Assembly: GCA_020073525.1 (NCBI GenBank)
Contig: JAIQFA010000001.1
Coordinates: 124,001 to 188,000, forward strand
Origin: Terriglobia bacterium
GTDB lineage: Bacteria; Acidobacteriota; Terriglobia; Terriglobales; Acidobacteriaceae
Reading direction: 5' to 3'
Length of the DNA: 64,000 nucleotides
Under the pieces are notes generated by a model. That model saw only the letters and a list, made by a program, of their open reading frames with translations. It did not search any database and was not told where the DNA came from. Positions 1 to 64,000 of the stretch are shown here, in pieces; positions within the stretch are counted from its first letter, which is position 1, and each line of letters begins with the position of its first letter. The translations under genes were made by a program, and so were the position numbers.

Positions 1-418
1 ACGCCTATGAGCAGGAGAGATCGTCGTTGGTCGTTCGTCGTTAGTCGTTCGCTGTTTGTCGTTCGCCCTGAGGTCGCAGCTCTCGACCTGTAGTTCTTCC
101 CCTCAGGGGGTACCCCCCTCCCCCACCCGGTATATTAGAATCAAGACTTTAGGGGAAATTTCCAGCCAAAGTCTTGAGTGCAAGGGAGTTAGAGGTAAAA
201 TCTTGGCAATAAAGGAGTTAGGATTGACTTTTCAGAAAGCCAAACAGCCTAGCCCAGGTTATCCCTTCTTAGTAAGTTGTCAAAGACCGAGCGACTGCGG
301 TGCGCTGAGCACTTACTTCTATTTTAACAAATGGTGTCAAGAGGGATTCGACAGTTTTGGTTCTTGATGTCTGCGTGAGTGACTTCTGGCGGCTCGGGGC
401 CACCTGCGGTGATGACAC
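1..418. repeat. Gene-free, repeat-rich left edge
   Basis: No convincing gene lies here. Three repeat types are visible: a GTCGTT/GTCGTTCG-type simple repeat at 21-65, whose reverse complement family reappears at 16440-16480; a perfect 12-bp palindrome GGGGGTACCCCC at 106-117 in a poly-C stretch; and a degenerate tandem pair at 168-194 and 197-222, both with the pattern AAARTCTTG, a short variable part and GGAGTTAG. The base composition is more AT-rich than the genes to the right. Such arrays are common between genes in Acidobacteriota genomes (known from the group, not tested here). The 103-codon open frame over it has no recognisable protein character. Confidence 0.6.
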
Positions 419-1204
419 TCACACTAGCTTTTCTAGGGTCTTTTGACAGAGCATGTTCAATCGGGCCGGAGAGTCTACGTTCATCCCGAAGAGGGCGTAG
501 CCGATGGAGCTGCGGACAGAGACTGTGATGACGAAAAGAGTGGAACGGCACGTGTTGCGCAAACCAGATGAGGACGACAGCCGAAACGGCGTTCCCTCAT
601 CGGGGCAGTAGCAGTCGATTGCCGGGCTAGAGCAATGCACGAACTGAGACGCATAATAGTAGTTGGCCGCATGCTCGGCTTTTCTGTGCCTTTGCGTCAT
701 CGTGCCGTCTAGGGGATGATCAGAGATTGCGACCTTCCAGACAAATCCGTCCTCACCGGACCAGTGGCGGCGAGCAGGCTTAGTATCCGCGACAATTCCT
801 TCGCGTTTCATATACTGCCTTATTTCGGATTCCTTCTCCATCCCGGTAGAGTGTTCGAGGGCGTAGTGAGCCCAGAACGCCTTATCAGCCATTGCGAAGT
901 TCGCAAAATCCCTTGAGCGCCGATACTGGAGGGCTGGTTCACCGGTCAAATATCGGAGGATAGTCGCACATTCGACGATGGACCTGCTAAGGCCGAACGC
1001 TTCGTCTGGAAAGTCAAGGACCAGCAGCTTTAGGCAGGCTCGTGAAAGTGCGAACACTTTGGACACCATCGCCAATCCTAGAATATCAAACGGGTGCCGA
1101 TAGGGGAGACGCGGGACGATTCCGAGCCTATTAACCTCAGCTTCGGCCCCTTTCAGGTAAACCTGCACCTTTCGTATCTCAGTTCCGTTATTAGGATGAG
1201 CCAT
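419..1204 (-). CDS. DUF5677-like hypothetical protein
   Basis: Protein of 261 residues. The middle has the pattern I associate with DUF5677 proteins: a helix with a conserved SIVECATILRYL stretch, followed by a region ending in FANFAMADKAFW and a later YYYASQFVHCSS segment (Tyr/Ser/His-rich). The molecular role of this family is not known to me. The open frame extends upstream to 1402, but that would overlap the FmdE-family gene and add a low-complexity Ala/Lys/Cys stretch, so the ATG at 1204 is chosen; no clear ribosome binding site precedes it. The gene sits next to the repeat-rich left edge and is less GC-rich than its neighbours, which suggests an accessory gene. The family call is moderate. 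Confidence 0.6.
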   Translation of the reverse strand: MAHPNNGTEIRKVQVYLKGAEAEVNRLGIVPRLPYRHPFDILGLAMVSKVFALSRACLKLLVLDFPDEAFGLSRSIVECATILRYLTGEPALQYRRSRDFANFAMADKAFWAHYALEHSTGMEKESEIRQYMKREGIVADTKPARRHWSGEDGFVWKVAISDHPLDGTMTQRHRKAEHAANYYYASQFVHCSSPAIDCYCPDEGTPFRLSSSSGLRNTCRSTLFVITVSVRSSIGYALFGMNVDSPARLNMLCQKTLEKLV

Positions 1205-1292
1205 CGTTGTAAGCCCACATACAACTACAGTGTAATGGCTGGCAAGGGGTTTCAGTTTAGGGGTGGCCAATGGAGGCGCGGCGGCAGCTGCT

Positions 1293-1871
1293 CTACAGCG
1301 GTTCGTAGTACTTTTCTCCTGCGCATGCTCGGCATAGCACGCGCCCGTCGCGCAGGACTTCGCGGCGGAAGTTGATGCCTTCGCCGCACTCGGCACAGAC
1401 AATGCGCTCGCCCTTGTATCCGGGGAATTCTTCCGCGGGGAGTTCGACCTTCACCCACTGCTTGGTAAACAAATCGTCTTCCGCCATCTCGCGATAGGCG
1501 AGCATCTGCTGCTGGTTCTTGCTTTCTAGTTCGGGATGCATGGTGCGGGCCAGCGCCTTGGACGATTCTTTGGCGGCGATGCGGATGGCTTTGCCGGTGC
1601 TCACGTCAACGAAGGTCGCGGCCATCTTTCCCCAGTCGCGAAATTTCAGGGCGCGCTTGCCGAGACGGCATCCGGTGACCAGGGCTATGGCGTCGGTGGC
1701 GCAGCGATCGATTTCGACGAACGTTACCAGACGTTTGCGTTCTTTACCACGTGGGTCTTCGATGCCCAGCTTGGCGAGGCCGAGCATAGCCATGCGCACG
1801 CCGAGGACTTGTCCCGCGCAGAGATGGCCGTGGGCCTGTTCGGCTTCGCGAAGATAGTCATCGAGCGTCAT
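1293..1871 (-). CDS. FmdE-family protein with C-terminal zinc ribbon
   Basis: Protein of 192 residues. Residues about 10-130 match the FmdE/FwdE family: GHLCAGQVLGVRMA near the start (the family's GHxCxGxxxGxR), then a CATDAIALVTGCRLGKRAL block and an aromatic TFVDVSTGKAIRI strand. The last 40 residues hold two CxxC pairs (CAEC and CRAC), a zinc ribbon of the type found in subunit E of formylmethanofuran dehydrogenase and in other bacterial FmdE-like proteins. In methanogens the family is tied to molybdenum/tungsten formate chemistry; in this bacterium no partner enzyme is nearby, so the function is open. It lies 107 nt downstream of cysS on the same strand, separated by a hairpin repeat. Confidence 0.75.
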   Translation of the reverse strand: MTLDDYLREAEQAHGHLCAGQVLGVRMAMLGLAKLGIEDPRGKERKRLVTFVEIDRCATDAIALVTGCRLGKRALKFRDWGKMAATFVDVSTGKAIRIAAKESSKALARTMHPELESKNQQQMLAYREMAEDDLFTKQWVKVELPAEEFPGYKGERIVCAECGEGINFRREVLRDGRVLCRACAGEKYYEPL

Positions 1872-1885
1872 GAATCTTTCGTTCC

Positions 1886-1982
1886 GTAGCGCCGCCGTCC
1901 CGGCGGCTGTCCGGCGGGCGTCATCGCCCGCCGCGCCGAGGGCGGGACGCCCTCGGGACAGCCGGCAAGATGCCGGCGCTAC
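1886..1982. repeat. Nested-hairpin (REP-like) intergenic repeat
   Basis: A 97-bp GC-rich inverted repeat between cysS and the FmdE-family gene. Outer arms begin GTAGCGCCG and end CGGCGCTAC; inside are two further hairpins, GGCGGGCG/CGCCCGCC around a tcat loop and a GAGGGCG/CGCCCTC pair. Hairpins of the same style occur at 11600-11640, 18107-18139 and 58010-58040. Its last bases touch the stop codon of cysS, so it will fold in the 3' end of that transcript. Confidence 0.7.
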
Positions 1983-3463
1983 TTTCTCCTCCAGCGTACC
2001 CCATCCTTCGTGTTCTCGACGATGATGCCGGCGGCGGTCAGTTCCGCGCGCAGCGCGTCGGAGCTTTTGAAATTTCGCGCTTTGCGCGCCGCCTCCATTT
2101 CGGCCAACTTCCGATTGACCTGTTCATCGCCAAGTTGCGCGGAACTAGCGATCTCCGTCAATTCGGGGCTGATCTCTTTTTCGCGGCCTTCGGCGCGCGC
2201 CCAATCGAGGATGGCTTTCATCTTCGGCTGGTCGTCATCTTTCAGGACTCCGAATATCTCGTCGAACTTGTCCAGCGCGCCGAGCAACGACTTCACGTCG
2301 TCCTGCCGAACCTGCCCGGCATCGAGCGCGGTGTTGGCTTTGCGCAGCATGTCGAACATGGCGGCTTGTGCCTCGGCGGTGTTCAAATCATCGTCGAGGG
2401 CGCTCTTCATTTGGGCGATGGTTTCGTCCGCCAGTTGCGCCATCGGCGGGGTCGCGCCCGCGGGGAACTGCGTGCTGGTCAGGCGGAAGCGGAAGTTGCG
2501 CAATTTCTCCACCGAACTTGCCGCGGACTTCAAGCCGTCGAACGTGAAGTTCAACTGATTGCGATAGGGCACCTGCGTCAGCAGCCAGCGGATCGACGAC
2601 GGCTTGTGCCCGCGCAGCACGAGGTCCCGGATGGTGAAAAAATTCCCGAGACTCTTTGACATCTTCTGGCCCTCGACCAGGAGAAACCGCGCATGAAACC
2701 AATGGCGCACGAACGGCTTCCCACTGAGCGCTTCCGACTGCGCGATTTCGTTTTCGTGATGCGGAAAAATCAGGTCTTCGCCGCCGGCGTGCAAGTCAAA
2801 GCTCGGCCCGAATTGCTCCATCGACATCACCGAGCATTCGATGTGCCAGCCGGGACGCCCCGGCCCGATCGACGTGTCCCACGAGGCCTCCCCCGGCTTC
2901 GGCGCCTTCCACAGGGCGAAGTCGCGCGCGCTGTCCTTTTCGTATTCGTCCACGTCAACACGCGCGCCGTCAGTCATGCCGGCAAAATCTTTTTTCGAAA
3001 GCTTGCCGTACCCGGGAAATTGCGCGATGCGGAAATAATAGGAACCGTCGTCGGTTCGGTACGTGAAGCCTTTTTTCACCAGTTCGGCAATGAAGTCCGC
3101 CATGGCGGGGATGTGTTCGGTCGCGCGCACCAATACCGGCTGTTCAATGTTCAACGTCGCCGAATCTTCCAGGAAGGCCTGGGTAAACTTCGCGGTGTAC
3201 TGCTGCACCGTCACGCCGTCACGCGCCGAGTTGCGGATGATCTTGTCGTCCACGTCAGTAATGTTCATGACGTAGCGGACGTCGTATCCGCTCTGCCGCA
3301 GAAAGCGGTAAAGGAGATCGACAGCGATAAATGTCCGGAAATTGCCGATGTGGCCGTAGTCGTAGACGGTGGGTCCGCAAGCATACATGCGGACGCGGTT
3401 GCCGTCGAGTGGATGGAACTCTTCGACCTTCCCGGAGAGAGTGTTATAGAGACGCAGTCCCAT
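1979..3463 (-). CDS. cysS: Cysteinyl-tRNA synthetase
   Basis: Class I aminoacyl-tRNA synthetase that charges tRNA-Cys in the cytoplasm. The 494-residue length is normal for the family. The signature HIGN is at residues 38-41, preceded by the zinc ligand Cys29 in YACGPTVYDYG; the other zinc-site residues are Cys210 and the His pair in IFPHHENE (about 234-237), and KMSKS is at 267-271. The C-terminal DALR-type helical domain ends in VRWRRK. It is a single-copy housekeeping gene in most bacteria. On the minus strand it lies between the spermidine-synthase fusion gene (upstream, with a terminator hairpin in between) and the FmdE-family gene. The ATG at 3463 is the natural start because the protein begins MGLRLYNTL, as in its homologues. 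Confidence 0.97.
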   Translation of the reverse strand: MGLRLYNTLSGKVEEFHPLDGNRVRMYACGPTVYDYGHIGNFRTFIAVDLLYRFLRQSGYDVRYVMNITDVDDKIIRNSARDGVTVQQYTAKFTQAFLEDSATLNIEQPVLVRATEHIPAMADFIAELVKKGFTYRTDDGSYYFRIAQFPGYGKLSKKDFAGMTDGARVDVDEYEKDSARDFALWKAPKPGEASWDTSIGPGRPGWHIECSVMSMEQFGPSFDLHAGGEDLIFPHHENEIAQSEALSGKPFVRHWFHARFLLVEGQKMSKSLGNFFTIRDLVLRGHKPSSIRWLLTQVPYRNQLNFTFDGLKSAASSVEKLRNFRFRLTSTQFPAGATPPMAQLADETIAQMKSALDDDLNTAEAQAAMFDMLRKANTALDAGQVRQDDVKSLLGALDKFDEIFGVLKDDDQPKMKAILDWARAEGREKEISPELTEIASSAQLGDEQVNRKLAEMEAARKARNFKSSDALRAELTAAGIIVENTKDGVRWRRK

Positions 3464-3572
3464 GGATGAGTTCGCCAGCGCAGTTCGAATCTTTCATTCT
3501 AGGGGCGCGCTACAAAAGGGGCAATGGGGTTCGGGATCGACCGGGAAACCAACTGGACGATTGCAGCAAAGA

Positions 3573-3606
3573 GCCCCACTTCTCGAAAGGGCGTGAGAAG
3601 TGGGGC
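3573..3606 (-). terminator. Terminator-like hairpin after the spermidine-synthase fusion gene
   Basis: A perfect 12-bp stem (GCCCCACTTCTC at 3573-3584 with GAGAAGTGGGGC at 3595-3606) and a 10-nt loop, 7 nt beyond the stop codon of the minus-strand gene that ends at 3613. On the minus strand the stem is followed by TCTTTGC, a weak U tract. Its position fits termination before cysS. Confidence 0.65.
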
Positions 3607-3612
3607 AGGCAT

Positions 3613-5778
3613 TTATTCCATCGCCATCAACTCGCCAAACGGCGTTCGCAACAGGAAATATTCATTGATCGGGCGATCATCCGTGAGGGTGGCGGTTGCC
3701 GGCGAGAGCGCGATAATGGCATCCGTGGATGTCTCGTGATCCAGCAGCAGATCTACCTGCTGCTCGGGCGACGCAGCGGGTCCCCACTCCATCATGTCGG
3801 TCACGGCTCCTGACGGCATTCTTGCCACCAGCTCCGCGGCTGTCCGGGTGGGAATGGGACGTTCACTGGCGAGGAAGTGCCAGCCCCAGCCTTCCATGCC
3901 GCGAAACACACGGACATAGGGAAAGGAACTTTTGATCGCGCGCGCCACCGCGGCCTGGGTGGGATCGTCGGCCTCGGGCAGCCATTGCTGCAGGATTCCG
4001 CCCGGCTGCAGTCGTTGCCTGGCGATGGTGTAGAAGTCTTGCGAATAGAGCAGGCTCGAACCAGCGGTCTGCACGGGCGGTGGCGGGTCCACGATGATGG
4101 CGTCGTACTTGGCGGGGGAGCGTTCCAGGTAGCGACGGCCATCGTCGATGACTACATGCGCGAACGGCGACGCCATCACCTCGGCGGCATCCGCATGGAA
4201 AAAGCTGAAGACTTGGGGTACGCTGGGCACAAGCTCGACCGCGGTGCCGGAAATATTCCACGTAACCACTGAGCGGAACGTGGTCCCCATGCCAAAACAG
4301 ATGATCAAGGCGCTGCGGGGCGTGTGGTCGAGCGAGGCCAGCGTCATGTGGGCCATCATCTTGGTGATGGGCGTCAGCGCGGTCATTCCCATGCCATTCA
4401 CCAGGAGCCGCCGCTTCATACCGTCTCCATAGGCAACCACGGTCGCGGTCGCGTCGCGCCGCACTCTCCGGCCAGGAAACTGGGTCTCAAAATCCTTGGT
4501 TGCCAGCAAAACCGACAGTGCCAGCAAGAGAATGCCGTAGGCCGCAACGCGACTGAAAGGCCGGAAGCCGGGTGCGTGCGGGCTGGGAAACGCCATCGCG
4601 AACCACGGCAGGCAAAGCAAAAGCACCGACCAGTGTTCGCCGACCAGGGGTAGCAGCAGGAATCCGCAAACCAGCGGGCCAATAATGCACCCCACCACGT
4701 TCACGGCGTAAGCGCGACCGGCCCGATCGGGATCGCCTCCGGACCACCGGTCCACCAGCATGGGAGTGAGGAATCCCATCATCGCCGCAAACGGCATGAC
4801 GCCCAGGAAAACCCGCGCCACCAGGTGCAAAGGGACGCGAGCATCGGCGGTAAGCAGCGGCAGGATTCCCAGCAGCGCCAGCGATATCCAGGTGAGCCGG
4901 CTCTCCTGTTTTCGGGTGCGGCTCCAATTGCGGTAAATCCGCGATCCCATAAATGTAGCCAACAGGTAAGCGACCAGGATCATGCCGAAGGAATAGACCA
5001 CGGGGCCAACGTAGGGCGTGAAGAGCCGAATCCAAATCAACTCCATGCCCATGGTAGCCAGCCCGGTGGTGAACAGCAGGACCAGCACACTTCTTGAGCT
5101 GTCGGTAGGGCTGTAGGCAGCCTCGGAAGGGCCCGCGGCGCGGGGCTGAACCGGTCGGGATCGGAGTGATACTGCAAAGGCTGAAACGGCAATGGCCACA
5201 TTCAGCGCCGCGCCAATCCGCAGCGTCCTATGAAAACCGTAAGGCTCGATGAGAAGCAGCGGCAGGAACGAACCAAGGACCGCGCCCAGCACATTCGCAA
5301 GATAGAGGAAACTGAACGACCGGCCGTCGCCTTCTTGCTGACGCTGGCGGATTGCAAACATGGCCACTGGGATCGTCGCGCCCATACAAGCGCAGAACGG
5401 AATCATGGTCGCAGACAGCCAAAGTCCTGAGATCAAATAGTAGGCAGCCGAAGACACGGCTGCGCGATCCGCCAGCACTTCGAGCAGGTGATGCCCCCAA
5501 ACCAGTTCCGCCGGAACCACCAGGGCGGATAGACCGATCATGAGTTCAAGCACCGCGTACAGCCGCAGAGGAGGAAAACTGATGCGGTCCCGGTAGCGGC
5601 GCACCAGCGTTCCGGCGATCCAGGAGCCGGCTCCAAGTCCAGCCATGAATACGGAAAGGACGATCGAAGTCAGCGCCGTGGTGACGCCAAACTGCGCCAT
5701 CGACAACCGCAGCCAGATGAGCTCGCACAACACACTGCAGAATCCCGAGACAAAGAAAAACCAGAAAAACCACGCCAT
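3613..5778 (-). CDS. Membrane protein fused to a spermidine synthase-like domain
   Basis: Protein of 721 residues. Roughly the first 430 residues are a chain of hydrophobic segments resembling a transporter-like (MFS-type) membrane domain, beginning MAWFFWFFFVSG. The last ~280 residues resemble the Rossmann methyltransferase fold of spermidine synthases: an ICFGMGTTFR glycine loop, VIDDGRRYLERS, then DAIIVDPPPP and a LYSQDFYTIARQRLQPGG strand-helix. Such fusions are widespread in Acidobacteriota and Planctomycetes; their substrate is unknown and aminopropyl transfer cannot be assumed. A hairpin terminator follows it. Its start lies 91 nt downstream of the end of pgsA, so it may be the last member of that minus-strand group. 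Confidence 0.85.
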   Translation of the reverse strand: MAWFFWFFFVSGFCSVLCELIWLRLSMAQFGVTTALTSIVLSVFMAGLGAGSWIAGTLVRRYRDRISFPPLRLYAVLELMIGLSALVVPAELVWGHHLLEVLADRAAVSSAAYYLISGLWLSATMIPFCACMGATIPVAMFAIRQRQQEGDGRSFSFLYLANVLGAVLGSFLPLLLIEPYGFHRTLRIGAALNVAIAVSAFAVSLRSRPVQPRAAGPSEAAYSPTDSSRSVLVLLFTTGLATMGMELIWIRLFTPYVGPVVYSFGMILVAYLLATFMGSRIYRNWSRTRKQESRLTWISLALLGILPLLTADARVPLHLVARVFLGVMPFAAMMGFLTPMLVDRWSGGDPDRAGRAYAVNVVGCIIGPLVCGFLLLPLVGEHWSVLLLCLPWFAMAFPSPHAPGFRPFSRVAAYGILLLALSVLLATKDFETQFPGRRVRRDATATVVAYGDGMKRRLLVNGMGMTALTPITKMMAHMTLASLDHTPRSALIICFGMGTTFRSVVTWNISGTAVELVPSVPQVFSFFHADAAEVMASPFAHVVIDDGRRYLERSPAKYDAIIVDPPPPVQTAGSSLLYSQDFYTIARQRLQPGGILQQWLPEADDPTQAAVARAIKSSFPYVRVFRGMEGWGWHFLASERPIPTRTAAELVARMPSGAVTDMMEWGPAASPEQQVDLLLDHETSTDAIIALSPATATLTDDRPINEYFLLRTPFGELMAME

Positions 5779-5868
5779 TCATTGCCTTTCCGAACTTGAT
5801 TTCACGATTAGGATGCGCGGATTCAAGCCATTTGCCGCTTCCGATTCACAGCACGCCAATATACAAGA

Positions 5869-6468
5869 TCAGGACTTGGATCGTCCGCCTTCTGGTGGAA
5901 TGGCAGGGAGCGGCGCTGGTTGGCGCAGCCGGTGCTGCACCAGAAATGCGTAGTGCACGGCCGACACGATGGTGAAGATGAATGTCGCGCGCAGGAAAGT
6001 AGTGCGTGCGATCCAAACCCAGCGCACGGGCTCGATGAGCAGCAGCAGCACGAAAAAAATCGCAGCCACTTGCGCGAAGGTGTTGGCCTTGCCGAAAATG
6101 CTGGGGCGAAAATCACGCAGGCCGGCGATCATGAACAGCACGCCGCTAACCAGCAGTATGGAGATATCGCGGCTGAATACCATGACCGTATATTTCCAGG
6201 GGATGAGCCGCTCGATGGAGAGCACAAGAAACATGGTGCTCATGAGCAGCTTGTCGGCGATCGGATCGAGATACTGCCCAAGCAGGGTTTGCTGATGCAG
6301 GGTGCGGGCGAGCAGGCCGTCAAGTCCGTCACTCAATCCGGCAAACACAAACAGCAACAGCGCCCATTTGAAATCGTGCTTGACCAGGTTGATGACGATG
6401 AACGGCAGGAAAATCATGCGCAGCAGCGTGAGCTGGTTGGGCGCAGTCAGGATCTCGCGGAGATTCAC
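5869..6468 (-). CDS. pgsA: CDP-diacylglycerol--glycerol-3-phosphate 3-phosphatidyltransferase
   Basis: Integral membrane CDP-alcohol phosphotransferase of 199 residues, which commits CDP-diacylglycerol to phosphatidylglycerol and cardiolipin synthesis. The family motif DGx2ARx8Gx3Dx3D is intact: it starts at DGLDGLLAR and ends at QYLDPIADK (about residues 50-75). The N-terminus, with NQLTLLRMIFLPF, and further hydrophobic segments fit PgsA. Its ATG overlaps the stop codon of the upstream small unknown gene by 4 nt, so the two are translationally coupled. A phosphatidylserine or phosphatidylinositol phosphate synthase of the same superfamily is the main alternative, but length and N-terminal pattern favour PgsA. 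Confidence 0.9.
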   Translation of the reverse strand: MNLREILTAPNQLTLLRMIFLPFIVINLVKHDFKWALLLFVFAGLSDGLDGLLARTLHQQTLLGQYLDPIADKLLMSTMFLVLSIERLIPWKYTVMVFSRDISILLVSGVLFMIAGLRDFRPSIFGKANTFAQVAAIFFVLLLLIEPVRWVWIARTTFLRATFIFTIVSAVHYAFLVQHRLRQPAPLPAIPPEGGRSKS

Positions 6469-6872
6469 CGAGCTTTTTCTCCCCCAGCGTGTTCTCCTCC
6501 GGCATGTCCACGGGCGCTCCCAAGAAACTCGTTCACTAGAAGCGGAGCGGGGTCTTGCCCGGTCTTCTCCGCGAAGCGCTGGGCGAGCGAGAGGATATTT
6601 CCTTCGGGAAGATCCAGCTCCATGCGCTCCAGGCGGTGCATGGGAAAGAAGACGACCCCGGAGGTGAAGGGATCGCCGTTCTTGATCTGAGAGGCCAGGT
6701 CGTCGAACGATGCGACATCGACCCCGCGCAGGCTGAGGCCTTCGGCCGAAAGAAAGAGAATCGCGCCCCAGAATTTCTCGCGCGGGTTGGTCAACGTCGC
6801 GATCACGAGCGCGCCGGGACGGAAGGGGCTGACAGCCTGCGGTTCCTGATAAAAGCTAGTGCTGGGCACCAT
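6465..6872 (-). CDS. Conserved hypothetical protein coupled to pgsA
   Basis: A 135-residue soluble protein of unknown function. It starts with a disordered segment, then a compact alpha/beta part with PGALVIATLTNPREKFWGA and SAEGLSLRGVDVASFDD, and VVFFPMHRLERMELDL; the C-terminus is Gly/His-rich (GHAGGEHAGGEKAR). The early sequence suggests a small beta-barrel-like domain that I cannot name. The open frame extends to a TTG at 6905, but the ATG at 6872 is preferred, without a strong ribosome binding site for either. Its 3' end overlaps the pgsA start in an ATGA, so the two products are probably made together, and it follows the NtrC-type regulator gene on the same strand by about 90 nt. Confidence 0.65.
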   Translation of the reverse strand: MVPSTSFYQEPQAVSPFRPGALVIATLTNPREKFWGAILFLSAEGLSLRGVDVASFDDLASQIKNGDPFTSGVVFFPMHRLERMELDLPEGNILSLAQRFAEKTGQDPAPLLVNEFLGSARGHAGGEHAGGEKAR

Positions 6873-6963
6873 GCGATTGTCGTCTGTAGAGGATAGAAAT
6901 TGCAAACGGACGGCGGGTCGCCGTGTAAAAGCTTGCGCAATTCAACCCCCATTGGAAGGGGTG

Positions 6964-8343
6964 TTATCGGTCCTCGTTCTTCACCGCTTTCAAATCAATC
7001 CCCACCTGCTCGGCCTTCTTGTAAAGATGCGATCGTTCCAGTCCCAGCGCCCGCGCCGTGTTCGAGATTTGGTGGTGGTTGCGTTTCAGCTCCGCCAGGA
7101 TGGTTTGCTTCTCAAAGGCGCGCACGCGGTCGGCTAGCGGGCCGGCGCCTGCCGATGCAGAGTCGGACCCGGCCACGGAAGCAGGCAGTGCCAGCGCTAC
7201 CGTTTCTGCGGTGACCTCGTCGGAAGTTGCCAGCAGCATCAGTCGCTCGACGGCGTTCCTGAGTTCGCGGACATTGCCCGGCCACGGCTGTTCTTGTAGC
7301 GCGGCCATCGCGTCTGCAGTGAAGCGCATGGGCTTCCATCCGTTGGTCGTGCTCACCTGCAGGGCAAAGTGCTCGATCAGCGCCGGGATATCTTCACGGC
7401 GTTCGCGCAACGGGGGCAGGCGGAGCGGGAAGACGAACACGCGGTGAAACAAATCTTGCCGAAATTTGCCGTCGCGGACTTGCGCTTCGAGGTCGCAGTG
7501 GGTAGCAACAACGACCCGCACGTCGACGGCGATGGCGCGCTCGCCGCCGATACGCTCTACCTCGCCTTCTTCCAGCACGCGCAGCAGCTTGGCCTGCATG
7601 GTGAGGGGCATATCGCCGATTTCGTCGAGGAAAATGGTGCCGCGCTGCGCTTGCTCGAACTTGCCGAGATGGCGGCCAGCCGCCCCAGTGAACGATCCCT
7701 TTTCGTGGCCGAACAATTCGGATTCAATCAGCTCCGCCGGAACCGCAGCGCAGTTTAGTGTGACAAACGGACCGCCGGCCCGCGGACTGCGCTCGTGCAG
7801 CGTGCGCGCCACCAGTTCTTTTCCCGTGCCCGTCTCGCCGAGAATGCAGACGCGCGTTTCGCTCGAAGCCACGCGTTCCACCTGGGCCATCACACGGCGC
7901 ATGGTCTCGCCCTTCCAGACGATCTCGTGTTTGCCGAGACGGCGCGCCAGGTCGCGATTTTCGCGCTCCAGGCGGCCGAGTTTCAATGCATTCTCCACGG
8001 TGAGCAACAGTTTTTCGGTGGAGATCGGTTTTTCCAGGAAGTCGAGCGCACCGAGGCGAGTGGCACGCACCGCCATTTCGATATGCGCCTGTCCCGACAT
8101 CATCACCACCGGAGTCGGCACGCCTTGCGCTTTGAGTTCTTCGAGAAGCGTCAATCCGTCTTTGCCGGGCATCACCACGTCGGAGAGAATCAAGTCGAAC
8201 GATTGGGACTTGGCGAGTTCCAGAGCCTTGTTAGCGTTGTCGCAGACGGCGGTTTCGTGCCCTTCCAAACGAAACGCGCGCGACAGCGACGCCAGCGTGT
8301 TGGCCTCGTCATCCACGATCAGCAAGTGCGCTTTTTGCGCCAC
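6964..8343 (-). CDS. Sigma-54-dependent response regulator (NtrC/NtrX type)
   Basis: A 459-residue DNA-binding activator. It has a receiver domain (LLIVDDEAN near the start, phosphoacceptor Asp in DLILSDVVMPGKDG, Lys in LEKPIS), a central AAA+ domain (Walker A GETGTGKE near 165, FLDEIGDMP Walker B, sigma-54 contact loop GSFTGA rather than the usual GAFTGA) and a C-terminal Fis-type helix-turn-helix (NTARALGLERSHLYKKAEQ). It should open sigma-54 promoters after phosphorylation by the kinase encoded just upstream. A GTG at 8343 preceded by a GAGGT ribosome binding site is chosen; the alternative TTG at 8358 lies 15 nt further up. The gene follows the kinase gene by 33 nt, an operon arrangement. 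Confidence 0.93.
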   Translation of the reverse strand: MAQKAHLLIVDDEANTLASLSRAFRLEGHETAVCDNANKALELAKSQSFDLILSDVVMPGKDGLTLLEELKAQGVPTPVVMMSGQAHIEMAVRATRLGALDFLEKPISTEKLLLTVENALKLGRLERENRDLARRLGKHEIVWKGETMRRVMAQVERVASSETRVCILGETGTGKELVARTLHERSPRAGGPFVTLNCAAVPAELIESELFGHEKGSFTGAAGRHLGKFEQAQRGTIFLDEIGDMPLTMQAKLLRVLEEGEVERIGGERAIAVDVRVVVATHCDLEAQVRDGKFRQDLFHRVFVFPLRLPPLRERREDIPALIEHFALQVSTTNGWKPMRFTADAMAALQEQPWPGNVRELRNAVERLMLLATSDEVTAETVALALPASVAGSDSASAGAGPLADRVRAFEKQTILAELKRNHHQISNTARALGLERSHLYKKAEQVGIDLKAVKNEDR

Positions 8344-8376
8344 GATTATTGACCTCAACTGAAATGCAAACCAAAT

Positions 8377-10209
8377 CTACCGCAGAGATGCTGAGTACGC
8401 CGAGAAATCACACGGCAATTCAATGCGGAACGTAGTTCCTTTTTCTTTCGTACTCTCGACGGAAATCTTGCCGCCGTGATCGCTCACCACCGATTGCACA
8501 ATGGCCAGCCCGAGTCCCGTGCCATGCTGCTTGGTCGTGTAATAAGGAGTAAACAAGCGTTCGCATTCTTCCTGGGTCAGGCCGGAGCCGGTGTCGGAAA
8601 CTGAAATTACAACGCGATCACCGGCGGTTTCAGTGCGAATCGCCAGCTCTCCGCCTTGGGGCATGGCGTCGATGGCGTTGACCACGAGATTCTGCAAAGC
8701 GCGGTGCAGCAGATCGGGGTCGGCTGAAATTTCGGGCAGAGCACCGGCCAGTTCATTGTGTACCACGATCTGGTTCTTCTCCTGCAACTGCGCATGAAAG
8801 ACGCGCAGCACCGAGTGCACTACTTCGTTCACTTGCGTCGGCCGGGGCTGGGGTTGCGGCATCTTGGAGAATTCACTGAAGCGGCCGATGATGGTTTTCA
8901 GATTGTTGATTTCCGCCAAAAGAGCAGCCGTCCCCTCGTGAAAAACTTCTTCGAACATTTCTGGTGATTTTTGTTTCGCGCGCATCAGATTCTCAACCGT
9001 AACCTGCAACGGGAAAAGAGGATTCTTCAACTCGTGCGCCAATCGTCGTGCCAGTTCGCGCCATGCCGCCACGCGCTCGGCCTGCAGGGTGCGATCTTTT
9101 TGATGGACGAGGTCTTCCGTCATGCGGTTGAACGACGTTGCTAGCTCGCCAAGTTCGTCGCTCGATTCCACTTCGACCTTGGCATAGAGATCGCCAGCAG
9201 CAACCCGTCGTGCGGCCTCGGCCAACGATACGACCGGACGGGTAACGCGCGCTGCAAACCAAAGGCTGGTGAGTACCGCGATCAGAATTCCGATTCCGCC
9301 GACGAGCATGGCAGTCGAAATGACCTGCCGCTGCAATTCAATCAGCGGACGCCGCGAACTGCCGACGAGCAGCACACCCATGAGTTGCTGTTTTGTGCCC
9401 GGACTCGCGCTTTGCGCCGGCGCGGTGAGTGGGATCGCGTGAAACACTTCGGCGTCCGCGGAGTCGGAAGTCCAGCGAATGACACCTTGAGATTCCTGCA
9501 GGGTTTCGCGCACTTTTTCGACCAGGGGAGCGATCTTGTCGACGCCGGCGGCTGGCCCGTTCAGGTCGAGCAGCGATTTCGGACTCCACTTTGCGTCGAG
9601 ATTTTGATAAAGGAGGACGCGCGTTCCGGAAGGAATGTCGAGCGTTGAGAGGAAGCCCTGGTCCAGTCGCTCGCCGCCGATCACGTAAAGAGGCTGCTCT
9701 CCGACGCGAGCGACGCGCACGGCAAAAAGGCCGAGGGTTGCGCCCTCCGGCAGTTCTTCGCGTTTCAAAAATGCGCCAGTGGGCACCGCGGCGGCGGGAT
9801 TCGTAGCTTGGGGAATAGCCATCTCGGGATACCCGAACTTGGCCTGCCACTGCGCAGAGGAGAGAATGGTGCCACGGTTGTCGACGAGTTCCAGAAAGTC
9901 AAGCTGCTGCTGACTCGCCAAGGCGCGCGCCGCGCTGACGTACTCGCCGGAGTCGGCGGCGCCACGGTTCATGTCAAGAGCGATGCGCTGTGCGGTTTCG
10001 CTGGCGGCCACCGACTCCACCTTGCGTACAACCTCCGACCCTCGCCGCTGGAATTCGGAGCGAAATTGTGCCGCGACCGCGTTGGCACGATCCTGATCGG
10101 CCCGCTCGAATGACTGACGAATCGTGCTGTACACCGACACGGAGATGACCGCCACGCAAAGCAGCACGGTCGCCGCAAACAAGAGTAGTAGCTTCTTGCG
10201 AAAGCTCAT
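8377..10209 (-). CDS. Membrane sensor histidine kinase (NtrY-like)
   Basis: A 610-residue inner-membrane kinase. A first transmembrane helix (KLLLLFAATVLLCVAVISVSV, residues ~5-25) and a second near 300-325 enclose a periplasmic sensor region of about 270 residues. Then come a HAMP linker (VTRPVVSLAEAARRVAAGDL), the phosphoacceptor H-box RRLAHELKNPLFPLQ, an N-box NLVVNAIDAMPQGG and G-boxes DTGSGL and GTGLGLAIV. The HELKNPL box and the layout are those of NtrY kinases, which pair with NtrX regulators. The ATG at 10209 overlaps the stop codon of the upstream solute-binding protein gene by 4 nt; the longer frame to 10302 would lie inside that gene. Stimulus unknown; a link to the coupled binding protein is inferred. 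Confidence 0.93.
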   Translation of the reverse strand: MSFRKKLLLLFAATVLLCVAVISVSVYSTIRQSFERADQDRANAVAAQFRSEFQRRGSEVVRKVESVAASETAQRIALDMNRGAADSGEYVSAARALASQQQLDFLELVDNRGTILSSAQWQAKFGYPEMAIPQATNPAAAVPTGAFLKREELPEGATLGLFAVRVARVGEQPLYVIGGERLDQGFLSTLDIPSGTRVLLYQNLDAKWSPKSLLDLNGPAAGVDKIAPLVEKVRETLQESQGVIRWTSDSADAEVFHAIPLTAPAQSASPGTKQQLMGVLLVGSSRRPLIELQRQVISTAMLVGGIGILIAVLTSLWFAARVTRPVVSLAEAARRVAAGDLYAKVEVESSDELGELATSFNRMTEDLVHQKDRTLQAERVAAWRELARRLAHELKNPLFPLQVTVENLMRAKQKSPEMFEEVFHEGTAALLAEINNLKTIIGRFSEFSKMPQPQPRPTQVNEVVHSVLRVFHAQLQEKNQIVVHNELAGALPEISADPDLLHRALQNLVVNAIDAMPQGGELAIRTETAGDRVVISVSDTGSGLTQEECERLFTPYYTTKQHGTGLGLAIVQSVVSDHGGKISVESTKEKGTTFRIELPCDFSAYSASLR

Positions 10210-11708
10210 TGCGAGGCCGCCTCGGGCCGGGAATCGCCCAGCCAAACATCCGGCAACGAATGTCCGGGCTGGTTCCACTCCCCTAGTTGATCCAATCCCC
10301 ATCCGCGCACACGCGAGCTCGCGGCACTGGCCAGGGGCAGATGGAAAAGCGGGATGATGGCGTACCCATCCAGTAAGCTCCGCTCAGTTTGATACAGATC
10401 GTCCAGGGAATTGCCGCGAAGCGCCGGGGTTGCGGGCTGCGGTAGCCCGAGTTGGCGCGCGGCTTCGGCGAGAGAGGTGACCGGATCTGGACTCGGCAAA
10501 ACTACCCGCGTCAGGCGGATGTCCGGCGCTCCCGACAACGATACCTGCACCGTCAGTCCGACTTCGCGCGCGTTCAGCGCGATGCGCTCGGCGATCAGCT
10601 GTGCTTGCGGGTCTCTCGGGTCGTAGGTCAGATTGAGCGCAGTTAGCCGCGAATCGGCGAGCAGGATCCGGGCGCGTTGCGGATTCGCCTGTGCAGGAAA
10701 AACCGCGGCGTAGCCGGTCATCCAATTCGGCAGGATGCTTGCGGCCGGCTCTCCCGCTCCTTTCAACAGTACGGACTGGATCGGCTTGCGATCAATGGCG
10801 AGTGTCAACCCCTCGCGCAGACGAGGATCCTGCGCCCTTGAGTTCGCTGGGAAAACCAGCGCCAGCAACTCGACGGGCAATGATACAGATGACGCTGCAC
10901 TGCGGCGCTGCGCTGCGAGCCCCGCCTGCGGCGGCACCTCAATCACGTCAGCTTTGTCGAGTTCGAGCGCGATGGCCTGGTCGCGCATCGATTTGCCAAA
11001 CTCCATCTCGACCGCATCCACAAACGGGCGTCCAGCCCAACTGTCGTCATTGGCGGCGAGTTTGAGAAACTTTCCCGGCTGCCATGCGGCGACGACGAAT
11101 GGCCCGGTCCCGATGGGAACACCATTCGCATTGCGCTTGAGCAAGAGATTGCGCGGCAGCGCTAGTTCGGCAAGCAGAGAAGGCATGGGCGTTTCACTCT
11201 CGATCGACAACGAATCAGCCGATGCGCGCACATTCCAGCCGGGATGGAGTACGCCGAGAATCTGCGCGACGGCCGCAGCCGACGCGGCGCTGCCGTCGTG
11301 AAACTTCACTCCGCGACGTACCGTGAATTGCCAATGCCGGGCGCCAGGGTCGCTCTGCCATGCCACCGCCAGCGCGAGTTGTGGGCGGCCCAATGGATCC
11401 AGCTTTACGAGAGTGTCGCCGATCAACGAGAGCGTGCGTGCGTCGTCCCAGTATTCGGAGGGCGTTGCATTCGCGGGAACTTCGAGCGTGGCCGGGGCAG
11501 ACGGCAGCATGACGCGCAAGGTGCCGCCGTAGTGCGGACGCGTCTCGGCGGTGGCCATTGCCGCGATCGAAAATGTGATCAGGGCGACAGCCAGGAGAGG
11601 GCCGAGCTTGGCTCGGCCTGGACGGGCGAGGGCGCCCGTCCCCGCACGAGCAGTACCCACACCCACCTTGCTAATTGCCGCAAGAAACAGATACGCGATA
11701 CGCCTCAT
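10206..11708 (-). CDS. Family-5 extracellular solute-binding protein
   Basis: A 500-residue protein of the peptide/nickel-type (SBP_bac_5) periplasmic binding family. Typical blocks are HYGGTLRVMLPSAP after the signal, WQFTVRRGVKFHDG near 130 and LTLAIDRKPIQSVLL near 300. No permease or ATPase gene lies nearby; instead the kinase gene overlaps its stop codon (ATGA), which hints at a sensing role or an orphan transporter component. Odd: the signal peptide region is long. MRRIAYLFLAAISK and LLAVALITFSIAAMA look like halves of a leader split by about 22 residues rich in Gly, Ala and Arg, encoded by a hairpin repeat at 11600-11640. The start overlaps the upstream gene's 3' end by 38 nt. Confidence 0.85.
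   Translation of the reverse strand: MRRIAYLFLAAISKVGVGTARAGTGALARPGRAKLGPLLAVALITFSIAAMATAETRPHYGGTLRVMLPSAPATLEVPANATPSEYWDDARTLSLIGDTLVKLDPLGRPQLALAVAWQSDPGARHWQFTVRRGVKFHDGSAASAAAVAQILGVLHPGWNVRASADSLSIESETPMPSLLAELALPRNLLLKRNANGVPIGTGPFVVAAWQPGKFLKLAANDDSWAGRPFVDAVEMEFGKSMRDQAIALELDKADVIEVPPQAGLAAQRRSAASSVSLPVELLALVFPANSRAQDPRLREGLTLAIDRKPIQSVLLKGAGEPAASILPNWMTGYAAVFPAQANPQRARILLADSRLTALNLTYDPRDPQAQLIAERIALNAREVGLTVQVSLSGAPDIRLTRVVLPSPDPVTSLAEAARQLGLPQPATPALRGNSLDDLYQTERSLLDGYAIIPLFHLPLASAASSRVRGWGLDQLGEWNQPGHSLPDVWLGDSRPEAASQ
11600..11640. repeat. Twin-hairpin repeat inside a signal-peptide coding region
   Basis: Two adjacent perfect hairpins: GGCCGAGC/GCTCGGCC (11600-11607 and 11611-11618, loop ttg) and GACGGGCG/CGCCCGTC (11621-11628 and 11633-11640). 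The style matches the GC-rich intergenic hairpins at 1886-1982. Here they are read through as codons of the solute-binding protein's leader region. Confidence 0.65.
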
Positions 11709-12915
11709 ACCATCCCGTGTCTTTTCGTCTTACGATTGCCGCTGCGCCATTGCCACTGCTTTCCGGCCACAGCGCAACGATTTCCCCGTCGAACTCCACC
11801 GCGGAACTGACCGCCACCGGATCGCGATCGGGAATCTCGAACGCGCGCAGGCCATCGCGTTCCGTGTCTCCGCTTCCCGATAGCAGTAACTGCGTGCCCA
11901 CGCCGCAACTGGAGCGAACCGCCGCCAGATCGCTGCCCCACTTCCCCCCGCGGATGGCCTGGTCTGCCACTCCATCGACCAGGTGCAGCGATCCATCCAC
12001 CGCAGCCAAGGCCCACAGCATGTAACCGGATCGTGGAAGTGCGGCCGCCGAATAGAACGAAGGAACATTGGAAATCTTCCCGATTCCAGGAGAGAGTGCT
12101 CCGGTGAAGAAATTGCGAGAGGTTGCGAAGAAGGCGCGCGCGCTGCTGTCCTCCGCCGTCAAAGGCCAGGGATCGTCGCTCTCATTGCACGTGATTGTAA
12201 GCGGCGCGGCCGCGCTCGAGTGGCAGAAGGTTCCGGGTAGATAAACGTCGAACAGGTGATCGCGGCGCAGCAGCAGGCGTCCGCGCAAGTCGCGGGGAAA
12301 AGCGCGCGTATGCGGAATGGGCAGGGAAGCCTCGAGTTCCCACCGGCCTGCGGGATTCGCTCCCGCTTGACGATAGATCGCGACCGCGCTGTTATCGAGC
12401 ACGAGCAGGCGAGCGCCTCCGGGTATTTCGACCACGGCGATATCGAGTATCGGTTGTTCTTGGGCAAAAACCAGGGTGGTTTTCAGGACGATCGGCAACG
12501 CCGGGGCGAAAGGCGTACCCGCTAGCGATCGCGGTAACGAGACCAGGGCGATCTTGTTCTCGTCAGATCCGATCACAATTGCACCCGCCCAAACGTAGTC
12601 GCGCAGGCTCTCGGAGAGAACCACCTCGATCGTTCCCATGGCTTGCTCGGTTTTGGTGGCGTGCACGCCTTCGACGTGCAACTGCGCTTCGAGGGCGCTG
12701 CGTACTTCGCGCACGGACTTGTCGTCGAGCGACGAGCGGTTCGTGACCTCGAGTGCGAAGGCGCCAGGCCCAGAGGCCGCTGCGATCTTGTGCGCCAGTT
12801 GACGCGCGGTGTCTCCCAGGCTGGAGGCGCACAAAGAAGAAGGAAGAAAAACCGTAGCGAACAAGAACGAAGTCAGCCAACCAATCCGCAGACCGCTGGA
12901 GGTTCGCGCTCGCAT
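11671..12915 (-). CDS. Secreted hypothetical protein
   Basis: A 414-residue protein that I do not recognise. The N-terminus MRARTSSGLRIGWLTSFLF, followed by a hydrophobic run to SSLCASS, is a Sec signal peptide. After an N-terminal alpha/beta part (residues ~30-130, with a DDKSVREVRSALEAQL helix) the rest is rich in short beta strands (LLVLDNSAVAIYR, GRLLLRRDHLFDVYL, YMLWALAAVDGSLHLVDG), which would fit a beta-propeller-like surface domain. The ATG at 12915 is chosen because the frame above it runs into an inverted repeat (12958-13038) whose translation is meaningless. Its 3' end overlaps the start of the solute-binding protein gene by 38 nt, so it belongs to the same unit as the kinase and regulator. 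Confidence 0.7.
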   Translation of the reverse strand: MRARTSSGLRIGWLTSFLFATVFLPSSLCASSLGDTARQLAHKIAAASGPGAFALEVTNRSSLDDKSVREVRSALEAQLHVEGVHATKTEQAMGTIEVVLSESLRDYVWAGAIVIGSDENKIALVSLPRSLAGTPFAPALPIVLKTTLVFAQEQPILDIAVVEIPGGARLLVLDNSAVAIYRQAGANPAGRWELEASLPIPHTRAFPRDLRGRLLLRRDHLFDVYLPGTFCHSSAAAPLTITCNESDDPWPLTAEDSSARAFFATSRNFFTGALSPGIGKISNVPSFYSAAALPRSGYMLWALAAVDGSLHLVDGVADQAIRGGKWGSDLAAVRSSCGVGTQLLLSGSGDTERDGLRAFEIPDRDPVAVSSAVEFDGEIVALWPESSGNGAAAIVRRKDTGWYEAYRVSVSCGN

Positions 12916-12957
12916 GTGTGGAATGGGCTGATTATAGCGCGTGTTGGATGGCATAAA

Positions 12958-13038
12958 AGTTCTCAGTTCCCAGTTCCCGGTTCTCAGTCTGTGAGTTCGG
13001 GAGCCTTTCTGAGAACTGAGAACTGGGAACTGAGAACT
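12958..13038. repeat. 81-bp inverted repeat with 30-nt arms
   Basis: Left arm 12958-12987, built from AGTTCTCAGTTCCCAGTT units, and right arm 13009-13038, built from CTGAGAACTGGGAACTGAG units, are near-perfect reverse complements separated by 21 nt. It lies between the end of the SPFH gene (13044) and the start of the next minus-strand gene (12915). On RNA it forms a very stable hairpin that could uncouple the two genes, but there is no U tract. Confidence 0.85.
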
Positions 13039-13043
13039 AGTCT

Positions 13044-14381
13044 TCACTTTCCTTCCGACGTTTCCACGTCCTCTGCCTGGCTCACGTGGCCGGGAGCGCC
13101 CATGCCGCGCAGCACGTCGTTGGTGAAGAAGAATTTGCCGTCAGCCGGGACCATCATGATCTGCAACTTGTCAGAGAGCCGTTCGGCGACAATTTTGTTG
13201 ATCAACAGCGGATTCTGTTTCAGGATCGCGCTTTCGCTCGTCATGCGTTCGGCGTCGGCGGAGGCGGTCAGGCGAATGCGCTCGGCCTCGGCTTGCGCCA
13301 GTAGTTTGCGACGTTCCATCTCGGCCTTGCTGTCGATGAGCTTAGCCTCGCCAGCAGCCTCGGCATTCTTGACGGTGGCTTCCTTGCGCGCTTCAGCTTC
13401 GAGTTTCGATTGCTCAATCTGCTTTTGTTTTAGAGGCAGCGTGTACTGCATGGCATCCGACTCGCTCTTAGCCTGCAGCACGCGCACGGCGGCTTGTCCT
13501 TCAGCCTCTTTTACCTGTTGAACCTTGGTTGCGTCGGCATCGGCCTCGGCGATTTTCACTTGCTTCTGGTGAATCTCGGTCTCCACCCCCATGCGGTCGT
13601 TCTCTTGTTCCTTCAGCAGCAGCGATTCGAGGCCCTTGGCGTACTCCTGAGGAAGTTCAATATCCCGCAGCATGACTTCCTTCACCACGATGCCATCGGC
13701 GGCCAGCCGTTTGCGAATCATTTCGGCGGAGCGCTGACGAACTTCTTCGCGCTTGGCGGAGAACACTTCGCGAACCGTGTAGCCGGGTACCAATTCGCGC
13801 CACGCGGTAGCCACCACAGGAGGCACGATTTCCTTTTCCAGAGGCTGCGGCAAGTTAGCTTCAATGTAGTCGAGACGCTTGGGATCAACCTGGTAGCGGA
13901 CGGTGATGGCGAGACCCAGGGTGAGTCCTTCTCTAGCTTGCACGTGCAGAGCCTCACCTTTCGCCGCGCCCTTCGCTAGAGAGTCTTCGCTGATGCCAGT
14001 GGTGAATAACTGGTCGCGCGTGTTGAACATTTCGACGCGCTCGACCAGCGGTACGACAAAGTGCACGCCCGGATACAGAGTTCCAGCCAGCGTGCCTTTG
14101 GTCTGGCTTACGCGCACGCCGGCCATTCCGCTGGGGACGATCACGATGCCGGCCGAAATCAGCAGCGGAGCCCAGGCCAGCATCACCAGAGCAACCGGGA
14201 TGCGCCACCGGACCATGGGCGCAACTTCGGGCGCGAGCCCGGACGCGCCTGCCTCGAGATCTGGATGCAAGCGTCTGCGTTGCCAGGCAACCAAGAGGTA
14301 AGCGTCGTAGGTGAGAATTCCGGCGGCGATCACGAACATCGCGATTCCCGCGCTCAACAGCAAATATTTCAGCAGCAACAT
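13044..14381 (-). CDS. SPFH/band-7 (prohibitin/flotillin-like) membrane protein
   Basis: A 445-residue scaffold-type membrane protein. Two N-terminal hydrophobic segments (YLLLSAGIAMFVIAAGIL, residues ~5-25, and a second near 65-85) anchor it; a band-7 domain follows (GTLYPGVHFVVPLVERVEMF to about residue 230) and then a long Glu/Ala/Lys-rich coiled coil of about 170 residues with repeated EAEAR/ADAER motifs. Proteins of this group oligomerise on the membrane and often work with proteases or in membrane microdomains; the specific role here is unknown. The ATG at 14381 has AAGGAG upstream. A 54-codon membrane protein gene ends 13 nt before it, so the two form an operon. Confidence 0.9.
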   Translation of the reverse strand: MLLLKYLLLSAGIAMFVIAAGILTYDAYLLVAWQRRRLHPDLEAGASGLAPEVAPMVRWRIPVALVMLAWAPLLISAGIVIVPSGMAGVRVSQTKGTLAGTLYPGVHFVVPLVERVEMFNTRDQLFTTGISEDSLAKGAAKGEALHVQAREGLTLGLAITVRYQVDPKRLDYIEANLPQPLEKEIVPPVVATAWRELVPGYTVREVFSAKREEVRQRSAEMIRKRLAADGIVVKEVMLRDIELPQEYAKGLESLLLKEQENDRMGVETEIHQKQVKIAEADADATKVQQVKEAEGQAAVRVLQAKSESDAMQYTLPLKQKQIEQSKLEAEARKEATVKNAEAAGEAKLIDSKAEMERRKLLAQAEAERIRLTASADAERMTSESAILKQNPLLINKIVAERLSDKLQIMMVPADGKFFFTNDVLRGMGAPGHVSQAEDVETSEGK

Positions 14382-14394
14382 GGTGGTACTCCTT

Positions 14395-14559
14395 TCAGTT
14401 CTTTTGCGTGTTTGCAGAAGACTGTTTAGAAATTTCCGGCCGCCGGGCGAATGCCACGCGGAAGATTTGCCCAAAGATGACTTCTTCGATCAGCAGAGAA
14501 GCGGCCAGCGAGAACGTCAGGCCGCCGATGATGACCAGACCTTGCAGCATCGTTTCCAT
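14395..14559 (-). CDS. Small single-pass membrane protein, 54 residues
   Basis: Reading the minus strand from the ATG at 14559 gives METMLQGLVIIGGLTFSLAA, a further hydrophobic LLIEEVIFGQIF, and a basic, hydrophilic tail (RVAFARRPEISKQ...) to a TGA at 14395-14397. A GGGGAGG ribosome binding site stands 5 nt before the start. The next gene, the SPFH protein, begins 13 nt after its stop with its own AAGGAG. A small membrane partner or regulator of the SPFH scaffold is inferred from this placement only. I know no family for it. The good ribosome binding site, hydrophobic character and tight spacing make it a probable real gene. Confidence 0.65.
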   Translation of the reverse strand: METMLQGLVIIGGLTFSLAASLLIEEVIFGQIFRVAFARRPEISKQSSANTQKN

Positions 14560-14710
14560 GATTGCCTCCCCCTACCCTCGCTGGAGAAAAAGCAAACGGG
14601 GAGCCAGAGGTAACTAATTGAAACGAAGGAAGTTAACTTTCGTCCTAGGCTGGATTCCGTGTCATCGGCAACGCGACCGTGTCTGGGCCGACACAGAAAG
14701 TTAGGGGTCT

Positions 14711-14878
14711 TCACGAGTTCAACAGGCCAACTACCAGAGAGAGGTTCGCAGCACGAGCAACGGTGATGACCGTCACCGTGAGGCCATCGCCGCTACGCAT
14801 AAACTGACTTCGCAGGTCGGTCAACTGACCGCTGGCCTGTTCCCTCCCCGGTTTTTGCCAGTCGAAAGGCACATCCAT
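14711..14878 (-). CDS. Possible 55-residue small protein
   Basis: From the ATG at 14878 the minus strand encodes MDVPFDWQKPGREQASGQLT and then a partly hydrophobic tail with VTVITVARAANLSLVVGLL. An AGGAGG stands 4 nt before the ATG, slightly close. Its start overlaps the start of the plus-strand NHL-repeat gene by 2 nt, so only one may be correct, or the two are divergent from a shared point. No family recognised. Confidence 0.3.
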   Translation of the reverse strand: MDVPFDWQKPGREQASGQLTDLRSQFMRSGDGLTVTVITVARAANLSLVVGLLNS

Positions 14879-16208
14879 GAAGCCTCCTTCGGTTGGACTT
14901 TTTTTTCGCAGCTTGTTCCTGATGTGGATCCTCATGGGCGCAGTTCCGCCCAGTTTGCCCCAGACTTTCGGTCCTCGGCCCACGCCGAGTTCAGCGGCCC
15001 CTGCGGACCGATCCGTGCCTGAACGACAGCCACGAGCGCTCCCGGGACCTGGTGTGTGTTGCGGAAGCGAAATCGACTATCTCGGGGTCTATTCCTCGGA
15101 CGGGAAATTCCGAACGGCGGCACAGACCAATCGCAACAACGCTCGCAGCATGGCCTCATCCTCCAACCTCTCGCAGAACTGGTCGCGGCCCAGCGACGTT
15201 CCAGGTTTCATCAATCTTCACCCCAGGGAGCGTGTCGAAGAGAACTATGAACCTCCCGCCCGCGCTGTCAGGCCGGTCAAAGGACAGTCGCTGCTGGCGT
15301 CACTGCGGGACAACATTGTCACCCTCGTTTACGGGCGGGAACGAATTCTTCTGGCGCCTCATCACGTGACGGTTGACTCCCGCGGACGCATCCTCATTGT
15401 GGACCCTGACATCCGTGAGGTTCACGTCCTTGGGGGCGACCAACCCTTCCGCATCGATGGCGGCCCGCATCGCCGCCTGCATTTGCCCAATGGGATTGCC
15501 GTGGACGCCGCCGACAACATTTACATCGCGGATTCAGAGCGCGGACTGGTTCTGGTGTACGACCCCGACGGAAGGTTTCTCCGCTACATCGGCAAGCGCG
15601 GAGACGAGAGCTTGTTTCACTATCCGACCGCCATTGCGATTGACCGGGCTAGCGGCCGTCTGTTTCTGCTCGATACGCCGCGTCACCTTCTGTATGTACT
15701 GGATCTGGAAGGCAACATTCTCAAACAGGTCGGCCGGCCTCGCCCGAATGCGATCGGAAGAGCCAATGCCGAGGTCATTCCCATGGACTTGGACTATCCC
15801 ACCGAGATGGCCATCGGGAACAACGAACTTGTGGTGGTGGACTCGGCCAATTCCCGGATCCACGTCATGGATCTGCAGTGCAAACCCGTGGCGCAATTCA
15901 GGATTCCCGCCCTCCCAGGCCCGCCCGTCATTGATGAGGTGGGACTCGGCGTGGACCTGACCGGCAATATCTATGTCAGCACCAGAGAGGACTCCCATGT
16001 CAGGATTTACGGCCGGGATGGCTCCCTCCTCGGTTCTTTCGGCCGAAGCGGCGCGGAGGTTGGAGAGTTTGGTTCTCCCGCAGGCCTGTGGATTGATGGG
16101 AAGAACCGCCTCTACGTTGCCGACACGAACAATAGCCGGGTCCAAGTGTTTCAACTCAGTGACGATTTCGCGGTGGGGAGGAATCCGGGTTCTAGTTCCT
16201 CAGAATAG
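14877..16208 (+). CDS. Secreted NHL-repeat beta-propeller protein
   Basis: A 443-residue protein with an N-terminal signal (SLFLMWILMGAVPPSLPQ), a Pro/Ala-rich linker and then about six NHL-type repeats from residue ~150 on, each with the core GIAVDAADNIYIADSERGLV or a variant (VTVDSRGRILIVD, IAIDRASGRLFLLD, LGVDLTGNIYVSTRED, LWIDGKNRLYVADTNN). NHL repeats fold as a six-bladed propeller and usually bind peptides, glycans or other ligands outside the cytoplasm. The start at 14877 keeps the signal peptide; AAAGG stands 8 nt before it. An internal Met at residue 16 is a less likely start. No linked gene suggests the ligand. Confidence 0.85.
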   Translation: MKPPSVGLFFRSLFLMWILMGAVPPSLPQTFGPRPTPSSAAPADRSVPERQPRALPGPGVCCGSEIDYLGVYSSDGKFRTAAQTNRNNARSMASSSNLSQNWSRPSDVPGFINLHPRERVEENYEPPARAVRPVKGQSLLASLRDNIVTLVYGRERILLAPHHVTVDSRGRILIVDPDIREVHVLGGDQPFRIDGGPHRRLHLPNGIAVDAADNIYIADSERGLVLVYDPDGRFLRYIGKRGDESLFHYPTAIAIDRASGRLFLLDTPRHLLYVLDLEGNILKQVGRPRPNAIGRANAEVIPMDLDYPTEMAIGNNELVVVDSANSRIHVMDLQCKPVAQFRIPALPGPPVIDEVGLGVDLTGNIYVSTREDSHVRIYGRDGSLLGSFGRSGAEVGEFGSPAGLWIDGKNRLYVADTNNSRVQVFQLSDDFAVGRNPGSSSSE

Positions 16209-16288
16209 GCCTATCGCCAAACTCCGATCCGCACGTTCCGTTGTAGGGGTTGTCATAAGTTGGCAGTAAGCTCCGATCCAGAGCAACA

Positions 16289-16394
16289 CTCACCACGGAG
16301 ACACTGAGACACGGAGAAATTCAAAGGATGGAGAAACCTTAGGTTTTCTAGAGATTTGAAGGGTTTCTCTGTGCCTCTGTGTCTCCGTGGTGAG
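16289..16394. repeat. 106-bp inverted repeat with 31-nt arms
   Basis: Left arm 16289-16319 (beginning CTCACCACGGAGACAC) and right arm 16364-16394 (ending GTCTCCGTGGTGAG) are reverse complements with three mismatches; a smaller dyad (GAAACCTtAGGTTTTC) sits in the loop. This is a dispersed intergenic repeat type rather than a terminator, since no U tract follows. It lies in the 335-bp gap before the Mo-enzyme operon. Confidence 0.85.
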
Positions 16395-16439
16395 GTTCTC
16401 TCCTGCGTCGCTGCGACGTCGCACGCCAGCCTTCATCCG

Positions 16440-16480
16440 CGACCGCCGAACGACGAACGATCAGCAACGAACGATCGTTG
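16440..16480. repeat. CGAACGAC simple repeat
   Basis: A short run of CGAACGACGAACGATC-like units, the reverse complement of the GTCGTT repeat at 21-65. It completes the content of the gap 16209-16542, where no gene is seen; the last 60 nt before 16543 carry a GGAAGGA ribosome binding site for the Mo-oxidoreductase gene. Confidence 0.65.
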
Positions 16481-16542
16481 TAACTTAGCCCCCACATCCG
16501 CATCCCATTGTGTGCTAAGGTCTGCATTTTGGAAGGACCGCC

Positions 16543-17268
16543 ATGATTACTCGACTCGAAGACAAGGAACTCAAGCGGCAGAGTCGGCGTCAATTGCTCA
16601 CGCTGGCGCCGGTCGCTGCGTTGGGCGTCTTTGTCTTTCCCAAGGTGAGCGACCGCCTGGTTGCGGCCGGAGTTCGTTTCAGCGATTGGGCCTCCGGCGG
16701 CCTGTTCCGTTCCCAGCATCTGGCCCAGACGTTCTTGGATTCCGAAGTCGTCCCGTTTGAGAAGTTCCCTTACAACGGCTATGACGTGCTCGACCCCGAA
16801 GTCGACTTGGAGAAGTGGACGCTGACCGTAGAAGGCGACGTGCAGCGTCCCGGGGAATACAAGCTGTCGCAGATCCAGGCGCTGACGAAGATCAACCAGA
16901 ACACACGTCATGTCTGCGTGGAGGGCTGGGACGTGGTGGGATCGTTTGGAGGTGCGCGTATTTCGGACTTCCTTACCCTGGTTGGAGCCAGCACCGGCGC
17001 GCGCTTTTTGGAAGTTGAATGCGCGGATGACTACTACGAGTCGATCGACATGGCGTCCGCGCTGCATCCGCAGTCGCTGTTCTGTTACGAGATGTACGGA
17101 CAGCCTCTCGACCGCAAACATGGCGCGCCGCTGCGTCTGCAGATGCCGACCAAACTGGGATACAAGCAGGCGAAGTATCTGGATACGATTCGCGTGATCA
17201 ACGTTCTGAAGCCCGGCAAAACCGGCTACTGGGAAGATCAGGGCTACAGCTGGTTCGGAGGACTGTGA
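16543..17268 (+). CDS. Tat-exported molybdopterin-dependent oxidoreductase (sulfite oxidase/YedY fold)
   Basis: A 241-residue Mo-cofactor enzyme. The N-terminus has a twin-arginine segment SRRQLLTLAPVAALG (residues 14-28), so the folded enzyme should be exported with its cofactor. The cofactor-ligating cysteine is Cys125 in RHVCVEGWDVVGSFGG, the family's CVEGW motif; DDYYESIDM and LDRKHGAPLRLQMP complete the sulfite-oxidase-type fold. The lack of a dimerisation domain and the length fit YedY/MsrP-like enzymes, which reduce S- or N-oxides or oxidise sulfite; the substrate is not evident. It is followed by a cytochrome b gene whose ATG overlaps its stop codon, so the pair probably moves electrons between the quinone pool and this enzyme. 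Confidence 0.9.
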   Translation: MITRLEDKELKRQSRRQLLTLAPVAALGVFVFPKVSDRLVAAGVRFSDWASGGLFRSQHLAQTFLDSEVVPFEKFPYNGYDVLDPEVDLEKWTLTVEGDVQRPGEYKLSQIQALTKINQNTRHVCVEGWDVVGSFGGARISDFLTLVGASTGARFLEVECADDYYESIDMASALHPQSLFCYEMYGQPLDRKHGAPLRLQMPTKLGYKQAKYLDTIRVINVLKPGKTGYWEDQGYSWFGGL

Positions 17269-18080
17269 TGTCGAACGAAGAAGAGCGCGAAGAGAAGAAA
17301 GACGCCGCTCCTCAGCCGGAACCAGTGACACCCGCTCAGGCGGATGGCGCTGAGAGTGCGGAAGCGAAACTGGAGGCGGCTGCCGCCGAGCCCGCGCCAG
17401 TTGAGCCGGTCGCGGGAGCAGAGGCGCCAGAGCTAGTTCGTGCCGCCTATGAGCATCCGCTGGCGATTCGCATCACTCACTGGGTCAATGCCATCAGCTT
17501 GTTCGTGATGATAAGCAGCGGGCTGCGGATTTTCCGAGCTTTCCCGAGCTTTGGTCCGAAGATCCCGGAACAGGTGTTCCTGGATGTACCCAAGTCACTC
17601 ACGCTCGGCGGATGGCTCGGCGGCGCCTTGCAGTGGCATTTCACTTTCATGTGGTTCTTTGCCGCCAGCGGGCTGTTTTATGTGGCATATCAGGTCATCA
17701 GCGGCCACTACCGCACAATGTTGTTCGCGCCGCGCGATATCCCGGGCGTGTGGCCGATGGCGCGACATTACTTTTTCTTTGGTCCCAAGCCCCCGGCGAC
17801 GGGGCAGTACAACCCGCTGCAGAAACTGGCTTACACATCGACCGTCGGGTTCGGGGCGTTGTCGCTGCTCACGGGAATCGTCCTGTACAAGCCGGCGCAA
17901 TTTTCCTGGCTGGCGTTTCTATTCGGCGGCTATCATCTCGCGCGCGGGTGGCATTTCGCGGCAATGTGCGGATTTCTCGCGTTCATTCCCGGCCACCTGA
18001 TCATGGTTCTGCTGCACGGCTGGGCGAACTTCTTCTCCATGCTTTCGGGATGGAAGCGCGAGCCAGAGTATCAGGAGTAG
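17268..18080 (+). CDS. Cytochrome b561-type membrane subunit of the Mo-oxidoreductase
   Basis: A 270-residue membrane protein. The first ~60 residues are a Glu/Ala/Pro-rich cytoplasmic extension; four to five transmembrane segments follow. Histidines in HPLAIRITHWVNAISLFVM, in LQWHFTFMWFF and in YHLARGWHFAAMCGF are placed like the haem b ligands of hydrogenase/thiosulfate-reductase type cytochrome b subunits. The ATG at 17268 overlaps the TGA of the preceding gene (TGATG); an in-frame GTG at 17265 is possible. The coupling suggests it is the quinol- or quinone-reactive anchor for that periplasmic enzyme. The acidic extension is unusual and is not part of the family core. Confidence 0.87.
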   Translation: MSNEEEREEKKDAAPQPEPVTPAQADGAESAEAKLEAAAAEPAPVEPVAGAEAPELVRAAYEHPLAIRITHWVNAISLFVMISSGLRIFRAFPSFGPKIPEQVFLDVPKSLTLGGWLGGALQWHFTFMWFFAASGLFYVAYQVISGHYRTMLFAPRDIPGVWPMARHYFFFGPKPPATGQYNPLQKLAYTSTVGFGALSLLTGIVLYKPAQFSWLAFLFGGYHLARGWHFAAMCGFLAFIPGHLIMVLLHGWANFFSMLSGWKREPEYQE

Positions 18081-18106
18081 AGAATCGCTCTGCGGGGAAG
18101 GTTGCT

Positions 18107-18139
18107 GGTGGAGAGGCGGGCGTCCCCGCCCGACCCTCC
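18107..18139. repeat. Short GC hairpin
   Basis: GGTGGAGAGGCGGGCG and CCCGCCCGACCCTCC form a hairpin between the convergent cytochrome b and MKxD-repeat genes. A similar GGTGGAGAG...GGGCGCCCCGCCCG sequence stands at 58010-58035. There is no U tract. Confidence 0.5.
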
Positions 18140-18155
18140 ATCGTAGAACTCAGAC

Positions 18156-18422
18156 CTAGTGCTTCATGCTGTCGTCATGCTTCATTTCGTCCTTCTGCAT
18201 GGCGTCCTTTTTCATCTCGTCTTTCTTCACCTTCTTGGACTTTTTCTTCTTGGAGTCCTTCGCCATGTCGTCCTTCTTCATGGTGTCGCCGCTCTTCATC
18301 TGATCGCTTTTCATCTGATCGTTCTTCATGTCGCCGCTCTTCATGGCATCGCCCGATTGTGCGAAGGCCAGGGCGCCGAACAGCATGATCGTGGACATCA
18401 ACCTTACTAACGTCGTTTTCAT
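18156..18422 (-). CDS. Secreted Met/Lys/Asp-repeat protein
   Basis: An 88-residue protein: signal peptide MKTTLVRLMSTIMLFGALAF cut near AFA-QSGD, then low-complexity charged sequence made of MKxDx pentads (MKSGD MKNDQ MKSDQ MKSGD, later MKKDA MQKDE MKHDD) around a Lys-rich core KKKKSKKVKK. Similar pentapeptide MKKD-type proteins are found as short exported proteins in several phyla, sometimes next to stress or metal genes; their function is unclear. The ATG at 18422 is preferred, with GGAGAG 10 nt upstream; an in-frame GTG at 18428 would be closer to that site. It faces the cytochrome b gene convergently. Confidence 0.7.
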   Translation of the reverse strand: MKTTLVRLMSTIMLFGALAFAQSGDAMKSGDMKNDQMKSDQMKSGDTMKKDDMAKDSKKKKSKKVKKDEMKKDAMQKDEMKHDDSMKH

Positions 18423-18621
18423 AGACACATCTCTCCTGTTGGATTCTTATGGATTTCATCGCCCTGATTCTGCAGGGCCAGGCATGAGATGCATTGCGTG
18501 GAAGGAAGTTACAGCGCTAAGAAGAAAGCCGCTATCAGCTTTGCGCTGATCGCGGCAATCAAGGGAGCGCGAGGAAAACGCGAACGACGAAAATGCGATT
18601 GTGCGAATCCGGGTAGGATGA

Positions 18622-19656
18622 CTAGGGCCCTACGATGGCGGACGCTTTGTTGTTTACGTTCACGATCGCGCAGACCACCTTTCCGCTCCCGAGCGTGGCG
18701 CACCCTGGATTTCCGACCGTAGTTTGGCCCAAACGTGTGAAACCTAACCACGAAGAACCGTTGTACTGATCAACCCATAAGGCGCTATCCGTCACCCCAA
18801 AAGCTCCACACGCGAGCTGGCTTGCAGCCACGTTGGCGCAGCTCGCCTTGGTTCCCACCAATCCGCCCATACCGCCCCATCCCGTCCAAGTCGCCGCTGC
18901 CCATGTTCCGCCAGGAAAGCGATTTCCGTACAGTGCGGAGTCCGTTCCGCGCGCGAAGCATACCGCTTCTCCACTCACTCCAAAGTTTGAGCAAGTCGGT
19001 TCCCCAGTTGCCCTGCCGCCGAGGTTGATGAATCCATCCCATGCCGTCCCGTTATAGCGATTGGCGATGATGCTGCTCGTCGTATCGAGCATGATGCAGA
19101 CCACGCGCCCGGCGTCGTCGCTGCCGCAACCGGGAGCCGAGGTTGAAGTCGCCGTCTGGCTGTCAAAAGCGCTCCAGGCGGTGCCGTTGAACACACTGGA
19201 GGTCAGCCCGCCGGTCACGCTGCGCGCCGCACACAGCACACGCCCGCCGCCCAGTGAAGCACAACTCGGGGCCGATGCCAGCGAACCCTTCACCTTGACT
19301 TCGGTGCTCCATGTTGTGCCGTTGAACGTCGCCGCCGCCATGCCGCCATTGGAAGCGCGGGCCGCGCAGACGACATGTCCATTACCGTCATTCGCGCAAC
19401 TCGGCGCGGAGGTAATGACTCCTGCCAACTTCGTCCAGCCCGACCAGGTTGATCCATTGAACTGGTTCACAAGCAACGTGTTGGTAAAGCCGCTGGCCGC
19501 GCACGCCGCTTGTCCACCCGAGGTCGGAGCGCACGCCACGTCAGAGTTCACCGTCGTCGATCCCATCGAAACAAACGATCCCCAGGCGGCCATCGCCGGA
19601 TACGCTTGCACAAGTAAAAACACCAGAGCTAGACAAACAACAAACCGGGTTTTCAT
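18622..19656 (-). CDS. Secreted seven-repeat protein, probable beta-propeller
   Basis: A 344-residue secreted protein with a signal peptide ending near AYPAMA (residues 1-24). The mature part consists of seven repeats of about 46 residues, each with a first Cys in a SAPSCAND-like start, a second Cys in a GHVVCAA-like strand, and a NGTTWS-like turn. The final repeat lacks its last strand while the mature N-terminus supplies WGSFVSMG, the arrangement seen when a seven-bladed propeller closes with a shared blade. The Cys pairs would form one disulfide per blade. Repeats of this look occur in fucose-binding and tachylectin-like propellers, but no ligand can be assigned. The ATG at 19656 has AAAGGAG before it. 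Confidence 0.75.
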   Translation of the reverse strand: MKTRFVVCLALVFLLVQAYPAMAAWGSFVSMGSTTVNSDVACAPTSGGQAACAASGFTNTLLVNQFNGSTWSGWTKLAGVITSAPSCANDGNGHVVCAARASNGGMAAATFNGTTWSTEVKVKGSLASAPSCASLGGGRVLCAARSVTGGLTSSVFNGTAWSAFDSQTATSTSAPGCGSDDAGRVVCIMLDTTSSIIANRYNGTAWDGFINLGGRATGEPTCSNFGVSGEAVCFARGTDSALYGNRFPGGTWAAATWTGWGGMGGLVGTKASCANVAASQLACGAFGVTDSALWVDQYNGSSWLGFTRLGQTTVGNPGCATLGSGKVVCAIVNVNNKASAIVGP

Positions 19657-19745
19657 AATGGATACTCCTTTGCAGTTTCCAAATTGTGTAACAGTCCGCG
19701 ACAATCAGGTTGGGTCAAGACTCCGTCGTGCCTAATCTCCAATTC

Positions 19746-20741
19746 TTATCGGATTGCGATACGCCCACTCTCTGTGTGCGCTTCAATTCGCTTGCCGCCA
19801 CCGTTTACCGTCCGGTGGATGTGCTTGGCGCCAGCCTCGGGCTTGCCGAGATCGTCCCGATCGACTTGAAACTCGCCGGTTTTCGTCGAAGCATCGAGTT
19901 CGAACCTGGCAGTTTCCGGCAATTCGAGTCGAATATTTCCCGACACAGAACTCACCTGCCAGTCATCGTGGGGTATCGCTTTTACGTGCAGATCTCCCCC
20001 GTCGGTCGAGCCCACAAAGCTGCCTCGCGCTCCACCCACGTCAATTCTCCCGGACCCTTTTTTGACGGTTGCCGTGGACGGTCCGACGACCATCAGCGTA
20101 ATGTCGCCATCTTCTGTCTCAGCAGTGATCCCTTGTGCAGCGCGAGCGCAAGATATATTTCCGTGGTGGGTCATCGCTTCGGCGTGTTCTCCGATGACCT
20201 GGACATCCAGATTTCCGGTATCCGCCTGGGCATGCACGCCCTTCGATACGTAGGAAGCACTGATGTCGCCCCGTTCCGTTGCTGCTTTCACAGGCCCCAT
20301 GATCCCGCTAATGATTTGCTTGCCAATGTTGACCTGCGACGTGACTTCGGTTCGATACGGAACATCGATTCGGTAAAGAACGTTGCTCCCTGCTTCTGCA
20401 CGGGCAGGATCGGAAGCGGACCGGATGGTGAAGTGATTTCCATCTTGCTCGATGGTTGGCGGCTTGAAGGTGCTTTCGTTTGGCTTGGCGTTGACAGAAG
20501 TCTGCGCCAGTGCCGCGATCGACACCTGTCCATCGCGGCTATAAACAATTTGCAGGTCGGCTCTGGCAAGGTCAACGTCGAGGGTCACAGGCTCTTGAAT
20601 CGTAACCGTGAAAGTTCGGCGAAATTCGGGAGTAGCCTGCGCCAGAGTCAGCGCACTGCACGCCATCCAGACGATCAAACCCATGATCGTCCCGGCCAGG
20701 ACTCTCAAGCATCGCGGATTCGTAGTTATGCGCGTTGACAT
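19746..20741 (-). CDS. DUF4097-type beta-strand repeat protein
   Basis: A 331-residue protein with a signal or anchor helix (VLAGTIMGLIVWMACSALTL, residues ~15-34) and then a parallel-beta repeat pattern: RADLQIVYSRDGQVSIAA, GDISASYVSKGVHAQ, GNLDVQVIGEHAEAM, EDGDITLMVVGPSTA, GNIRLELPETARFEL, TESGRIAIR. This is the DUF4097 (putative adhesin) pattern of regularly spaced G-D/N-I/V turns. Its role is unknown; members are often near sigma/anti-sigma genes. Its start overlaps the end of the preceding gene by 16 nt, so it is the last gene of the operon that begins with the di-haem oxidoreductase. No strong ribosome binding site is visible, consistent with coupling. Confidence 0.82.
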   Translation of the reverse strand: MSTRITTNPRCLRVLAGTIMGLIVWMACSALTLAQATPEFRRTFTVTIQEPVTLDVDLARADLQIVYSRDGQVSIAALAQTSVNAKPNESTFKPPTIEQDGNHFTIRSASDPARAEAGSNVLYRIDVPYRTEVTSQVNIGKQIISGIMGPVKAATERGDISASYVSKGVHAQADTGNLDVQVIGEHAEAMTHHGNISCARAAQGITAETEDGDITLMVVGPSTATVKKGSGRIDVGGARGSFVGSTDGGDLHVKAIPHDDWQVSSVSGNIRLELPETARFELDASTKTGEFQVDRDDLGKPEAGAKHIHRTVNGGGKRIEAHTESGRIAIR

Positions 20742-21856
20742 ATGAATCGTTGATTAGCTTCAGGCCGCGGTAAGTCGCGGTCCCGTGGAACCGACGACCG
20801 ATAAGTTCTGGCGAAAACGGAACTGGCGAGAAATAGGGCTCCGACTAGCGCGCCCACAAGAATGGTCCACGCCAGAAAGTGCTTACCAGCCGGCAAAGGG
20901 ACAGCCGGCTCTGGCGCTCCCACGATGTGCGCCAGCGGTGTCCCGGTGAAGGCCGCATCGTAAAGTGGCATGTCGCGCTGCGCTGAGGTTGTCGCTTTCG
21001 TTTCTGTTCCAGCTGCATGACCCGCGGGAGACAATGAGAACGTCAGTGATTGCCCGGAATGCAGGCTGGCGGCCACATAAGTCGATAACCCGTTCTGCTC
21101 GCCCCGATTCCAGAAGATGCTCGGGGCTATCGCTTCGAAGCGCAGCGCTTCAGGAACGATCAATGCGACTTGCTCGACGGAATGCAGTACAGGTTTGGTG
21201 ATCGAGACCTGCCCGTCGTACGGCAGGTGATAGAGCACTCTGATCTTCGTCGATCCCGGACGAATCGGATAAGCGATGCAGTATTGATCCCGCGGCCCAC
21301 AGGCGGATGCGCCTAGGAGGAATGGAAGAGTTCCGGGTGGTTGCACGGCTGCGGAATCCAACACCGAGCCTTTCGGAAGTTGGAAACTGAAGGGTGCCGA
21401 CAGAGTGCGCGGGGGATTCGACGGATTCGACACTTCGAAGAATTCGGTGATGTTAAGCCGCGGACCCTCTAACCTCGGGAATAGAGTGTTGGACGCTTCA
21501 TGTACTACGGCGAGTCGCGGAACGGCGTTATACACGGAGACCGTGATCGGCTCTGATCCGGCTAGCAGGGGAGTATGGTACGACACGTTTTGGTGAAAGA
21601 CGGCTACCAGGTAGCGTGAACCTGCTGGACGTTCGAATTGGAACGCCCCTTGCGCATCGCTCTTCGCGCGCGCCACTTCGTGCATGGTTTGATCCACGCG
21701 GTACAGAATGACTTGGTCACCGGACGAGGGCTTATTGGAACTGAGATTCATGACCGTGCCGGCGATGGTGGAAGCCGCGGAAACGGACGTCAGCAACGAC
21801 AAGATTGCAATCAGAACCAGTCGCTTAGGCACGCTTCGTTTCCCTGTCGTGGTCAT
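20726..21856 (-). CDS. Carboxypeptidase-regulatory-like domain protein with C-terminal membrane helix
   Basis: A 376-residue exported protein. A signal peptide (LVLIAILSLLTSVSAAS) leads to a carboxypeptidase-regulatory-like beta-sandwich (GTVMNLSSNKPSSGDQVILY, DAQGAFQFERPAGSRYLVAV; residues ~35-115), a second beta-rich domain, and a C-terminal helix (FLAWTILVGALVGALFLA) with a basic tail facing the cytoplasm. The frame extends to 22162, but the added 102 residues run antisense to the cytochrome gene's end; the ATG at 21856 has a GGAGAG ribosome binding site. It follows the di-haem oxidoreductase by 61 nt. The protein probably sits in the inner membrane with its sandwich domains in the periplasm. 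Function unknown. Confidence 0.8.
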   Translation of the reverse strand: MTTTGKRSVPKRLVLIAILSLLTSVSAASTIAGTVMNLSSNKPSSGDQVILYRVDQTMHEVARAKSDAQGAFQFERPAGSRYLVAVFHQNVSYHTPLLAGSEPITVSVYNAVPRLAVVHEASNTLFPRLEGPRLNITEFFEVSNPSNPPRTLSAPFSFQLPKGSVLDSAAVQPPGTLPFLLGASACGPRDQYCIAYPIRPGSTKIRVLYHLPYDGQVSITKPVLHSVEQVALIVPEALRFEAIAPSIFWNRGEQNGLSTYVAASLHSGQSLTFSLSPAGHAAGTETKATTSAQRDMPLYDAAFTGTPLAHIVGAPEPAVPLPAGKHFLAWTILVGALVGALFLASSVFARTYRSSVPRDRDLPRPEANQRFICQRA

Positions 21857-21917
21857 ATCAGTCTCTCCGGATAACCGCCTCCCGCTTGTGCGGGAGACGG
21901 CTACGTTTTCGGCGCGG

Positions 21918-23474
21918 CTACAGAGAACGGAGGAAATCCAGGATCGCCTGCTGATCGGCGGGCGACAGATGGTTGAATTTGTGGACGACTCCGTTCGCTT
22001 CAGACGCAGGATATTGAGACAACGCGGGCGATGAATGATCCCGAATAGCTTTGAGCAGATCCGTCGTTCTTCCGTCGTGAATGAAGAAGATGCGCTGGCC
22101 CACACCCCAAAGCGGAGTGGTTCGGAACTCGTCCGGACCAGCGTGGCCCTGGACGACTTCATCCGCGAGTTTGGAACCCATGTGATGAACGAGCAAGTCC
22201 GAGTACAGATTGACCGGCCGATCCTGCAGTACCGGACTGTTCATAACGGGAGCGGTCTGCATCTGCGGCGTGTGACAAAGCGCGCACCCGACATTCGCAA
22301 AAATGGCCTTACCCCTTTTTGCGCTGTCGCTTGGATTCGGATCGGGGGCGGGACCATCCGTAAACCTCATCATCACCTGGAACTGCATCCAGTCGGGCAG
22401 GATGTGAAGAGGATTATCAAACCACTGATTCTTGTGGTCGTCTGAATCCGTACGAGTAACGTCGTTCGGCGCCGGCTTTTCCGGGCCTTGGCACGCGGGA
22501 TCCTCTTCCGTCGGGGTGGGGAAAACCTCATTCGTAATGCCCACTTCGACGTTGTAGGCTTCACCCGCAAAAATTGTGATCGACTTGTTTTGGGCCTTCC
22601 ACCCGAAACGGGTGATGGTGCCATCGTTGCCGCTGCGGTTGGGATGTCCCGCAATGCCAAGCGGAGCGCGCAAGGTAGCGGTCGCGTCATGCTGGGCCAG
22701 AATCTCTCGATCCTGGATCGACTCCATCAGTCCCAGTCCCGTCATCTGCAGAGGAATCCGGAAGGCGAGATTGCCCGCCTTGTATTGCGCTTCGAAATCA
22801 GGTTGCGTCAGCGCGCAGTTGGGAATGGTCGGGTCATTCGTACTCCCGCGCACGGTCCAGAGCTGGTGTACTCCGCCATCTCGCGTGCCATCCGGGTTGT
22901 ACTTGAACCGCACCTCACGCGACGGTCCAAATTGCTTTTCGAAGGACGGAACATTGTTCTGTCTGCCGTAGCGATGCGGAACCAGTCGGAACTGTGGATT
23001 CTCTGCCTGCTGCGGTGTTGGGTCGCCGGGATTTGGAACAATGTAGCCACCCGATCCGCCCAGTTGTGGTTGCGCGTGGCAAACAAAGCACTGATCGGCA
23101 TTGTGCCGCGCTCCCAATCCATTGGAGTTGGTGTGGAACTGGGGGAACATGGGATCGAGTTCGCCCAGTCCGGTGACTGGCGATCCATCCGTCACATCGG
23201 CACATTCATCGCACGTGGATTCCAGTTGCCCCGCGCGCAGGATTCCTTCTTCAAAAGACGCCAGCTCGTTAGGATTGACCGGGACGCCGGTCGTCGGGTT
23301 CGGGCTGATCAGCGGTGGGTGCGGAATTGGAATGCCCTGCTGTTGCAGCCCGCCTCCGGTGTTTTGAATCCCGCCTCGTACGCCCGGGTCCTTCTGAGCG
23401 AAGACCGCGGACGGAAGGAGGAGCAACGCCAACGTGGCAATTAGGCTTTGGACAGACCTTTGAGTTTTTCTCAT
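21918..23474 (-). CDS. Di-haem c-type cytochrome oxidoreductase (DHOR family)
   Basis: A 518-residue exported cytochrome. A Sec signal (SLIATLALLLLPSAVFAQ) is followed by two CxxCH haem-binding sites, CFVCH (about residue 128) and CALCH (about 410), and blocks typical of the di-haem oxidoreductase family: FGWKAQNKSITIFAGEAYNVE, TPLWGVGQRIFFIHDGRTTDL near the C-terminus and DLLKAIRDHS. Members are related to MauG-type and di-haem peroxidase proteins, but many, as here, have no assigned substrate. Two extra cysteines (CDEC near residue 105) are present. The ATG at 23474 has GGAG 7 nt upstream. It starts an operon with the two genes downstream and is divergent from the sigma factor gene at 23712. 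Confidence 0.87.
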   Translation of the reverse strand: MRKTQRSVQSLIATLALLLLPSAVFAQKDPGVRGGIQNTGGGLQQQGIPIPHPPLISPNPTTGVPVNPNELASFEEGILRAGQLESTCDECADVTDGSPVTGLGELDPMFPQFHTNSNGLGARHNADQCFVCHAQPQLGGSGGYIVPNPGDPTPQQAENPQFRLVPHRYGRQNNVPSFEKQFGPSREVRFKYNPDGTRDGGVHQLWTVRGSTNDPTIPNCALTQPDFEAQYKAGNLAFRIPLQMTGLGLMESIQDREILAQHDATATLRAPLGIAGHPNRSGNDGTITRFGWKAQNKSITIFAGEAYNVEVGITNEVFPTPTEEDPACQGPEKPAPNDVTRTDSDDHKNQWFDNPLHILPDWMQFQVMMRFTDGPAPDPNPSDSAKRGKAIFANVGCALCHTPQMQTAPVMNSPVLQDRPVNLYSDLLVHHMGSKLADEVVQGHAGPDEFRTTPLWGVGQRIFFIHDGRTTDLLKAIRDHSSPALSQYPASEANGVVHKFNHLSPADQQAILDFLRSL

Positions 23475-23711
23475 ATCGTCTCCGAAGATTCTGGGCTGAA
23501 CGAGGGGAGAGTTGGTGCATTCGTCGCTGCCCTTTTGCTGCTTCTTACTAACAACTGCGGAAACCAAGGGCAAAATCGGGTCAAGAAACTGATGAAACGC
23601 AAAAATAATTCGTGTCGATTACCAATGGCAGGATGCACTTTGCTGTCTTCGTTGACTTGACAGAGGCCTCCAGCTATCTTTACGTCACTTAGGTTGGGGC
23701 TGTAACTGACT

Positions 23712-24284
23712 GTGAATCAACAACATTCGCACCCGGTTAGCGAACTGCTCGTACGCTGGAAGGCGGGCGATCAGGAAGCGCTTGAAGCTCTGGTCCCTCT
23801 CGTTTACCGGGAACTCCGCGATATCGCGCGGCGCCATCTCCAGCGGGAACGTCCCGGACATACTTTGCAGAGTGCGGCGTTGGTCCACGAGGCCTACATA
23901 CGTCTGCTCGACCAGCGTCCATTTGATACCGAGAATCGCGCTCATTTTCTAGCAGTGGCTTCGCGTCTGATGCGCCAGATACTGGTGGACCACGCCCGCA
24001 CCTATGGTGCTGCCAAGCGCGGCGCCGACCGCAGGGTCGAGCTCGATGCCTCGCTTGTCCTTCCTCAAGTGCGGAGGACCGATGTGGTTGCGCTTGACGA
24101 CGCTCTAAAAGACTTAGCCAGTCTGGATGAACAACAGGGCCGCATCGTCGAGCTGCGTTTTTTCGGGGGGCTGTCGACCGAAGAGATCGCGGAAGTGTTG
24201 GGAATTTCTCCCTCCACGGTCAAGCGAGATTGGAATGTGGCAAAGGCATGGTTGACCAGGCAAATGAAGAAGGGAACCCCGTGA
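23712..24284 (+). CDS. ECF sigma factor, SigAcidoPlancto type
   Basis: A 190-residue ECF sigma factor of the acido/planctomycete type (TIGR02999-like). Region 2 includes LVPLVYRELRDIARRHLQRE and ALVHEAYIRLLDQ, then FLAVASRLMRQILVDHARTY; region 4 has IVELRFFGGLSTEEIAEVLG and the recognition helix STVKRDWNVAKAWL. This subtype is usually encoded next to a serine/threonine kinase rather than an anti-sigma factor, as here. The start is GTG at 23712; no ATG is available at the right position. The kinase gene begins with a GTG overlapping this gene's stop codon, so the two proteins are made in step. A direct phospho-control of the sigma factor by the kinase is inferred, not shown. Confidence 0.92.
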   Translation: MNQQHSHPVSELLVRWKAGDQEALEALVPLVYRELRDIARRHLQRERPGHTLQSAALVHEAYIRLLDQRPFDTENRAHFLAVASRLMRQILVDHARTYGAAKRGADRRVELDASLVLPQVRRTDVVALDDALKDLASLDEQQGRIVELRFFGGLSTEEIAEVLGISPSTVKRDWNVAKAWLTRQMKKGTP

Positions 24285-26944
24285 CCACACCGGAACAGTG
24301 GCCAAAGATTAAGGAGATCGTCGGGGCGGCGCTCGAACGCGAGCCGTGCGAACGGGCCACCTTCCTCGACGACGCCTGCGCGCAACACCCAGAGTTGCGG
24401 GCGGAGGTCGAGTCCCTGCTCGCCGCGTATGCCGAGGCTGATGGGTTGTCCGAACATCCCTGGGCGCTCCCCCAATCCGACGTTGCGCAAGAGTCCAAGA
24501 CGATCGGGCCGTATCGACTAGTTCAGGAACTCGGCGTCGGAGGAATGGGACAAGTGTGGCTGGCGGAGCAAACCTCGCCGGTGCGCCGTCGAGTTGCGCT
24601 GAAGTTGATTAAGGCCGGGATGTACGACGCCGCTGTCGTACAGCGTTTCCAGGCGGAGCGGCAATCGCTAGCCCTGATGGATCATCCGGCGATCGCCAAG
24701 GTGTTCGACGCGGGCGCGACTGCCGTCGGTCAACCCTACCTCGTGATGGAGTACGTCGATGGTCTTCCGATCACCGATTACTGCGATCGGAAGAAACTGG
24801 GGATTCGCGATCGCCTGAAGCTGTTTTTGCAGGTATGCGAAGGCGTGCAGCACGCGCACCAGAAGGCCATCATCCATCGCGACCTGAAGCCTTCCAACAT
24901 TTTGGTAGTCGAAGTCGACGGGAAACCGATGCCGCGGATCATCGACTTTGGGCTGGCGAAAGCTATGGCATCCACCGTGCCCGGGGCAACATTGTTCACG
25001 CAGGTGGGGGCCTTTCTGGGCACGCCGGGATACATGAGCCCGGAACAAGCCGACCCGAACCTACACGACATCGATACGCGAACGGATGTTTATTCGCTGG
25101 GCGTGGTTCTTTACGAACTGCTGACGGGATCTTTGCCGTTTGACACGACGGAATGGAAGAAGCAGCGGCTGGATGATGTGTTGCGGCAATTACGGGAGAC
25201 CGATCCGCAGCGACCAAGTACCAAGGTCAACACGAATCGCGACACCTCGACAGCGCAGGCTGAAGCGCGCAGCACCGAACCGCGGCAACTGGCGACTTTG
25301 CTGAGAGGTGATCTCGATTGGATCACGCTCAAGGCGCTGGAGAAGGAACGGGAACGAAGATACGGCACGCCGTCGGAACTGGCCGCCGATATCACACGAT
25401 TCCTGGAGAACCGTCCGGTGGTGGCGCGTCCGGCGAGCACGGGGTATCGGCTAAGGAAGTATGTGCGGCGGAATCGCGCGGCGGTAGCGGTGACATTGGG
25501 CGCATTGGCGGTGCTGGTGGCATTCCTGGTGATGCAGGCAGTGCAACTGCGGCGCATCACGCGGGAACGCGATCGGGCGGACCGCATCACGCAGTTCATG
25601 ACCAACATGTTTAAGGTCTCCGACCCCGGCGAGTCTCGAGGCAACAGCATCACGGCGCGCGAAATTCTCGACAAATCATCAACGGAGATCGATACCGGCT
25701 TAGCTCAAGATCCGGAACTGCAAACGCGAATGATGGACACGATGGGCCACGTCTATGCCAACCTCGGCCTCTTCTCGAAGGCTCAGGCAATGTTTGAACG
25801 CACAATCGCCATTGGACGCCGTACCGGCCAGGCCTCGAATCCGGCCGTTTTGAGTTCGATGTCGCGACTGGCGTTCATTCTCATCCGCCAGGGTAAATAC
25901 CCGGATGCGGAGACGTTACTGCGAGAGACCATCGAGGGCCAACGTCGAACCGTGGGGCCGAATACGGAATCGACCCTGCAATCGATGCGCTACCTCGCCT
26001 ATGCTCAAGAAGGCGAAGGCAAGTACAAGGAAGCCGAGGTTACGGGCCGGGAGGCGCTTGATACGGATAAGCGTGTCCTTGGCCCTGAACACCCCGAGAC
26101 GTTGTTGTGCATGAACGAACTGGCCAACATCCTCGACGATGAAGGCAAGCTGCCTGAGGCGGAGAAGTTGTATCGCGACACACAAGCGATTCAAAGCCGC
26201 ACGCTAGGTCCGGATTATTTCGAGACCCTGACGACTGCTTCTAACCTCGCAGGCGTTTTGCAGGAACAGGGCCGCCTGGCCGAAGCGGAAAAGTTGCAGC
26301 GCGAGATTCTCGCCGTCCGCACCCGCGTGATTGGTCCCGACCACCCCGATACACTGCAAGTGAAGATCAACCTGGCAAACACCCTGGACTCCGGTGGACA
26401 ATACGCGGAAGCCGAAAGAATTTACCGTGAGTCAATCGAGACTCAGCGGCGGGTGCTTGGACCTGAGCACGCAGACATGCTCACCGCGATGCACAACCTC
26501 GGCGGAACCCTGCGTAGAGAAGGTCGATGGGGCGAGGCCGAGAAAGTTCAGCGCGAGACGCTCGCCCTTCGCCGAAAAGTGATTGGGCCCGAAAATCCGG
26601 AGACTCTGAAGACCGTCGGAGAACTGGCTCTGACTCTTTCTCATGAGAAGAAGTTCGACGAAGCGCGAAAGTTGTACGCCGAACGCATCGATGTTCTAGG
26701 CCGCACGCAAGGAAGGGCGGAGGCTGCGGCCGCTTGGTACGATTTTGCCTGTGGCGCTGCCGTCGCGGGGTTTTCCGAGGAGGCTTTCGACCACCTGAAG
26801 CACGCAATTGACGGCGGATTTTCAGATTTCGGGCAGATGCGCACCAACGAGCAGCTGAAGTCACTTCGCGGAGATCCACGTTTTGAAGCCCTGATCGTGA
26901 CGATGCATCAGCGCGCCACCGCATCCGCCAACAAGTCCAACTAG
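24281..26944 (+). CDS. Membrane serine/threonine protein kinase with TPR domain
   Basis: An 887-residue kinase. The Hanks-type domain (residues ~70-345) has the P-loop ELGVGGMGQVWLAE, catalytic Lys in VALKLIKAG, loop HRDLKPSNIL, and DFGLAKA, followed by GTPGYMSPEQ in the activation segment. A transmembrane helix lies near residues 405-425 (TLGALAVLVAFLVMQAVQL); the following ~450 residues carry about ten tetratricopeptide repeats of the NxxLAxxLxxQGxxxEAE type. The layout is the common Acidobacteriota kinase coupled to an ECF sigma factor. A GTG at 24281, overlapping the sigma stop codon, is preferred over the upstream ATG at 24230, which would lie inside the sigma gene. The C-terminal domain may sense a periplasmic partner. 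Confidence 0.93.
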   Translation: MTTPEQWPKIKEIVGAALEREPCERATFLDDACAQHPELRAEVESLLAAYAEADGLSEHPWALPQSDVAQESKTIGPYRLVQELGVGGMGQVWLAEQTSPVRRRVALKLIKAGMYDAAVVQRFQAERQSLALMDHPAIAKVFDAGATAVGQPYLVMEYVDGLPITDYCDRKKLGIRDRLKLFLQVCEGVQHAHQKAIIHRDLKPSNILVVEVDGKPMPRIIDFGLAKAMASTVPGATLFTQVGAFLGTPGYMSPEQADPNLHDIDTRTDVYSLGVVLYELLTGSLPFDTTEWKKQRLDDVLRQLRETDPQRPSTKVNTNRDTSTAQAEARSTEPRQLATLLRGDLDWITLKALEKERERRYGTPSELAADITRFLENRPVVARPASTGYRLRKYVRRNRAAVAVTLGALAVLVAFLVMQAVQLRRITRERDRADRITQFMTNMFKVSDPGESRGNSITAREILDKSSTEIDTGLAQDPELQTRMMDTMGHVYANLGLFSKAQAMFERTIAIGRRTGQASNPAVLSSMSRLAFILIRQGKYPDAETLLRETIEGQRRTVGPNTESTLQSMRYLAYAQEGEGKYKEAEVTGREALDTDKRVLGPEHPETLLCMNELANILDDEGKLPEAEKLYRDTQAIQSRTLGPDYFETLTTASNLAGVLQEQGRLAEAEKLQREILAVRTRVIGPDHPDTLQVKINLANTLDSGGQYAEAERIYRESIETQRRVLGPEHADMLTAMHNLGGTLRREGRWGEAEKVQRETLALRRKVIGPENPETLKTVGELALTLSHEKKFDEARKLYAERIDVLGRTQGRAEAAAAWYDFACGAAVAGFSEEAFDHLKHAIDGGFSDFGQMRTNEQLKSLRGDPRFEALIVTMHQRATASANKSN

Positions 26945-26965
26945 CTCAAGAGCAGGAAAGCTCGA

Positions 26966-26995
26966 TTGACAATTCTCCCTCGGCTGCCCTAGTAT
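26966..26995 (+). promoter_or_regulatory. Probable sigma-70-type promoter of the his operon
   Basis: TTGACA at 26966-26971 (perfect -35) and TAGTAT at 26990-26995 (-10), spaced by 18 nt. Transcription would begin near 27002-27004, placing the leader-peptide GTG (27006) at or within a few bases of the RNA 5' end. Confidence 0.75.
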
Positions 26996-27005
26996 CAAAC
27001 GCATC

Positions 27006-27077
27006 GTGACTCCGCTGACCCATCGCCACCATCATCATCACCATGCGATGAGCGTGTCGGCGGGGAACCACGGATAA
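27006..27077 (+). CDS. hisL: his operon leader peptide
   Basis: A 23-codon frame from GTG 27006 to TAA 27075-27077, read MTPLTHRHHHHHHAMSVSAG then NHG. Codons 6-13 are His-Arg-His-His-His-His-His-His (seven of eight His), and an eighth His is at position 22. A His run of this kind directly before hisI is the hallmark of a translation-sensing attenuator: with little charged tRNA-His the ribosome stalls over 27021-27044. No ribosome binding site can exist if transcription starts near 27003, so initiation would be leaderless or nearly so. The symbol follows the enterobacterial counterpart by function; sequence homology is not implied. Confidence 0.85.
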   Translation: MTPLTHRHHHHHHAMSVSAGNHG

Positions 27078-27113
27078 CCAAAGCACTCATAGGAAATCCA
27101 AGCCCGCTGGCGC
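27012..27113 (+). promoter_or_regulatory. his attenuator: alternative 1:2 and 2:3 RNA pairings
   Basis: Segment 1 (27012-27019, plus 27021-27026) pairs with segment 2 (27056-27063, plus 27045-27050): eight pairs with one G-U, and a perfect CATCGC/GCGATG stem around the His codons. Segment 2 (27054-27064) can instead pair with segment 3 (27103-27113): eleven pairs with three G-U. Segment 3 is also the left arm of the terminator. A ribosome stalled on the His codons covers segment 1, so 2:3 forms and transcription continues; a ribosome that reaches the stop codon, or no ribosome, leaves segment 3 free for the terminator. Confidence 0.82.
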
Positions 27114-27136
27114 AGTACTCGCCCAGCGGGCTTTTT
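27100..27136 (+). terminator. Rho-independent terminator of the his leader
   Basis: An 11-bp perfect stem (27100-27110 with 27123-27133, core AGCCCGCTGG/CCAGCGGGCT), a 12-nt loop and a run of five T (27132-27136) followed by GCTTTT. It lies 49 nt before the hisI start, after the leader peptide stop codon, the standard place for the attenuator's terminator. Confidence 0.9.
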
Positions 27137-27185
27137 GCTTTTACGCGAGTTATGGAAATTTGGCGCTTGAGATCAGGAGGTTTCG

Positions 27186-27554
27186 ATGGAGATCGATTTC
27201 GACAAGATGCAGGGCCTGGCTCCTGCAGTCATTCAGGATGTGGGCAGTGGAGAACTGCTCATGGTGGGCTTCATGAACCGGGAAGCGCTGGACCAGACAC
27301 TGCACACCGGATTCGTAACGTTTTACAGCCGCACCCGCCGGGCACTTTGGACCAAGGGAGAGAGCTCTGGCAATCGTCTGCAGGTGGTTGCCGCCTGGAC
27401 TGACTGCGACCGGGATACAGTCCTGTTCCGCGTCCGTGTGCTGGGCGAGGGCAAGGTCTGCCACACCGGAACGCGCTCCTGCTTTACGCAGGAACTCCCA
27501 CTGGCGAGTGAGCACGGAACCGCTCTGCTTGGGCAGGAGAGGGCGGAGCGATGA
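27186..27554 (+). CDS. hisI: Phosphoribosyl-AMP cyclohydrolase
   Basis: A 122-residue cytoplasmic enzyme opening the purine ring of phosphoribosyl-AMP (third step of histidine synthesis). The family blocks are all present: [31 protein letters not shown], the metal-binding [11 protein letters not shown] (about residues 79-89) and CHTGTRSCF (97-105) near the end. The protein ends after this domain, so it is the stand-alone HisI form; the fused HisE pyrophosphohydrolase of HisIE proteins is missing and no hisE gene is seen in the operon. A strong AGGAGG stands before the ATG at 27186. The gene is first in the operon, 49 nt after the attenuator terminator, and its stop overlaps the hisG start. 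Confidence 0.95.
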
Positions 27555-28420
27555 AATTGCGGCTGGGCATCCCCAAAGGAAGTTTGCAGGAAGCCACACT
27601 CAGCCTATTCACGCGCGCCGGACTTCGCGTGTATACCAACGCCCGCTCGTACTTCGCCGCGACCGATGATCCCGAGATCGAATGCATGCTCATTCGTGCC
27701 CAGGAAATGGCTCGATACGTCGAGCATGGAGCGCTGGACGCGGGCTTGACGGGCTTGGACTGGGTGCTCGAAAGCGGCCTCGATGTCGTCAAGGTCGCCG
27801 ACCTGATCTATGCCAAACAAAGCATGGGTCGCGTCAAGTGGGTGCTGGCCGTTCCGGAAGATTCGAAATTCCAGAAACTCGAGGACCTTGACGGGCGAAT
27901 CATTGCCACCGAACTGGTCAGTTTCACCCGCAATTACTTTGCGAGCCGGAAGGTTGACGCGCGGGTCGAGTTCTCCTGGGGCGCGACCGAAGTGAAACCG
28001 CCGCTCCTGGCAGACGCCATCGTCGAGGTGACGGAGACGGGCAGTTCACTGCGCGCCAATCACCTGCGAATTCTCGAAACTGTTCTGGAGTCGAACACGC
28101 AACTGATCGCGAACAAGGCTGCCTGGACGGATCCCGCGCGCCGGGAAAAGATCGAGAACCTGTCCGTCATGCTCAGGGGAGCTATGGCTGCGCACGGACG
28201 GGTCGGTTTGATGCTCAACGTGCGCAAATCAGACTTGCCTGCGGTTCTCGGCCTTTTGACGGCATTGAAAAATCCGACCGTCGCTCCCCTGGCGGATGGC
28301 GAGTGGGTCGCGGTCAACACCGTCATCGAGGAGAGCACCGCCTGGTCGCTGATTCCGAAGCTGAAGCAAGCCAACGCTCAGGGCATCGTCGAATATCCGC
28401 TGAACAAAGTGGTGATGTGA
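27551..28420 (+). CDS. hisG: ATP phosphoribosyltransferase (long form)
   Basis: A 289-residue enzyme catalysing the first step of histidine synthesis, joining ATP and PRPP. Its start [20 protein letters not shown] and the blocks [30 protein letters not shown] and [15 protein letters not shown] match HisG. The length and the C-terminal region ([19 protein letters not shown] to [20 protein letters not shown]) are those of the long form with the ACT-like regulatory domain that binds histidine, so no hisZ partner is needed. Feedback inhibition by histidine is therefore expected, in addition to attenuation. The ATG at 27551 overlaps the hisI stop codon (ATGA). Confidence 0.96.
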
Positions 28421-29694
28421 TGCGCAAAAACAATAACAAGGACTTGATGCGCATCCTCGGAGGCGACGAGCAGGCTCGTTTGGCGACGGCGCTCGCCGGA
28501 CGCGGCGCCACCGATCTGGCGGACGTCGAACCGGCAGTCCGCCGCATTGTGAGCGACGTTAAGCGTAACGGCGATCGCGCCGTACGTCGCTATGCGACAC
28601 GTTGGGACGGGCTGGGCAAGGGCGAGTCACTGCGTGTTCCCGAAGACGAGATCCACAAAGCTTGGGAACAAACCGATCCGGAGTTAAAGGCCGCGATCGA
28701 GCAGGCTGCGGGAAACATTCGCCGCTATGCGGAGTGGCAGGCGCCTCAGGAGTGGCGACGTGAAGTTGAGTCCGGCATCAGCATCGGCCAGTTGGTTCGC
28801 CCGCTGGAGTCGGTGGGATGCTATGTCCCGGGCGGCCGTTACCCTTTGCCTTCCACGTTGCTCATGACCGTGATTCCCGCGCAGGTTGCTGGTGTAAAGC
28901 GGATTTGCGTCGCGTCTCCACACCCCGCGCCGGCAACCTTGGCGTCAGCGGCGTTTCTCGGCGTGCGCGAGTTTTACCGCGTTGGGGGCGCGCAGGCGAT
29001 CGCCGCCCTTGCCTTTGGAACGGAAGATATCCCGCGCGTCGACAAGATCGTGGGTCCGGGCAACCGATATGTCACCGCTGCCAAGAAGCTGGTAGCTTTC
29101 GATTGCGCCATTGAATTTCTGGCGGGCCCCACCGAAGCCGTCATCATCAGCGCCGATGGCGATCCGGCTTGCATTGCCTCCGACCTGGTAGCGCAGGCCG
29201 AGCATGATCCTGATGCGCTGTGTATCTTCCTAACGACGTCACGAGCGCTAGCAAAGAAAATTCAGAAGGAAGTGCAAAGACGGACGCGCACCAATCCGAT
29301 CGCCGCCCAGTCGCTCTTGCGGCGCGGCGCTATCCTGCTGGTCGCTTCGCTGGAACAGGCCGTCGCGACCGCGAATCGCCTCGCGCCTGAGCATCTCACC
29401 CTCCCAGCTGCGCTGGCTCCCAAGGTACAGCATGCCGGTGCAGTGTTCCTCGATGAGTTCACGCCTCAAGCTGCAGGGGACTACGTCTCCGGACCGAACC
29501 ATGTGCTGCCCACTGGTGGCATGGCGCGCGTGCGCGGTGGGCTCAGCGTGCACGATTTTGTTCGCGTCATCGCTTGTCAGCAGGTGTCCCGGACAGGAAT
29601 TCGCCGCATCGGACCGGCCGGCATCACCCTGGCGACTGCCGAAGGCCTGCAAGGACACGCCGAGGCATTCCGAGTGAGGTGCTCCCGTGCTTAA
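28420..29694 (+). CDS. hisD: Histidinol dehydrogenase
   Basis: A 424-residue zinc enzyme that oxidises histidinol to histidine in the last two steps of the pathway. Recognised blocks are VPGGRYPLPSTLLMTVIPA, GGAQAIAALAFGTEDIPRVD, KIVGPGNRYVTAAKK, GPTEAVIISADGD, the catalytic and metal-site region AQAEHDPDALC, and the C-terminal NHVLPTGGMARVRGGLSV. The frame opens at 28303 inside hisG; the ATG at 28420, overlapping the hisG TGA by one base (TGATG), is the proper start and gives the usual length. The gene follows the normal hisGDC order seen in many bacteria. Confidence 0.96.
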   Translation: MRKNNNKDLMRILGGDEQARLATALAGRGATDLADVEPAVRRIVSDVKRNGDRAVRRYATRWDGLGKGESLRVPEDEIHKAWEQTDPELKAAIEQAAGNIRRYAEWQAPQEWRREVESGISIGQLVRPLESVGCYVPGGRYPLPSTLLMTVIPAQVAGVKRICVASPHPAPATLASAAFLGVREFYRVGGAQAIAALAFGTEDIPRVDKIVGPGNRYVTAAKKLVAFDCAIEFLAGPTEAVIISADGDPACIASDLVAQAEHDPDALCIFLTTSRALAKKIQKEVQRRTRTNPIAAQSLLRRGAILLVASLEQAVATANRLAPEHLTLPAALAPKVQHAGAVFLDEFTPQAAGDYVSGPNHVLPTGGMARVRGGLSVHDFVRVIACQQVSRTGIRRIGPAGITLATAEGLQGHAEAFRVRCSRA

Positions 29695-30775
29695 CGCTCG
29701 CGAAGCCGTAAAAAATCTGCAAGCGTATCGTCCCCCGTTAGCTGGTCGAACCGGGCTGCGTCTCGATTTCAACGAAAGCACAGTGGGGTGTTCGCCGCGC
29801 GTGCTAGCCCGGTTGCGCTCGCTCGATTCCGAACTGCTGGCGCGCTATCCCGAGCGCGAACCGGTTGAAAGAGAAGTCGCCGGCTTTCTCGGACTCGATC
29901 CGGCGCAGGTTCTGCTCACCAACGGAGTCGATGAAGCCATTCACCTGCTTTGCTCCACGTATCTCGATCCGGGGGACGAAGCGCTCATCGTAGTGCCCAC
30001 GTTCGCCATGTACGCGATCTTCGCTCAGGCCGAAGGCGCCCGCGTGATCGAAGTGCGCGCCGGCGAAAACTTTGCATTTCCCTTGCAGGATGTGCTCGCC
30101 CGAATCAGCCCCCGCACCCGGCTCATCGCAGTGGCGAATCCTAACAATCCGACTGGAGCAGCGGCCCCCGGCGATGTTCTCCTGCAGATCGCGCAAGCAG
30201 CCCCGCAAGCTGCATTGCTCGTCGATGAGGCCTATTTCGAATTTCACGGCGAAACGCTGATCGAGCAGACCCGCAAGATTGAGAATCTGTTCGTGGCGCG
30301 AACCTTCTCCAAGGCCTACGGACTCGCCGGTTTGCGCATCGGCGTTCTAGCGGGAGCAACTGGACAGATGGCGATGGTCCACCGCGTCGCCTCGCCCTAC
30401 AGCGTGAATGCGGCCGCCCTCGCGGTCCTGCCCGAGGCGCTGCGCGATCAGGAGTACGTTGGTGGCTATGTTGCGCAAGTTCTCAGAAACCGCGAGAGAT
30501 TGCAGCAGGAACTTGGCTATCTCGGATTGCACTACTGGTCGAGCCACGCTAATTTTGTCCTCGTACGCATTGGCTCAGGTCACGCGGAGTTCGTTCGAGC
30601 CCTGCGTGATCGCGGAATTCTGGTGCGCGACCGCCACTCTGACCCGGGATGCGAAGGCTGCGTCCGCCTGACCATAGGAACGGACGATCACACGCACCGC
30701 CTCATCGCCGCGCTGCGAGACCTAGTTGAAGAACTTGGCTTGCGAACTGGTTTTCGAAGCGAGGTGCGGGTGTGA
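29687..30775 (+). CDS. hisC: Histidinol-phosphate aminotransferase
   Basis: A 362-residue PLP-dependent transaminase of fold type I, converting imidazole-acetol phosphate and glutamate to histidinol phosphate. The N-terminus has [17 protein letters not shown], the cofactor region [10 protein letters not shown] and [10 protein letters not shown], and the PLP lysine in [16 protein letters not shown] (Lys near 206). It is close in length to HisC proteins; the late EGCVRLTIG segment replaces the common CLRITVG. The start is GTG at 29687, inside the end of hisD (8-nt overlap). Aromatic-aminotransferase activity is a possible second role, as in many HisC enzymes. Confidence 0.94.
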
Positions 30776-31359
30776 GGAAAGCCAAACTGCATCGCAAGAC
30801 GGCGGAAACGGAAATTCGAATTGCCCTCACCATTGAGGGACGCGGGAAGTACGAAGTCTCCACGGGCATTCGTTTTCTTGACCACATGTTGGAGTTATTC
30901 ACCCGTCACGGCGGCTTCGATTTGAAGCTCGCCGCACTGGGCGACCTGGATGTGGATCAGCACCACACCGTCGAAGATGTCGGCATCAGCCTGGGTGAGG
31001 CGTTTGACCGCGCGCTGGGGGACCGGCGCGGCATCCTGCGAGCCGGATATTTTCTGATGACCATGGACGAAACCCTTGGCCTCGCGGCCGTGGACTTCGG
31101 CGGCCGCGCGGTGTCCGTCGTCCAGACTAGGGTGCGAGCGACTCGAGTCGGCGATCTCCAGACGGAACTGGTCGATGATTTCTTCGAGGGCTTTGCCCGC
31201 GGCGCGCGCGCGAATGTTCATGTGCGTGTCCTGTACGGGCGCTCCAGCCATCACAAGATCGAAGCGCTCTTCAAAGCTTTTGCACGCGCGCTTCGTGTTG
31301 CCTGCTCCCGCGACCGCCGCCTGGGACGAATGTTGCCGAGCACGAAGGGACTCTTATGA
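30772..31359 (+). CDS. hisB: Imidazoleglycerol-phosphate dehydratase
   Basis: A 195-residue metal-dependent dehydratase, forming imidazole-acetol phosphate. The two metal-binding His clusters are in [17 protein letters not shown] (about residues 36-52) and [17 protein letters not shown] (about 62-78); a second such pair, [20 protein letters not shown], is near 155-175. It lacks the histidinol-phosphatase domain fused to HisB in enterobacteria, so that step needs a separate enzyme, not seen in this window. The GTG start at 30772 overlaps the hisC stop in a GTGA. Length is normal for monofunctional HisB. Confidence 0.95.
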
Positions 31360-31952
31360 TCGCCATCGTGGATTACGGCGCCGGCAACCTGAATTCAGTG
31401 AAGAAAGCGTTCGACTATCTCGGCGCCGAAGTCGTCGTCACCGCGCACCCTGAAACAATCGCAGCGGCCGACAAGATCGTGTTGCCTGGTGTCGGGCATT
31501 TCTCTGCGTTGGGAGGTCTCGACAACAAGGGCCTAAGAACTGCCGTCCTGCAAGGCGTACGTGCCGGCAAGCCCATGCTCGGAATCTGCCTGGGAATGCA
31601 GTGGTTGTTCGAAGGCAGCGACGAGGCTCCCGAACTGGCGGGCGCGGGAATCTTCGCAGGGAGATGTCAGCCATTTCCGTCGTCGGTGAAATCGCCGCAC
31701 GTTGGATGGAACTCGCTCGCGATTCGGGATGGCTCGCGCTTGCTGCGTAACGTTGCGCCCGACTCTTTCGTTTACTATACGCACTCATTTCAAGCGCCGG
31801 TGGTTGCCTCCACCTCGGCGATGACAGAGTACGGAGCACTGTTTTCGGCCGTCGTCGAACACGAAAACACTTTCGGAGTGCAGTTCCATCCGGAAAAATC
31901 GTGGACCGTGGGGCTACTTATTCTCGAGAATTTCTGCGAGGCCGATTTGTGA
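31356..31952 (+). CDS. hisH: Imidazole glycerol phosphate synthase, glutaminase subunit
   Basis: A 198-residue class I glutamine amidotransferase. It forms ammonia from glutamine for HisF in a tight complex. The oxyanion region [13 protein letters not shown], the nucleophilic Cys in [13 protein letters not shown] (near residue 80) and the His-Glu pair in [10 protein letters not shown] (near 178-183) are all present. The ATG at 31356 overlaps the hisB stop (ATGA). The internal [15 protein letters not shown] matches the family's conserved GWN block. It is placed directly before hisF, as expected for subunits of one enzyme. Confidence 0.96.
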
Positions 31953-31962
31953 GGTACGACAA

Positions 31963-32724
31963 GTGCTAACCAAACGCATCATCGCCTGTCTCGACGTGGA
32001 CGATGGCCGCGTTGTAAAAGGCGTGCAGTTCGTTAATCTCCGCGATGCAGGGGACCCGGCCGACTGTGCCGCTGCCCATGCTTGCGACGGCGCAGACGAG
32101 ATCGTTCTGCTCGACATCACCGCCACCAGCGATAAGCGCAATACCATGCTCGACGTCGTCTCCCGCACCGCGCGCGGTTTGTTTATTCCGTTCACCGTCG
32201 GCGGAGGAATCCGCGAACTCGCCGATGCCGAAGCCGTGTTCGAGGCCGGTGCCGACAAGATCGCCATCAATTCGGCTGCGGTGCAGGACCCGTCGCTGAT
32301 CGGGAAAATTGCCGCGCGTTTCGGTTCGCAGGCGGTCGTGGTCGCCATCGATGCCCGGCGGGTGAACGGAGGTTTCGAAGTATTCGTCGCCGGAGGCCGC
32401 ACTCCCACCGGCCGCGACGCGTTGCAATGGGCGCGGGAGGCTGCCGCGTGCGGCGCGGGAGAAATTCTGCTGACTTCCATGGACTGCGACGGAACCCAGG
32501 CCGGCTTTGACTGCGAACTGGTGCAGTGTGTCGCCGACTCCGTTTCCATTCCGGTGATTGCGTCAGGAGGCGCCGGGTCGGCGCAACACTTTATTGATGT
32601 GTTTCGCGACGGACGCGCGGACGCGGCTCTGGCCGCATCCATCTTCCATTTCGGCATCGAGAACATCGCGCAATTAAAGAAGGAACTGCACAACGCCAAC
32701 GTGCCCGTGAGGTGGCCATGCTGA
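31963..32724 (+). CDS. hisF: Imidazole glycerol phosphate synthase, cyclase subunit
   Basis: A 253-residue TIM-barrel enzyme using ammonia from HisH to form imidazole glycerol phosphate and AICAR. The N-terminal catalytic Asp is in [17 protein letters not shown] (residue ~11), the phosphate sites in [10 protein letters not shown] and IASGGAGS, and the second catalytic Asp in [15 protein letters not shown] (near 129). The strand [20 protein letters not shown] is typical. It begins with GTG 11 nt after the hisH stop, the only non-overlapping junction in the operon. Its end overlaps the hisA start by 7 nt. Confidence 0.96.
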
Positions 32725-33392
32725 TTCCATCGATCGATCTTATGGGTGGCAAGATCGTGCAGTTGGTTCAGGGAGAAAAGAAGAAGCTGGAATTCGATAA
32801 CTTCGACTATTGGATCGAACGCTTTTCCAAGTTTCCCATTGTTCAAGTCATAGATTTGGACGCGGCCCGCGGAGCCGGCAACAACCGCGCGTTGGTGGAG
32901 CAGATTGCCGGCCGCCTCAAATGCCAGGTGGGCGGCGGCATTCGCAACCTCGAAAGTGCGCGGGAGCTTCTGAACATCGGTGCGCACAAGGTGATCATCG
33001 GGTCCGCGTTGATGAACGAAGGCCGGATCAACCGTGAGTACGCCCGTACGCTGGCGGAGACGCTATCTAAGTCGGCGCTTATGTTTGCAATCGACTCCCG
33101 AGGAGGCCGGGTTGCGATTGATGGTTGGCGTACACAGACTACCGTCACTGCTTTCGACATGATTCGCGAGCTGGAACAGTTCTGTGAGAGCTTCCTGTAC
33201 ACCCACATCGACACCGAGGGCCTAATGGGCGGCATTCCGATGGAAACGGTTCATGCGATCCGACGGGCCACGCAACGACACCTGGTGGTCGCGGGCGGTA
33301 TTACCGAGCAGCAGGAAATCGACAGCCTCGACGCGCTGGGAATTGATGCCGTGGTCGGCATGGCGCTGTATTCCGGAAAACTTCGCGTTTGA
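32718..33392 (+). CDS. hisA: HisA-like ProFAR isomerase
   Basis: A 224-residue TIM-barrel protein in the place of hisA, the isomerase that opens the ribose of ProFAR. It begins [20 protein letters not shown], with the first catalytic Asp in place, and has [20 protein letters not shown], a phosphate site in [12 protein letters not shown], and [16 protein letters not shown] with the second catalytic Asp. It diverges from common HisA in the strand [11 protein letters not shown], where most members have a D-I-x-R-D-G-x pattern. The ATG at 32718 (GAGGTGG upstream) is preferred to the GTG at 32712. Being co-transcribed with all the other his genes and with both catalytic Asp, it is very probably the isomerase. 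Confidence 0.87.
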
Positions 33393-33429
33393 AAGATAGT
33401 AAGGATATATAGACAAGCGCCGGAGACGT

Positions 33430-34995
33430 TCAGGGATGAAGAACGTAGTTCGAAGCAACGTCGCGGAACGCGGCTAGCTGTTTCGTTTTCGTGCTCTCGC
33501 CCCAGCCCAGTTCTGAAGCCATCAGGTCGGCGACGACGGGCGCCATTTCGAGGGCCGCGCGTGCATTCAGGAACAGTGCGCGTGTGCGCCTCGCCAGTAT
33601 GTCTTCCACGGTGCGGGCCATTTCGTGCCGCGCCGCCCAGATTACCTCTGCCTTCACGTAGGGCAGCGCCGCATGCAGCGGCTCTCCAAGCGCGGCGTCC
33701 GTCCCGATCAGTTTGCGAATCTCGTACGCGTCTGAACCATAGACCGCCAGCGATCCGAATTCTTTCGCGGTAACGTGGAAGCCATGGATATGTAAATGGT
33801 GCGTCACGCACGGCTTTTCCGGCAACTGCGCCAGCGTGGCCGCCTGGTCGACGCAATCCTCGGCCATGTGGCGGTAGGTCGTCCATTTTCCGCCGCAGAT
33901 GGTGACCAAACCGGAGCGATCGATGTTGATCAGGTGATCGCGCGAGAGTGCCGCCGTGCTGGCAACGCCGGTCGCGCGCACCAGCGGCCGGATGCCGGCG
34001 AATACGCTTAACACATCGTCGCGCGTGGGCGCTTTCGTCAGGTATTGCGCCGCAGTCGCCAGAATGAATTGGATTTCCTGTTCCATGGCGACAGGTTCGA
34101 GCGTTGCGGCTGCAATCGGCGTGTCGGTGGTGCCTACCAGCGTGTGGCCGTGCCAGGGAATCGCGAATAACACGCGGCCATCGCCGGTGTGCGGAACCAT
34201 GACCGCGCTTTCTCCCTGCAGAAAGGTCTTGTCGAAGACGAGGTGAATGCCCTGGCTGGGGACGATCAGCGGCGTGGCTCCCGGTTCGGCTTGGAGGCGA
34301 AGCAGGTCGCTGAAAGCGCCGGTGGCGTTGACCACAACTTTTGCAGCGGCACGAAATTCGTCGCCGGTTTCCACGTCGCGCGCGCTGACACCATCCACAA
34401 ATCCCTGCGCGTCCTTCGTCAGTCCTGTGACTTCAACATAGTTCAGCAAGGTGGCGCCCTGCTCGAATGCGGTGGCTACCATGTGGATGAGCAGACGGGC
34501 ATCGTCGAATTGTCCATCGTAGTAAACCGCGCCGCCGCGCAGGCCATCGGTCTTCAAGGTTGGCAAATGTTCGAGCGTCTCTTCTTTGGAGAGGATGCGC
34601 GACGTGCCAAATCCGTATTTGCCGGCCAGCAATTCGTAGAGCTTCAGGCCGAGGCCATAGAATGGAGCTTCCCACCAATCGTAGTTCGGCACGACGAACG
34701 CACGGTCGCGCACGATGTGCGGCGCGTTTTGCAGAAGCAGGCCGCGCTCCTTGAGCGCTTCCATGACTAGCCCGATGTTGCCCTGCTCCAGGTAGCGCAC
34801 GCCGCCGTGCGCCAGTTTCGTGCTGCGACTGGACGTGCCTTTGCCGAAATCGCTCTGCTCGAGCAGCAGCACATCGTAACCGCGCGTGGCCGCGTCGATC
34901 GCAACCCCCACGCCGGTAGCACCGCCGCCCACGACAATCATGTCCCAGGCTTTAGGATGGGCTTCGATGCTGCGCCACATGTTGGTTCGATTCAT
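33430..34995 (-). CDS. glpD: Glycerol-3-phosphate dehydrogenase (FAD, respiratory)
   Basis: A 521-residue FAD enzyme at the inner face of the membrane, oxidising glycerol-3-phosphate to dihydroxyacetone phosphate and passing electrons to quinone. The dinucleotide loop GGGATGVGVAIDAATRG is at about residues 23-39, followed by SSRSTKLAHGGVRYLEQGN, the family block; later LVGTTDTPIA and VTICGGKWTTYRHMAED are typical. The C-terminal cap domain is present. It lies 67 nt downstream of glpK on the same strand, and the two give a complete route from glycerol. Its 3' end faces hisA with only 37 nt between and no visible terminator. The ATG at 34995 has a weak ribosome binding site. Confidence 0.96.
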   Translation of the reverse strand: MNRTNMWRSIEAHPKAWDMIVVGGGATGVGVAIDAATRGYDVLLLEQSDFGKGTSSRSTKLAHGGVRYLEQGNIGLVMEALKERGLLLQNAPHIVRDRAFVVPNYDWWEAPFYGLGLKLYELLAGKYGFGTSRILSKEETLEHLPTLKTDGLRGGAVYYDGQFDDARLLIHMVATAFEQGATLLNYVEVTGLTKDAQGFVDGVSARDVETGDEFRAAAKVVVNATGAFSDLLRLQAEPGATPLIVPSQGIHLVFDKTFLQGESAVMVPHTGDGRVLFAIPWHGHTLVGTTDTPIAAATLEPVAMEQEIQFILATAAQYLTKAPTRDDVLSVFAGIRPLVRATGVASTAALSRDHLINIDRSGLVTICGGKWTTYRHMAEDCVDQAATLAQLPEKPCVTHHLHIHGFHVTAKEFGSLAVYGSDAYEIRKLIGTDAALGEPLHAALPYVKAEVIWAARHEMARTVEDILARRTRALFLNARAALEMAPVVADLMASELGWGESTKTKQLAAFRDVASNYVLHP

Positions 34996-35062
34996 AGTCG
35001 TTTGTCTCTGAGATCGTCGGTGGGAGACGCGGCAAGCCGCTTCTCTACAATTATTCCGTCGA

Positions 35063-36562
35063 TTATTCCACCCACCCGAATGAGCGCGTCACTGCCTTTT
35101 TCCAGAAGTGATAGAGCCGCTCGCGAGTCTCTTCATCCATCTTCGGCTCCCACCGCTGATCGACTGCCCAGTTCGCCACGAGGTCGTCGGTATCCTGGAA
35201 GAAGCCGACCGCGAGCCCGGCGGCGTAGGCAGCGCCTAAGGCAGTGGTCTCCTTCACCGTCGGGCGAACCACCGGTTTTGCCAGAATGTCGGCCTGGAAT
35301 TGCATCAGCAGATCGTTCATCACCATTCCGCCATCCGTGCGCAGAACGTCAAGCGTAATACCGGAATCTTTGGCCATGGTGTCCACGACCTCGCGTACTT
35401 GGAACGCAGTGGCCTCGAGCACGGCGCGGGCGATGTGGCCTTTGTTCACGTAGTGCGTCAAGCCAGCGATCACGCCGCGCGCGTCGCCCTTCCAATATGG
35501 CGCGTACAGGCCGGAGAAGGCGGGGACGAAGTAGACGCCGCCATTGTCATCTACGGTACGGGCGAGCGCCTCAATGTCGGAACTCTTCTCGATGATCCGG
35601 AGATTGTCGCGGAGCCATTGCACCAAGGCGCCGGTAATGGCGATGCTCCCTTCCAGCGCATAGCATGCCGGCTTTGGGCCGAACTTATACGCCACCGTGG
35701 TCAGCAGGCCGAAGTTCGAGAGCACAGCCTTCTCCCCGGTGTTCATCAGCATGAAGCTGCCGGTGCCGTACGTGTTTTTGGCTTCGCCAGGTTTGAAGCA
35801 GGTCTGGCCGACGAGGGCGGCTTGCTGATCGCCGAGATCGCCGGCGATCGCAACTCCGGCAACGGCTGGTAGTTTCGCGGTGCCGTAGACTTCGCTGCTC
35901 GAAACAATCTTAGGCAGCATCCGGATCGGAATGCCAAAATCATTCAGGACGTCCTGATCCCACTGCAACGCGTTGAGGTTCATCAGTTGAGTGCGGCTGG
36001 CATTGGTCACGTCGGTGACATGAACTCCACCATGCGGCCCGCCGGTGAGATGCCAGATCAGAAACGTGTCGATGTTGCCAAACAGCAGATTGCCCGCTTC
36101 GGCTTGCGCGCGGGCGCCCACAACTTCTTCGAGAATCCAGCGAATCTTGAGACCGCTGAAATAGGCAGCGAGGGGAAGCCCGGTTTGAGCACGATAGCGG
36201 TCCTGTCCGCCACGCGCAGCGAATTCGGCGACCGCTGGAGCAACGCGCGTGTCCTGCCAGACAATGGCGTTGCACACGGGCTTGCCACTGTTCTTATGCC
36301 AGACGACCGTGGTCTCGCGCTGGTTGGTGATTCCGATTGCAGCCAGATCTTCCGGCCGCAGTCCGCGTGCTTCCATGGCTTCCTGGATGACATCTTGCGT
36401 GCAGCGCCAGATCTCTTCGGGATCGTGTTCGACCCACCCCGGCTTGGGATAGATCTGCTCGTGCTCTTTTTGAGCGGCGCTCACGATGCGTCCGGAACGA
36501 TCGAACACGATGAAGCGCGAGCTGGTCGTTCCCTGATCAATGGCGCCAATGTAGCTTGCCAT
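35063..36562 (-). CDS. glpK: Glycerol kinase
   Basis: A 499-residue FGGY-family kinase that phosphorylates glycerol with ATP in the cytoplasm. The N-terminal [17 protein letters not shown], the substrate region [19 protein letters not shown], the family signature block around [19 protein letters not shown]-like positions (about 240) and the late [19 protein letters not shown] and [16 protein letters not shown] blocks are clear. No glycerol facilitator or GlpR-type repressor is next to it. An AAGGAGG stands about 10 nt before the ATG. It is the first gene of the glpK-glpD unit; the stretch upstream (36563-36952) is empty of genes and probably holds the promoter. Confidence 0.96.
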
Positions 36563-36952
36563 CGTTGGCCGTCCTCCTTGTAGGCAGCGGTTTGCCCTTA
36601 GCGGCTGTCATTGTGTGCGGCCTCTGGATATTAGCCCTTTGCGCGGGATTGCGAGATCGGCGACGCAAAACGAGGCGAGCCGGACTCAGAAGCTTGGCTA
36701 TCTGTTCGGGTCCCAAAGGGCTGTTCCGGCGCCCGGAACCCGTTATCACAGTTGGTAATGAACGGTAAGTTAGCAGGATTGCAGGAGTTAGTCACCACGG
36801 TAGATCCTAAGTTCTTTCCGTAATACTCAGGGGGATTCTCCTGTAACCCCAGATAGCACAAAGGTGGCCTGCAGCCGGAAACGGATTTGTGGCATCTTAC
36901 ACAATATTGATGGGGGTTTGCGGCTCCAGCAGACCGGGAACGTGGGGTTCCT
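36563..36952. other. Gene-free 390-bp interval
   Basis: The interval separates divergent glpK (left) and the patatin gene (right) and should contain both promoters, but no near-consensus -35/-10 pair stands out. A hairpin GTTCCGG/CCGGAAC with a 3-nt loop is at 36723-36739. Open frames here look like chance: one plus-strand frame has a hydrophobic start but only a TTG and no ribosome binding site. Confidence 0.5.
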
Positions 36953-37873
36953 ATGAAGCATCTGGGCAAGGTTATCCGTTCCGTGCAAGCCTTCGGCCGC
37001 GAACTGTCCCGCCGGTCGAGTGCGACCGAAGCGCAGCGCATGCCCGCAATTGGTCTCGCCTTGGGTGGAGGCTTTGCTCGCGGCATCGCGCACATCGGCG
37101 TTCTCAAAGTCCTCGAAGAAGAAGGCATTCCGGTTCGTATGGTCGCGGGCACGAGCGTGGGCGCGCTCATGGGAGCCGCGTATTGCAGCGGGCTCACGGT
37201 AGCGGAACTGGAAGAACTTGCCCACAGAGTCCGCTTCACCACCTTCGCGCGCTGGACGCTCTCCCGCTATGGCTTTGCCACCAACGATCGCATGGTTGCG
37301 TTTCTGACCCGTACTTTAAAGGTGCAGAAATTTGAAGAGTTGCGTATCCCTCTCGGGGTAACTGCAACCGACTTCAATACTGGCGAAGGAGCGGTCTTCT
37401 CCTCAGGTTCGATCATCGACCCGGTGCGGGCGAGTTGCGCGTATCCGGGAATGTTCTTGCCGGTCGAAATCGGTGGACGCTGGCTCGTGGATGGCATGCT
37501 CTCGCATCCCGTGCCGACGCAGCCCTTGCGCAAGATGGGCGCGGAGCGCGTGCTGGCCGTACACCTGAAAGGGCAGTGGTCGAAGACGACCGCGCCCCGG
37601 CATCTTTTCGATGTAATCGGCCAGTCCTTCGCCATTGCGCAGGACATGATGAGTTCCGTCTGGAGAAGCGCGGCCGACATCGTGATTGAGCCGGATGTTG
37701 CGGGCTTTGATTATGACGATTTCAAACGCGCTGACGAATTGGTTTGCGTAGGCGAAGTAGCGATGCGCCGCGCGCTGCCGGAAGTGCGCAAGTGGCTGCA
37801 GGTTCCTGCGGAGACTTTGCCGGTGAAGGCCCCTGTTTTGAGTGTCAGGCCAGCGCCCATGCCAGCGGACTGA
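36953..37873 (+). CDS. Patatin-like phospholipase (RssA/YlbK-like)
   Basis: A 306-residue Ser-Asp dyad hydrolase. The oxyanion glycines LGGGFARGIAHIG are at residues 37-49, the nucleophile is Ser68 in AGTSVGALMG and the catalytic Asp is Asp180 in RWLVDGMLSHPVP. The size and blocks fit the bacterial patatin subfamily that includes RssA and YchK, which probably act on phospholipids or acyl groups; the substrate is unknown. The first ~28 residues (basic, MKHLGKVIRSVQAFGRELSR) lie before the core and show no signal peptide, so a cytoplasmic or membrane-edge location is likely. The start has no strong ribosome binding site; a Met at residue 30 is the alternative. Transcribed away from glpK. Confidence 0.88.
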   Translation: MKHLGKVIRSVQAFGRELSRRSSATEAQRMPAIGLALGGGFARGIAHIGVLKVLEEEGIPVRMVAGTSVGALMGAAYCSGLTVAELEELAHRVRFTTFARWTLSRYGFATNDRMVAFLTRTLKVQKFEELRIPLGVTATDFNTGEGAVFSSGSIIDPVRASCAYPGMFLPVEIGGRWLVDGMLSHPVPTQPLRKMGAERVLAVHLKGQWSKTTAPRHLFDVIGQSFAIAQDMMSSVWRSAADIVIEPDVAGFDYDDFKRADELVCVGEVAMRRALPEVRKWLQVPAETLPVKAPVLSVRPAPMPAD

Positions 37874-37950
37874 AACCGCAGAGCGACGCAGAATAGTTCT
37901 TCCGCCGAAATTCATAAAAGATCGGATAGTTTCAGGGAAACCTCCGCGGC

Positions 37951-39657
37951 TCAAGTGCGCCGGGCGATGCGCGCCATCCGAGGAACAAGAATCAGAGCCA
38001 CCGCATAGAGGAAGATCGACACGGCGGTGGATGCGGGGTGGCCGTGTTGCAAGTCTTCGAACAACAACTTCGCTGTCACCAAAGCCAGCGCGCCATAGGC
38101 AATCCAAACAAGTTCGGCCCGCTGCCAGCGGGACCCGCTGAAGGCCAGCGCGAGTGCGACTCCGCAGGTGATCAGTGTGCGGATCACGGCCACTTGCGAC
38201 GCGCCCGGAGTCATGCCAATTGCGGCCAGCCACACCAGGACAGAAACCAGGAATGTGATCATCGCGGCCACGGCCAGGATCGCTGAAAGCAGTTGCAGGA
38301 ACCGTTGGTTCCACCGTTTTGCGCGAAAGCGGCCACCGACCGCGTAGCACGCCACTGCCGAGGCGGCGACGATCCAAACAATCCATCCGGGCGCCGCTGG
38401 GAAGGTGCCCGCTAGCGCGCGCCCGGCATAGTCCAACAGGCCAGATGCGTACGCAGCCGCAGCCAGATATGCCAGGCCGTGGAATTCCAGCGTCAGGCGA
38501 GATCCCCGCACGCCGAGGAGCGTCGCCATGATCGCCGCCATGCTCAAGCACAACGCGAGCAGCAACGCCGGGAGACAAAGAGAGCTGCCCACCAGGAGAA
38601 GAGCCATGCTCCAAGTGGCATACACGTGGAAGGTACGCTGGTCGGGGAAGCGCTCGGGGAAGCGGTCGAAGTAGGCATAGGCGGCCGCGTAACACGCCGC
38701 CGAGAGGAGCAAACAGAACGCCCCTAACAGCAACGCGCCGGCGCTTGCTCCAAAATGTAGGATGCTAAAGGCAGCCAGCAAGAACGCAATGACGGTCTGC
38801 CCGATTTCGAAGACGCTGATTTTCTGGCGAAGGCGGGTCGTCCGAAGAACGGTGCTTACTCCATAAACGAGAAGCAGCGTGCACCCGAGCGCCAGCAGCA
38901 ACGGCGCTGCGACGTTCTTATACTCCGGAGGAAGACCTTCCGGGCGGGAATAGAGGTAGAGCAGAATCCAGATGGCAAGGTCCACTGCGACGGCAATCAG
39001 CGGTCGGAGGCCCAGCCAGCGGTTGCGATACGCCGTCACTTCGCTGGCCACCGCCATGAGTAGGAGCGCCAAGATGAAAGGCACTAGATCGCGTGTCGCA
39101 ATCAGCAACGCCAGAGTGGTTAGGACCGCGGCGACACTGGCGACCCAGACCACCGGCACCAGACTGCGCTTCCAGGCCAAGGCGTACGCGGTGACCACGA
39201 ACATACCGAGGACCCCGGCGGTCGCCATGGTTGGCAAGACTTCGAATCGCAGCGTCAGCTCCCAGAGCATGGGAGCGAGAATCAAGGCCGAGGTGGCGGC
39301 ATAAACAGTGCTGGCAAAGCGCGCTTCGGCGGGAACTCGCGCTGCCCAAACGAGCCACATCGCAGCATAGGCAAGTGCCAGCACCACGACTGCCAACTTC
39401 GGAAATGAACCCGATTCGGCCACGGCCCGGAGCAAATAGGCACCGGCGATTCCGAGCATGGCCTTGCCCAGTACCGGGAACACGCCGCCGTCTTGCGCGA
39501 ACGGGAGCGTTTCGGAGATCGGCGCCTGTACGACGGGACTGACTGGCTCGGCGGGAGCGGATACGGCTGTTTCGGATGAATGTTCGAGGACGCAGACACG
39601 GCGTTCCAGGGTTTCAATGCGGGCGGTGAGCCGTGCTAAAGCGTCGAGATCGTCCAT
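37951..39657 (-). CDS. DUF2339-type polytopic membrane protein
   Basis: A 568-residue inner-membrane protein of unknown function. A coiled-coil N-terminus (LARLTARIETLERRVCVLE, residues ~5-25) and a Pro/Ala linker precede some fifteen or more hydrophobic segments, starting at VFPVLGKAMLGIAGAYLLRA; this is the DUF2339 architecture, with the first segment carrying the G-K-x-L-x-x-x-G pattern. The start ATG at 39657 has GGAG 4 nt upstream; the frame extends 9 codons further but without support. It is convergent with the patatin gene, with 77 nt between the two stops. Nothing in the context points to a role. Confidence 0.8.
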   Translation of the reverse strand: MDDLDALARLTARIETLERRVCVLEHSSETAVSAPAEPVSPVVQAPISETLPFAQDGGVFPVLGKAMLGIAGAYLLRAVAESGSFPKLAVVVLALAYAAMWLVWAARVPAEARFASTVYAATSALILAPMLWELTLRFEVLPTMATAGVLGMFVVTAYALAWKRSLVPVVWVASVAAVLTTLALLIATRDLVPFILALLLMAVASEVTAYRNRWLGLRPLIAVAVDLAIWILLYLYSRPEGLPPEYKNVAAPLLLALGCTLLLVYGVSTVLRTTRLRQKISVFEIGQTVIAFLLAAFSILHFGASAGALLLGAFCLLLSAACYAAAYAYFDRFPERFPDQRTFHVYATWSMALLLVGSSLCLPALLLALCLSMAAIMATLLGVRGSRLTLEFHGLAYLAAAAYASGLLDYAGRALAGTFPAAPGWIVWIVAASAVACYAVGGRFRAKRWNQRFLQLLSAILAVAAMITFLVSVLVWLAAIGMTPGASQVAVIRTLITCGVALALAFSGSRWQRAELVWIAYGALALVTAKLLFEDLQHGHPASTAVSIFLYAVALILVPRMARIARRT

Positions 39658-39739
39658 AATCTCCACTCGCTTTGAGGCTGGCAACGAATCGACTAACTTA
39701 GTCGGCTGCGGGAAAAACTATTTTGCAGCCTGACCTCAG

Positions 39740-39792
39740 CGGCTAAAGCCGGTCTTGAAAATGAGTCAGCGATCGCAGCGCTGAAGCGCTGC
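39740..39792. repeat. Twin-hairpin repeat
   Basis: Two hairpins in tandem: CGGCT/AGCCG with loop aa (39740-39751) and GCAGCGCT/AGCGCTGC with loop ga (39775-39792), separated by a TTGAAAATGAGTCAGCG spacer. The order (a CTAAAG hairpin and a CTGAAG hairpin with an AT-rich spacer) is the same, inverted, at 49058-49112. To its right, 39794-39846, lie three degenerate 15-bp units of the AAATTCAACATCCCG type. Confidence 0.65.
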
Positions 39793-39862
39793 GCCACCCA
39801 AAATCCAACATCCCACAATTCAACCTCCCGAAATTCAACATCGGGCTTTTCCGTATCCTCGG

Positions 39863-41050
39863 TTAGCGCACGGGTACGGTTTCCGGGATCGCGCCCGAAT
39901 TCTTCTCGGGCCAGGGAGGTAGCAGCTTCACTAGCACCCACAGAATGACCAATGGCATAACGGTGAGCACCACGGCCACCAGCAGGCCTTCGCGCGTGAC
40001 CAAGCCCATCTTGTACGTGGTGTATCCCAGGAAACTCTTGGAAAACAACTGGCCGCCGATCACGACGTTCCAGCGCATGGCAAAGATTCCGATCAGAGTC
40101 AGGCATCCGGCCAGCGCGTAAATGCGCTTGCGGGTCATTTCGCCGAGTCTCAACACCTGGGTCAAGGCCAGAAGCGCAATGGGAGTAACCGTGCCCAGCA
40201 CAATCTGGACCACGATATGCGACATGTACAGCTTGGTGTGAACCATGAAATCCAGGCTGCGGAAGCTTTCATCGGACTCGTAGATGCGGTGAATCAGATC
40301 GAGCATCTCCAGGCTGAAGTCGATGATGAAGATATAGAACAGGTAGCGCGCCACGGTGTCGACGCAGCGCATGTCGATCGTCTGTTTGCGGGCCCAAGTC
40401 AACAGCATGTAAAGGAGCATCACGGCGGCAATCCCTGAGACCATGGCCGAGAAGATGAATACCACCGGCATGAGCGGCGTGGACCACCACGGGTTTGCCT
40501 TGATCGAGCCAAAGATAAATCCAACGTAACCGTGCAGGAGAAACGCGGAGGGAATGCCGATGAGAGTAATGATCCAGCCGATTCGGTCATCAACTTCGAG
40601 CGCATGCGCACTGATGTTGCTCGAACCCAGTGTCATCATCCGGTAAATCAAGCGCTTCCATCCCGTCGTGGATTGCGACAGCACGACGATGTCGCGCCGG
40701 TAGTCGAGCCAGATTTCGAACACCAGGACGGCCATCAGGTACCACAAGTACACAAACCCGAACATAGCCATCGCGGACGTTTTGTGCGGCGTCAGGTACA
40801 TCTCGTACGACCGTTCCGGGTGTCCCAGATGGAGTTGCAGGGGAAGCGGCGCGACCAACAGGAAAGCCAACGCAGTTAACAGCGCCAGCCGGTAGGTGGG
40901 CTTCACCTCCTGCACCTGAAAAACTCGCTCCAGCGACGCCAGAATGAATGCGCCGGCCACGAGCCCCGTGAGAAAGGGGTAGAGCACGATCAGTACGCTC
41001 CACTGAAGCTCTACTTCGTTCGGATACATGAAGCCTTCAACGCCAGACAT
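39863..41050 (-). CDS. NrfD/PsrC-type quinone-interacting membrane subunit
   Basis: A 395-residue membrane protein with eight to ten transmembrane segments. PFLTGLVAGAFILASLERVF, followed by APLPLQLHLGHPER and an aromatic-rich FGFVYLWYL helix, identifies the NrfD/PsrC family, which exchanges electrons between menaquinone/ubiquinone and an iron-sulfur partner. The partner is encoded 32 nt upstream, preceded by a tetrahaem cytochrome gene. The start is taken at 41050 (AAGGAG 13 nt upstream); a Met at 41029 is an alternative. No catalytic (molybdopterin or haem) subunit gene follows, so the module may serve as a generic quinol:cytochrome electron shuttle. Confidence 0.9.
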   Translation of the reverse strand: MSGVEGFMYPNEVELQWSVLIVLYPFLTGLVAGAFILASLERVFQVQEVKPTYRLALLTALAFLLVAPLPLQLHLGHPERSYEMYLTPHKTSAMAMFGFVYLWYLMAVLVFEIWLDYRRDIVVLSQSTTGWKRLIYRMMTLGSSNISAHALEVDDRIGWIITLIGIPSAFLLHGYVGFIFGSIKANPWWSTPLMPVVFIFSAMVSGIAAVMLLYMLLTWARKQTIDMRCVDTVARYLFYIFIIDFSLEMLDLIHRIYESDESFRSLDFMVHTKLYMSHIVVQIVLGTVTPIALLALTQVLRLGEMTRKRIYALAGCLTLIGIFAMRWNVVIGGQLFSKSFLGYTTYKMGLVTREGLLVAVVLTVMPLVILWVLVKLLPPWPEKNSGAIPETVPVR

Positions 41051-41082
41051 AAACGGTCACAGTCTCCTTATCGCACCGAGCC

Positions 41083-41814
41083 TTATCGCACCGAACCATC
41101 CAGGTTGCTGTAAAAGACCTTGGCATGGGTCGCCATGTTGGGTTTCAAGACCTGAACGTTGTGGGTCTTCAGGAATTCATGAATCGGGTCGCTGGGGTTC
41201 TTCAAGTCCGCCAGTTGCCGCGCGCCGGTCGGACAACTTTCGCAACAAGCAGTGGTCAGGCCTTTTGTGATCCGGTGATAGCAGAGCGAGCATTTCTCGG
41301 CGACGTTTTTCTCAGGATGAATAAAACGGCACCCGTAAGGACAGGCCTGCACGCAGTAGCGGCAACCGAGGCAGTACTTCTGATCTACCAGCACCACGCC
41401 ATCGGGGCTGATAAAGGTCGCGCCCACTGGACAAACTTGCGTACAGGGGGAATCCGCGCAATGGTTGCAGAGCTTGGGCACGAAGAAGTTCTTTCCGCTT
41501 TCTTCCTTGGCCGGAGGAAATCCCTTCTTGCCGCCGTCGGGCGAGTCTACCTGGGGATTTTCAATGTCGTAGTCCGACACGTGGTAGCGTTCCACCCACG
41601 TGCGGAAGTAGCCGTCGGGCACGTCGTTCTCGACCTGGCAAGCACGGACGCAGTTCCCGCATCCGATGCATTTGGGCAGATCGATCAGCATGCCCCACCA
41701 GTGTTGGGACAACGTGTAATTGGGGGAGGCTTCGGGGGTCCCAGCCAGGACGTGTTTCCATGCGACCGCCGCCGCCGGCAACAGAAGGAGCATGTGGCGC
41801 CGGGTAATGCTCAT
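41083..41814 (-). CDS. Four-cluster ferredoxin subunit with Tat-like signal
   Basis: A 243-residue iron-sulfur protein of the DsrO/HybA/NrfC type. Sixteen cysteines in four groups bind four [4Fe-4S] clusters: CIGCGNCVRAC, CNHCADSPCTQVCP, CLGCRYCVQACP and CSLCYHRITKG...CCESCP. The N-terminus TRRHMLLLLPAAAVAWK resembles a twin-arginine signal, so it is probably exported. The frame extends to 42039, but the extra 75 residues overlap the cytochrome gene; the ATG at 41814 has GGAGGGAA upstream and overlaps that gene's stop (ATGA). It should carry electrons between the NrfD-type subunit and the cytochrome. Confidence 0.92.
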   Translation of the reverse strand: MSITRRHMLLLLPAAAVAWKHVLAGTPEASPNYTLSQHWWGMLIDLPKCIGCGNCVRACQVENDVPDGYFRTWVERYHVSDYDIENPQVDSPDGGKKGFPPAKEESGKNFFVPKLCNHCADSPCTQVCPVGATFISPDGVVLVDQKYCLGCRYCVQACPYGCRFIHPEKNVAEKCSLCYHRITKGLTTACCESCPTGARQLADLKNPSDPIHEFLKTHNVQVLKPNMATHAKVFYSNLDGSVR

Positions 41815-42296
41815 TTCTTCCCTCCGGTCGTCGGCTCGGCAGTGATGGCCGGACTGTGCGGCTGGTGGCAGGTGTCGCAGGCCAGCCCGGAAGAGTGGTC
41901 GGCGGAAGCAACTTGCGGAAATCCTTTCGGCTTGGCGATGTTGGCCTCGTGACATCGGACGCACAACACGGCGGTATCGAGCTTGGCGGGCTGGACCGAG
42001 CCCGGATCCTCGACATGCTTTGCCAATGGTCCATGGCACGCCTCGCAGTTTACGTGGACGTGCTTGCCGCTCTTCTTTTTCTCCAGGACATCCGCGTGGC
42101 AGTCTTCGCAGGCCTGGTGGCCGGCGAAGTTCACCGGACGAGCGGCGATCTCGGCGATGGCATTTCCACGGTAGTGTCCGTACTGGCCGAAACTCTTCGG
42201 CACGAGAAACGCACGGACCCCGAGAAACACCACGAAGCCGACGACGAAAACCGCGACTAACCGGAAGATATGTCCTGCATCTTTGAAGGCATTCAT
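41811..42296 (-). CDS. Tetrahaem c-type cytochrome, membrane anchored
   Basis: A 161-residue cytochrome with an N-terminal anchor (IFRLVAVFVVGFVVFLGVRA, residues ~10-29) and four CxxCH haem sites: CEDCH, CEACH, CVRCH and CDTCH, over residues ~65-145. Spare His residues (HVHVN, KHVED, HSSG, HSPAI) can be distal ligands, so bis-His haems are likely. It is the first gene of the cytochrome/ferredoxin/NrfD operon, with the ferredoxin start overlapping its stop. The start at 42296 is chosen because the upstream in-frame residues (Pro-rich) do not continue the anchor; the ribosome binding site is weak. Probable role: electron exit to or entry from periplasmic cytochromes. Confidence 0.88.
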   Translation of the reverse strand: MNAFKDAGHIFRLVAVFVVGFVVFLGVRAFLVPKSFGQYGHYRGNAIAEIAARPVNFAGHQACEDCHADVLEKKKSGKHVHVNCEACHGPLAKHVEDPGSVQPAKLDTAVLCVRCHEANIAKPKGFPQVASADHSSGLACDTCHQPHSPAITAEPTTGGKK

Positions 42297-42397
42297 AGTG
42301 CTGTTCTTTGTAGATACAGGATTGGGCGGGCAGATCGCTGTGCGCAGGGTCACGCGACCCCTGTGTCTATGTCACAGGTGGGAGTGATTTCAGACCA

Positions 42398-42433
42398 AGA
42401 AAAAGCCCGCCCGCGGTTTCGCCGCGAGCGGGC
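42398..42433 (-). terminator. Rho-independent terminator of the eleven-domain protein gene
   Basis: A 12-bp stem with one mismatch (42405-42416 and 42422-42433), loop of 5 nt, followed on the minus strand by TTTTTCTT (the complement of 42404-42397). It starts 40 nt after the minus-strand stop at 42473, in front of the cytochrome operon. Confidence 0.88.
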
Positions 42434-42472
42434 ATGAAGAGCCGACCTTCCAGCGTCGGCCAGGAACACCGG

Positions 42473-45400
42473 TTATGGAGTAACCACCAGAACCACCGGG
42501 ATGGTCATCGACTTCGCTGGGTTGGCATATTCGATGACGTTAATCTCTCCGACGTACGTGCCGGCGGCCAACGCACTGGAGTTTACGCTGACCGTAACGT
42601 TCGTCGGCGTGTTGCAGCAGCCGCTGCCGCTCGGAGAGATACTCAGCCAGTTGCCGCCCTTGCCCGACGCCGCGATCGGCGTGAAGCGAATGGCCGTGCT
42701 GGTGCTGGCGATGGAGATCACCTGGGGCGCCGGATTCGTGCCTTGTGTGACGCTGAAGGCGACGGTCGGAAGCTGCACGAAGACCGGATCGCCCACCGTG
42801 ACCACCACCGGAATGGTGACATTGCCAGTCGTCGCCTTGAGTAACTGCTGTCCGGTGTAGGTGCCAGCGATCAGGCCCTTGCCGGGCAGACTCTTGGTCG
42901 TGACCGATACGGTGTAGGTGCCCGCATTGGTTCCTTTTGTCGGAACAAACTTGAGCCATTTGCCGGCATCGGCCGTGGTGCCAGTGACACTCCAATTTAG
43001 CGTCGAGCCGCCGCCGTTTCCAACCGTAATCGTCTGTGACGGCGGGTTGGCCCCGCTGGGTTTGAACGAGAAGCTCATCTGGCCGGGGAGATTGTCGACG
43101 AAGGCTTTGCCGGAGGAGACAACGTTGAGTGTCACGGGCACGGTCATTGACGTACCTGGATTCGCATATTGGACGAGGTTAATTTCTCCCGTGTACACTC
43201 CCACCGCCAGGGAGCTGGCGTTCACGCTGACCCGCATCGGGAACGATGTGTTGCAGCAACCGCTTCCAGAGGTTGAAATCTGCAGCCAACTGCCGCCTTT
43301 CGCGGTGACCGCGGATGCACTGAAGCGAATGGTTGAGTTGTCGTCGGTTGCAATCGACAGCACCTGCGGGAGCGGGTTCGCGCCGCCGAGCGGCATTACG
43401 AAGCTGATGGGATTGATCTGCGAAAAGCTCCCGGGACCGACTTTAACGACCACAGGAACCGTGGCGGTGCCAGTCGAAGCCGCGAAGAGCAATTGACCCA
43501 CGTAGGTGCCAGCGATCTTGCCCGCTCCTGGCAAAGCGGCGGGGTAGATCTTGACCGTGATGGTTTTTGGAGTTGTTGTCCCACTCAGCGGAGTTGGCAG
43601 CAGCCAGGCTCCGCCATCGGACGTACTCGGTGTCAGAGTCCACTTCAGCTTGCCACTCCCTCCGTTGCCGAGTAGCAGCGTCTGTGGATTCACTTTCCCG
43701 CCAGCATTCATCGAGAAATTCATCTGACCCGGCAGATTGTCGAAGAAGGCTCCGGAGTTGTCCACGGCTAGAGTGACGGGTATTACCATCGACCGCCCGG
43801 GGTTGGCGTATTCGGTGATGATGATTTCACCCGTATAATTTCCAGCCGCGAGCGTGCTCGCGTTCACGCTTGCAGTCAGTGCCAGCGGTGTATTGCAGCA
43901 ACCGCTTCCGGCCGGAGACACCGCGAGCCAGCTTCCGCCATTCGAAGTGGCGACACTGACGCTGAAGCGAGCTGTGGTGTTATCGCTGGTCGCGACGGTA
44001 ACGATCTGAGGAAGCGGATTGGCTCCCCCAAACGGCATGGTAAAGCTGATCGGGTTGGTCTGCAGAAAGACGGATGTTCCAACCGTGACGGTCACCGGAA
44101 TTGTGGTTGTATCTCCGGCGGTGATTAGATCCAATTCGCCGACGAACGTTCCGGCGAGCAGGCCTCCGCCCGGCAACTGTGTGACATCGATTCCAATCGT
44201 TGGAAAGGAAGGCGCAGTGCCGCTCGAGACTGAAGGCTTCAGCCAGTTGCCGCCATCCGCGGTGGTGGCAGTAAGGTTCCAGTTCAACGTTCCGGTGCCA
44301 GCGTTCCTGATCTGCAACACCTGCGAGGTCGCCGCCGCCGCGCCCTTCACGAGCGAGAAACTCATCTGGCCCGGCAACGTGTCGAAAAAGGCCCCCGAGT
44401 TGAGAATCGTCAGGTTGACGGGTACGACCATGGACAGGCCGGGGTTCGAGTATTGGGTGAAGATGATTTCCGCCGTGTAGGTCCCCGCCGGAAGCGAGGT
44501 GGCGTTGGCCACGTTGGCAGTAATCGCGAGTGGAGTGTTGCAGCAGCCGCTTCCCGCCGGAGTAATCGACAACCAGTTGCCGCCCTTGGCCGTCACTACG
44601 GACCCGCTGAAACGAATGGTTGAGTTGTCGCTGGTCGCCACATTCAGGATCTGGGGCAGCGCATTCGCTCCGCCGAACGGCATCGTAAAGCTGATCGGGT
44701 TCAGTTGTTCAAACGTCGCGGACCCCACCGTGACCGCCACCGGAATCGTGGTCATGTCTCCAGTGGTTTGGAACACGATCTGCCCGGTGTAGGTACCTGC
44801 GACAGCGCCTGCCCCGGGGAGCTGACTCACATTGACTCCTACCGAGACAGTCGAAGGAGCGGTTCCGCTGGAAGGCGTGGCCGTCAGCCAGTTGCCGCCG
44901 TCGCCCGTCACAGTTGTAGCCGTCCAACTCAAGCTGCCGGAACCTCCATTGTTGACCTGAACTGTCTGTGGCGTCGACGTTGCGCCATTGGTCTTGACTG
45001 AAAAGCTGAGCTGACCGGGCAGGTCAGCCAAGAACGCGCCAGAATTGGCGACCGTCAATGTGACCGGTATGACCATAACCCTTTGCGGGTTGGCGTATTC
45101 GGTGATGATGATTTCCCCGGTATACGCGCCTGCTGGAATCGAACTGGTGTTTACGCTCACAACCTCTGCCAGTGGCGTATTGCAGCAGCCGCTGCCCGCC
45201 GGAGAAATGGACAGCCAGTTGCCGCCCTTGGCGGTTGCTACCGATACGCTGTAGCGGACTGTCGAGTTGTCGGACATGGCGATGTTCAGGATCTGAGCGA
45301 GAGGATTGGAGCCGCCGAACGCCATCGTGAAATCAAGCGGATTGATCTGCGTAAACACGGAGGGGCCTACGGTCACCGCCACGGGAATTGTGATGCTGTC

Positions 45401-46099
45401 GCCGGAAGTCTGAAAGAGCAGTTCGCCGAGATATGTTCCTGCGACCGAACCTCCTCCAGGAAGCTTGCTCTTCGAAATTCCAATGCTGACGGTTGACGGG
45501 GCCGCACCGCTCGCAGAGGAAGCGGTCAGCCAGTTTCCACCGTCGGCCGTGCTGGTGGCCAGTGTCCAGTTCAGCGTCCCGGCTCCGGCATTTCTGATTT
45601 GGACGGCTTGCGCGACCGGGATTTCACTGCCCGTAAACGAGAAACTCAACTTGCCCGGAAGATCGTCGAAGAACGTGGTGCCCGCCGCGGCAATCGTTAG
45701 AGTGACGGGAATCGTCATTTTGATATTGCCATTGGAATAGTTGGTGATGACCACTTGCCCGGTGTAGGTACCCGCCGCCAGGTTGCCGGCGGCTACGCTG
45801 ACGGCAACTGCTAATGGCGTGTTGCAGCAGCCACTACCCGAGGGAGACGCCGCGAGCCAACTGCCACCCCCGTTGGTCGAAGCCGCCACACTGAAGCGGA
45901 CCGTCGTTTGATCGGTGTAAGCAATCGTCAGAACTTGCGGCAGTGGCTCGGCCCCGGCAAAGGCCTTCGTAAATGACAGAGACGGGATCGATTGGAACGT
46001 CTGGGCGTGGAGCGAACTTGGCAGGCTGACGATCAAGGCCACAGCGATCATGGCGAAGAAAACATGGAATTGATCAGATCTCGAGACACGATTGCTCAT
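42473..46099 (-). CDS. Giant secreted protein of eleven alternating beta domains
   Basis: A 1208-residue exported protein. After a signal peptide (FFAMIAVALIVSLPSSLHAQ) the whole chain is two alternating domain types of about 100 residues. Type A (six copies) has the block GNWLSISPAGSGCCNTP or close variants; type B (five copies) begins DLPGQLSFSF-like and has GTLNW..T..GGNWL, with AGTYTGQ ending each. They read A-B-A-B-A-B-A-B-A-B-A. The WLSISPxSG pattern resembles BACON-like immunoglobulin folds of secreted proteins; each A domain has an adjacent Cys-Cys pair at the same place. Ser/Thr/Gly-rich, Lys-poor sequence suggests a surface or secreted stalk. No adhesion or catalytic domain was seen; it is followed by a good terminator. 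Confidence 0.85.
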   Translation of the reverse strand: MSNRVSRSDQFHVFFAMIAVALIVSLPSSLHAQTFQSIPSLSFTKAFAGAEPLPQVLTIAYTDQTTVRFSVAASTNGGGSWLAASPSGSGCCNTPLAVAVSVAAGNLAAGTYTGQVVITNYSNGNIKMTIPVTLTIAAAGTTFFDDLPGKLSFSFTGSEIPVAQAVQIRNAGAGTLNWTLATSTADGGNWLTASSASGAAPSTVSIGISKSKLPGGGSVAGTYLGELLFQTSGDSITIPVAVTVGPSVFTQINPLDFTMAFGGSNPLAQILNIAMSDNSTVRYSVSVATAKGGNWLSISPAGSGCCNTPLAEVVSVNTSSIPAGAYTGEIIITEYANPQRVMVIPVTLTVANSGAFLADLPGQLSFSVKTNGATSTPQTVQVNNGGSGSLSWTATTVTGDGGNWLTATPSSGTAPSTVSVGVNVSQLPGAGAVAGTYTGQIVFQTTGDMTTIPVAVTVGSATFEQLNPISFTMPFGGANALPQILNVATSDNSTIRFSGSVVTAKGGNWLSITPAGSGCCNTPLAITANVANATSLPAGTYTAEIIFTQYSNPGLSMVVPVNLTILNSGAFFDTLPGQMSFSLVKGAAAATSQVLQIRNAGTGTLNWNLTATTADGGNWLKPSVSSGTAPSFPTIGIDVTQLPGGGLLAGTFVGELDLITAGDTTTIPVTVTVGTSVFLQTNPISFTMPFGGANPLPQIVTVATSDNTTARFSVSVATSNGGSWLAVSPAGSGCCNTPLALTASVNASTLAAGNYTGEIIITEYANPGRSMVIPVTLAVDNSGAFFDNLPGQMNFSMNAGGKVNPQTLLLGNGGSGKLKWTLTPSTSDGGAWLLPTPLSGTTTPKTITVKIYPAALPGAGKIAGTYVGQLLFAASTGTATVPVVVKVGPGSFSQINPISFVMPLGGANPLPQVLSIATDDNSTIRFSASAVTAKGGSWLQISTSGSGCCNTSFPMRVSVNASSLAVGVYTGEINLVQYANPGTSMTVPVTLNVVSSGKAFVDNLPGQMSFSFKPSGANPPSQTITVGNGGGSTLNWSVTGTTADAGKWLKFVPTKGTNAGTYTVSVTTKSLPGKGLIAGTYTGQQLLKATTGNVTIPVVVTVGDPVFVQLPTVAFSVTQGTNPAPQVISIASTSTAIRFTPIAASGKGGNWLSISPSGSGCCNTPTNVTVSVNSSALAAGTYVGEINVIEYANPAKSMTIPVVLVVTP

Positions 46100-46206
46100 T
46101 GGAATGCTCCGTTTCCTGACGATTTGCGGGGTGTCGAGCGGCGCGAAACGGAGCCATGCCGGTTATCTGGTGGCTCCGCTCCTTCCCGTGCGCCGTTTGT
46201 ACTCAC

Positions 46207-46240
46207 TTCGCATTGCGCAAACCGCGGGCAAGAACCGTCA
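46207..46240 (+). repeat. 34-bp element, copy 1
   Basis: TTCGCATTGCGCAAA, an 11-nt variable part and AACCGTCA; 29 of 34 bases agree with the minus-strand sequence of 49722-49755. Both copies also have CTTCCCGTGC a little upstream (about 46180-46189 and, inverted, 49762-49771). Here the element lies in the 239-bp gap between the end of the second kinase gene (46339) and the start of the eleven-domain protein gene (46099). Confidence 0.8.
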
Positions 46241-46338
46241 CGTGATTTTTAAAATCGCGAAAGAAATGCGGATGGGAGCCGAAGGCCGGGCCCGGCGACG
46301 GAGGGGAACCGCCCGTGGGCTCAGCGATCTATCAGCAC

Positions 46339-49011
46339 TTAACGGTTGGCGTTGGGAGGATTTGCCGCGGCCGCCGCCAACTCGGCGCGAAAGCGCGCCG
46401 CCTGTTGCGGTTGATTCAGAGCCTCGTATTCGGCCGCAAGGTCTTTGCGCGCCGCGCGAATAAAACTCGTCGACGGGCTGCTTTGCTTGCTCAGGATTTC
46501 ATAGCCGGCCATGGTGCTCGCTTCTGCGTCTTGATACCGGTTCTGGTGGAGCAGGGTCCGTCCTAGCTTGATATATGCGATACCGGTATTGACGTTGTCC
46601 GCCGGGAGCGTTTCTTTATAGCGGCGGACGACGTCGCGGAAGAGTTGTTCGGCGCGCGTGTAATCCTTCTTGTCATAGGAGATGCTCGCCACGTTGGACA
46701 GGGCGATGGCGACCAGATAGTGGTGGTCGCCATAGACGGCGCGATAGATGTCCGCCGCACGCTCGAATCGCTCTTCCGCCTCATCCAAATGCTCGCGCAT
46801 GGAAGCCACATTTCCCAGTTCATTCAGCGTTTCGGCCACCGACGGATGCGCTGGACCATAGACGCGCTGGTCAATGGCGAGAGCTTGCTCCAGCGCGGAC
46901 ACAGCCTCGTCATACTTCTTCTGATACGTCAATGGTTGCGCTAGTGCGGTCAGGCGGTTGGCCGTTTTGGGGTGGTTATCGCCGTAATAGGATTGAATGA
47001 TGTCGAGTGCTTGCCGGTCCAACCGTTCAGCTTCGCTGTAGTAACCCAAATCGAGCTGCACAGCCGCCATACTAGCTAGATCATCGGCGACGAGCGGGTG
47101 GCGTTCACCATAGATCTGGCGGTGCATAGCCAGGACGCGACTATACAAAGATTGGCAGACATCGTAGTGGCCGGCAGAGTAGTGTGCATCCGCCAAGGTG
47201 GACAGACTGGTAGCCAGATCGGCGGGCGCCACACCTGGAGCCGACTGCAGCCGCACCGCCTCGTTCAGCGCATGGATCGCTTGATCGTAGGAGCCGCGCT
47301 CCGCCAACACTTTCCCAAAGGCGAGAGTGGCCTTCGCGATCGCTGGATGGTTCGGCGGTAAGTGCCGCTTGGCCATTTCCAGCCCCTGCCGAACCAGTTG
47401 CTCGGCCTCCTCTAAGTGTGCCTGATCGGACCGTAGCAAGCCTAGCGCAGTCAGGCTTTCCGCTACCTCCTGGCTATCTGCTCCGAATAATGACTTGCGC
47501 TGATCGAGTGCCGACCGCAGCAAAGAATCTGCTTGCTCGAACTTGCCGAGTTTCTGGTAGATACCACCGAGGTTCTGGTAGAGCTCGGCCTGCACCTTGG
47601 GGTCCTTGTCGAGGGCCTTTGCTTCCTGTACACCGCGATCCACGATGGTGATCACGCGCAATGAGTCGGAGGGGCCGGCCGCTGCATCTCCACCTTGAAA
47701 GAGATTGGCCATGAATTGCTGAATGCGCTGGGTGCGGGCCGCTTCCGCGAGCGCAGTATCGCGCGCCTTCGCCAGCCGCAACGTGAAGAAGGTGACCAAT
47801 CCAACGATTACGGCAAAAATCACCGTCATAGTTGCGACCGCGTTTCGATTGCGGCGGACAAACTTCCCGATGCGGTACTGCCACGCGTCGGGCCTTGCCT
47901 CCAATGGCTCACCCTGCAGGTAATGGTCGACGTCGCGGATCAAGGCTTCCGCCGACCGGTACCGGCGCTGGGGATCTTTGTGCATCGCGTTTAGACAGAG
48001 GACATCGAGATCGGCCCATGCGGTCTTGCTCACCGAGATGGCGTGGGAAGTTGCCTCGGAGCCGGCGGTCGGATTGACGGCGGCGGATGGCTTGCCCGGT
48101 TCATGATCGGTGATGATGGTAGCCGCTTCCGCAGGAGTTAGCCCGGACAAGTCAAAGGGAAGCTGACCGGTCAAGAGCTCGTAAAGAATGACTCCAAGGG
48201 AATAAACGTCGGTACTGATTCCGACTCGATCACCGCGGATCTGTTCCGGCGATGCATAAGCTGGCGTCATCAGCCGCAGCCCAGTCATCGTCTGGTCCAC
48301 TTGCAAGTCGAGGCTCTCCAACTGTTTGGCAATGCCGAAATCAAGCAGGCGGACCGACCCATCGCTCTTGACCAGAATGTTGGACGGCTTAAGGTCGCGG
48401 TGGATGACAGCATTCGCGTGCGCGTGCTGCACCGCCTCAGACACCGAACGGAACAACTGCAAACGCTGCTCCACCGAGCAGTTATGCTCTCGGCAATACT
48501 GAGTCAACGGAACGCCGTCCACATATTCCATCACGAACCATGGCGTCCCATCATCCAGCGTGTCGGCGTCGTAGAGGCGTGCGATCAATGGATGATTCAG
48601 CTGTGCCAGGGTCCTTTGCTCGCTGGCAAAGCGCTCGCGGCGGGCCGGGGAAATCCAGGCATCGCGCAGGATCTTGACCGCGACTTGAGTGCCGAGGTCA
48701 TCCCGTTCCGCCAGGTAAACGACTCCCATTCCGCCTTCGCCCAGCAATTTCAAGATTCGATACGGACCGAATTCCTTGAGGATCAGGGACTCGGGGACGG
48801 ATTTCGTCAGGGTCTCATGGGCGATATCGGATATGTTGCGATCGAGAACCGAGCGGCCGCTTGCGTCCTGATGCAGCATGGCCAGAACCTCGACGACGAG
48901 TTCCCGGTCGTTGCCACATGCAGTGTCGAGAAAGGTTCTTTGCTGCGCTTCGGGAAGGTCGGCCGCATCATGAAACAAACTTTGGATTTTGTGCCAGCGC
49001 GCACTGTCCAT
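46339..49011 (-). CDS. Membrane serine/threonine protein kinase with TPR domain (second copy)
   Basis: An 890-residue protein built like the kinase at 24281-26944. The kinase domain has GEGGMGVVYLAE, the Lys in VAVKILRDAW, HRDLKPSNILVKSDG, and LLDFGIAKQLE; a helix (AVATMTVIFAVIVGLVTFFTL) near residue 400 spans the membrane; the remainder carries TPR motifs (LGLLRSDQAHLEEAEQLVRQ, LAQPLTYQKKYDEAVSALEQ, LGNVASMREHLDEAEERFER). Its gene follows the sigma factor gene at 49138 by 126 nt, with a twin-hairpin repeat in between, so coupling is looser than in the first pair. The ATG at 49011 is preferred over an in-frame ATG at 49026. Confidence 0.92.
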   Translation of the reverse strand: MDSARWHKIQSLFHDAADLPEAQQRTFLDTACGNDRELVVEVLAMLHQDASGRSVLDRNISDIAHETLTKSVPESLILKEFGPYRILKLLGEGGMGVVYLAERDDLGTQVAVKILRDAWISPARRERFASEQRTLAQLNHPLIARLYDADTLDDGTPWFVMEYVDGVPLTQYCREHNCSVEQRLQLFRSVSEAVQHAHANAVIHRDLKPSNILVKSDGSVRLLDFGIAKQLESLDLQVDQTMTGLRLMTPAYASPEQIRGDRVGISTDVYSLGVILYELLTGQLPFDLSGLTPAEAATIITDHEPGKPSAAVNPTAGSEATSHAISVSKTAWADLDVLCLNAMHKDPQRRYRSAEALIRDVDHYLQGEPLEARPDAWQYRIGKFVRRNRNAVATMTVIFAVIVGLVTFFTLRLAKARDTALAEAARTQRIQQFMANLFQGGDAAAGPSDSLRVITIVDRGVQEAKALDKDPKVQAELYQNLGGIYQKLGKFEQADSLLRSALDQRKSLFGADSQEVAESLTALGLLRSDQAHLEEAEQLVRQGLEMAKRHLPPNHPAIAKATLAFGKVLAERGSYDQAIHALNEAVRLQSAPGVAPADLATSLSTLADAHYSAGHYDVCQSLYSRVLAMHRQIYGERHPLVADDLASMAAVQLDLGYYSEAERLDRQALDIIQSYYGDNHPKTANRLTALAQPLTYQKKYDEAVSALEQALAIDQRVYGPAHPSVAETLNELGNVASMREHLDEAEERFERAADIYRAVYGDHHYLVAIALSNVASISYDKKDYTRAEQLFRDVVRRYKETLPADNVNTGIAYIKLGRTLLHQNRYQDAEASTMAGYEILSKQSSPSTSFIRAARKDLAAEYEALNQPQQAARFRAELAAAAANPPNANR

Positions 49012-49057
49012 AAGTTCTCTTCCCAAGAGTCGGTGGTGAACGCGAGATTCGTATCAG

Positions 49058-49112
49058 GGCATCGCTTCAGCGATGCCAACAACTTCAAAATCAGCAAGCC
49101 CCTTTAGGGGCT
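49058..49112. repeat. Twin-hairpin repeat between sigma factor and kinase genes
   Basis: GGCATCGCT/AGCGATGCC (49058-49077, loop tc) and AGCCCCT/AGGGGCT (49097-49112, loop tt), with an AACTTCAAAATCAGCA spacer. The same twin design is at 39740-39792 in inverse orientation. On the minus-strand transcript it falls in the 126-nt gap between the two genes and might attenuate expression of the kinase. Confidence 0.65.
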
Positions 49113-49137
49113 GCGCGTCCGTTTGCGCGACGCAAAG

Positions 49138-49722
49138 TCAACCGGCTCGGCGAAGTTCTTGCCCGAGCCAAGCCTTGGCCGCTCGCCAGTCGCGCAAGAC
49201 GGTGGCCTCCGACACACCGATCAGGCCCGAAATCTCGCTGACTTCAAGTCCCCCAAAAAACCGGCTCTCCACAATCATGGCCTGGCGCGGTTCTAAACGA
49301 GCAAGTTCGTTCAAGGCCGCGTCCAGCATTAGCAGATCTTCCGGGATGGTGGCTGCGCCATCGAGAGATTCATCGAAAGATACGAAAATGACTTCCCCAT
49401 CGCCTCCGCGTTTATGCGCATTGCGCCGCCGCGCTGCCTCGACCAGCAATTGGCGCATAGCGCAGGCCGCGATGCGCTTGAAGTGGAGACGCGATGCGGC
49501 TGCGATCCCGGGCTGTTTCGCCAGCTTCAACCACGCCTCATTCACCAACGCCGTGGGACTGAGCGTGTTGCTCGGATCCCCGCGTTTAACAGTCGACGCC
49601 AGGCGCCGCAACTCCTCGTAGGCCAGACTGAAGAGTTGGTCGAGAGCTTGTCGTTCCGCCGCTGTCTGGTTCGTTTCAACCTGCCCGGACGCAGGCGCGC
49701 GCCGAGAATTTCGAAGATGCAT
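49138..49722 (-). CDS. ECF sigma factor, SigAcidoPlancto type (second copy)
   Basis: A 194-residue ECF sigma factor of the same type as that at 23712. Region 2 shows LFSLAYEELRRLASTVKRG, TALVNEAWLKLAKQ and HFKRIAACAMRQLLVEAARR; region 4 shows MIVESRFFGGLEVSEISGLIG and the recognition helix ATVLRDWRAAKAWL. It lies upstream of its kinase on the minus strand. The ATG at 49722 is chosen because the frame above it (to 49797) reads through a sequence shared with 46207-46240 and has no family character. In that case the 34-bp element abuts the start codon, which is unusual. Targets are unknown; the gene group includes a large secreted protein downstream. Confidence 0.88.
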   Translation of the reverse strand: MHLRNSRRAPASGQVETNQTAAERQALDQLFSLAYEELRRLASTVKRGDPSNTLSPTALVNEAWLKLAKQPGIAAASRLHFKRIAACAMRQLLVEAARRRNAHKRGGDGEVIFVSFDESLDGAATIPEDLLMLDAALNELARLEPRQAMIVESRFFGGLEVSEISGLIGVSEATVLRDWRAAKAWLGQELRRAG

Positions 49723-49755
49723 GACGGTTTTTCCCCACCCTTTGCGCAATGCGAA
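49722..49755 (-). repeat. 34-bp element, copy 2
   Basis: On the minus strand this reads TTCGCATTGCGCAAA, then an 11-nt variable part (GGGTGGGGAAA), then AACCGTCA, ending at the A of the sigma factor's ATG. It is the counterpart of 46207-46240. Whether it is a promoter/operator element or the relic of a duplicated 5' region cannot be settled from two copies. Confidence 0.8.
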
Positions 49756-49886
49756 ATGGAAGCACGGGAAGCCGGAGGGAGGAGGGCGGGACAACAAACT
49801 TGGCTTCCGATGCGCAAGAGCTTAGCACACCTTGAACGCTCTCGTACAACTGCGTTCGTTCTTCCCTTGATTCAATCTCAAAAAGT

Positions 49887-50192
49887 ATGAAGAAGCGAGG
49901 CAAAATCTTGCGGGACCCCCGCACCGGCCCTGGTCTCCTGATGATCGAGGGTCGGCAGCACCGGTTTTGCGTCGAAAGTGCCTGGAAGTCCGCGGCACCT
50001 CCCGCGCCTGGACTGAGCGTGGACGTCACGTTCGATCACGCCGGGCAAATCCTGGCCATAACTGCCGTGTCCGAATCCCAGTTGGCCCAGGAACAAGTGG
50101 AACAGTCCATTGCTGCGTCGAAGACACTGGGGGTGAAGATCCTTCGCAAAATCGCCGCCAAGTGTGGCAGGCCTAATCTGTTTCAGAGTTGA
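49887..50192 (+). CDS. Hypothetical protein, 101 residues
   Basis: A 101-residue protein that I do not recognise as a named family. The first ~65 residues look like a small beta-barrel of the cold-shock/OB type (GKILRDPRTGPGLLMIEGR, HRFCVESAWKS, VDVTFDHAGQILAITAVSE), which in other short bacterial proteins precedes a membrane or zinc domain; here a short helical tail (AQEQVEQSIAASKTLGVKIL) closes it. The start ATG at 49887 has only a weak A-rich ribosome binding site. It is divergent from the sigma factor gene, so the 165 nt between them should hold both promoters. It may be a real, small cytoplasmic protein. Confidence 0.55.
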   Translation: MKKRGKILRDPRTGPGLLMIEGRQHRFCVESAWKSAAPPAPGLSVDVTFDHAGQILAITAVSESQLAQEQVEQSIAASKTLGVKILRKIAAKCGRPNLFQS

Positions 50193-50500
50193 ATGTCGTC
50201 CATCGAAGCGGGATCAGGGCCTGAATCTCGCGAACTTATTAGTCCCTTCAAGGGTGTAGCGGGACTGGACCGTCCCAAATTCCGCGGGTGCGTCCGGACC
50301 CGCGAGACGCGGATCCCTCCACGGTATTAGGCTCATGCTGCCGATTCGTGATGGCCGTGAATTACAATACATCCATTCAACCCTGAGTTGCAGTCTTAGA
50401 CACAGGAGGCGATACGGACGACGGAGCCGGCGTTGTGCTCATCAGGTTTTGAGCATCCCTAAGGTTGCGTCACAGTCAGTGAACTTTGATCTCAACCCTT
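50193..50500. other. Gene-free interval upstream of the efflux operon
   Basis: No gene is evident. A GC-rich hairpin CGCGGGT/ACCCGCG is at 50283-50304; AGTCCCTTCAAGGGTGTAGC precedes it. The promoter of the efflux operon is expected here but no clear -35/-10 pair or metal-regulator dyad could be picked out by eye, and no regulator gene is adjacent. Confidence 0.45.
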
Positions 50501-51769
50501 ATGCGTTCCCGGTACTCTCGGATAGTCGCCGCGGCGGCGATGTTTTTCCTGCTGGTGGGAGCAGGTAGTGGGCAGAATGCGACTCGCATTACCCTCGAAC
50601 AGGCCGTTGATCTGGCGCTGGCGCACAACCATTCGCTCAAAGCTTCGCGAACTTTGATTCTTCAGAATCAGGCCCAGGAGATCACTGCGAACCTGCGCCC
50701 CAATCCGAGTTTGGTGTTCGATACACAGTTCATCCCATTCTTCAGTCCGCAAGATTTTTCTGGCGACAATCTAAACAACAACCAGCAGTTCGACCTTGGC
50801 ATCGGTTACCTTTTCGAGCGCGGCCACAAGCGGCAGCGGCGGCTGCAGGCTGCGCGCGACCAGACGGCGGTCACTCGCGCCCAGGTTGCCGACGCCGAGC
50901 GTACACTCGCCTTTAACGTAGGTCAGCAGTTCGTCGGTGTCTTGCTCGCCGACTCGACTCTCCAGTTTGCACTCGACGATCTCAAGGGCTTCCAGCAGAC
51001 AGTCGACATTGCCGAGGCCCAACTCAAAGCGGGATATATCGGTGAAGGCGATTATCTGAAGATCAAGCTGCAGCTTCTGCAGTTTCAGACCGACGTCTCT
51101 TCGGCCCGCCTGGCGAAAAAGCAGGCGCTGGTCGGCCTGCGGGGCCTCCTGGGCTACAACGCGGTGCCCGCCGGCTTCGACGTGGTGGGGGATCTCGAGT
51201 ATCAGCCGATCAAAGGAAACCTGGAAGACTTGCAGGTACGGGCGCTGCGTGAGCGGCCTGACTTTCGCGCCGCTGAATTGGGGATTACCGCCGCACAGAG
51301 CCAAATTCTCCTGGCCAAAGCAAACGCCAAGGTCGATGTAAACGGCACCTATGATTTCACCCACGTCTCCGGCGAGAACACTGCTTCCATCTTCGCTAGT
51401 TTCGACCTGCCGTTCTTCAACCGCAATCAAGGAGAGATCGCGCGCACCGGCTACGCGCTGACGCAGGCGCAGGAGCAGCAGCAATCGGCCAGCGACACCG
51501 TGCTTTCCGACGTGGCCAATGCTTTTGAGGCCGTCAGGAGTAATGAAGAAGTCGTGCAGCTTTACACTTCCGGCTACCTGAAACAGGCGCAGGACTCGCG
51601 TGACATCAGTGAGTATGCTTACAAACGCGGCGCGGCCAGTCTTTTGGATTATCTGGACGCCGAACGCAGCTACCGCTCCGTCCAACTGGCTTATCGCCAG
51701 GCGCTGGCATCGTACATGACGGCGCTGGAGCAACTGAAGGAAGCGGAAGGAACGAGGAACCTGCCATGA
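50501..51769 (+). CDS. TolC-family outer-membrane efflux channel
   Basis: A 422-residue outer-membrane protein. The signal peptide runs to about GAGSGQN; the mature part has two long alpha-helical hairpin repeats of the outer membrane efflux (OEP) family, with LEQAVDLALAHNHSLKAS at the first and ALRERPDFRAAELGITAAQ at the second. It forms the trimeric channel for the adaptor and pump encoded next; the size and DYLDAERSYRSVQLAYRQAL region resemble CzcC/CusC proteins. The ATG at 50501 is chosen over a TTG at 50486 because it starts the signal peptide. Ten nucleotides separate its stop from the adaptor gene. Confidence 0.92.
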   Translation: MRSRYSRIVAAAAMFFLLVGAGSGQNATRITLEQAVDLALAHNHSLKASRTLILQNQAQEITANLRPNPSLVFDTQFIPFFSPQDFSGDNLNNNQQFDLGIGYLFERGHKRQRRLQAARDQTAVTRAQVADAERTLAFNVGQQFVGVLLADSTLQFALDDLKGFQQTVDIAEAQLKAGYIGEGDYLKIKLQLLQFQTDVSSARLAKKQALVGLRGLLGYNAVPAGFDVVGDLEYQPIKGNLEDLQVRALRERPDFRAAELGITAAQSQILLAKANAKVDVNGTYDFTHVSGENTASIFASFDLPFFNRNQGEIARTGYALTQAQEQQQSASDTVLSDVANAFEAVRSNEEVVQLYTSGYLKQAQDSRDISEYAYKRGAASLLDYLDAERSYRSVQLAYRQALASYMTALEQLKEAEGTRNLP

Positions 51770-51779
51770 GGAACCTTTC

Positions 51780-52949
51780 ATGAACATGCGCGCCGGCCGC
51801 TATCGATGGCTAGCTGCACTCGCTGCCACGTCCGCGATCCTACTGATGTTTAGCGCCTGCCAAGGGTCTGGGTCCAAGGCCTCCGCGGATTCGAGCAAGC
51901 CGAAAAGCTCGGACAACGCGGAACTGTTCACCATCCCGCGGGAGCAGATGTCGCACGTGCAGGTGCTGACCGTTCAACCCTCCACGCTGGCTCGATCCCT
52001 GCGTTTGACAGGAGCCGTCGCCTACAACAATTTTCACACCACACCCGTCATCACGCCGGTGAGCGGGCCAGTCAGCAGGATTGTGGTTGTGCCCGGACAG
52101 AAAGTACGCAAGGGCGAGCCGATGTTGTACGTGGCGAGTCCCGACTATTCGCAGCTCCGCACCAATTACCTGAAGGCACGGGACGCCTATGCCCTGGCCC
52201 AGAAAGCCAATGCCCGAGCACAGGACCTGTATCAACATCACGCGATCGCGGAACAGAATTTGGAGCAGGCGCAGTCCGCCGAGATCCAGGCGGGTGGCGA
52301 CCTGGCATCGACGCAAGCTGCATTGAAAGTGATGGGAATTACGGACCTCGACGCGCTCGTGCAAGGTCCACCTTCGTTTGAAGTTCCGGTGAAAGCGCCG
52401 ATCAACGGCGAGGTCGTCGAGCAGGATGTGTCTGCCGGGCAGCTCCTTCAACCTGGCACTACTCAATGTTTCATGATCTCGGACACGGGTAATGTTTGGG
52501 TTCTGGTCAATATCTATCAAAAGGATTTGCCTTACGTGCGCGTGGGAGATGCGGTCACGATTCAGACCGATACTTACCCGGAAGTCTTCCACGGACGAAT
52601 TTCCTATGTTGCGGCATCGCTCGATCCGAACACGCGCACGCTGCAGGCGCGCATCGAGACCAACAATCCGGGCGAGAAGCTGAAGAAAGATATGTACGTG
52701 GTTGCAACCGTGAACGCGGGCACGATTCCCAATGCCATTGCGCTCCCGGATGCGGCTGTCCTGCGCGATAGCGAGAACCAGCCTTTTGTGTACGCTGCGT
52801 CCGGTGCGAACCAGTTTGGCAGGCGGGCAGTTACGCTCGGGGAAAGCCTGAACGGACAGACGCAGATTACCAGCGGGTTGAAGGCTGGCGACCAAGTGAT
52901 TGGAAACGGTAGCTTGTTTCTGCAGTTTGCGAACTCGCTGCAGCGCTAA
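51780..52949 (+). CDS. RND efflux periplasmic adaptor (HlyD/CusB type)
   Basis: A 389-residue membrane-fusion protein. A lipoprotein-like leader ends at the box LMFSACQGS (Cys near residue 27), after which a low-complexity Ser/Lys linker leads to the adaptor core: barrel and lipoyl halves around VSGPVSRIVVVPGQKVRKGE and INGEVVEQDVSAGQLLQPG, an alpha hairpin (YLKARDAYALAQKANARAQD) and beta-barrel/membrane-proximal parts. It links pump and channel across the periplasm. Methionine- or histidine-rich metal-binding segments typical of CusB or CzcB were not seen, so the substrate is not indicated by this protein. It lies between the channel and pump genes. Confidence 0.92.
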   Translation: MNMRAGRYRWLAALAATSAILLMFSACQGSGSKASADSSKPKSSDNAELFTIPREQMSHVQVLTVQPSTLARSLRLTGAVAYNNFHTTPVITPVSGPVSRIVVVPGQKVRKGEPMLYVASPDYSQLRTNYLKARDAYALAQKANARAQDLYQHHAIAEQNLEQAQSAEIQAGGDLASTQAALKVMGITDLDALVQGPPSFEVPVKAPINGEVVEQDVSAGQLLQPGTTQCFMISDTGNVWVLVNIYQKDLPYVRVGDAVTIQTDTYPEVFHGRISYVAASLDPNTRTLQARIETNNPGEKLKKDMYVVATVNAGTIPNAIALPDAAVLRDSENQPFVYAASGANQFGRRAVTLGESLNGQTQITSGLKAGDQVIGNGSLFLQFANSLQR

Positions 52950-53020
52950 CAGAAGCGCGAAGACTTGAGAATAGTTGCACCAACTCTGGCAAGGGTAGGG
53001 GTAGGGTTCACCACCATCGA

Positions 53021-56000
53021 ATGATCCACCGAATCGTCCAAGCGGCGCTGCGTCAAAGATTTCTCGTGCTGATGCTGACCGCTTTCATCACGGTCGGAGG
53101 CATCATCTCCTTTCAGCGGATGCCGGTGGACGCCTATCCCGACCTCTCGCCTCCGCAGGTCGAAATCATCACCCAGTGGCCCGACCATGCCGCCGAAGAG
53201 GTCGAAAGGTTGGTCACCCTTCCTCTCGAACTCCAGATGAACGGCGTTCCGCGCATGGTGGTGATGCGTTCCAAGTCGCTCTACGGTCTGTCCGATCTCA
53301 TCCTCACGTTTGACGAAAGCACCGACAGCTATTTTGCGCGGCAAATCGTCTTTGAGCGCCTCGCGCAGGCCACGCTGCCCACGGGAGTCATTCCGACCAT
53401 GGCGCCCCTGTTCAGCCCGAGCGGACTGGTGTATCGCTACGTGCTGGAGAGTCCCGACCGCTCGCCGCAAGAACTGAAGACGATCGAGGACTGGGTGGTA
53501 CAGCGAGCCTATCGATCTGTGCCCGGCGTGGCCGACGACTCGGGCCTTGGTGGAACGGTGATGCAATACCAGGTGTTGCTTGATCCGGCGCGCATCTACG
53601 GATATCACCTGACCATTCCGCAAGTGGTCACATCGCTGGCCGCGAATAATTCGAATGCCGGCGGCGGATTTTATTCTCAGGGCGGACAGTTCTACTACGT
53701 GCGCGGCATCGGCTTGGTCCGCAACACGGATGACATCGGAAACATCGTGGTGGGCGCCAACAAGGGAGTGCCGATCCGGGTGCGCGACATCGGAGATGTA
53801 ACCATCGGGCACGCCCCGCGCCTCGGCCAGTTCGGCTATCAGAAAAATGACGACGCCGTCGAGGGCGTCATTCTGATGCTGCGCGGCGAGCAGACACAGA
53901 ACGTGCTGAAAGGGGTCGAGGCGAAAACGGAGGAACTGAACCGCCATATCCTGCCGCCGGACGTCAAAATTCATCCTTATTATGACCGCAGTGAACTGGT
54001 AGACCTCACTACCGACACGGTGGAAGCGAACTTGCTTCGCGGCATGGTGCTGGTTTTGATCGTGCTGATTTTCTTCCTGGTCAGTTTCCGAGCTGCGATC
54101 ATCGTTGCCATCACCATTCCGCTCTCGCTTCTATTCGCCTTCATCGTGCTCCATGCGCATGACGTGGCCGCGAATCTGCTCTCCATCGGCGCGATTGATT
54201 TCGGAATTGTCATCGATGGCACCGTGGTCATGATTGAAAACATCTACCGCGAGCTGGCGTTGCGCGAGGGACAACAATACAACTTGAACGAAGTCATCCT
54301 CGCGGCAGCGAAGGATGTGGACCGCCCCATCTTCTATTCGGTGGCCGTCATCCTCGCCGGGTATCTGCCGATTTACGCGCTCACTGGAGCCTCGGGAAAA
54401 TTGTTCCACCCCATGGCCGAGACTATGTCGTTTGCGCTGGTCGGCGCGCTCATCCTGACGCTCACGCTGATCCCGGTGCTTGCCTCGTACTGGTTCAAAA
54501 AGGGCGTCCACGAGAAACCGAATCGTGCCTTTGAATGGATGAGGCGGAAATACGCAGTTCAGCTGGATTGGGCGCTCAACCGGCCCAAGACCACCATGTT
54601 GATCGCAGCCCTGATCTTCGGAGGGACCCTGCTGCTTATACCCTTCATCGGCGGCGAGTTTATGCCGCACCTCGACGAGGGCGCGCTCTGGGTCCGCGCG
54701 ACCATGCCCTACACCATTTCGTTCGAGGAAGCCAGTAAGATCTCTCCTCAAATTCGCGACATCCTGATGTCGTATCCGCAGGTAACGGTCGTCGGCTCAG
54801 AGTTAGGTCGACCCGACGATGGCACCGATGCTACCGGCTTTTTTAACTGTGAGTTCTATGTAGGCCTGAAGCCGTACAAGGACAAATCGTGGACTGGCGA
54901 GGTAGGCGATAAGAAGGAGTTGATCGAATCGATCAACAAGAAACTCACGGCCTTTCCCGGAATTATTTTCAACTACACCCAGCCCGCCGAAGATGCGGTG
55001 GACGAAGCGCTTACCGGCCTCAAGAGTTCTCTAGCGGTCAAGATCTATGGCGAGGACCTGAACGTGCTTCAGGATAAGGCGATCCAGATCAAGAATGCAC
55101 TGTCCAACGTAGCCGGGTTTACCGAGATTACGGTGGTGCGGGAACTTGGCCAGCCAAGTCTCCTCGTCGATGTTGATCGGGACAAGATTGCACGGTATGG
55201 GATCAACGTCGCGGATGTGGAAGCCGTGATTTCGGCCGCAGTCGGCGGGCAGGCGGTCACCCAGGTCATTCAAGGGGAAAAGCTGTTCGACTTGGTCGTG
55301 CGCATGCAACCCCAATTCCGCAGCAGCGCCCACGACATCGGAAATTTATTAGTAGGCACGCCCGATGGCCAGCAGATCCCGCTCGGCCAGCTTGCCAACA
55401 TTACGCAGGGGAACGGCGCGTCCTTTATCTACCGCGAAAATAACTCCCGTTACATCGGTGTGCAGTACAGCATCGAAGGACGCGACCTGGAGCGGGCGGT
55501 GCGAGACGGCCAGGCTGCCGTGAAGAAGTCCGTCATCCTGCCGCAGGGTTACACCATGTCATGGGGCGGAGAATACAGCCAGTTTCTCGAAGCCAAGTCG
55601 CAGATGTACTTTATTGGCCCGCTGGCGGTGGTGCTGATCTTCATGATCCTGTTTGCGCTTTATGGAAATTTCAAATTCCCGGTCACCATCGCGCTTGGCG
55701 TGATCATGACGGAGCCGGTCGGAGCGTTAGTTGCCCTGAAACTCACGCACACTCCCTTTAGCGTTTCTTCAGTCCTGGGTCTTCTGGCATTGCTTGGCGT
55801 TTCGGTGGAGACGGCCGTCATTCTCGTTTCCTACATCAACAAGCTGCGTCAGGAGGGAATGGGCATTCGCGCCGCTACACGGGAAGCATCGCTGCTTCGG
55901 CTGCGTCCGATCATGATGACGGCGCTGGTCGCCTGCCTCGGATTGCTGCCTGCCGCTCTTTCCACCGGCATCGGATCGGACACGCAAAGGCCATTCGCCA

Positions 56001-56104
56001 TCGTCATCGTTGCTGGCCTCATCTCCCGGCTCTTCATCGGATTCTTCGTCAACCCGGTGCTATACGAGATGGTCGCCCGTGAGGGCGACGTGCTCCAGGT
56101 CTAG
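53021..56104 (+). CDS. czcA: Heavy-metal RND efflux pump (CzcA/CusA family)
   Basis: A 1027-residue inner-membrane proton antiporter, normal length for the heavy-metal RND family. It starts with the first helix VLMLTAFITVGGIISFQRMP and VDAYPDLSPPQVEIITQWPD. In the fourth membrane helix the essential acidic residues appear as DFGIVIDGTVVMIEN, the pattern of CzcA proteins (two Asp and a Glu); the second half repeats the fold, with GALVALKLTHTPFS and VETAVILVSYINKL. The divalent-cation (Czc) form fits better than copper/silver Cus, because the Cus methionine ladder is not obvious, but the substrate is not certain. It closes a channel-adaptor-pump operon; 71 nt separate it from the adaptor. Confidence 0.93.
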   Translation: MIHRIVQAALRQRFLVLMLTAFITVGGIISFQRMPVDAYPDLSPPQVEIITQWPDHAAEEVERLVTLPLELQMNGVPRMVVMRSKSLYGLSDLILTFDESTDSYFARQIVFERLAQATLPTGVIPTMAPLFSPSGLVYRYVLESPDRSPQELKTIEDWVVQRAYRSVPGVADDSGLGGTVMQYQVLLDPARIYGYHLTIPQVVTSLAANNSNAGGGFYSQGGQFYYVRGIGLVRNTDDIGNIVVGANKGVPIRVRDIGDVTIGHAPRLGQFGYQKNDDAVEGVILMLRGEQTQNVLKGVEAKTEELNRHILPPDVKIHPYYDRSELVDLTTDTVEANLLRGMVLVLIVLIFFLVSFRAAIIVAITIPLSLLFAFIVLHAHDVAANLLSIGAIDFGIVIDGTVVMIENIYRELALREGQQYNLNEVILAAAKDVDRPIFYSVAVILAGYLPIYALTGASGKLFHPMAETMSFALVGALILTLTLIPVLASYWFKKGVHEKPNRAFEWMRRKYAVQLDWALNRPKTTMLIAALIFGGTLLLIPFIGGEFMPHLDEGALWVRATMPYTISFEEASKISPQIRDILMSYPQVTVVGSELGRPDDGTDATGFFNCEFYVGLKPYKDKSWTGEVGDKKELIESINKKLTAFPGIIFNYTQPAEDAVDEALTGLKSSLAVKIYGEDLNVLQDKAIQIKNALSNVAGFTEITVVRELGQPSLLVDVDRDKIARYGINVADVEAVISAAVGGQAVTQVIQGEKLFDLVVRMQPQFRSSAHDIGNLLVGTPDGQQIPLGQLANITQGNGASFIYRENNSRYIGVQYSIEGRDLERAVRDGQAAVKKSVILPQGYTMSWGGEYSQFLEAKSQMYFIGPLAVVLIFMILFALYGNFKFPVTIALGVIMTEPVGALVALKLTHTPFSVSSVLGLLALLGVSVETAVILVSYINKLRQEGMGIRAATREASLLRLRPIMMTALVACLGLLPAALSTGIGSDTQRPFAIVIVAGLISRLFIGFFVNPVLYEMVAREGDVLQV

Positions 56105-56105
56105 T

Positions 56106-56226
56106 CTGCATTATTCACGACGGGGTGGAGCAGGCCTTCAGGCCTGCATAAAGAAGCAAGAAACCTGAATGCAGGGCTGGAAGCCCTGCTCCACCCGCAC
56201 CCTTGTGTCCTTCATGAATAGTGCAG
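56106..56226. repeat. 121-bp nested inverted repeat between convergent genes
   Basis: Outer arms 56106-56117 and 56215-56226 (CTGCATTATTCA/TGAATAGTGCAG, one mismatch), inner arms 56123-56134 and 56185-56196 (GGGTGGAGCAGG/CCTGCTCCACCC), and two small hairpins inside (CAGGCCT/AGGCCTG; GCAGGGCT/AGCCCTGC). It starts 2 nt after the pump's stop codon and ends 18 nt before the end of the convergent amylase gene, so it folds at the 3' end of both transcripts and may block read-through or degradation. Confidence 0.8.
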
Positions 56227-56244
56227 GTCTCGACGTTCGTCGTA

Positions 56245-57948
56245 TCAGTTCACTTCGGCGATTAGCAGTCCATAGGGCTCGAGAGTGACTTCAGTGCCTT
56301 TGGCGGATGCTCCGGGCGAAGCAATCAGGGTTTTCACGCTCGCCCGGCGGAATCCCTGCTGGGAAAGATTGAAGGTTGCTTTTTGCGGAGTGGCTGACAT
56401 ATTCAGCGCTACCAGCACAGCCTTTCCTTTGTAGCTGCGCAGGTACGACATCACGTTCGGGTCATCTTGATTGACAGCGACGTAGCTGCCCTCCAATAGT
56501 GCCTCGTTCGTGTGGCGCAGGGCGAGAACCTTCTTGTAGAGACTAAGGATCGAGTTGGGATCCTTCGACTCGCTCGCTACGTTGTGGTTTTCGTAGCTGG
56601 GCGGCACCGGCAGCCACGGATCCTTCTTGCTGAATCCGGCGTTGGGTGCGGTGTTCCACTGCATGGGCGTCCGTTCGCCATCGCGGCCTTTCTCTTTCGG
56701 CCAACCCGTGCGGCCGATCGGATCTTTCACGTCTTCCTTGCGCGTGGGATCGTTGTTCTCCATCCCAATTTCTTCGCCGTAGTACATGATCGGCGTTCCG
56801 CGCAATGTCAGGTAAAAGGCGCCCATCATCTTGGCGATCGCGTCATTGTTCTTGCCGTTTCCGTAGCGGTTGTAGGAACGGATCATGTCGTGATTGCTGA
56901 TCACGAATACGGGCCACCCGTGCGCGCCATCCACGGCCGCGATCTGGCGCCGGAATTCCGGTGGAGAAAGTTCGTTGATGGTGGTGAACATGAAGTCCAT
57001 GGGCATCTGCAGTTCATTCCCGCCCTGCCCGTAATAGCGATCAAGCTCCGCCACGTTGGACGTCCAGGTTTCGCCGATGAGCACCGCGTCCGATTCGTCA
57101 GCCACTTTCCGCAGCTTCTGCAACTCCTCGTGAACCTCGGAGAAATTCGTGTTGTTTTTGTTCTCCTCGATGGGATCACCCTGCGCATTGGTGCCGGGAA
57201 GAACGGGATTGTCGTGCAACTCGGGATCTTCAAACAGGGTGTCCACCGCATCCAGACGGAATCCGGCAACACCGCGCTTGTACCACCAGCGCGTGGTATC
57301 GAGCATCACCTTCTCGACCGCGGGATTGCGCCAGTTCAGGTCCGGTTGTTGCGCGTAGAAGTAATGATAGTAGTACTGGTTGGTGCCGGAATCGAGTGTC
57401 CATGCCGAGCCGCCAAAAATTGAAATCCAGTTGTTGGGAGGCTGGCCGGGCGCTTTGCCATCGTGCCAGATGTACCAGTCGCGGTGCGGTGCATTGCGCG
57501 AAGACTTCGAATCCAGAAACCAGGGGTGCTGGTCGGAGGTGTGATTCGGGACGAAATCCATGATGACGCGGACGTGATGCTTGTTGCCCTCGGCCACCAT
57601 GCGATCGAAATCGGCGAGATCTCCGTACATGGGGTCGATGTTGCGGTAGTCGGCAACGTCATAGCCGAAATCAACCTGCGGCGAGGGATAGCAGGGAGTG
57701 ATCCAGATGGCATCCACTCCCAATTCACGCAGGTAACTCATTTTGGAGCTGATGCCGTTGAGGTCGCCGACGCCGTCGCTGTTGCTGTCGGCAAAGCTGC
57801 GAGGATAGATTTCGTAAAACACGGCGTGTTGCCACCATTGATGGCCTTCCGCATCGACCGTCTTTGTCTGCGCCGCGGCAAAGAGCGAATACAACAAGGC
57901 CAGCAATGGCAGAATCAGGATGGGCAACGACGACCGCCTGGGCAGCAT
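56245..57948 (-). CDS. Secreted GH13 alpha-glucosidase
   Basis: A 567-residue glycoside hydrolase of family 13. The signal peptide is LPILILPLLALLYSLFAAAQ. The (beta/alpha)8 barrel has DFVPNHTSDQHPWFLDSKSS (region I), GFRLDAVDTLFED (nucleophile Asp), LIGETWTSN (acid/base Glu) and FVISNHDM (transition-state Asp); QPDLNWRNP is the region V sequence typical of oligo-1,6-glucosidases and alpha-glucosidases. A C-terminal beta domain is present (SYVAVNQDDPNVMSYLRS). The export signal is uncommon for this subfamily, which is usually cytoplasmic; it suggests digestion of short alpha-glucans outside the inner membrane. The ATG at 57948 has GGAG 9 nt upstream; the TTG at 57966 is ignored. Confidence 0.93.
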   Translation of the reverse strand: MLPRRSSLPILILPLLALLYSLFAAAQTKTVDAEGHQWWQHAVFYEIYPRSFADSNSDGVGDLNGISSKMSYLRELGVDAIWITPCYPSPQVDFGYDVADYRNIDPMYGDLADFDRMVAEGNKHHVRVIMDFVPNHTSDQHPWFLDSKSSRNAPHRDWYIWHDGKAPGQPPNNWISIFGGSAWTLDSGTNQYYYHYFYAQQPDLNWRNPAVEKVMLDTTRWWYKRGVAGFRLDAVDTLFEDPELHDNPVLPGTNAQGDPIEENKNNTNFSEVHEELQKLRKVADESDAVLIGETWTSNVAELDRYYGQGGNELQMPMDFMFTTINELSPPEFRRQIAAVDGAHGWPVFVISNHDMIRSYNRYGNGKNNDAIAKMMGAFYLTLRGTPIMYYGEEIGMENNDPTRKEDVKDPIGRTGWPKEKGRDGERTPMQWNTAPNAGFSKKDPWLPVPPSYENHNVASESKDPNSILSLYKKVLALRHTNEALLEGSYVAVNQDDPNVMSYLRSYKGKAVLVALNMSATPQKATFNLSQQGFRRASVKTLIASPGASAKGTEVTLEPYGLLIAEVN

Positions 57949-58547
57949 GAATGTTTTCTCCTGCAAAGAACATAAAGCGGTCGCGGAAAGTTAGCAAATG
58001 AAGTTAGATGGTGGAGAGCTGGGCGCCCCGCCCGGCATCCCCCCGCTGCTTGCTTCTATAGTCAGGTTGGATGTAAGGAAGACTTCCAATTATAGGGAGA
58101 ATCCGAGTCGGACAGGGATAGGTTACTTGGTTACCTTTACGTGGTGACTTTCGAGCAGCCCGCCGCGACACAGGTCACGGGGCATCGTTGGAGTTTTCGT
58201 TCAAGTTGGAGCGCGAGTAATCACTTTCCCGGTGGTGGTCACAGTGATGAGTGACTGCAATCACTGATCGACCCTATTGATCCGGGAGATAACCGATATC
58301 GTCACATCCCGGGGTGCTGTCGGCCGGAAGGGCACGTTGGAGCCACAGTATATGGGCGGAAGAAGAGAGAAAACCGGTATCGCGCAATACTGCATTCATT
58401 CTTAGTCTCGCAAGTTAACAGCGCGCCACCGTTGGCTTCGGTCTCGATCCCCGCCCCTCCACGACTCCACGGATAGCACAACTCAGGTTCGCGAAAATGT
58501 TTCGGCCTTGAGTTCACGGGGAATTGCCGACGCGCAGGAAGGCGCTT
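57949..58547. other. Gene-free 600-bp interval upstream of the hydrogenase operon
   Basis: The divergent amylase and hydrogenase genes are fed from here. No gene is evident. A GC-rich hairpin-like stretch of the dispersed type is at 58010-58040, and a dyad resembling a Crp/Fnr-family site is at 58250-58265. A sigma-54 type GG-N10-GC promoter could not be placed with confidence. Confidence 0.55.
58250..58265. promoter_or_regulatory. Possible Crp/Fnr-family operator
   Basis: AGTGACTGCAATCACT: a perfect 5-bp dyad around 6 nt, with GTGA-N6-TCAC as in the Crp core consensus. It lies 283 nt upstream of hybO in a segment with further TCAC and GTGA words. Short dyads arise by chance, so this is tentative. 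Confidence 0.3.
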
Positions 58548-59759
58548 ATGTCCAAGCAACCAACCATTGCAGAACATCTCAAGGCTTGCGGAGTTTCCCG
58601 TAGAAGTTTCATCCAGTTATGCGGAATGGTGATGGCGAGCGCGCCAGTCGGCTTGGCGCTCACTAGCAACAAGTCGGTCCTACAGGTAGCCCAGGTGATC
58701 GGCAAGACCAAGCGACCCTCGGTGATCTGGCTGCATTTCCAAGACTGCACAGGCTGCACCGAAACTTTGCTGCGCACCTCTGCTCCCGACGCTGCTCACC
58801 TCATCCTCGACATAATCTCGCTCGATTACCACGAGACCTTGATGGCTGCCTCGGGCGCGCAGGCCGAAGCGGCATTGCGCTCCGCCATCGCCGACAACGC
58901 CGGCAAATATGTGCTGGTGGTGGAAGGCGCAATTCCGACCAGGGATGACGGCGTGTACATGCAGATGGGTGGCAGGCCGGCAGTCCAGGTGTTGAGAGAA
59001 GTTGCGTCCAAGGCCGCGGCGGTGATTGCCATCGGTTCCTGCGCTTCGTGGGGCGGTGTGCCGTCGGCAGATCCCAATCCCACAGGTGCGGTTGGCGTTG
59101 ACTCGGTCGTGTCGGGCAAACCCATCGTGAACCTCCCCGGTTGCCCTCCCAATCCTTACAACCTGCTGGCCCTGGTTCTGGAATACGTCACCATGAACCG
59201 GCTGCCCGCGCTCGACGAGTTCAGCCGGCCGAAGTTCGCCTATGAGCGTGTGATCCACGAAAATTGCCCGCGACGCGCCCACTTCGACGCTGGCCGGTTT
59301 GCGGCTTCCTTCGGAGACGAGGGGCACCGCATGGGTTGGTGTCTCTACAAGCTCGGATGCAAGGGACCGATTACTCACGCCGCCTGTTCCACGCGACATT
59401 TCAACGAGATTCCCGGCGTGTGGCCGATCGGCATCGGAGCGCCCTGCGTCGGTTGCACGGAAAAAGGCGTGGTGTGGCGAATGGGTACGTTCGAAACCGT
59501 CCCGATTCACCTGGCAACTCCACCCGATACCTACCCGCCGATTTACAGCGGCACCGGTGGAATCAAGGCAGGCGCGGCGGCGCTGGTAGGCGTCGTGGCG
59601 GGAGCAGTAGGCGGTGCTACCTGGGTTGCGTCGCAGCGTTTTCAGAGCAGCGCCGAGGCTGGCGTGAGACGAGTCGCGGCTGATCACGCCCACGCGGAAA
59701 AACTCAAGGCGTCGAGCGCCCAGAAGATCGATAAGCCGACCGACAAGAGAGAGGACTGA
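58548..59759 (+). CDS. hybO: [NiFe] hydrogenase small subunit (Hyd-2-like, group 1)
   Basis: A 403-residue iron-sulfur subunit of a membrane-bound uptake hydrogenase. The twin-arginine signal SRRSFIQLCGMVMA is at residues 17-30. The proximal cluster ligands include Cys67 and Cys70 in DCTGCTETLLR, with Gly and Thr where the oxygen-tolerant six-cysteine type has extra Cys; other ligands are in GSCASWGGV and PGCPPN, and distal/medial clusters in HENCPRR, CLYKLGCKGPITHAAC and GAPCVGCTEKG. A hydrophobic helix (AAALVGVVAGAVGGATWVAS) near 345 anchors it to the membrane. The ATG at 58548 has an AGGAAGG ribosome binding site. The subunit passes electrons from H2 to HybA/HybB. Confidence 0.95.
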   Translation: MSKQPTIAEHLKACGVSRRSFIQLCGMVMASAPVGLALTSNKSVLQVAQVIGKTKRPSVIWLHFQDCTGCTETLLRTSAPDAAHLILDIISLDYHETLMAASGAQAEAALRSAIADNAGKYVLVVEGAIPTRDDGVYMQMGGRPAVQVLREVASKAAAVIAIGSCASWGGVPSADPNPTGAVGVDSVVSGKPIVNLPGCPPNPYNLLALVLEYVTMNRLPALDEFSRPKFAYERVIHENCPRRAHFDAGRFAASFGDEGHRMGWCLYKLGCKGPITHAACSTRHFNEIPGVWPIGIGAPCVGCTEKGVVWRMGTFETVPIHLATPPDTYPPIYSGTGGIKAGAAALVGVVAGAVGGATWVASQRFQSSAEAGVRRVAADHAHAEKLKASSAQKIDKPTDKRED

Positions 59760-59760
59760 A

Positions 59761-60693
59761 GTGGCCATCACTCGGCGAGAACTGATCTCGAACATCGCCA
59801 AGGCCGGAGTGCCGGCTGCTGTGGTCATGACTGTCGGCGCCGAAAGCCTGCATGCGGAGACCGAGCACATTCCGGTTCCCAGCGCCGCAGTCGGGTTGCT
59901 CTATGACGCCAGTATCTGCATCGGATGCAAAGCCTGCGTGGCAGCCTGTGCCGAGGCGAACGACACGCCGCCCGATACCCGCGGTGACGCACTGCACCAG
60001 TCGCCTTCCGACCTCAACGATGTCACCCGCAACATCATCAAGCTGTACAAACCCGAAGACGGCTCGCCTTCGTCGTTCGTGAAGCGCCAGTGCATGCACT
60101 GTTTCGATCCGGCTTGTGCGGCCGGCTGTCCCTTCCAGGCGCTGCACAAGGATCCACTAACCGGCATCGTGAGTTGGACAGCCGAAGAATGCATCGGCTG
60201 CCGCTACTGCACGATCACTTGTCCGTATCACATCCCGCGTTTCCAGTGGCAGGGTTACAACCCACGTGTCACGAAATGCGAGTTGTGCAGCGGTCGCCTG
60301 GAAAAGGGCTTGAAGCCGGGTTGCACCACCGTTTGCCCCACCGGCGCCGTGATCTTTGGTCCGCGCACGGTCTTGCTGTCCGAGGCCCACCAGCGCATCA
60401 ACAACAATCCCGGCCGCTACTACCAGGACCGCGTGTACGGGGAAACCGATAACGGTGGCACGCAGGCTCTGTATCTGTCTCGCGTCCCCTTCGAAAAACT
60501 TGGCCTGCCTGAACTGGGATCGGAGTCGGTGCCCGCCAGAACCCTGCGCTGGCAGAGACGCCTTTATCAGTATTTCGCGCTGCCGGCTGTGTTGTATGTC
60601 GGCCTGGTGCAGGTAATTCGCAAGAGCCTGAAAGGGCACGAGCACGAAGCCCATGAACGCGAAAAAGAAACCGGTTTGAGGGCGCAACTATGA
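59761..60693 (+). CDS. hybA: Hydrogenase iron-sulfur electron-transfer subunit
   Basis: A 310-residue ferredoxin-like protein with a Tat-like start (TRRELISNIAKAGVPAAVVM) and sixteen cysteines for four [4Fe-4S] clusters: CIGCKACVAAC, CMHCFDPACAAGCP, CIGCRYCTITCP and CELCSGRLEKG...CTTVCP. Near the C-terminus LYQYFALPAVLYVGLVQVI forms a membrane helix, as in HybA. It accepts electrons from the small subunit and gives them to HybB. The GTG start stands 1 nt after the hybO stop. The partner arrangement is like the second (HybOABC) hydrogenase of enterobacteria. Confidence 0.94.
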   Translation: MAITRRELISNIAKAGVPAAVVMTVGAESLHAETEHIPVPSAAVGLLYDASICIGCKACVAACAEANDTPPDTRGDALHQSPSDLNDVTRNIIKLYKPEDGSPSSFVKRQCMHCFDPACAAGCPFQALHKDPLTGIVSWTAEECIGCRYCTITCPYHIPRFQWQGYNPRVTKCELCSGRLEKGLKPGCTTVCPTGAVIFGPRTVLLSEAHQRINNNPGRYYQDRVYGETDNGGTQALYLSRVPFEKLGLPELGSESVPARTLRWQRRLYQYFALPAVLYVGLVQVIRKSLKGHEHEAHEREKETGLRAQL

Positions 60694-60703
60694 GGGCCCA
60701 AAT

Positions 60704-62032
60704 ATGAGCACGGCAACCATCAGTAACGCGCCGGTCACTATCAACAAAACTCGCTGGGAACGGGCCGTCCCCGTCTACGGATTCCCCGTTGTGAACGGAT
60801 TCTTCCTCGTGCTGGTTGCCATGACCCTGCTCGCGTTCACGTTAACCGCTTATCGCGAGTTGGCCGGCCTGGGTCCAGTCAGCGGTATGAACGACGCGTT
60901 TGGGTGGGGGATCTGGAAGACGTTCAACGTGATGGTGCTGACGGCATTGGGTTCGGGCGCGTTCGCTGTGGGAATTGCCGCGTGGGTGTTCCGCCGCAAG
61001 CGCCTGCATGCGCTGATGCGCATGGCCCTGCTGACCAGCTTTCTGGCCTACGCCTGCGGTCTCCTTTTGCTGGGCATTGATGCCGGTCGCCCGTGGAACT
61101 TCTACTGGATCGTTTTCCCGTGGAAATGGAACATGCACTCGCCGCTGGCCGAGGTGGCGATCTGCATGTCGATCTATGCCATGGTCCCTCTGGCGCTGGA
61201 GAATATTCCGCCGGTGCTGGAGCGCCTCTGGTACTTCGATTCCCGCCTGCGGCCTGGAGTGGAGCGCCTCGAACGCGGCCTGCACAAATTTTTCCCTTGG
61301 ATCATTGCGGCAGCCTACCTGTTGCCAGGCATGCACCAATCATCGCTGGGCGCGCTGATGCTGCTGGCGGGAGAACGAGTCCATCCTCTGTGGCAGTCAC
61401 CGTGGCTTCCGTTCCTGTATCTGGGCGCAGCTACCTTCATGTCATTCGGATGCGTCGCCGGAACCACCATGTTGTGTTGCGTGGTATGGAAGCGGGCCAT
61501 GGATATGGAGGTGCTTGACGAGGCCGCTCGTATTACTTCGTGGCTGATTTTCGGCTGGCTCGGATGGCGCTTTCTTGACATCCTCTTCCGTGGCGCTCTG
61601 GGTACAGCATTTCATTTCGATCGCTTCGCGGGCGTTTTTTGGTTGGAGACGCTGCTGTGTTCGGTTGGCGGCTGGATGCTTCGCCTTTCGCTGCAAAACC
61701 ACGAAACCCGATGGATGTTCCTCGGGTACATCCTGAGTTCGCTGGGCGGCATGATTTACCGCTTCAGTCCTACGACCTTAGCATTTCGCCCCAACCCCGA
61801 GTCGCTGTATTTCCCGTCCACCATCGAAGTCCTGGTCTCGCTGGGTTTCATCTGCATGGGCGTCGCTGGATTTCTTCTCATCGTCAAGCGATTTGGCATT
61901 CTTCCCGCGCCGCTCCAGGAATGGCACGACATGGCCAGCTACTTCCGGTTCCGCCGGCCCTACATTCGCTGGACGGGATATTTCAAGTACGGATATTTCG
62001 GCGAAAACGAAACTGAAACAGACTCTGACTAA
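60704..62032 (+). CDS. hybB: Hydrogenase quinone-interacting membrane subunit (NrfD family)
   Basis: A 442-residue membrane protein with about ten hydrophobic helices (FPVVNGFFLVLVAMTLLAFT first). It belongs to the same NrfD/PsrC superfamily as the subunit at 39863-41050 but is longer and matches HybB: DAGRPWNFYWIVFPWKWNMHS in the middle, HQSSLGALMLLAGERVHPLW later, and an extended soluble tail (RFRRPYIRWTGYFKYGYFGE). It transfers electrons from HybA to menaquinone or ubiquinone, so the complex should feed H2 into respiration. It begins 10 nt after hybA and is followed by the large subunit gene after 12 nt. Confidence 0.93.
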   Translation: MSTATISNAPVTINKTRWERAVPVYGFPVVNGFFLVLVAMTLLAFTLTAYRELAGLGPVSGMNDAFGWGIWKTFNVMVLTALGSGAFAVGIAAWVFRRKRLHALMRMALLTSFLAYACGLLLLGIDAGRPWNFYWIVFPWKWNMHSPLAEVAICMSIYAMVPLALENIPPVLERLWYFDSRLRPGVERLERGLHKFFPWIIAAAYLLPGMHQSSLGALMLLAGERVHPLWQSPWLPFLYLGAATFMSFGCVAGTTMLCCVVWKRAMDMEVLDEAARITSWLIFGWLGWRFLDILFRGALGTAFHFDRFAGVFWLETLLCSVGGWMLRLSLQNHETRWMFLGYILSSLGGMIYRFSPTTLAFRPNPESLYFPSTIEVLVSLGFICMGVAGFLLIVKRFGILPAPLQEWHDMASYFRFRRPYIRWTGYFKYGYFGENETETDSD

Positions 62033-62044
62033 CAGCAGGCACTC

Positions 62045-63745
62045 ATGGCACAACGAATCACGATTGATCCTATAACCAGAATTGAAGGCCACCTTCGCAT
62101 CGACGTCGAAGTGGACAACAACGCCGTCAGCAATGCATGGGCTTCTTGCACTATGTGGCGCGGCATCGAGAAGATTCTCCGCGGCCGCGATCCGCGCGAC
62201 GCCTGGTTGTTCACCCAACGGTTCTGCGGCGTATGCACCACGGTCCATGCCATGGCCAGCGTGCGCTCGGTGGAAGATGCCTTGCAGCTCGAAGTGCCGC
62301 TCAATGCCCAGTACATTCGCAATCTCATCCTGATTGCGCACGCCTTGCACGACCACATCGTGCACTTCTACCAGCTGTCCGCGCTCGACTGGGTCGACAT
62401 TCTGCAGATTCCGAAGGCCGATCCGGGAGCTACGTCAAAATTGGCGGAGAGTCTCTCTCCCTGGACGCGCAACTCCCGCAACGAGTTCAAGGCCGCACAG
62501 GACCGAGTGAATGCGGTCGCCGCCAGCGGCCAGCTTGGAATTTTCATGAACGGTTATTGGGGCCATCCGGCGATGCGCCTCTCTCCCGACGTGAACCTGC
62601 TGGCCTTCTCCCACTATGTACAGGCTCTCGAGTATCAGCGCAAAGCCCTGCAGGTGGTCGGTATTCTCGGAGGAAAGACACCCCACATCCAAAATCTGAC
62701 GGTCGGCGGCGTAGCCAACGCCATCGATCTCGACAGCGCCAGCGCCCTCAACATGGATCGCCTGGAAATGATCCGCGTGCTCCTCGATGAGGTCGTCCAG
62801 TTCATCAACCAGGTCTACCTTGTCGATGTCTGCGCAGTTGCTGCGATGTATCCCGAGTGGTTCAAGATTGGCAGCGGGGTGAAGAACTACCTTGCTGTCC
62901 CCGATCTCCCGTTGGACAGCGCGGGCACCGCGTACGAACTTCCCGGCGGCTACATCATGAATGGCAACATCGGCGGCGTGCATGGGTTCAAAACCGCATC
63001 GGACAAAGACTTCCGCAGCGCCGTCAGCGAAGATGTGGCCCACGCCTACTATCAAGGTGGAAAGCCGCTGCACCCGTGGTCCGGCGAGACGGAGCCCGAG
63101 TTCACCGGCTGGGACGGCGAGAAGAAATATTCATGGGTGAAAGCGCCGCGCTTCAATGGCGCACCCATGCAGGTTGGCCCGCTGGCGCAGGTGCTGATCG
63201 GCTACGCGCAGGGCCATCCGCTGACGGTCAAGCACGCAAATCTCGCGCTCGGCAAGATCGAGGCTGTCGGCGGGATTAAAGTCAGTCCGGACATGTTGCA
63301 TTCCACACTCGGCCGTCATGCCGCGCGCGCGATACGCGCCAGCATGCTCGCCGAACTGGCGCAGAAGCATCTGCAGTTGCTGACCGACAACATCGCCAAA
63401 GGCGACCTCACGGTCCACAACCAGCCGGTGTTTCCAAGCCACAAGATCGAAGGCGTCGGCACCCATGAAGCGCCGCGTGGCACATTGTCGCACTGGGTCG
63501 TGGTCAAGGACGCGAAGATCAAGAACTACCAGGCGGTTGTGCCCTCCACCTGGAATGCCAGCCCGCGCGACGCCTCTGGCGCCCACGGCCCCTATGAAGC
63601 TTCGCTCCTGCACACGCCGCTCGCAAGGCCCGAGGAACCGTTGGAAGTCTTGCGCACCGTGCACTCCTTCGATCCCTGCATGGCTTGTGCCTGCCACACG
63701 TTTGATCCGTCCGGCCGCCAGATTGCCAAAGTGAAGGTGCTGTGA
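62045..63745 (+). CDS. hybC: [NiFe] hydrogenase large subunit
   Basis: A 566-residue catalytic subunit. The nickel-binding Cys residues are Cys61 and Cys64 in RFCGVCTTVH (L1 motif) and Cys545 and Cys548 in DPCMACACH (L2 motif); all are present. The chain continues 15 residues past His551, to be removed by the maturation protease after nickel insertion. LEGHLRID-like ITRIEGHLRID is the standard N-terminus. There is no signal peptide, consistent with piggy-back export with the Tat-tagged small subunit. The gene lies after hybB and overlaps the start of the protease gene by 4 nt (GTGA), keeping the hybOABCD order. Confidence 0.96.
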   Translation: MAQRITIDPITRIEGHLRIDVEVDNNAVSNAWASCTMWRGIEKILRGRDPRDAWLFTQRFCGVCTTVHAMASVRSVEDALQLEVPLNAQYIRNLILIAHALHDHIVHFYQLSALDWVDILQIPKADPGATSKLAESLSPWTRNSRNEFKAAQDRVNAVAASGQLGIFMNGYWGHPAMRLSPDVNLLAFSHYVQALEYQRKALQVVGILGGKTPHIQNLTVGGVANAIDLDSASALNMDRLEMIRVLLDEVVQFINQVYLVDVCAVAAMYPEWFKIGSGVKNYLAVPDLPLDSAGTAYELPGGYIMNGNIGGVHGFKTASDKDFRSAVSEDVAHAYYQGGKPLHPWSGETEPEFTGWDGEKKYSWVKAPRFNGAPMQVGPLAQVLIGYAQGHPLTVKHANLALGKIEAVGGIKVSPDMLHSTLGRHAARAIRASMLAELAQKHLQLLTDNIAKGDLTVHNQPVFPSHKIEGVGTHEAPRGTLSHWVVVKDAKIKNYQAVVPSTWNASPRDASGAHGPYEASLLHTPLARPEEPLEVLRTVHSFDPCMACACHTFDPSGRQIAKVKVL

Positions 63746-64000
63746 GGAATCTGCTCATTGGCGGGATTGGCGGCGTGCTGTTGGGAGATGACGGTGTTGG
63801 GCCATACGTGGCGCGGCTGCTGGCTGCTCGCTATGAGTTCGAAGACGGCGTCGAAGTCGCCGACCTGGGGACGCCAGCCCTGGAGATAATCGATCAGCTC
63901 TCAGGAAGAGACGCTGTCATCCTGATTGATTCCGTCGATACAGAAGCAGTTCCGGGAACGGTGTTGCTCTACCGCAAGACCGATATCATGCGCCACCGTC
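63742..64000 (+). CDS. hybD: Hydrogenase maturation protease (partial, cut by window end)
   Basis: The first 86 codons of a protease of the HybD/HyaD family, which removes the C-terminal tail of the large subunit. The start is GTG at 63742, overlapping the hybC stop codon. It reads MRNLLIGGIGGVLLGDDGVG, with the family DDGxG and nickel-linked Asp/Glu positions, and later VADLGTPALEIIDQL and VILIDSVDTE, matching the fold's second strand. The asparagine of the common GIGNxL start is replaced by Gly-Val. The gene continues past 64000, so its full extent and later hyb/hyp genes are unknown. Confidence 0.88.
   Translation, partial: MRNLLIGGIGGVLLGDDGVGPYVARLLAARYEFEDGVEVADLGTPALEIIDQLSGRDAVILIDSVDTEAVPGTVLLYRKTDIMRHR

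Follow-up and report, generated by a model that had tools for sequence, protein, structure and literature searches.

The DNA ahead of hisI in a 6.0-Mb acidobacterial genome raises the question of how its histidine operon is controlled. The initial annotation read this region as a complete histidine attenuator in which all positions of the enterobacterial model are present. The analysis described below points to a ribosome-dependent transcription attenuator of the hisIGDCBHFA operon that very probably responds to charged His-tRNA. Judged from its sequence, the leader follows classical attenuator logic but not the enterobacterial plan.

The leader locus and the operon behind it

The element occupies positions 26966-27136 of the forward strand of the window, the window being the whole stretch of 64,000 nucleotides that was analysed. 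It opens with a sigma-70 type promoter (26966-26995) located by pattern search: a -35 box, TTGACA, at 26966-26971, an 18-nt spacer, and a -10 box, TAGTAT, at 26990-26995. As the initial annotation had claimed, the promoter is there, and it is the single such site on both strands of 26500-27600 (shuffle mean, 0.2). The RNA is expected to start downstream of it, near 27001-27003. The his leader ORF, VTPLTHRHHHHHHAMSVSAGNHG, has a GTG start and 23 codons and lies at 27006-27077, with its stop codon, TAA, at 27075-27077. Seven of the eight codons at 27021-27044 code for His (residues 6 and 8-13), residue 7 being Arg; both the 23-codon frame and its His run are as originally described. The sequence and the relatives mark these His codons as the likely regulatory ones.

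Several helices can form in the RNA. A small hairpin (CAUGC/GCGUG, 27042-27056) starts at the run's last His codon and reaches into region 2. Region 2 (27054-27064), the 5' arm of the putative antiterminator, lies inside the leader ORF and is defined by its pairing with region 3 (27103-27113). The 3' arm, region 3, overlaps the 5' arm of the terminator. Regions 2 and 3 form 11 pairs, three of which are G-U or U-G. The intrinsic terminator (27100-27136) consists of an 11-pair stem, 27100-27110 with 27123-27133, and a T run at 27132-27136, and is located between the leader ORF and hisI. The RNA of 27003-27140 folds at -55.5 kcal/mol (z = -4.88), a value that none of 200 shuffles equals, and the minimum-energy fold contains the 1:2 and terminator hairpins.

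The his operon follows 49 bp after the element. It consists of eight genes in the order hisIGDCBHFA, all on the same strand. The first, hisI (27186-27554), codes for phosphoribosyl-AMP cyclohydrolase (NF000768, 133.2 bits; cut-off, 126) and is preceded by AGGAGG at 27175-27180. The others, hisG, hisD, hisC, hisB, hisH, hisF and hisA (27551-33392), were assigned by profile matches. The genes hisG, hisD, hisC, hisB, hisH and hisF each score at or above cut-off against one or more matching models; the best profile of hisA, TIGR00007, scores 174.6 bits, under its cut-off of 228.95. The closest HisI relatives among the matches listed are records labelled Acidobacteriaceae.

Leader, start and pairing in relatives

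Upstream DNA of hisI was taken from named contigs and from genomes of the window's family. The main set consisted of 112 acidobacterial loci, each with 226 nt or more 5' of hisI; some genomes were reached twice (e.g., L028 and L149, whose contigs are equal in length), and dinucleotide shuffles served as the control. L082 and L083 were removed as copies of L017 and L020, and L006 and L144 owing to contig ends. A frame with at least four His in eight codons, followed by a stop, is found in 111 of the 112 loci versus 40 of 2240 shuffles. When at least five His are required, the numbers are 110/112 versus 1/2240, and with at least six they are 92/112 versus 1/2240. Chance is ruled out as the source of this frame. 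The sole exception, L013, has a covariance-model match 552-691 nt upstream of hisI. In this locus (about 810-1500), 552 nt separate the his leader from hisI, and they include a group II intron match at 1042-1208.

Another 52 loci from the named contigs had enough upstream DNA. Four of these carry the frame at the level of at least four His in eight, in records labelled Acidobacteria (two), Arcobacter (one) and Thermoleophilia (one); it is absent from the other 48, including one acidobacterium, Geothrix (L080). L027, which is labelled Chloroflexi and in which no leader was found, belongs to neither the 112 nor the 52. The Arcobacter label (L030) may be wrong, since the leader closely resembles that of the acidobacterial L033, and the his leader in the record labelled Thermoleophilia (L044) could be due to transfer or convergence. 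In L019 (about 950-1020), the His run is stretched to about twenty codons and the leader has two unknown bases; slippage or an assembly error is possible. A strict terminator scan was positive in 102 of 115 leader-bearing loci and failed in 13.

The promoter was examined in 114 leader loci, excluding L019. A promoter-like pair is present in 109, and in 92 of these 109 the -10 box ends 6-11 nt upstream of the leader start. A pair scoring at least 8 with 6-12 nt between the -10 box and the start occurs in 95/114 loci versus 15/2280 shuffles. A Shine-Dalgarno-like motif is found ahead of 8/114 leaders versus 84/114 hisI genes, with search windows that differed in length: 15 nt upstream of the leader and 27 nt upstream of hisI, whose start was taken as that of the protein match. 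In 28 of the 35 his leaders fetched with the covariance model, TANNNT lies 5-13 nt, mostly 9 nt, ahead of a possible start, a count that carries no shuffle control. Since the start codon follows the -10 box by 6-12 nt and Shine-Dalgarno motifs are rare, the leader is probably translated leaderless. According to the available part of PMC8079986, Streptomyces lividans RNA begins on average 6.3 nt past the -10 box; if this spacing is valid here, translation of the leader would begin at the 5' end of the RNA or close to it.

Pairing was analysed in an alignment of 86 sequences less than 85% identical, with shuffle controls that take no account of common descent. In the antiterminator (2:3), 84.3% of cells are paired, with 20 double-change cells versus 6.2 in shuffles. 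In the terminator, 90.8% are paired, with 64 double-change cells versus 25.4. The five pairs of the small hairpin are formed in 85.3% of cells, with 29 double-change cells versus 11.7. Two of its five measures do not exceed shuffles, namely the number of double-change pairs (reached by 169/500) and the pair types (207/500). Sliding one partner cuts pairing to 27-50% for 2:3 and to 28-54% for the terminator; the small hairpin slid by +2 is still 69.3% paired. At slides of +1 and +2, 2:3 has 6 and 5 pairs with a double change versus 4 in the true register, but fewer such cells. When the partners of regions 2 and 3 were permuted among sequences, none of 2000 permutations gave pairing as good as that of the true partners, although the true partner was better than the mean swap in just 58/86. 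With region 4 absent and a ribosome occupying the His codons, 73/86 sequences have 2:3 in their minimum-energy fold and 13/86 do not, counts again given without a shuffle control. Region 2 lies exactly 9 nt past the final His codon in 59/86, and the distance between region 2 and the stop is 5-26 nt, most often 11 nt (38/86). Both spacings fit a ribosome footprint.

These comparisons bear unequally on the helices first proposed. The 11-pair stem and T run of the terminator are present, with compensatory changes in relatives. The antiterminator was claimed with 11 pairs; the 2:3 pairing is present and covaries, but it includes three wobbles, and just 18/86 relatives retain the 11th pair. The long 1:2 helix exists in the window but is poorly kept in the alignment and was rejected as a general feature. 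RNAalifold indicated the small hairpin in its place, and by the alignment the part of the 1:2 pairing that is conserved at its core appears to be this five-pair hairpin (27042-27056). At the outset, an attenuator was to be rejected if relatives had lost the His run or the compensatory pairing; such loss was looked for, and both features are retained. The leader, the conserved terminator and the covarying antiterminator ahead of the his operon thus argue, at the level of sequence, for a peptide-coded his attenuator in an acidobacterial genome, as had been suggested.

Spread in the phylum and other amino acid leaders

A covariance search of other Acidobacteriota had been recommended. The model matches 99 of 396 phylum genomes at E <= 0.001. 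The 42 matches among 44 genomes of the window's family are not independent evidence, as this family supplied most of the training sequences. The two family genomes with no match are G010, which has no hisI match, and G116, which is not among the hisI matches listed. Outside the family 57/352 genomes matched, weak matches included. Forty matches were fetched, 39 from outside the family and one a second match inside; the 18 outside matches left are all weak. Thirty-five of the 40 precede his genes: hisI-hisG in 29, hisG in three, hisZ in two and hisD in one. All 31 fetched outside-family matches with E below 2e-5 are his leaders, and false ones appear at 2.6e-5 and weaker. The five matches that proved not to be his leaders lie before metY (with a Met-rich leader), asd, glmS-like, GWxTD-domain and carA-like genes. 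With false matches among the weak ones, weak matches need checking, and the 57 genomes should not be read as that many proven leaders. In 17 genomes with other labels, the model gave two weak matches (E 9.4e-5 and 2.5e-4), and Geothrix also has two weak matches; those of L030, L033, L037 and L044 are not independent of the training set. Positions of hisI across the phylum were not turned into a presence count, since hisI need not head the operon in other classes. The presence of the attenuator in many families suggests an old vertical trait of the phylum.

The Rfam model of the enterobacterial element, His_leader (RF00514), was above its cut-off in none of 199 phylum genomes, searched with stricter filters. 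There was one sub-threshold match, in G245 (36 bits versus 49), away from that genome's R1 site. In the control, RF00514 gave matches in E. coli and C. glutamicum, above the cut-off in one of them. An Rfam scan of the whole window gave no family at its cut-off, RF00514 included. The seven sub-threshold matches within 26950-27190 include no T-box or riboswitch; the three on the plus strand are Thr, Trp and Leu operon leaders, far under their cut-offs.

The same genome (G000) carries leaders rich in other amino acids. Its ilvB, on the minus strand of G000:C110, is preceded by an Ile/Val-rich leader (ITIVVVGVVV; L262, the same place as L304); the leader MQILIQPVRITIVVVGVVVNHEALAGGCAN and a terminator lie ahead of an acetolactate synthase gene. 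This is a probable branched-chain attenuator. In addition, a Cys-rich leader (L300, G000:C199) lies before a NirA/sulfite-reductase-like gene that scores under the models' cut-offs. A DNA search with the ilv leader gave mainly short terminator matches, which led to a pattern search. The ilv-terminator pattern occurs at 19 places in 17 of 150 family genomes, and the reversed control gave none. Upon reading of the candidate frames, 12 of the places are Cys-rich, six contain Thr/Ile and one is the ilv leader. L300 and its relatives L295, L298, L303, L305-L308, L312 and L314-L319 are short Cys-rich leaders with a similar terminator (L288, L290 and L292 being the same places as L308, L312 and L307). 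Short Thr/Ile-containing leaders with the same terminator module are L301, L302, L309-L311 and L313 (L291, L293 and L296 equal L311, L310 and L302). The genes after the Thr/Ile-containing leaders are read as aspartokinase, with a profile check for L309 only. Downstream genes at nine of the 19 places and at L300 code for sulfate-binding protein, cysteine synthase, NirA/sulfite-reductase-like protein (three), aspartokinase, acetolactate synthase and, near L315, a family 2A encapsulin. The genes downstream of L314 and L319 gave no profile match, and a sulfurtransferase after L312 is assigned by reading only. In three genomes from a different acidobacterial family, Met-rich leaders (e.g., MKNATLPTMAMMMRMSMRK...) with a terminator lie ahead of metY (L233/L267, L268, L269). 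The DNA before trpE was examined in the genome of the window and in six relatives; short frames with two Trp in ten residues occur at L243, L245 and L247, and none was a convincing leader.

These leaders (His, Cys, Thr/Ile, branched-chain, Met) may share one plan and make up a set of leaderless leader-peptide attenuators that spans the phylum, with the sensing codons swapped and the promoter geometry and terminator modules kept. The chances for and against such a set appear about even. In the promoter check, the leaderless promoter was weak or not found at most non-His leaders, which counts against a single shared plan. If the set is real, charged-tRNA sensing would be coupled to 70S initiation on leaderless RNA.

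Predicted mechanism and comparison with known attenuators

From the leader with its His run, the competing helices, the promoter geometry and the downstream genes, all evident in the sequence and its comparison, we infer the course of RNA start, leaderless initiation, stalling and read-through. RNA polymerase would start a few bases from the GTG, and a ribosome would begin on the leader at the 5' end of the transcript or close by. If His-tRNA ran short, the ribosome would stall on the His codons, covering the 5' half of the small hairpin. Region 2, left free, would pair with region 3, no terminator would form and the operon would be read. When His-tRNA is plentiful, the ribosome would reach the stop codon and mask region 2, allowing 3:4 to form and transcription to end at 27132-27136. 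If there is no translation, region 2 would be kept in the 1:2 hairpin, again leading to termination. His-tRNA as the signal is deduced from the leader codons and the downstream genes.

Other readings fit parts of this evidence. The leader RNA folds well, and an intrinsic terminator by itself suits many types of leader. The region might therefore sense a protein or metabolite, as a riboswitch, a T-box or the target of an RNA-binding protein, with the His run incidental. This is very unlikely, as none of the window's Rfam matches attains its family's cut-off, the sub-threshold matches in 26950-27190 are of other kinds, the His run recurs in 111 of the 112 loci of the main set, and its spacings to the helices fit a ribosome. 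The run might instead matter as a peptide: His runs bind metals, and the poly-His product could act through metal binding or exit-tunnel arrest rather than through decoding rate. We give this extremely little weight. Among fetched model matches with at least four His in eight codons, 35 of 36 precede his genes, the odd one (L241) being a longer poly-His frame ahead of a carA-like gene. Furthermore, Cys, Thr/Ile, Ilv and Met codons elsewhere precede genes of the fitting pathway in the cases checked, as expected of codon sensing.

A charged-tRNA-sensing attenuator might also have been acquired ready-made, by horizontal transfer of the enterobacterial his attenuator, with which it shares its codons, its pathway and its logic. 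Such an origin seems most improbable given the lack of RF00514 matches above the cut-off in the 199 phylum genomes, the different number of segments, the leaderless geometry and the presence of the leader in many phylum families.

In the trp operon attenuator, four segments form the pairings 1:2, 2:3 and 3:4, and a ribosome at the stop codon masks region 2. The acidobacterial leader has the same 1:2, 2:3, 3:4 layout, with region 2 predicted to be masked by a ribosome at the stop; it differs in sensing His, in its leaderless geometry, and in a region 2 that begins 3 codons past the His run. The E. coli his leader, as outlined in the available text of PMC10989985, has hairpins AB, CD and EF, the alternatives BC and DE, and a 16-residue HisL. 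Seven His codons, an intrinsic terminator, alternative pairing and a downstream his operon are common to that attenuator (RF00514) and the present one, going by the same text. The acidobacterial leader nevertheless has four segments, 23 residues and leaderless geometry, its antiterminator arm lies within the ORF, 9 nt past the last His codon of the run, and it is not picked up by RF00514 at the cut-off of that model. Both the consensus of the 86 sequences and the fold of 27003-27140 show two hairpins only and not the six-segment enterobacterial layout. The claim that all positions of the enterobacterial model are present therefore does not hold, given four segments, an antiterminator arm in the ORF and a probably leaderless start.

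The initial focus on Gammaproteobacteria was also too narrow. As far as the accessible parts of these papers go, His leader peptides are known in Firmicutes, ahead of hisS-type genes of bacilli (PMC2965389) and in three lineages whose leaders have three to five consecutive His codons (PMC9413887). These likewise combine a His-run peptide, a terminator and an antiterminator; they belong to another phylum, and leaderless geometry is not mentioned in those parts. In the literature on leaderless leader peptides, to the extent available, no leaderless His leader is named. The titles and abstracts listed, most subscription journals lying outside them, describe no acidobacterial leader-peptide attenuation, and an earlier description is possible; in the available portion of PMC4833913, acidobacterial leader genes appear just as a distance peak.

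Leaderless leader-peptide attenuators include trpL of Sinorhizobium meliloti and trpL1, ilvL, leuL1 and leuL2 of S. lividans (PMC7298713, PMC8079986, in the portions available). Polycysteine ORFs of M. smegmatis are also leaderless and act on translation, as cited in the available sections of PMC9031893 and PMC13236596. As described there, the leader ORF of these systems starts at the RNA 5' end and has codons of the sensed amino acid; the acidobacterial leader likewise has such codons, and its promoter geometry would put its start within a few bases of the 5' end. The known systems serve other amino acids in other phyla. The acidobacterial his leaders separate the logic of his attenuation from its enterobacterial design and suggest that a leaderless leader peptide is a solution of more general use. 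The covariance model together with the leader rule provides a way to find elements missed by Rfam's His_leader.
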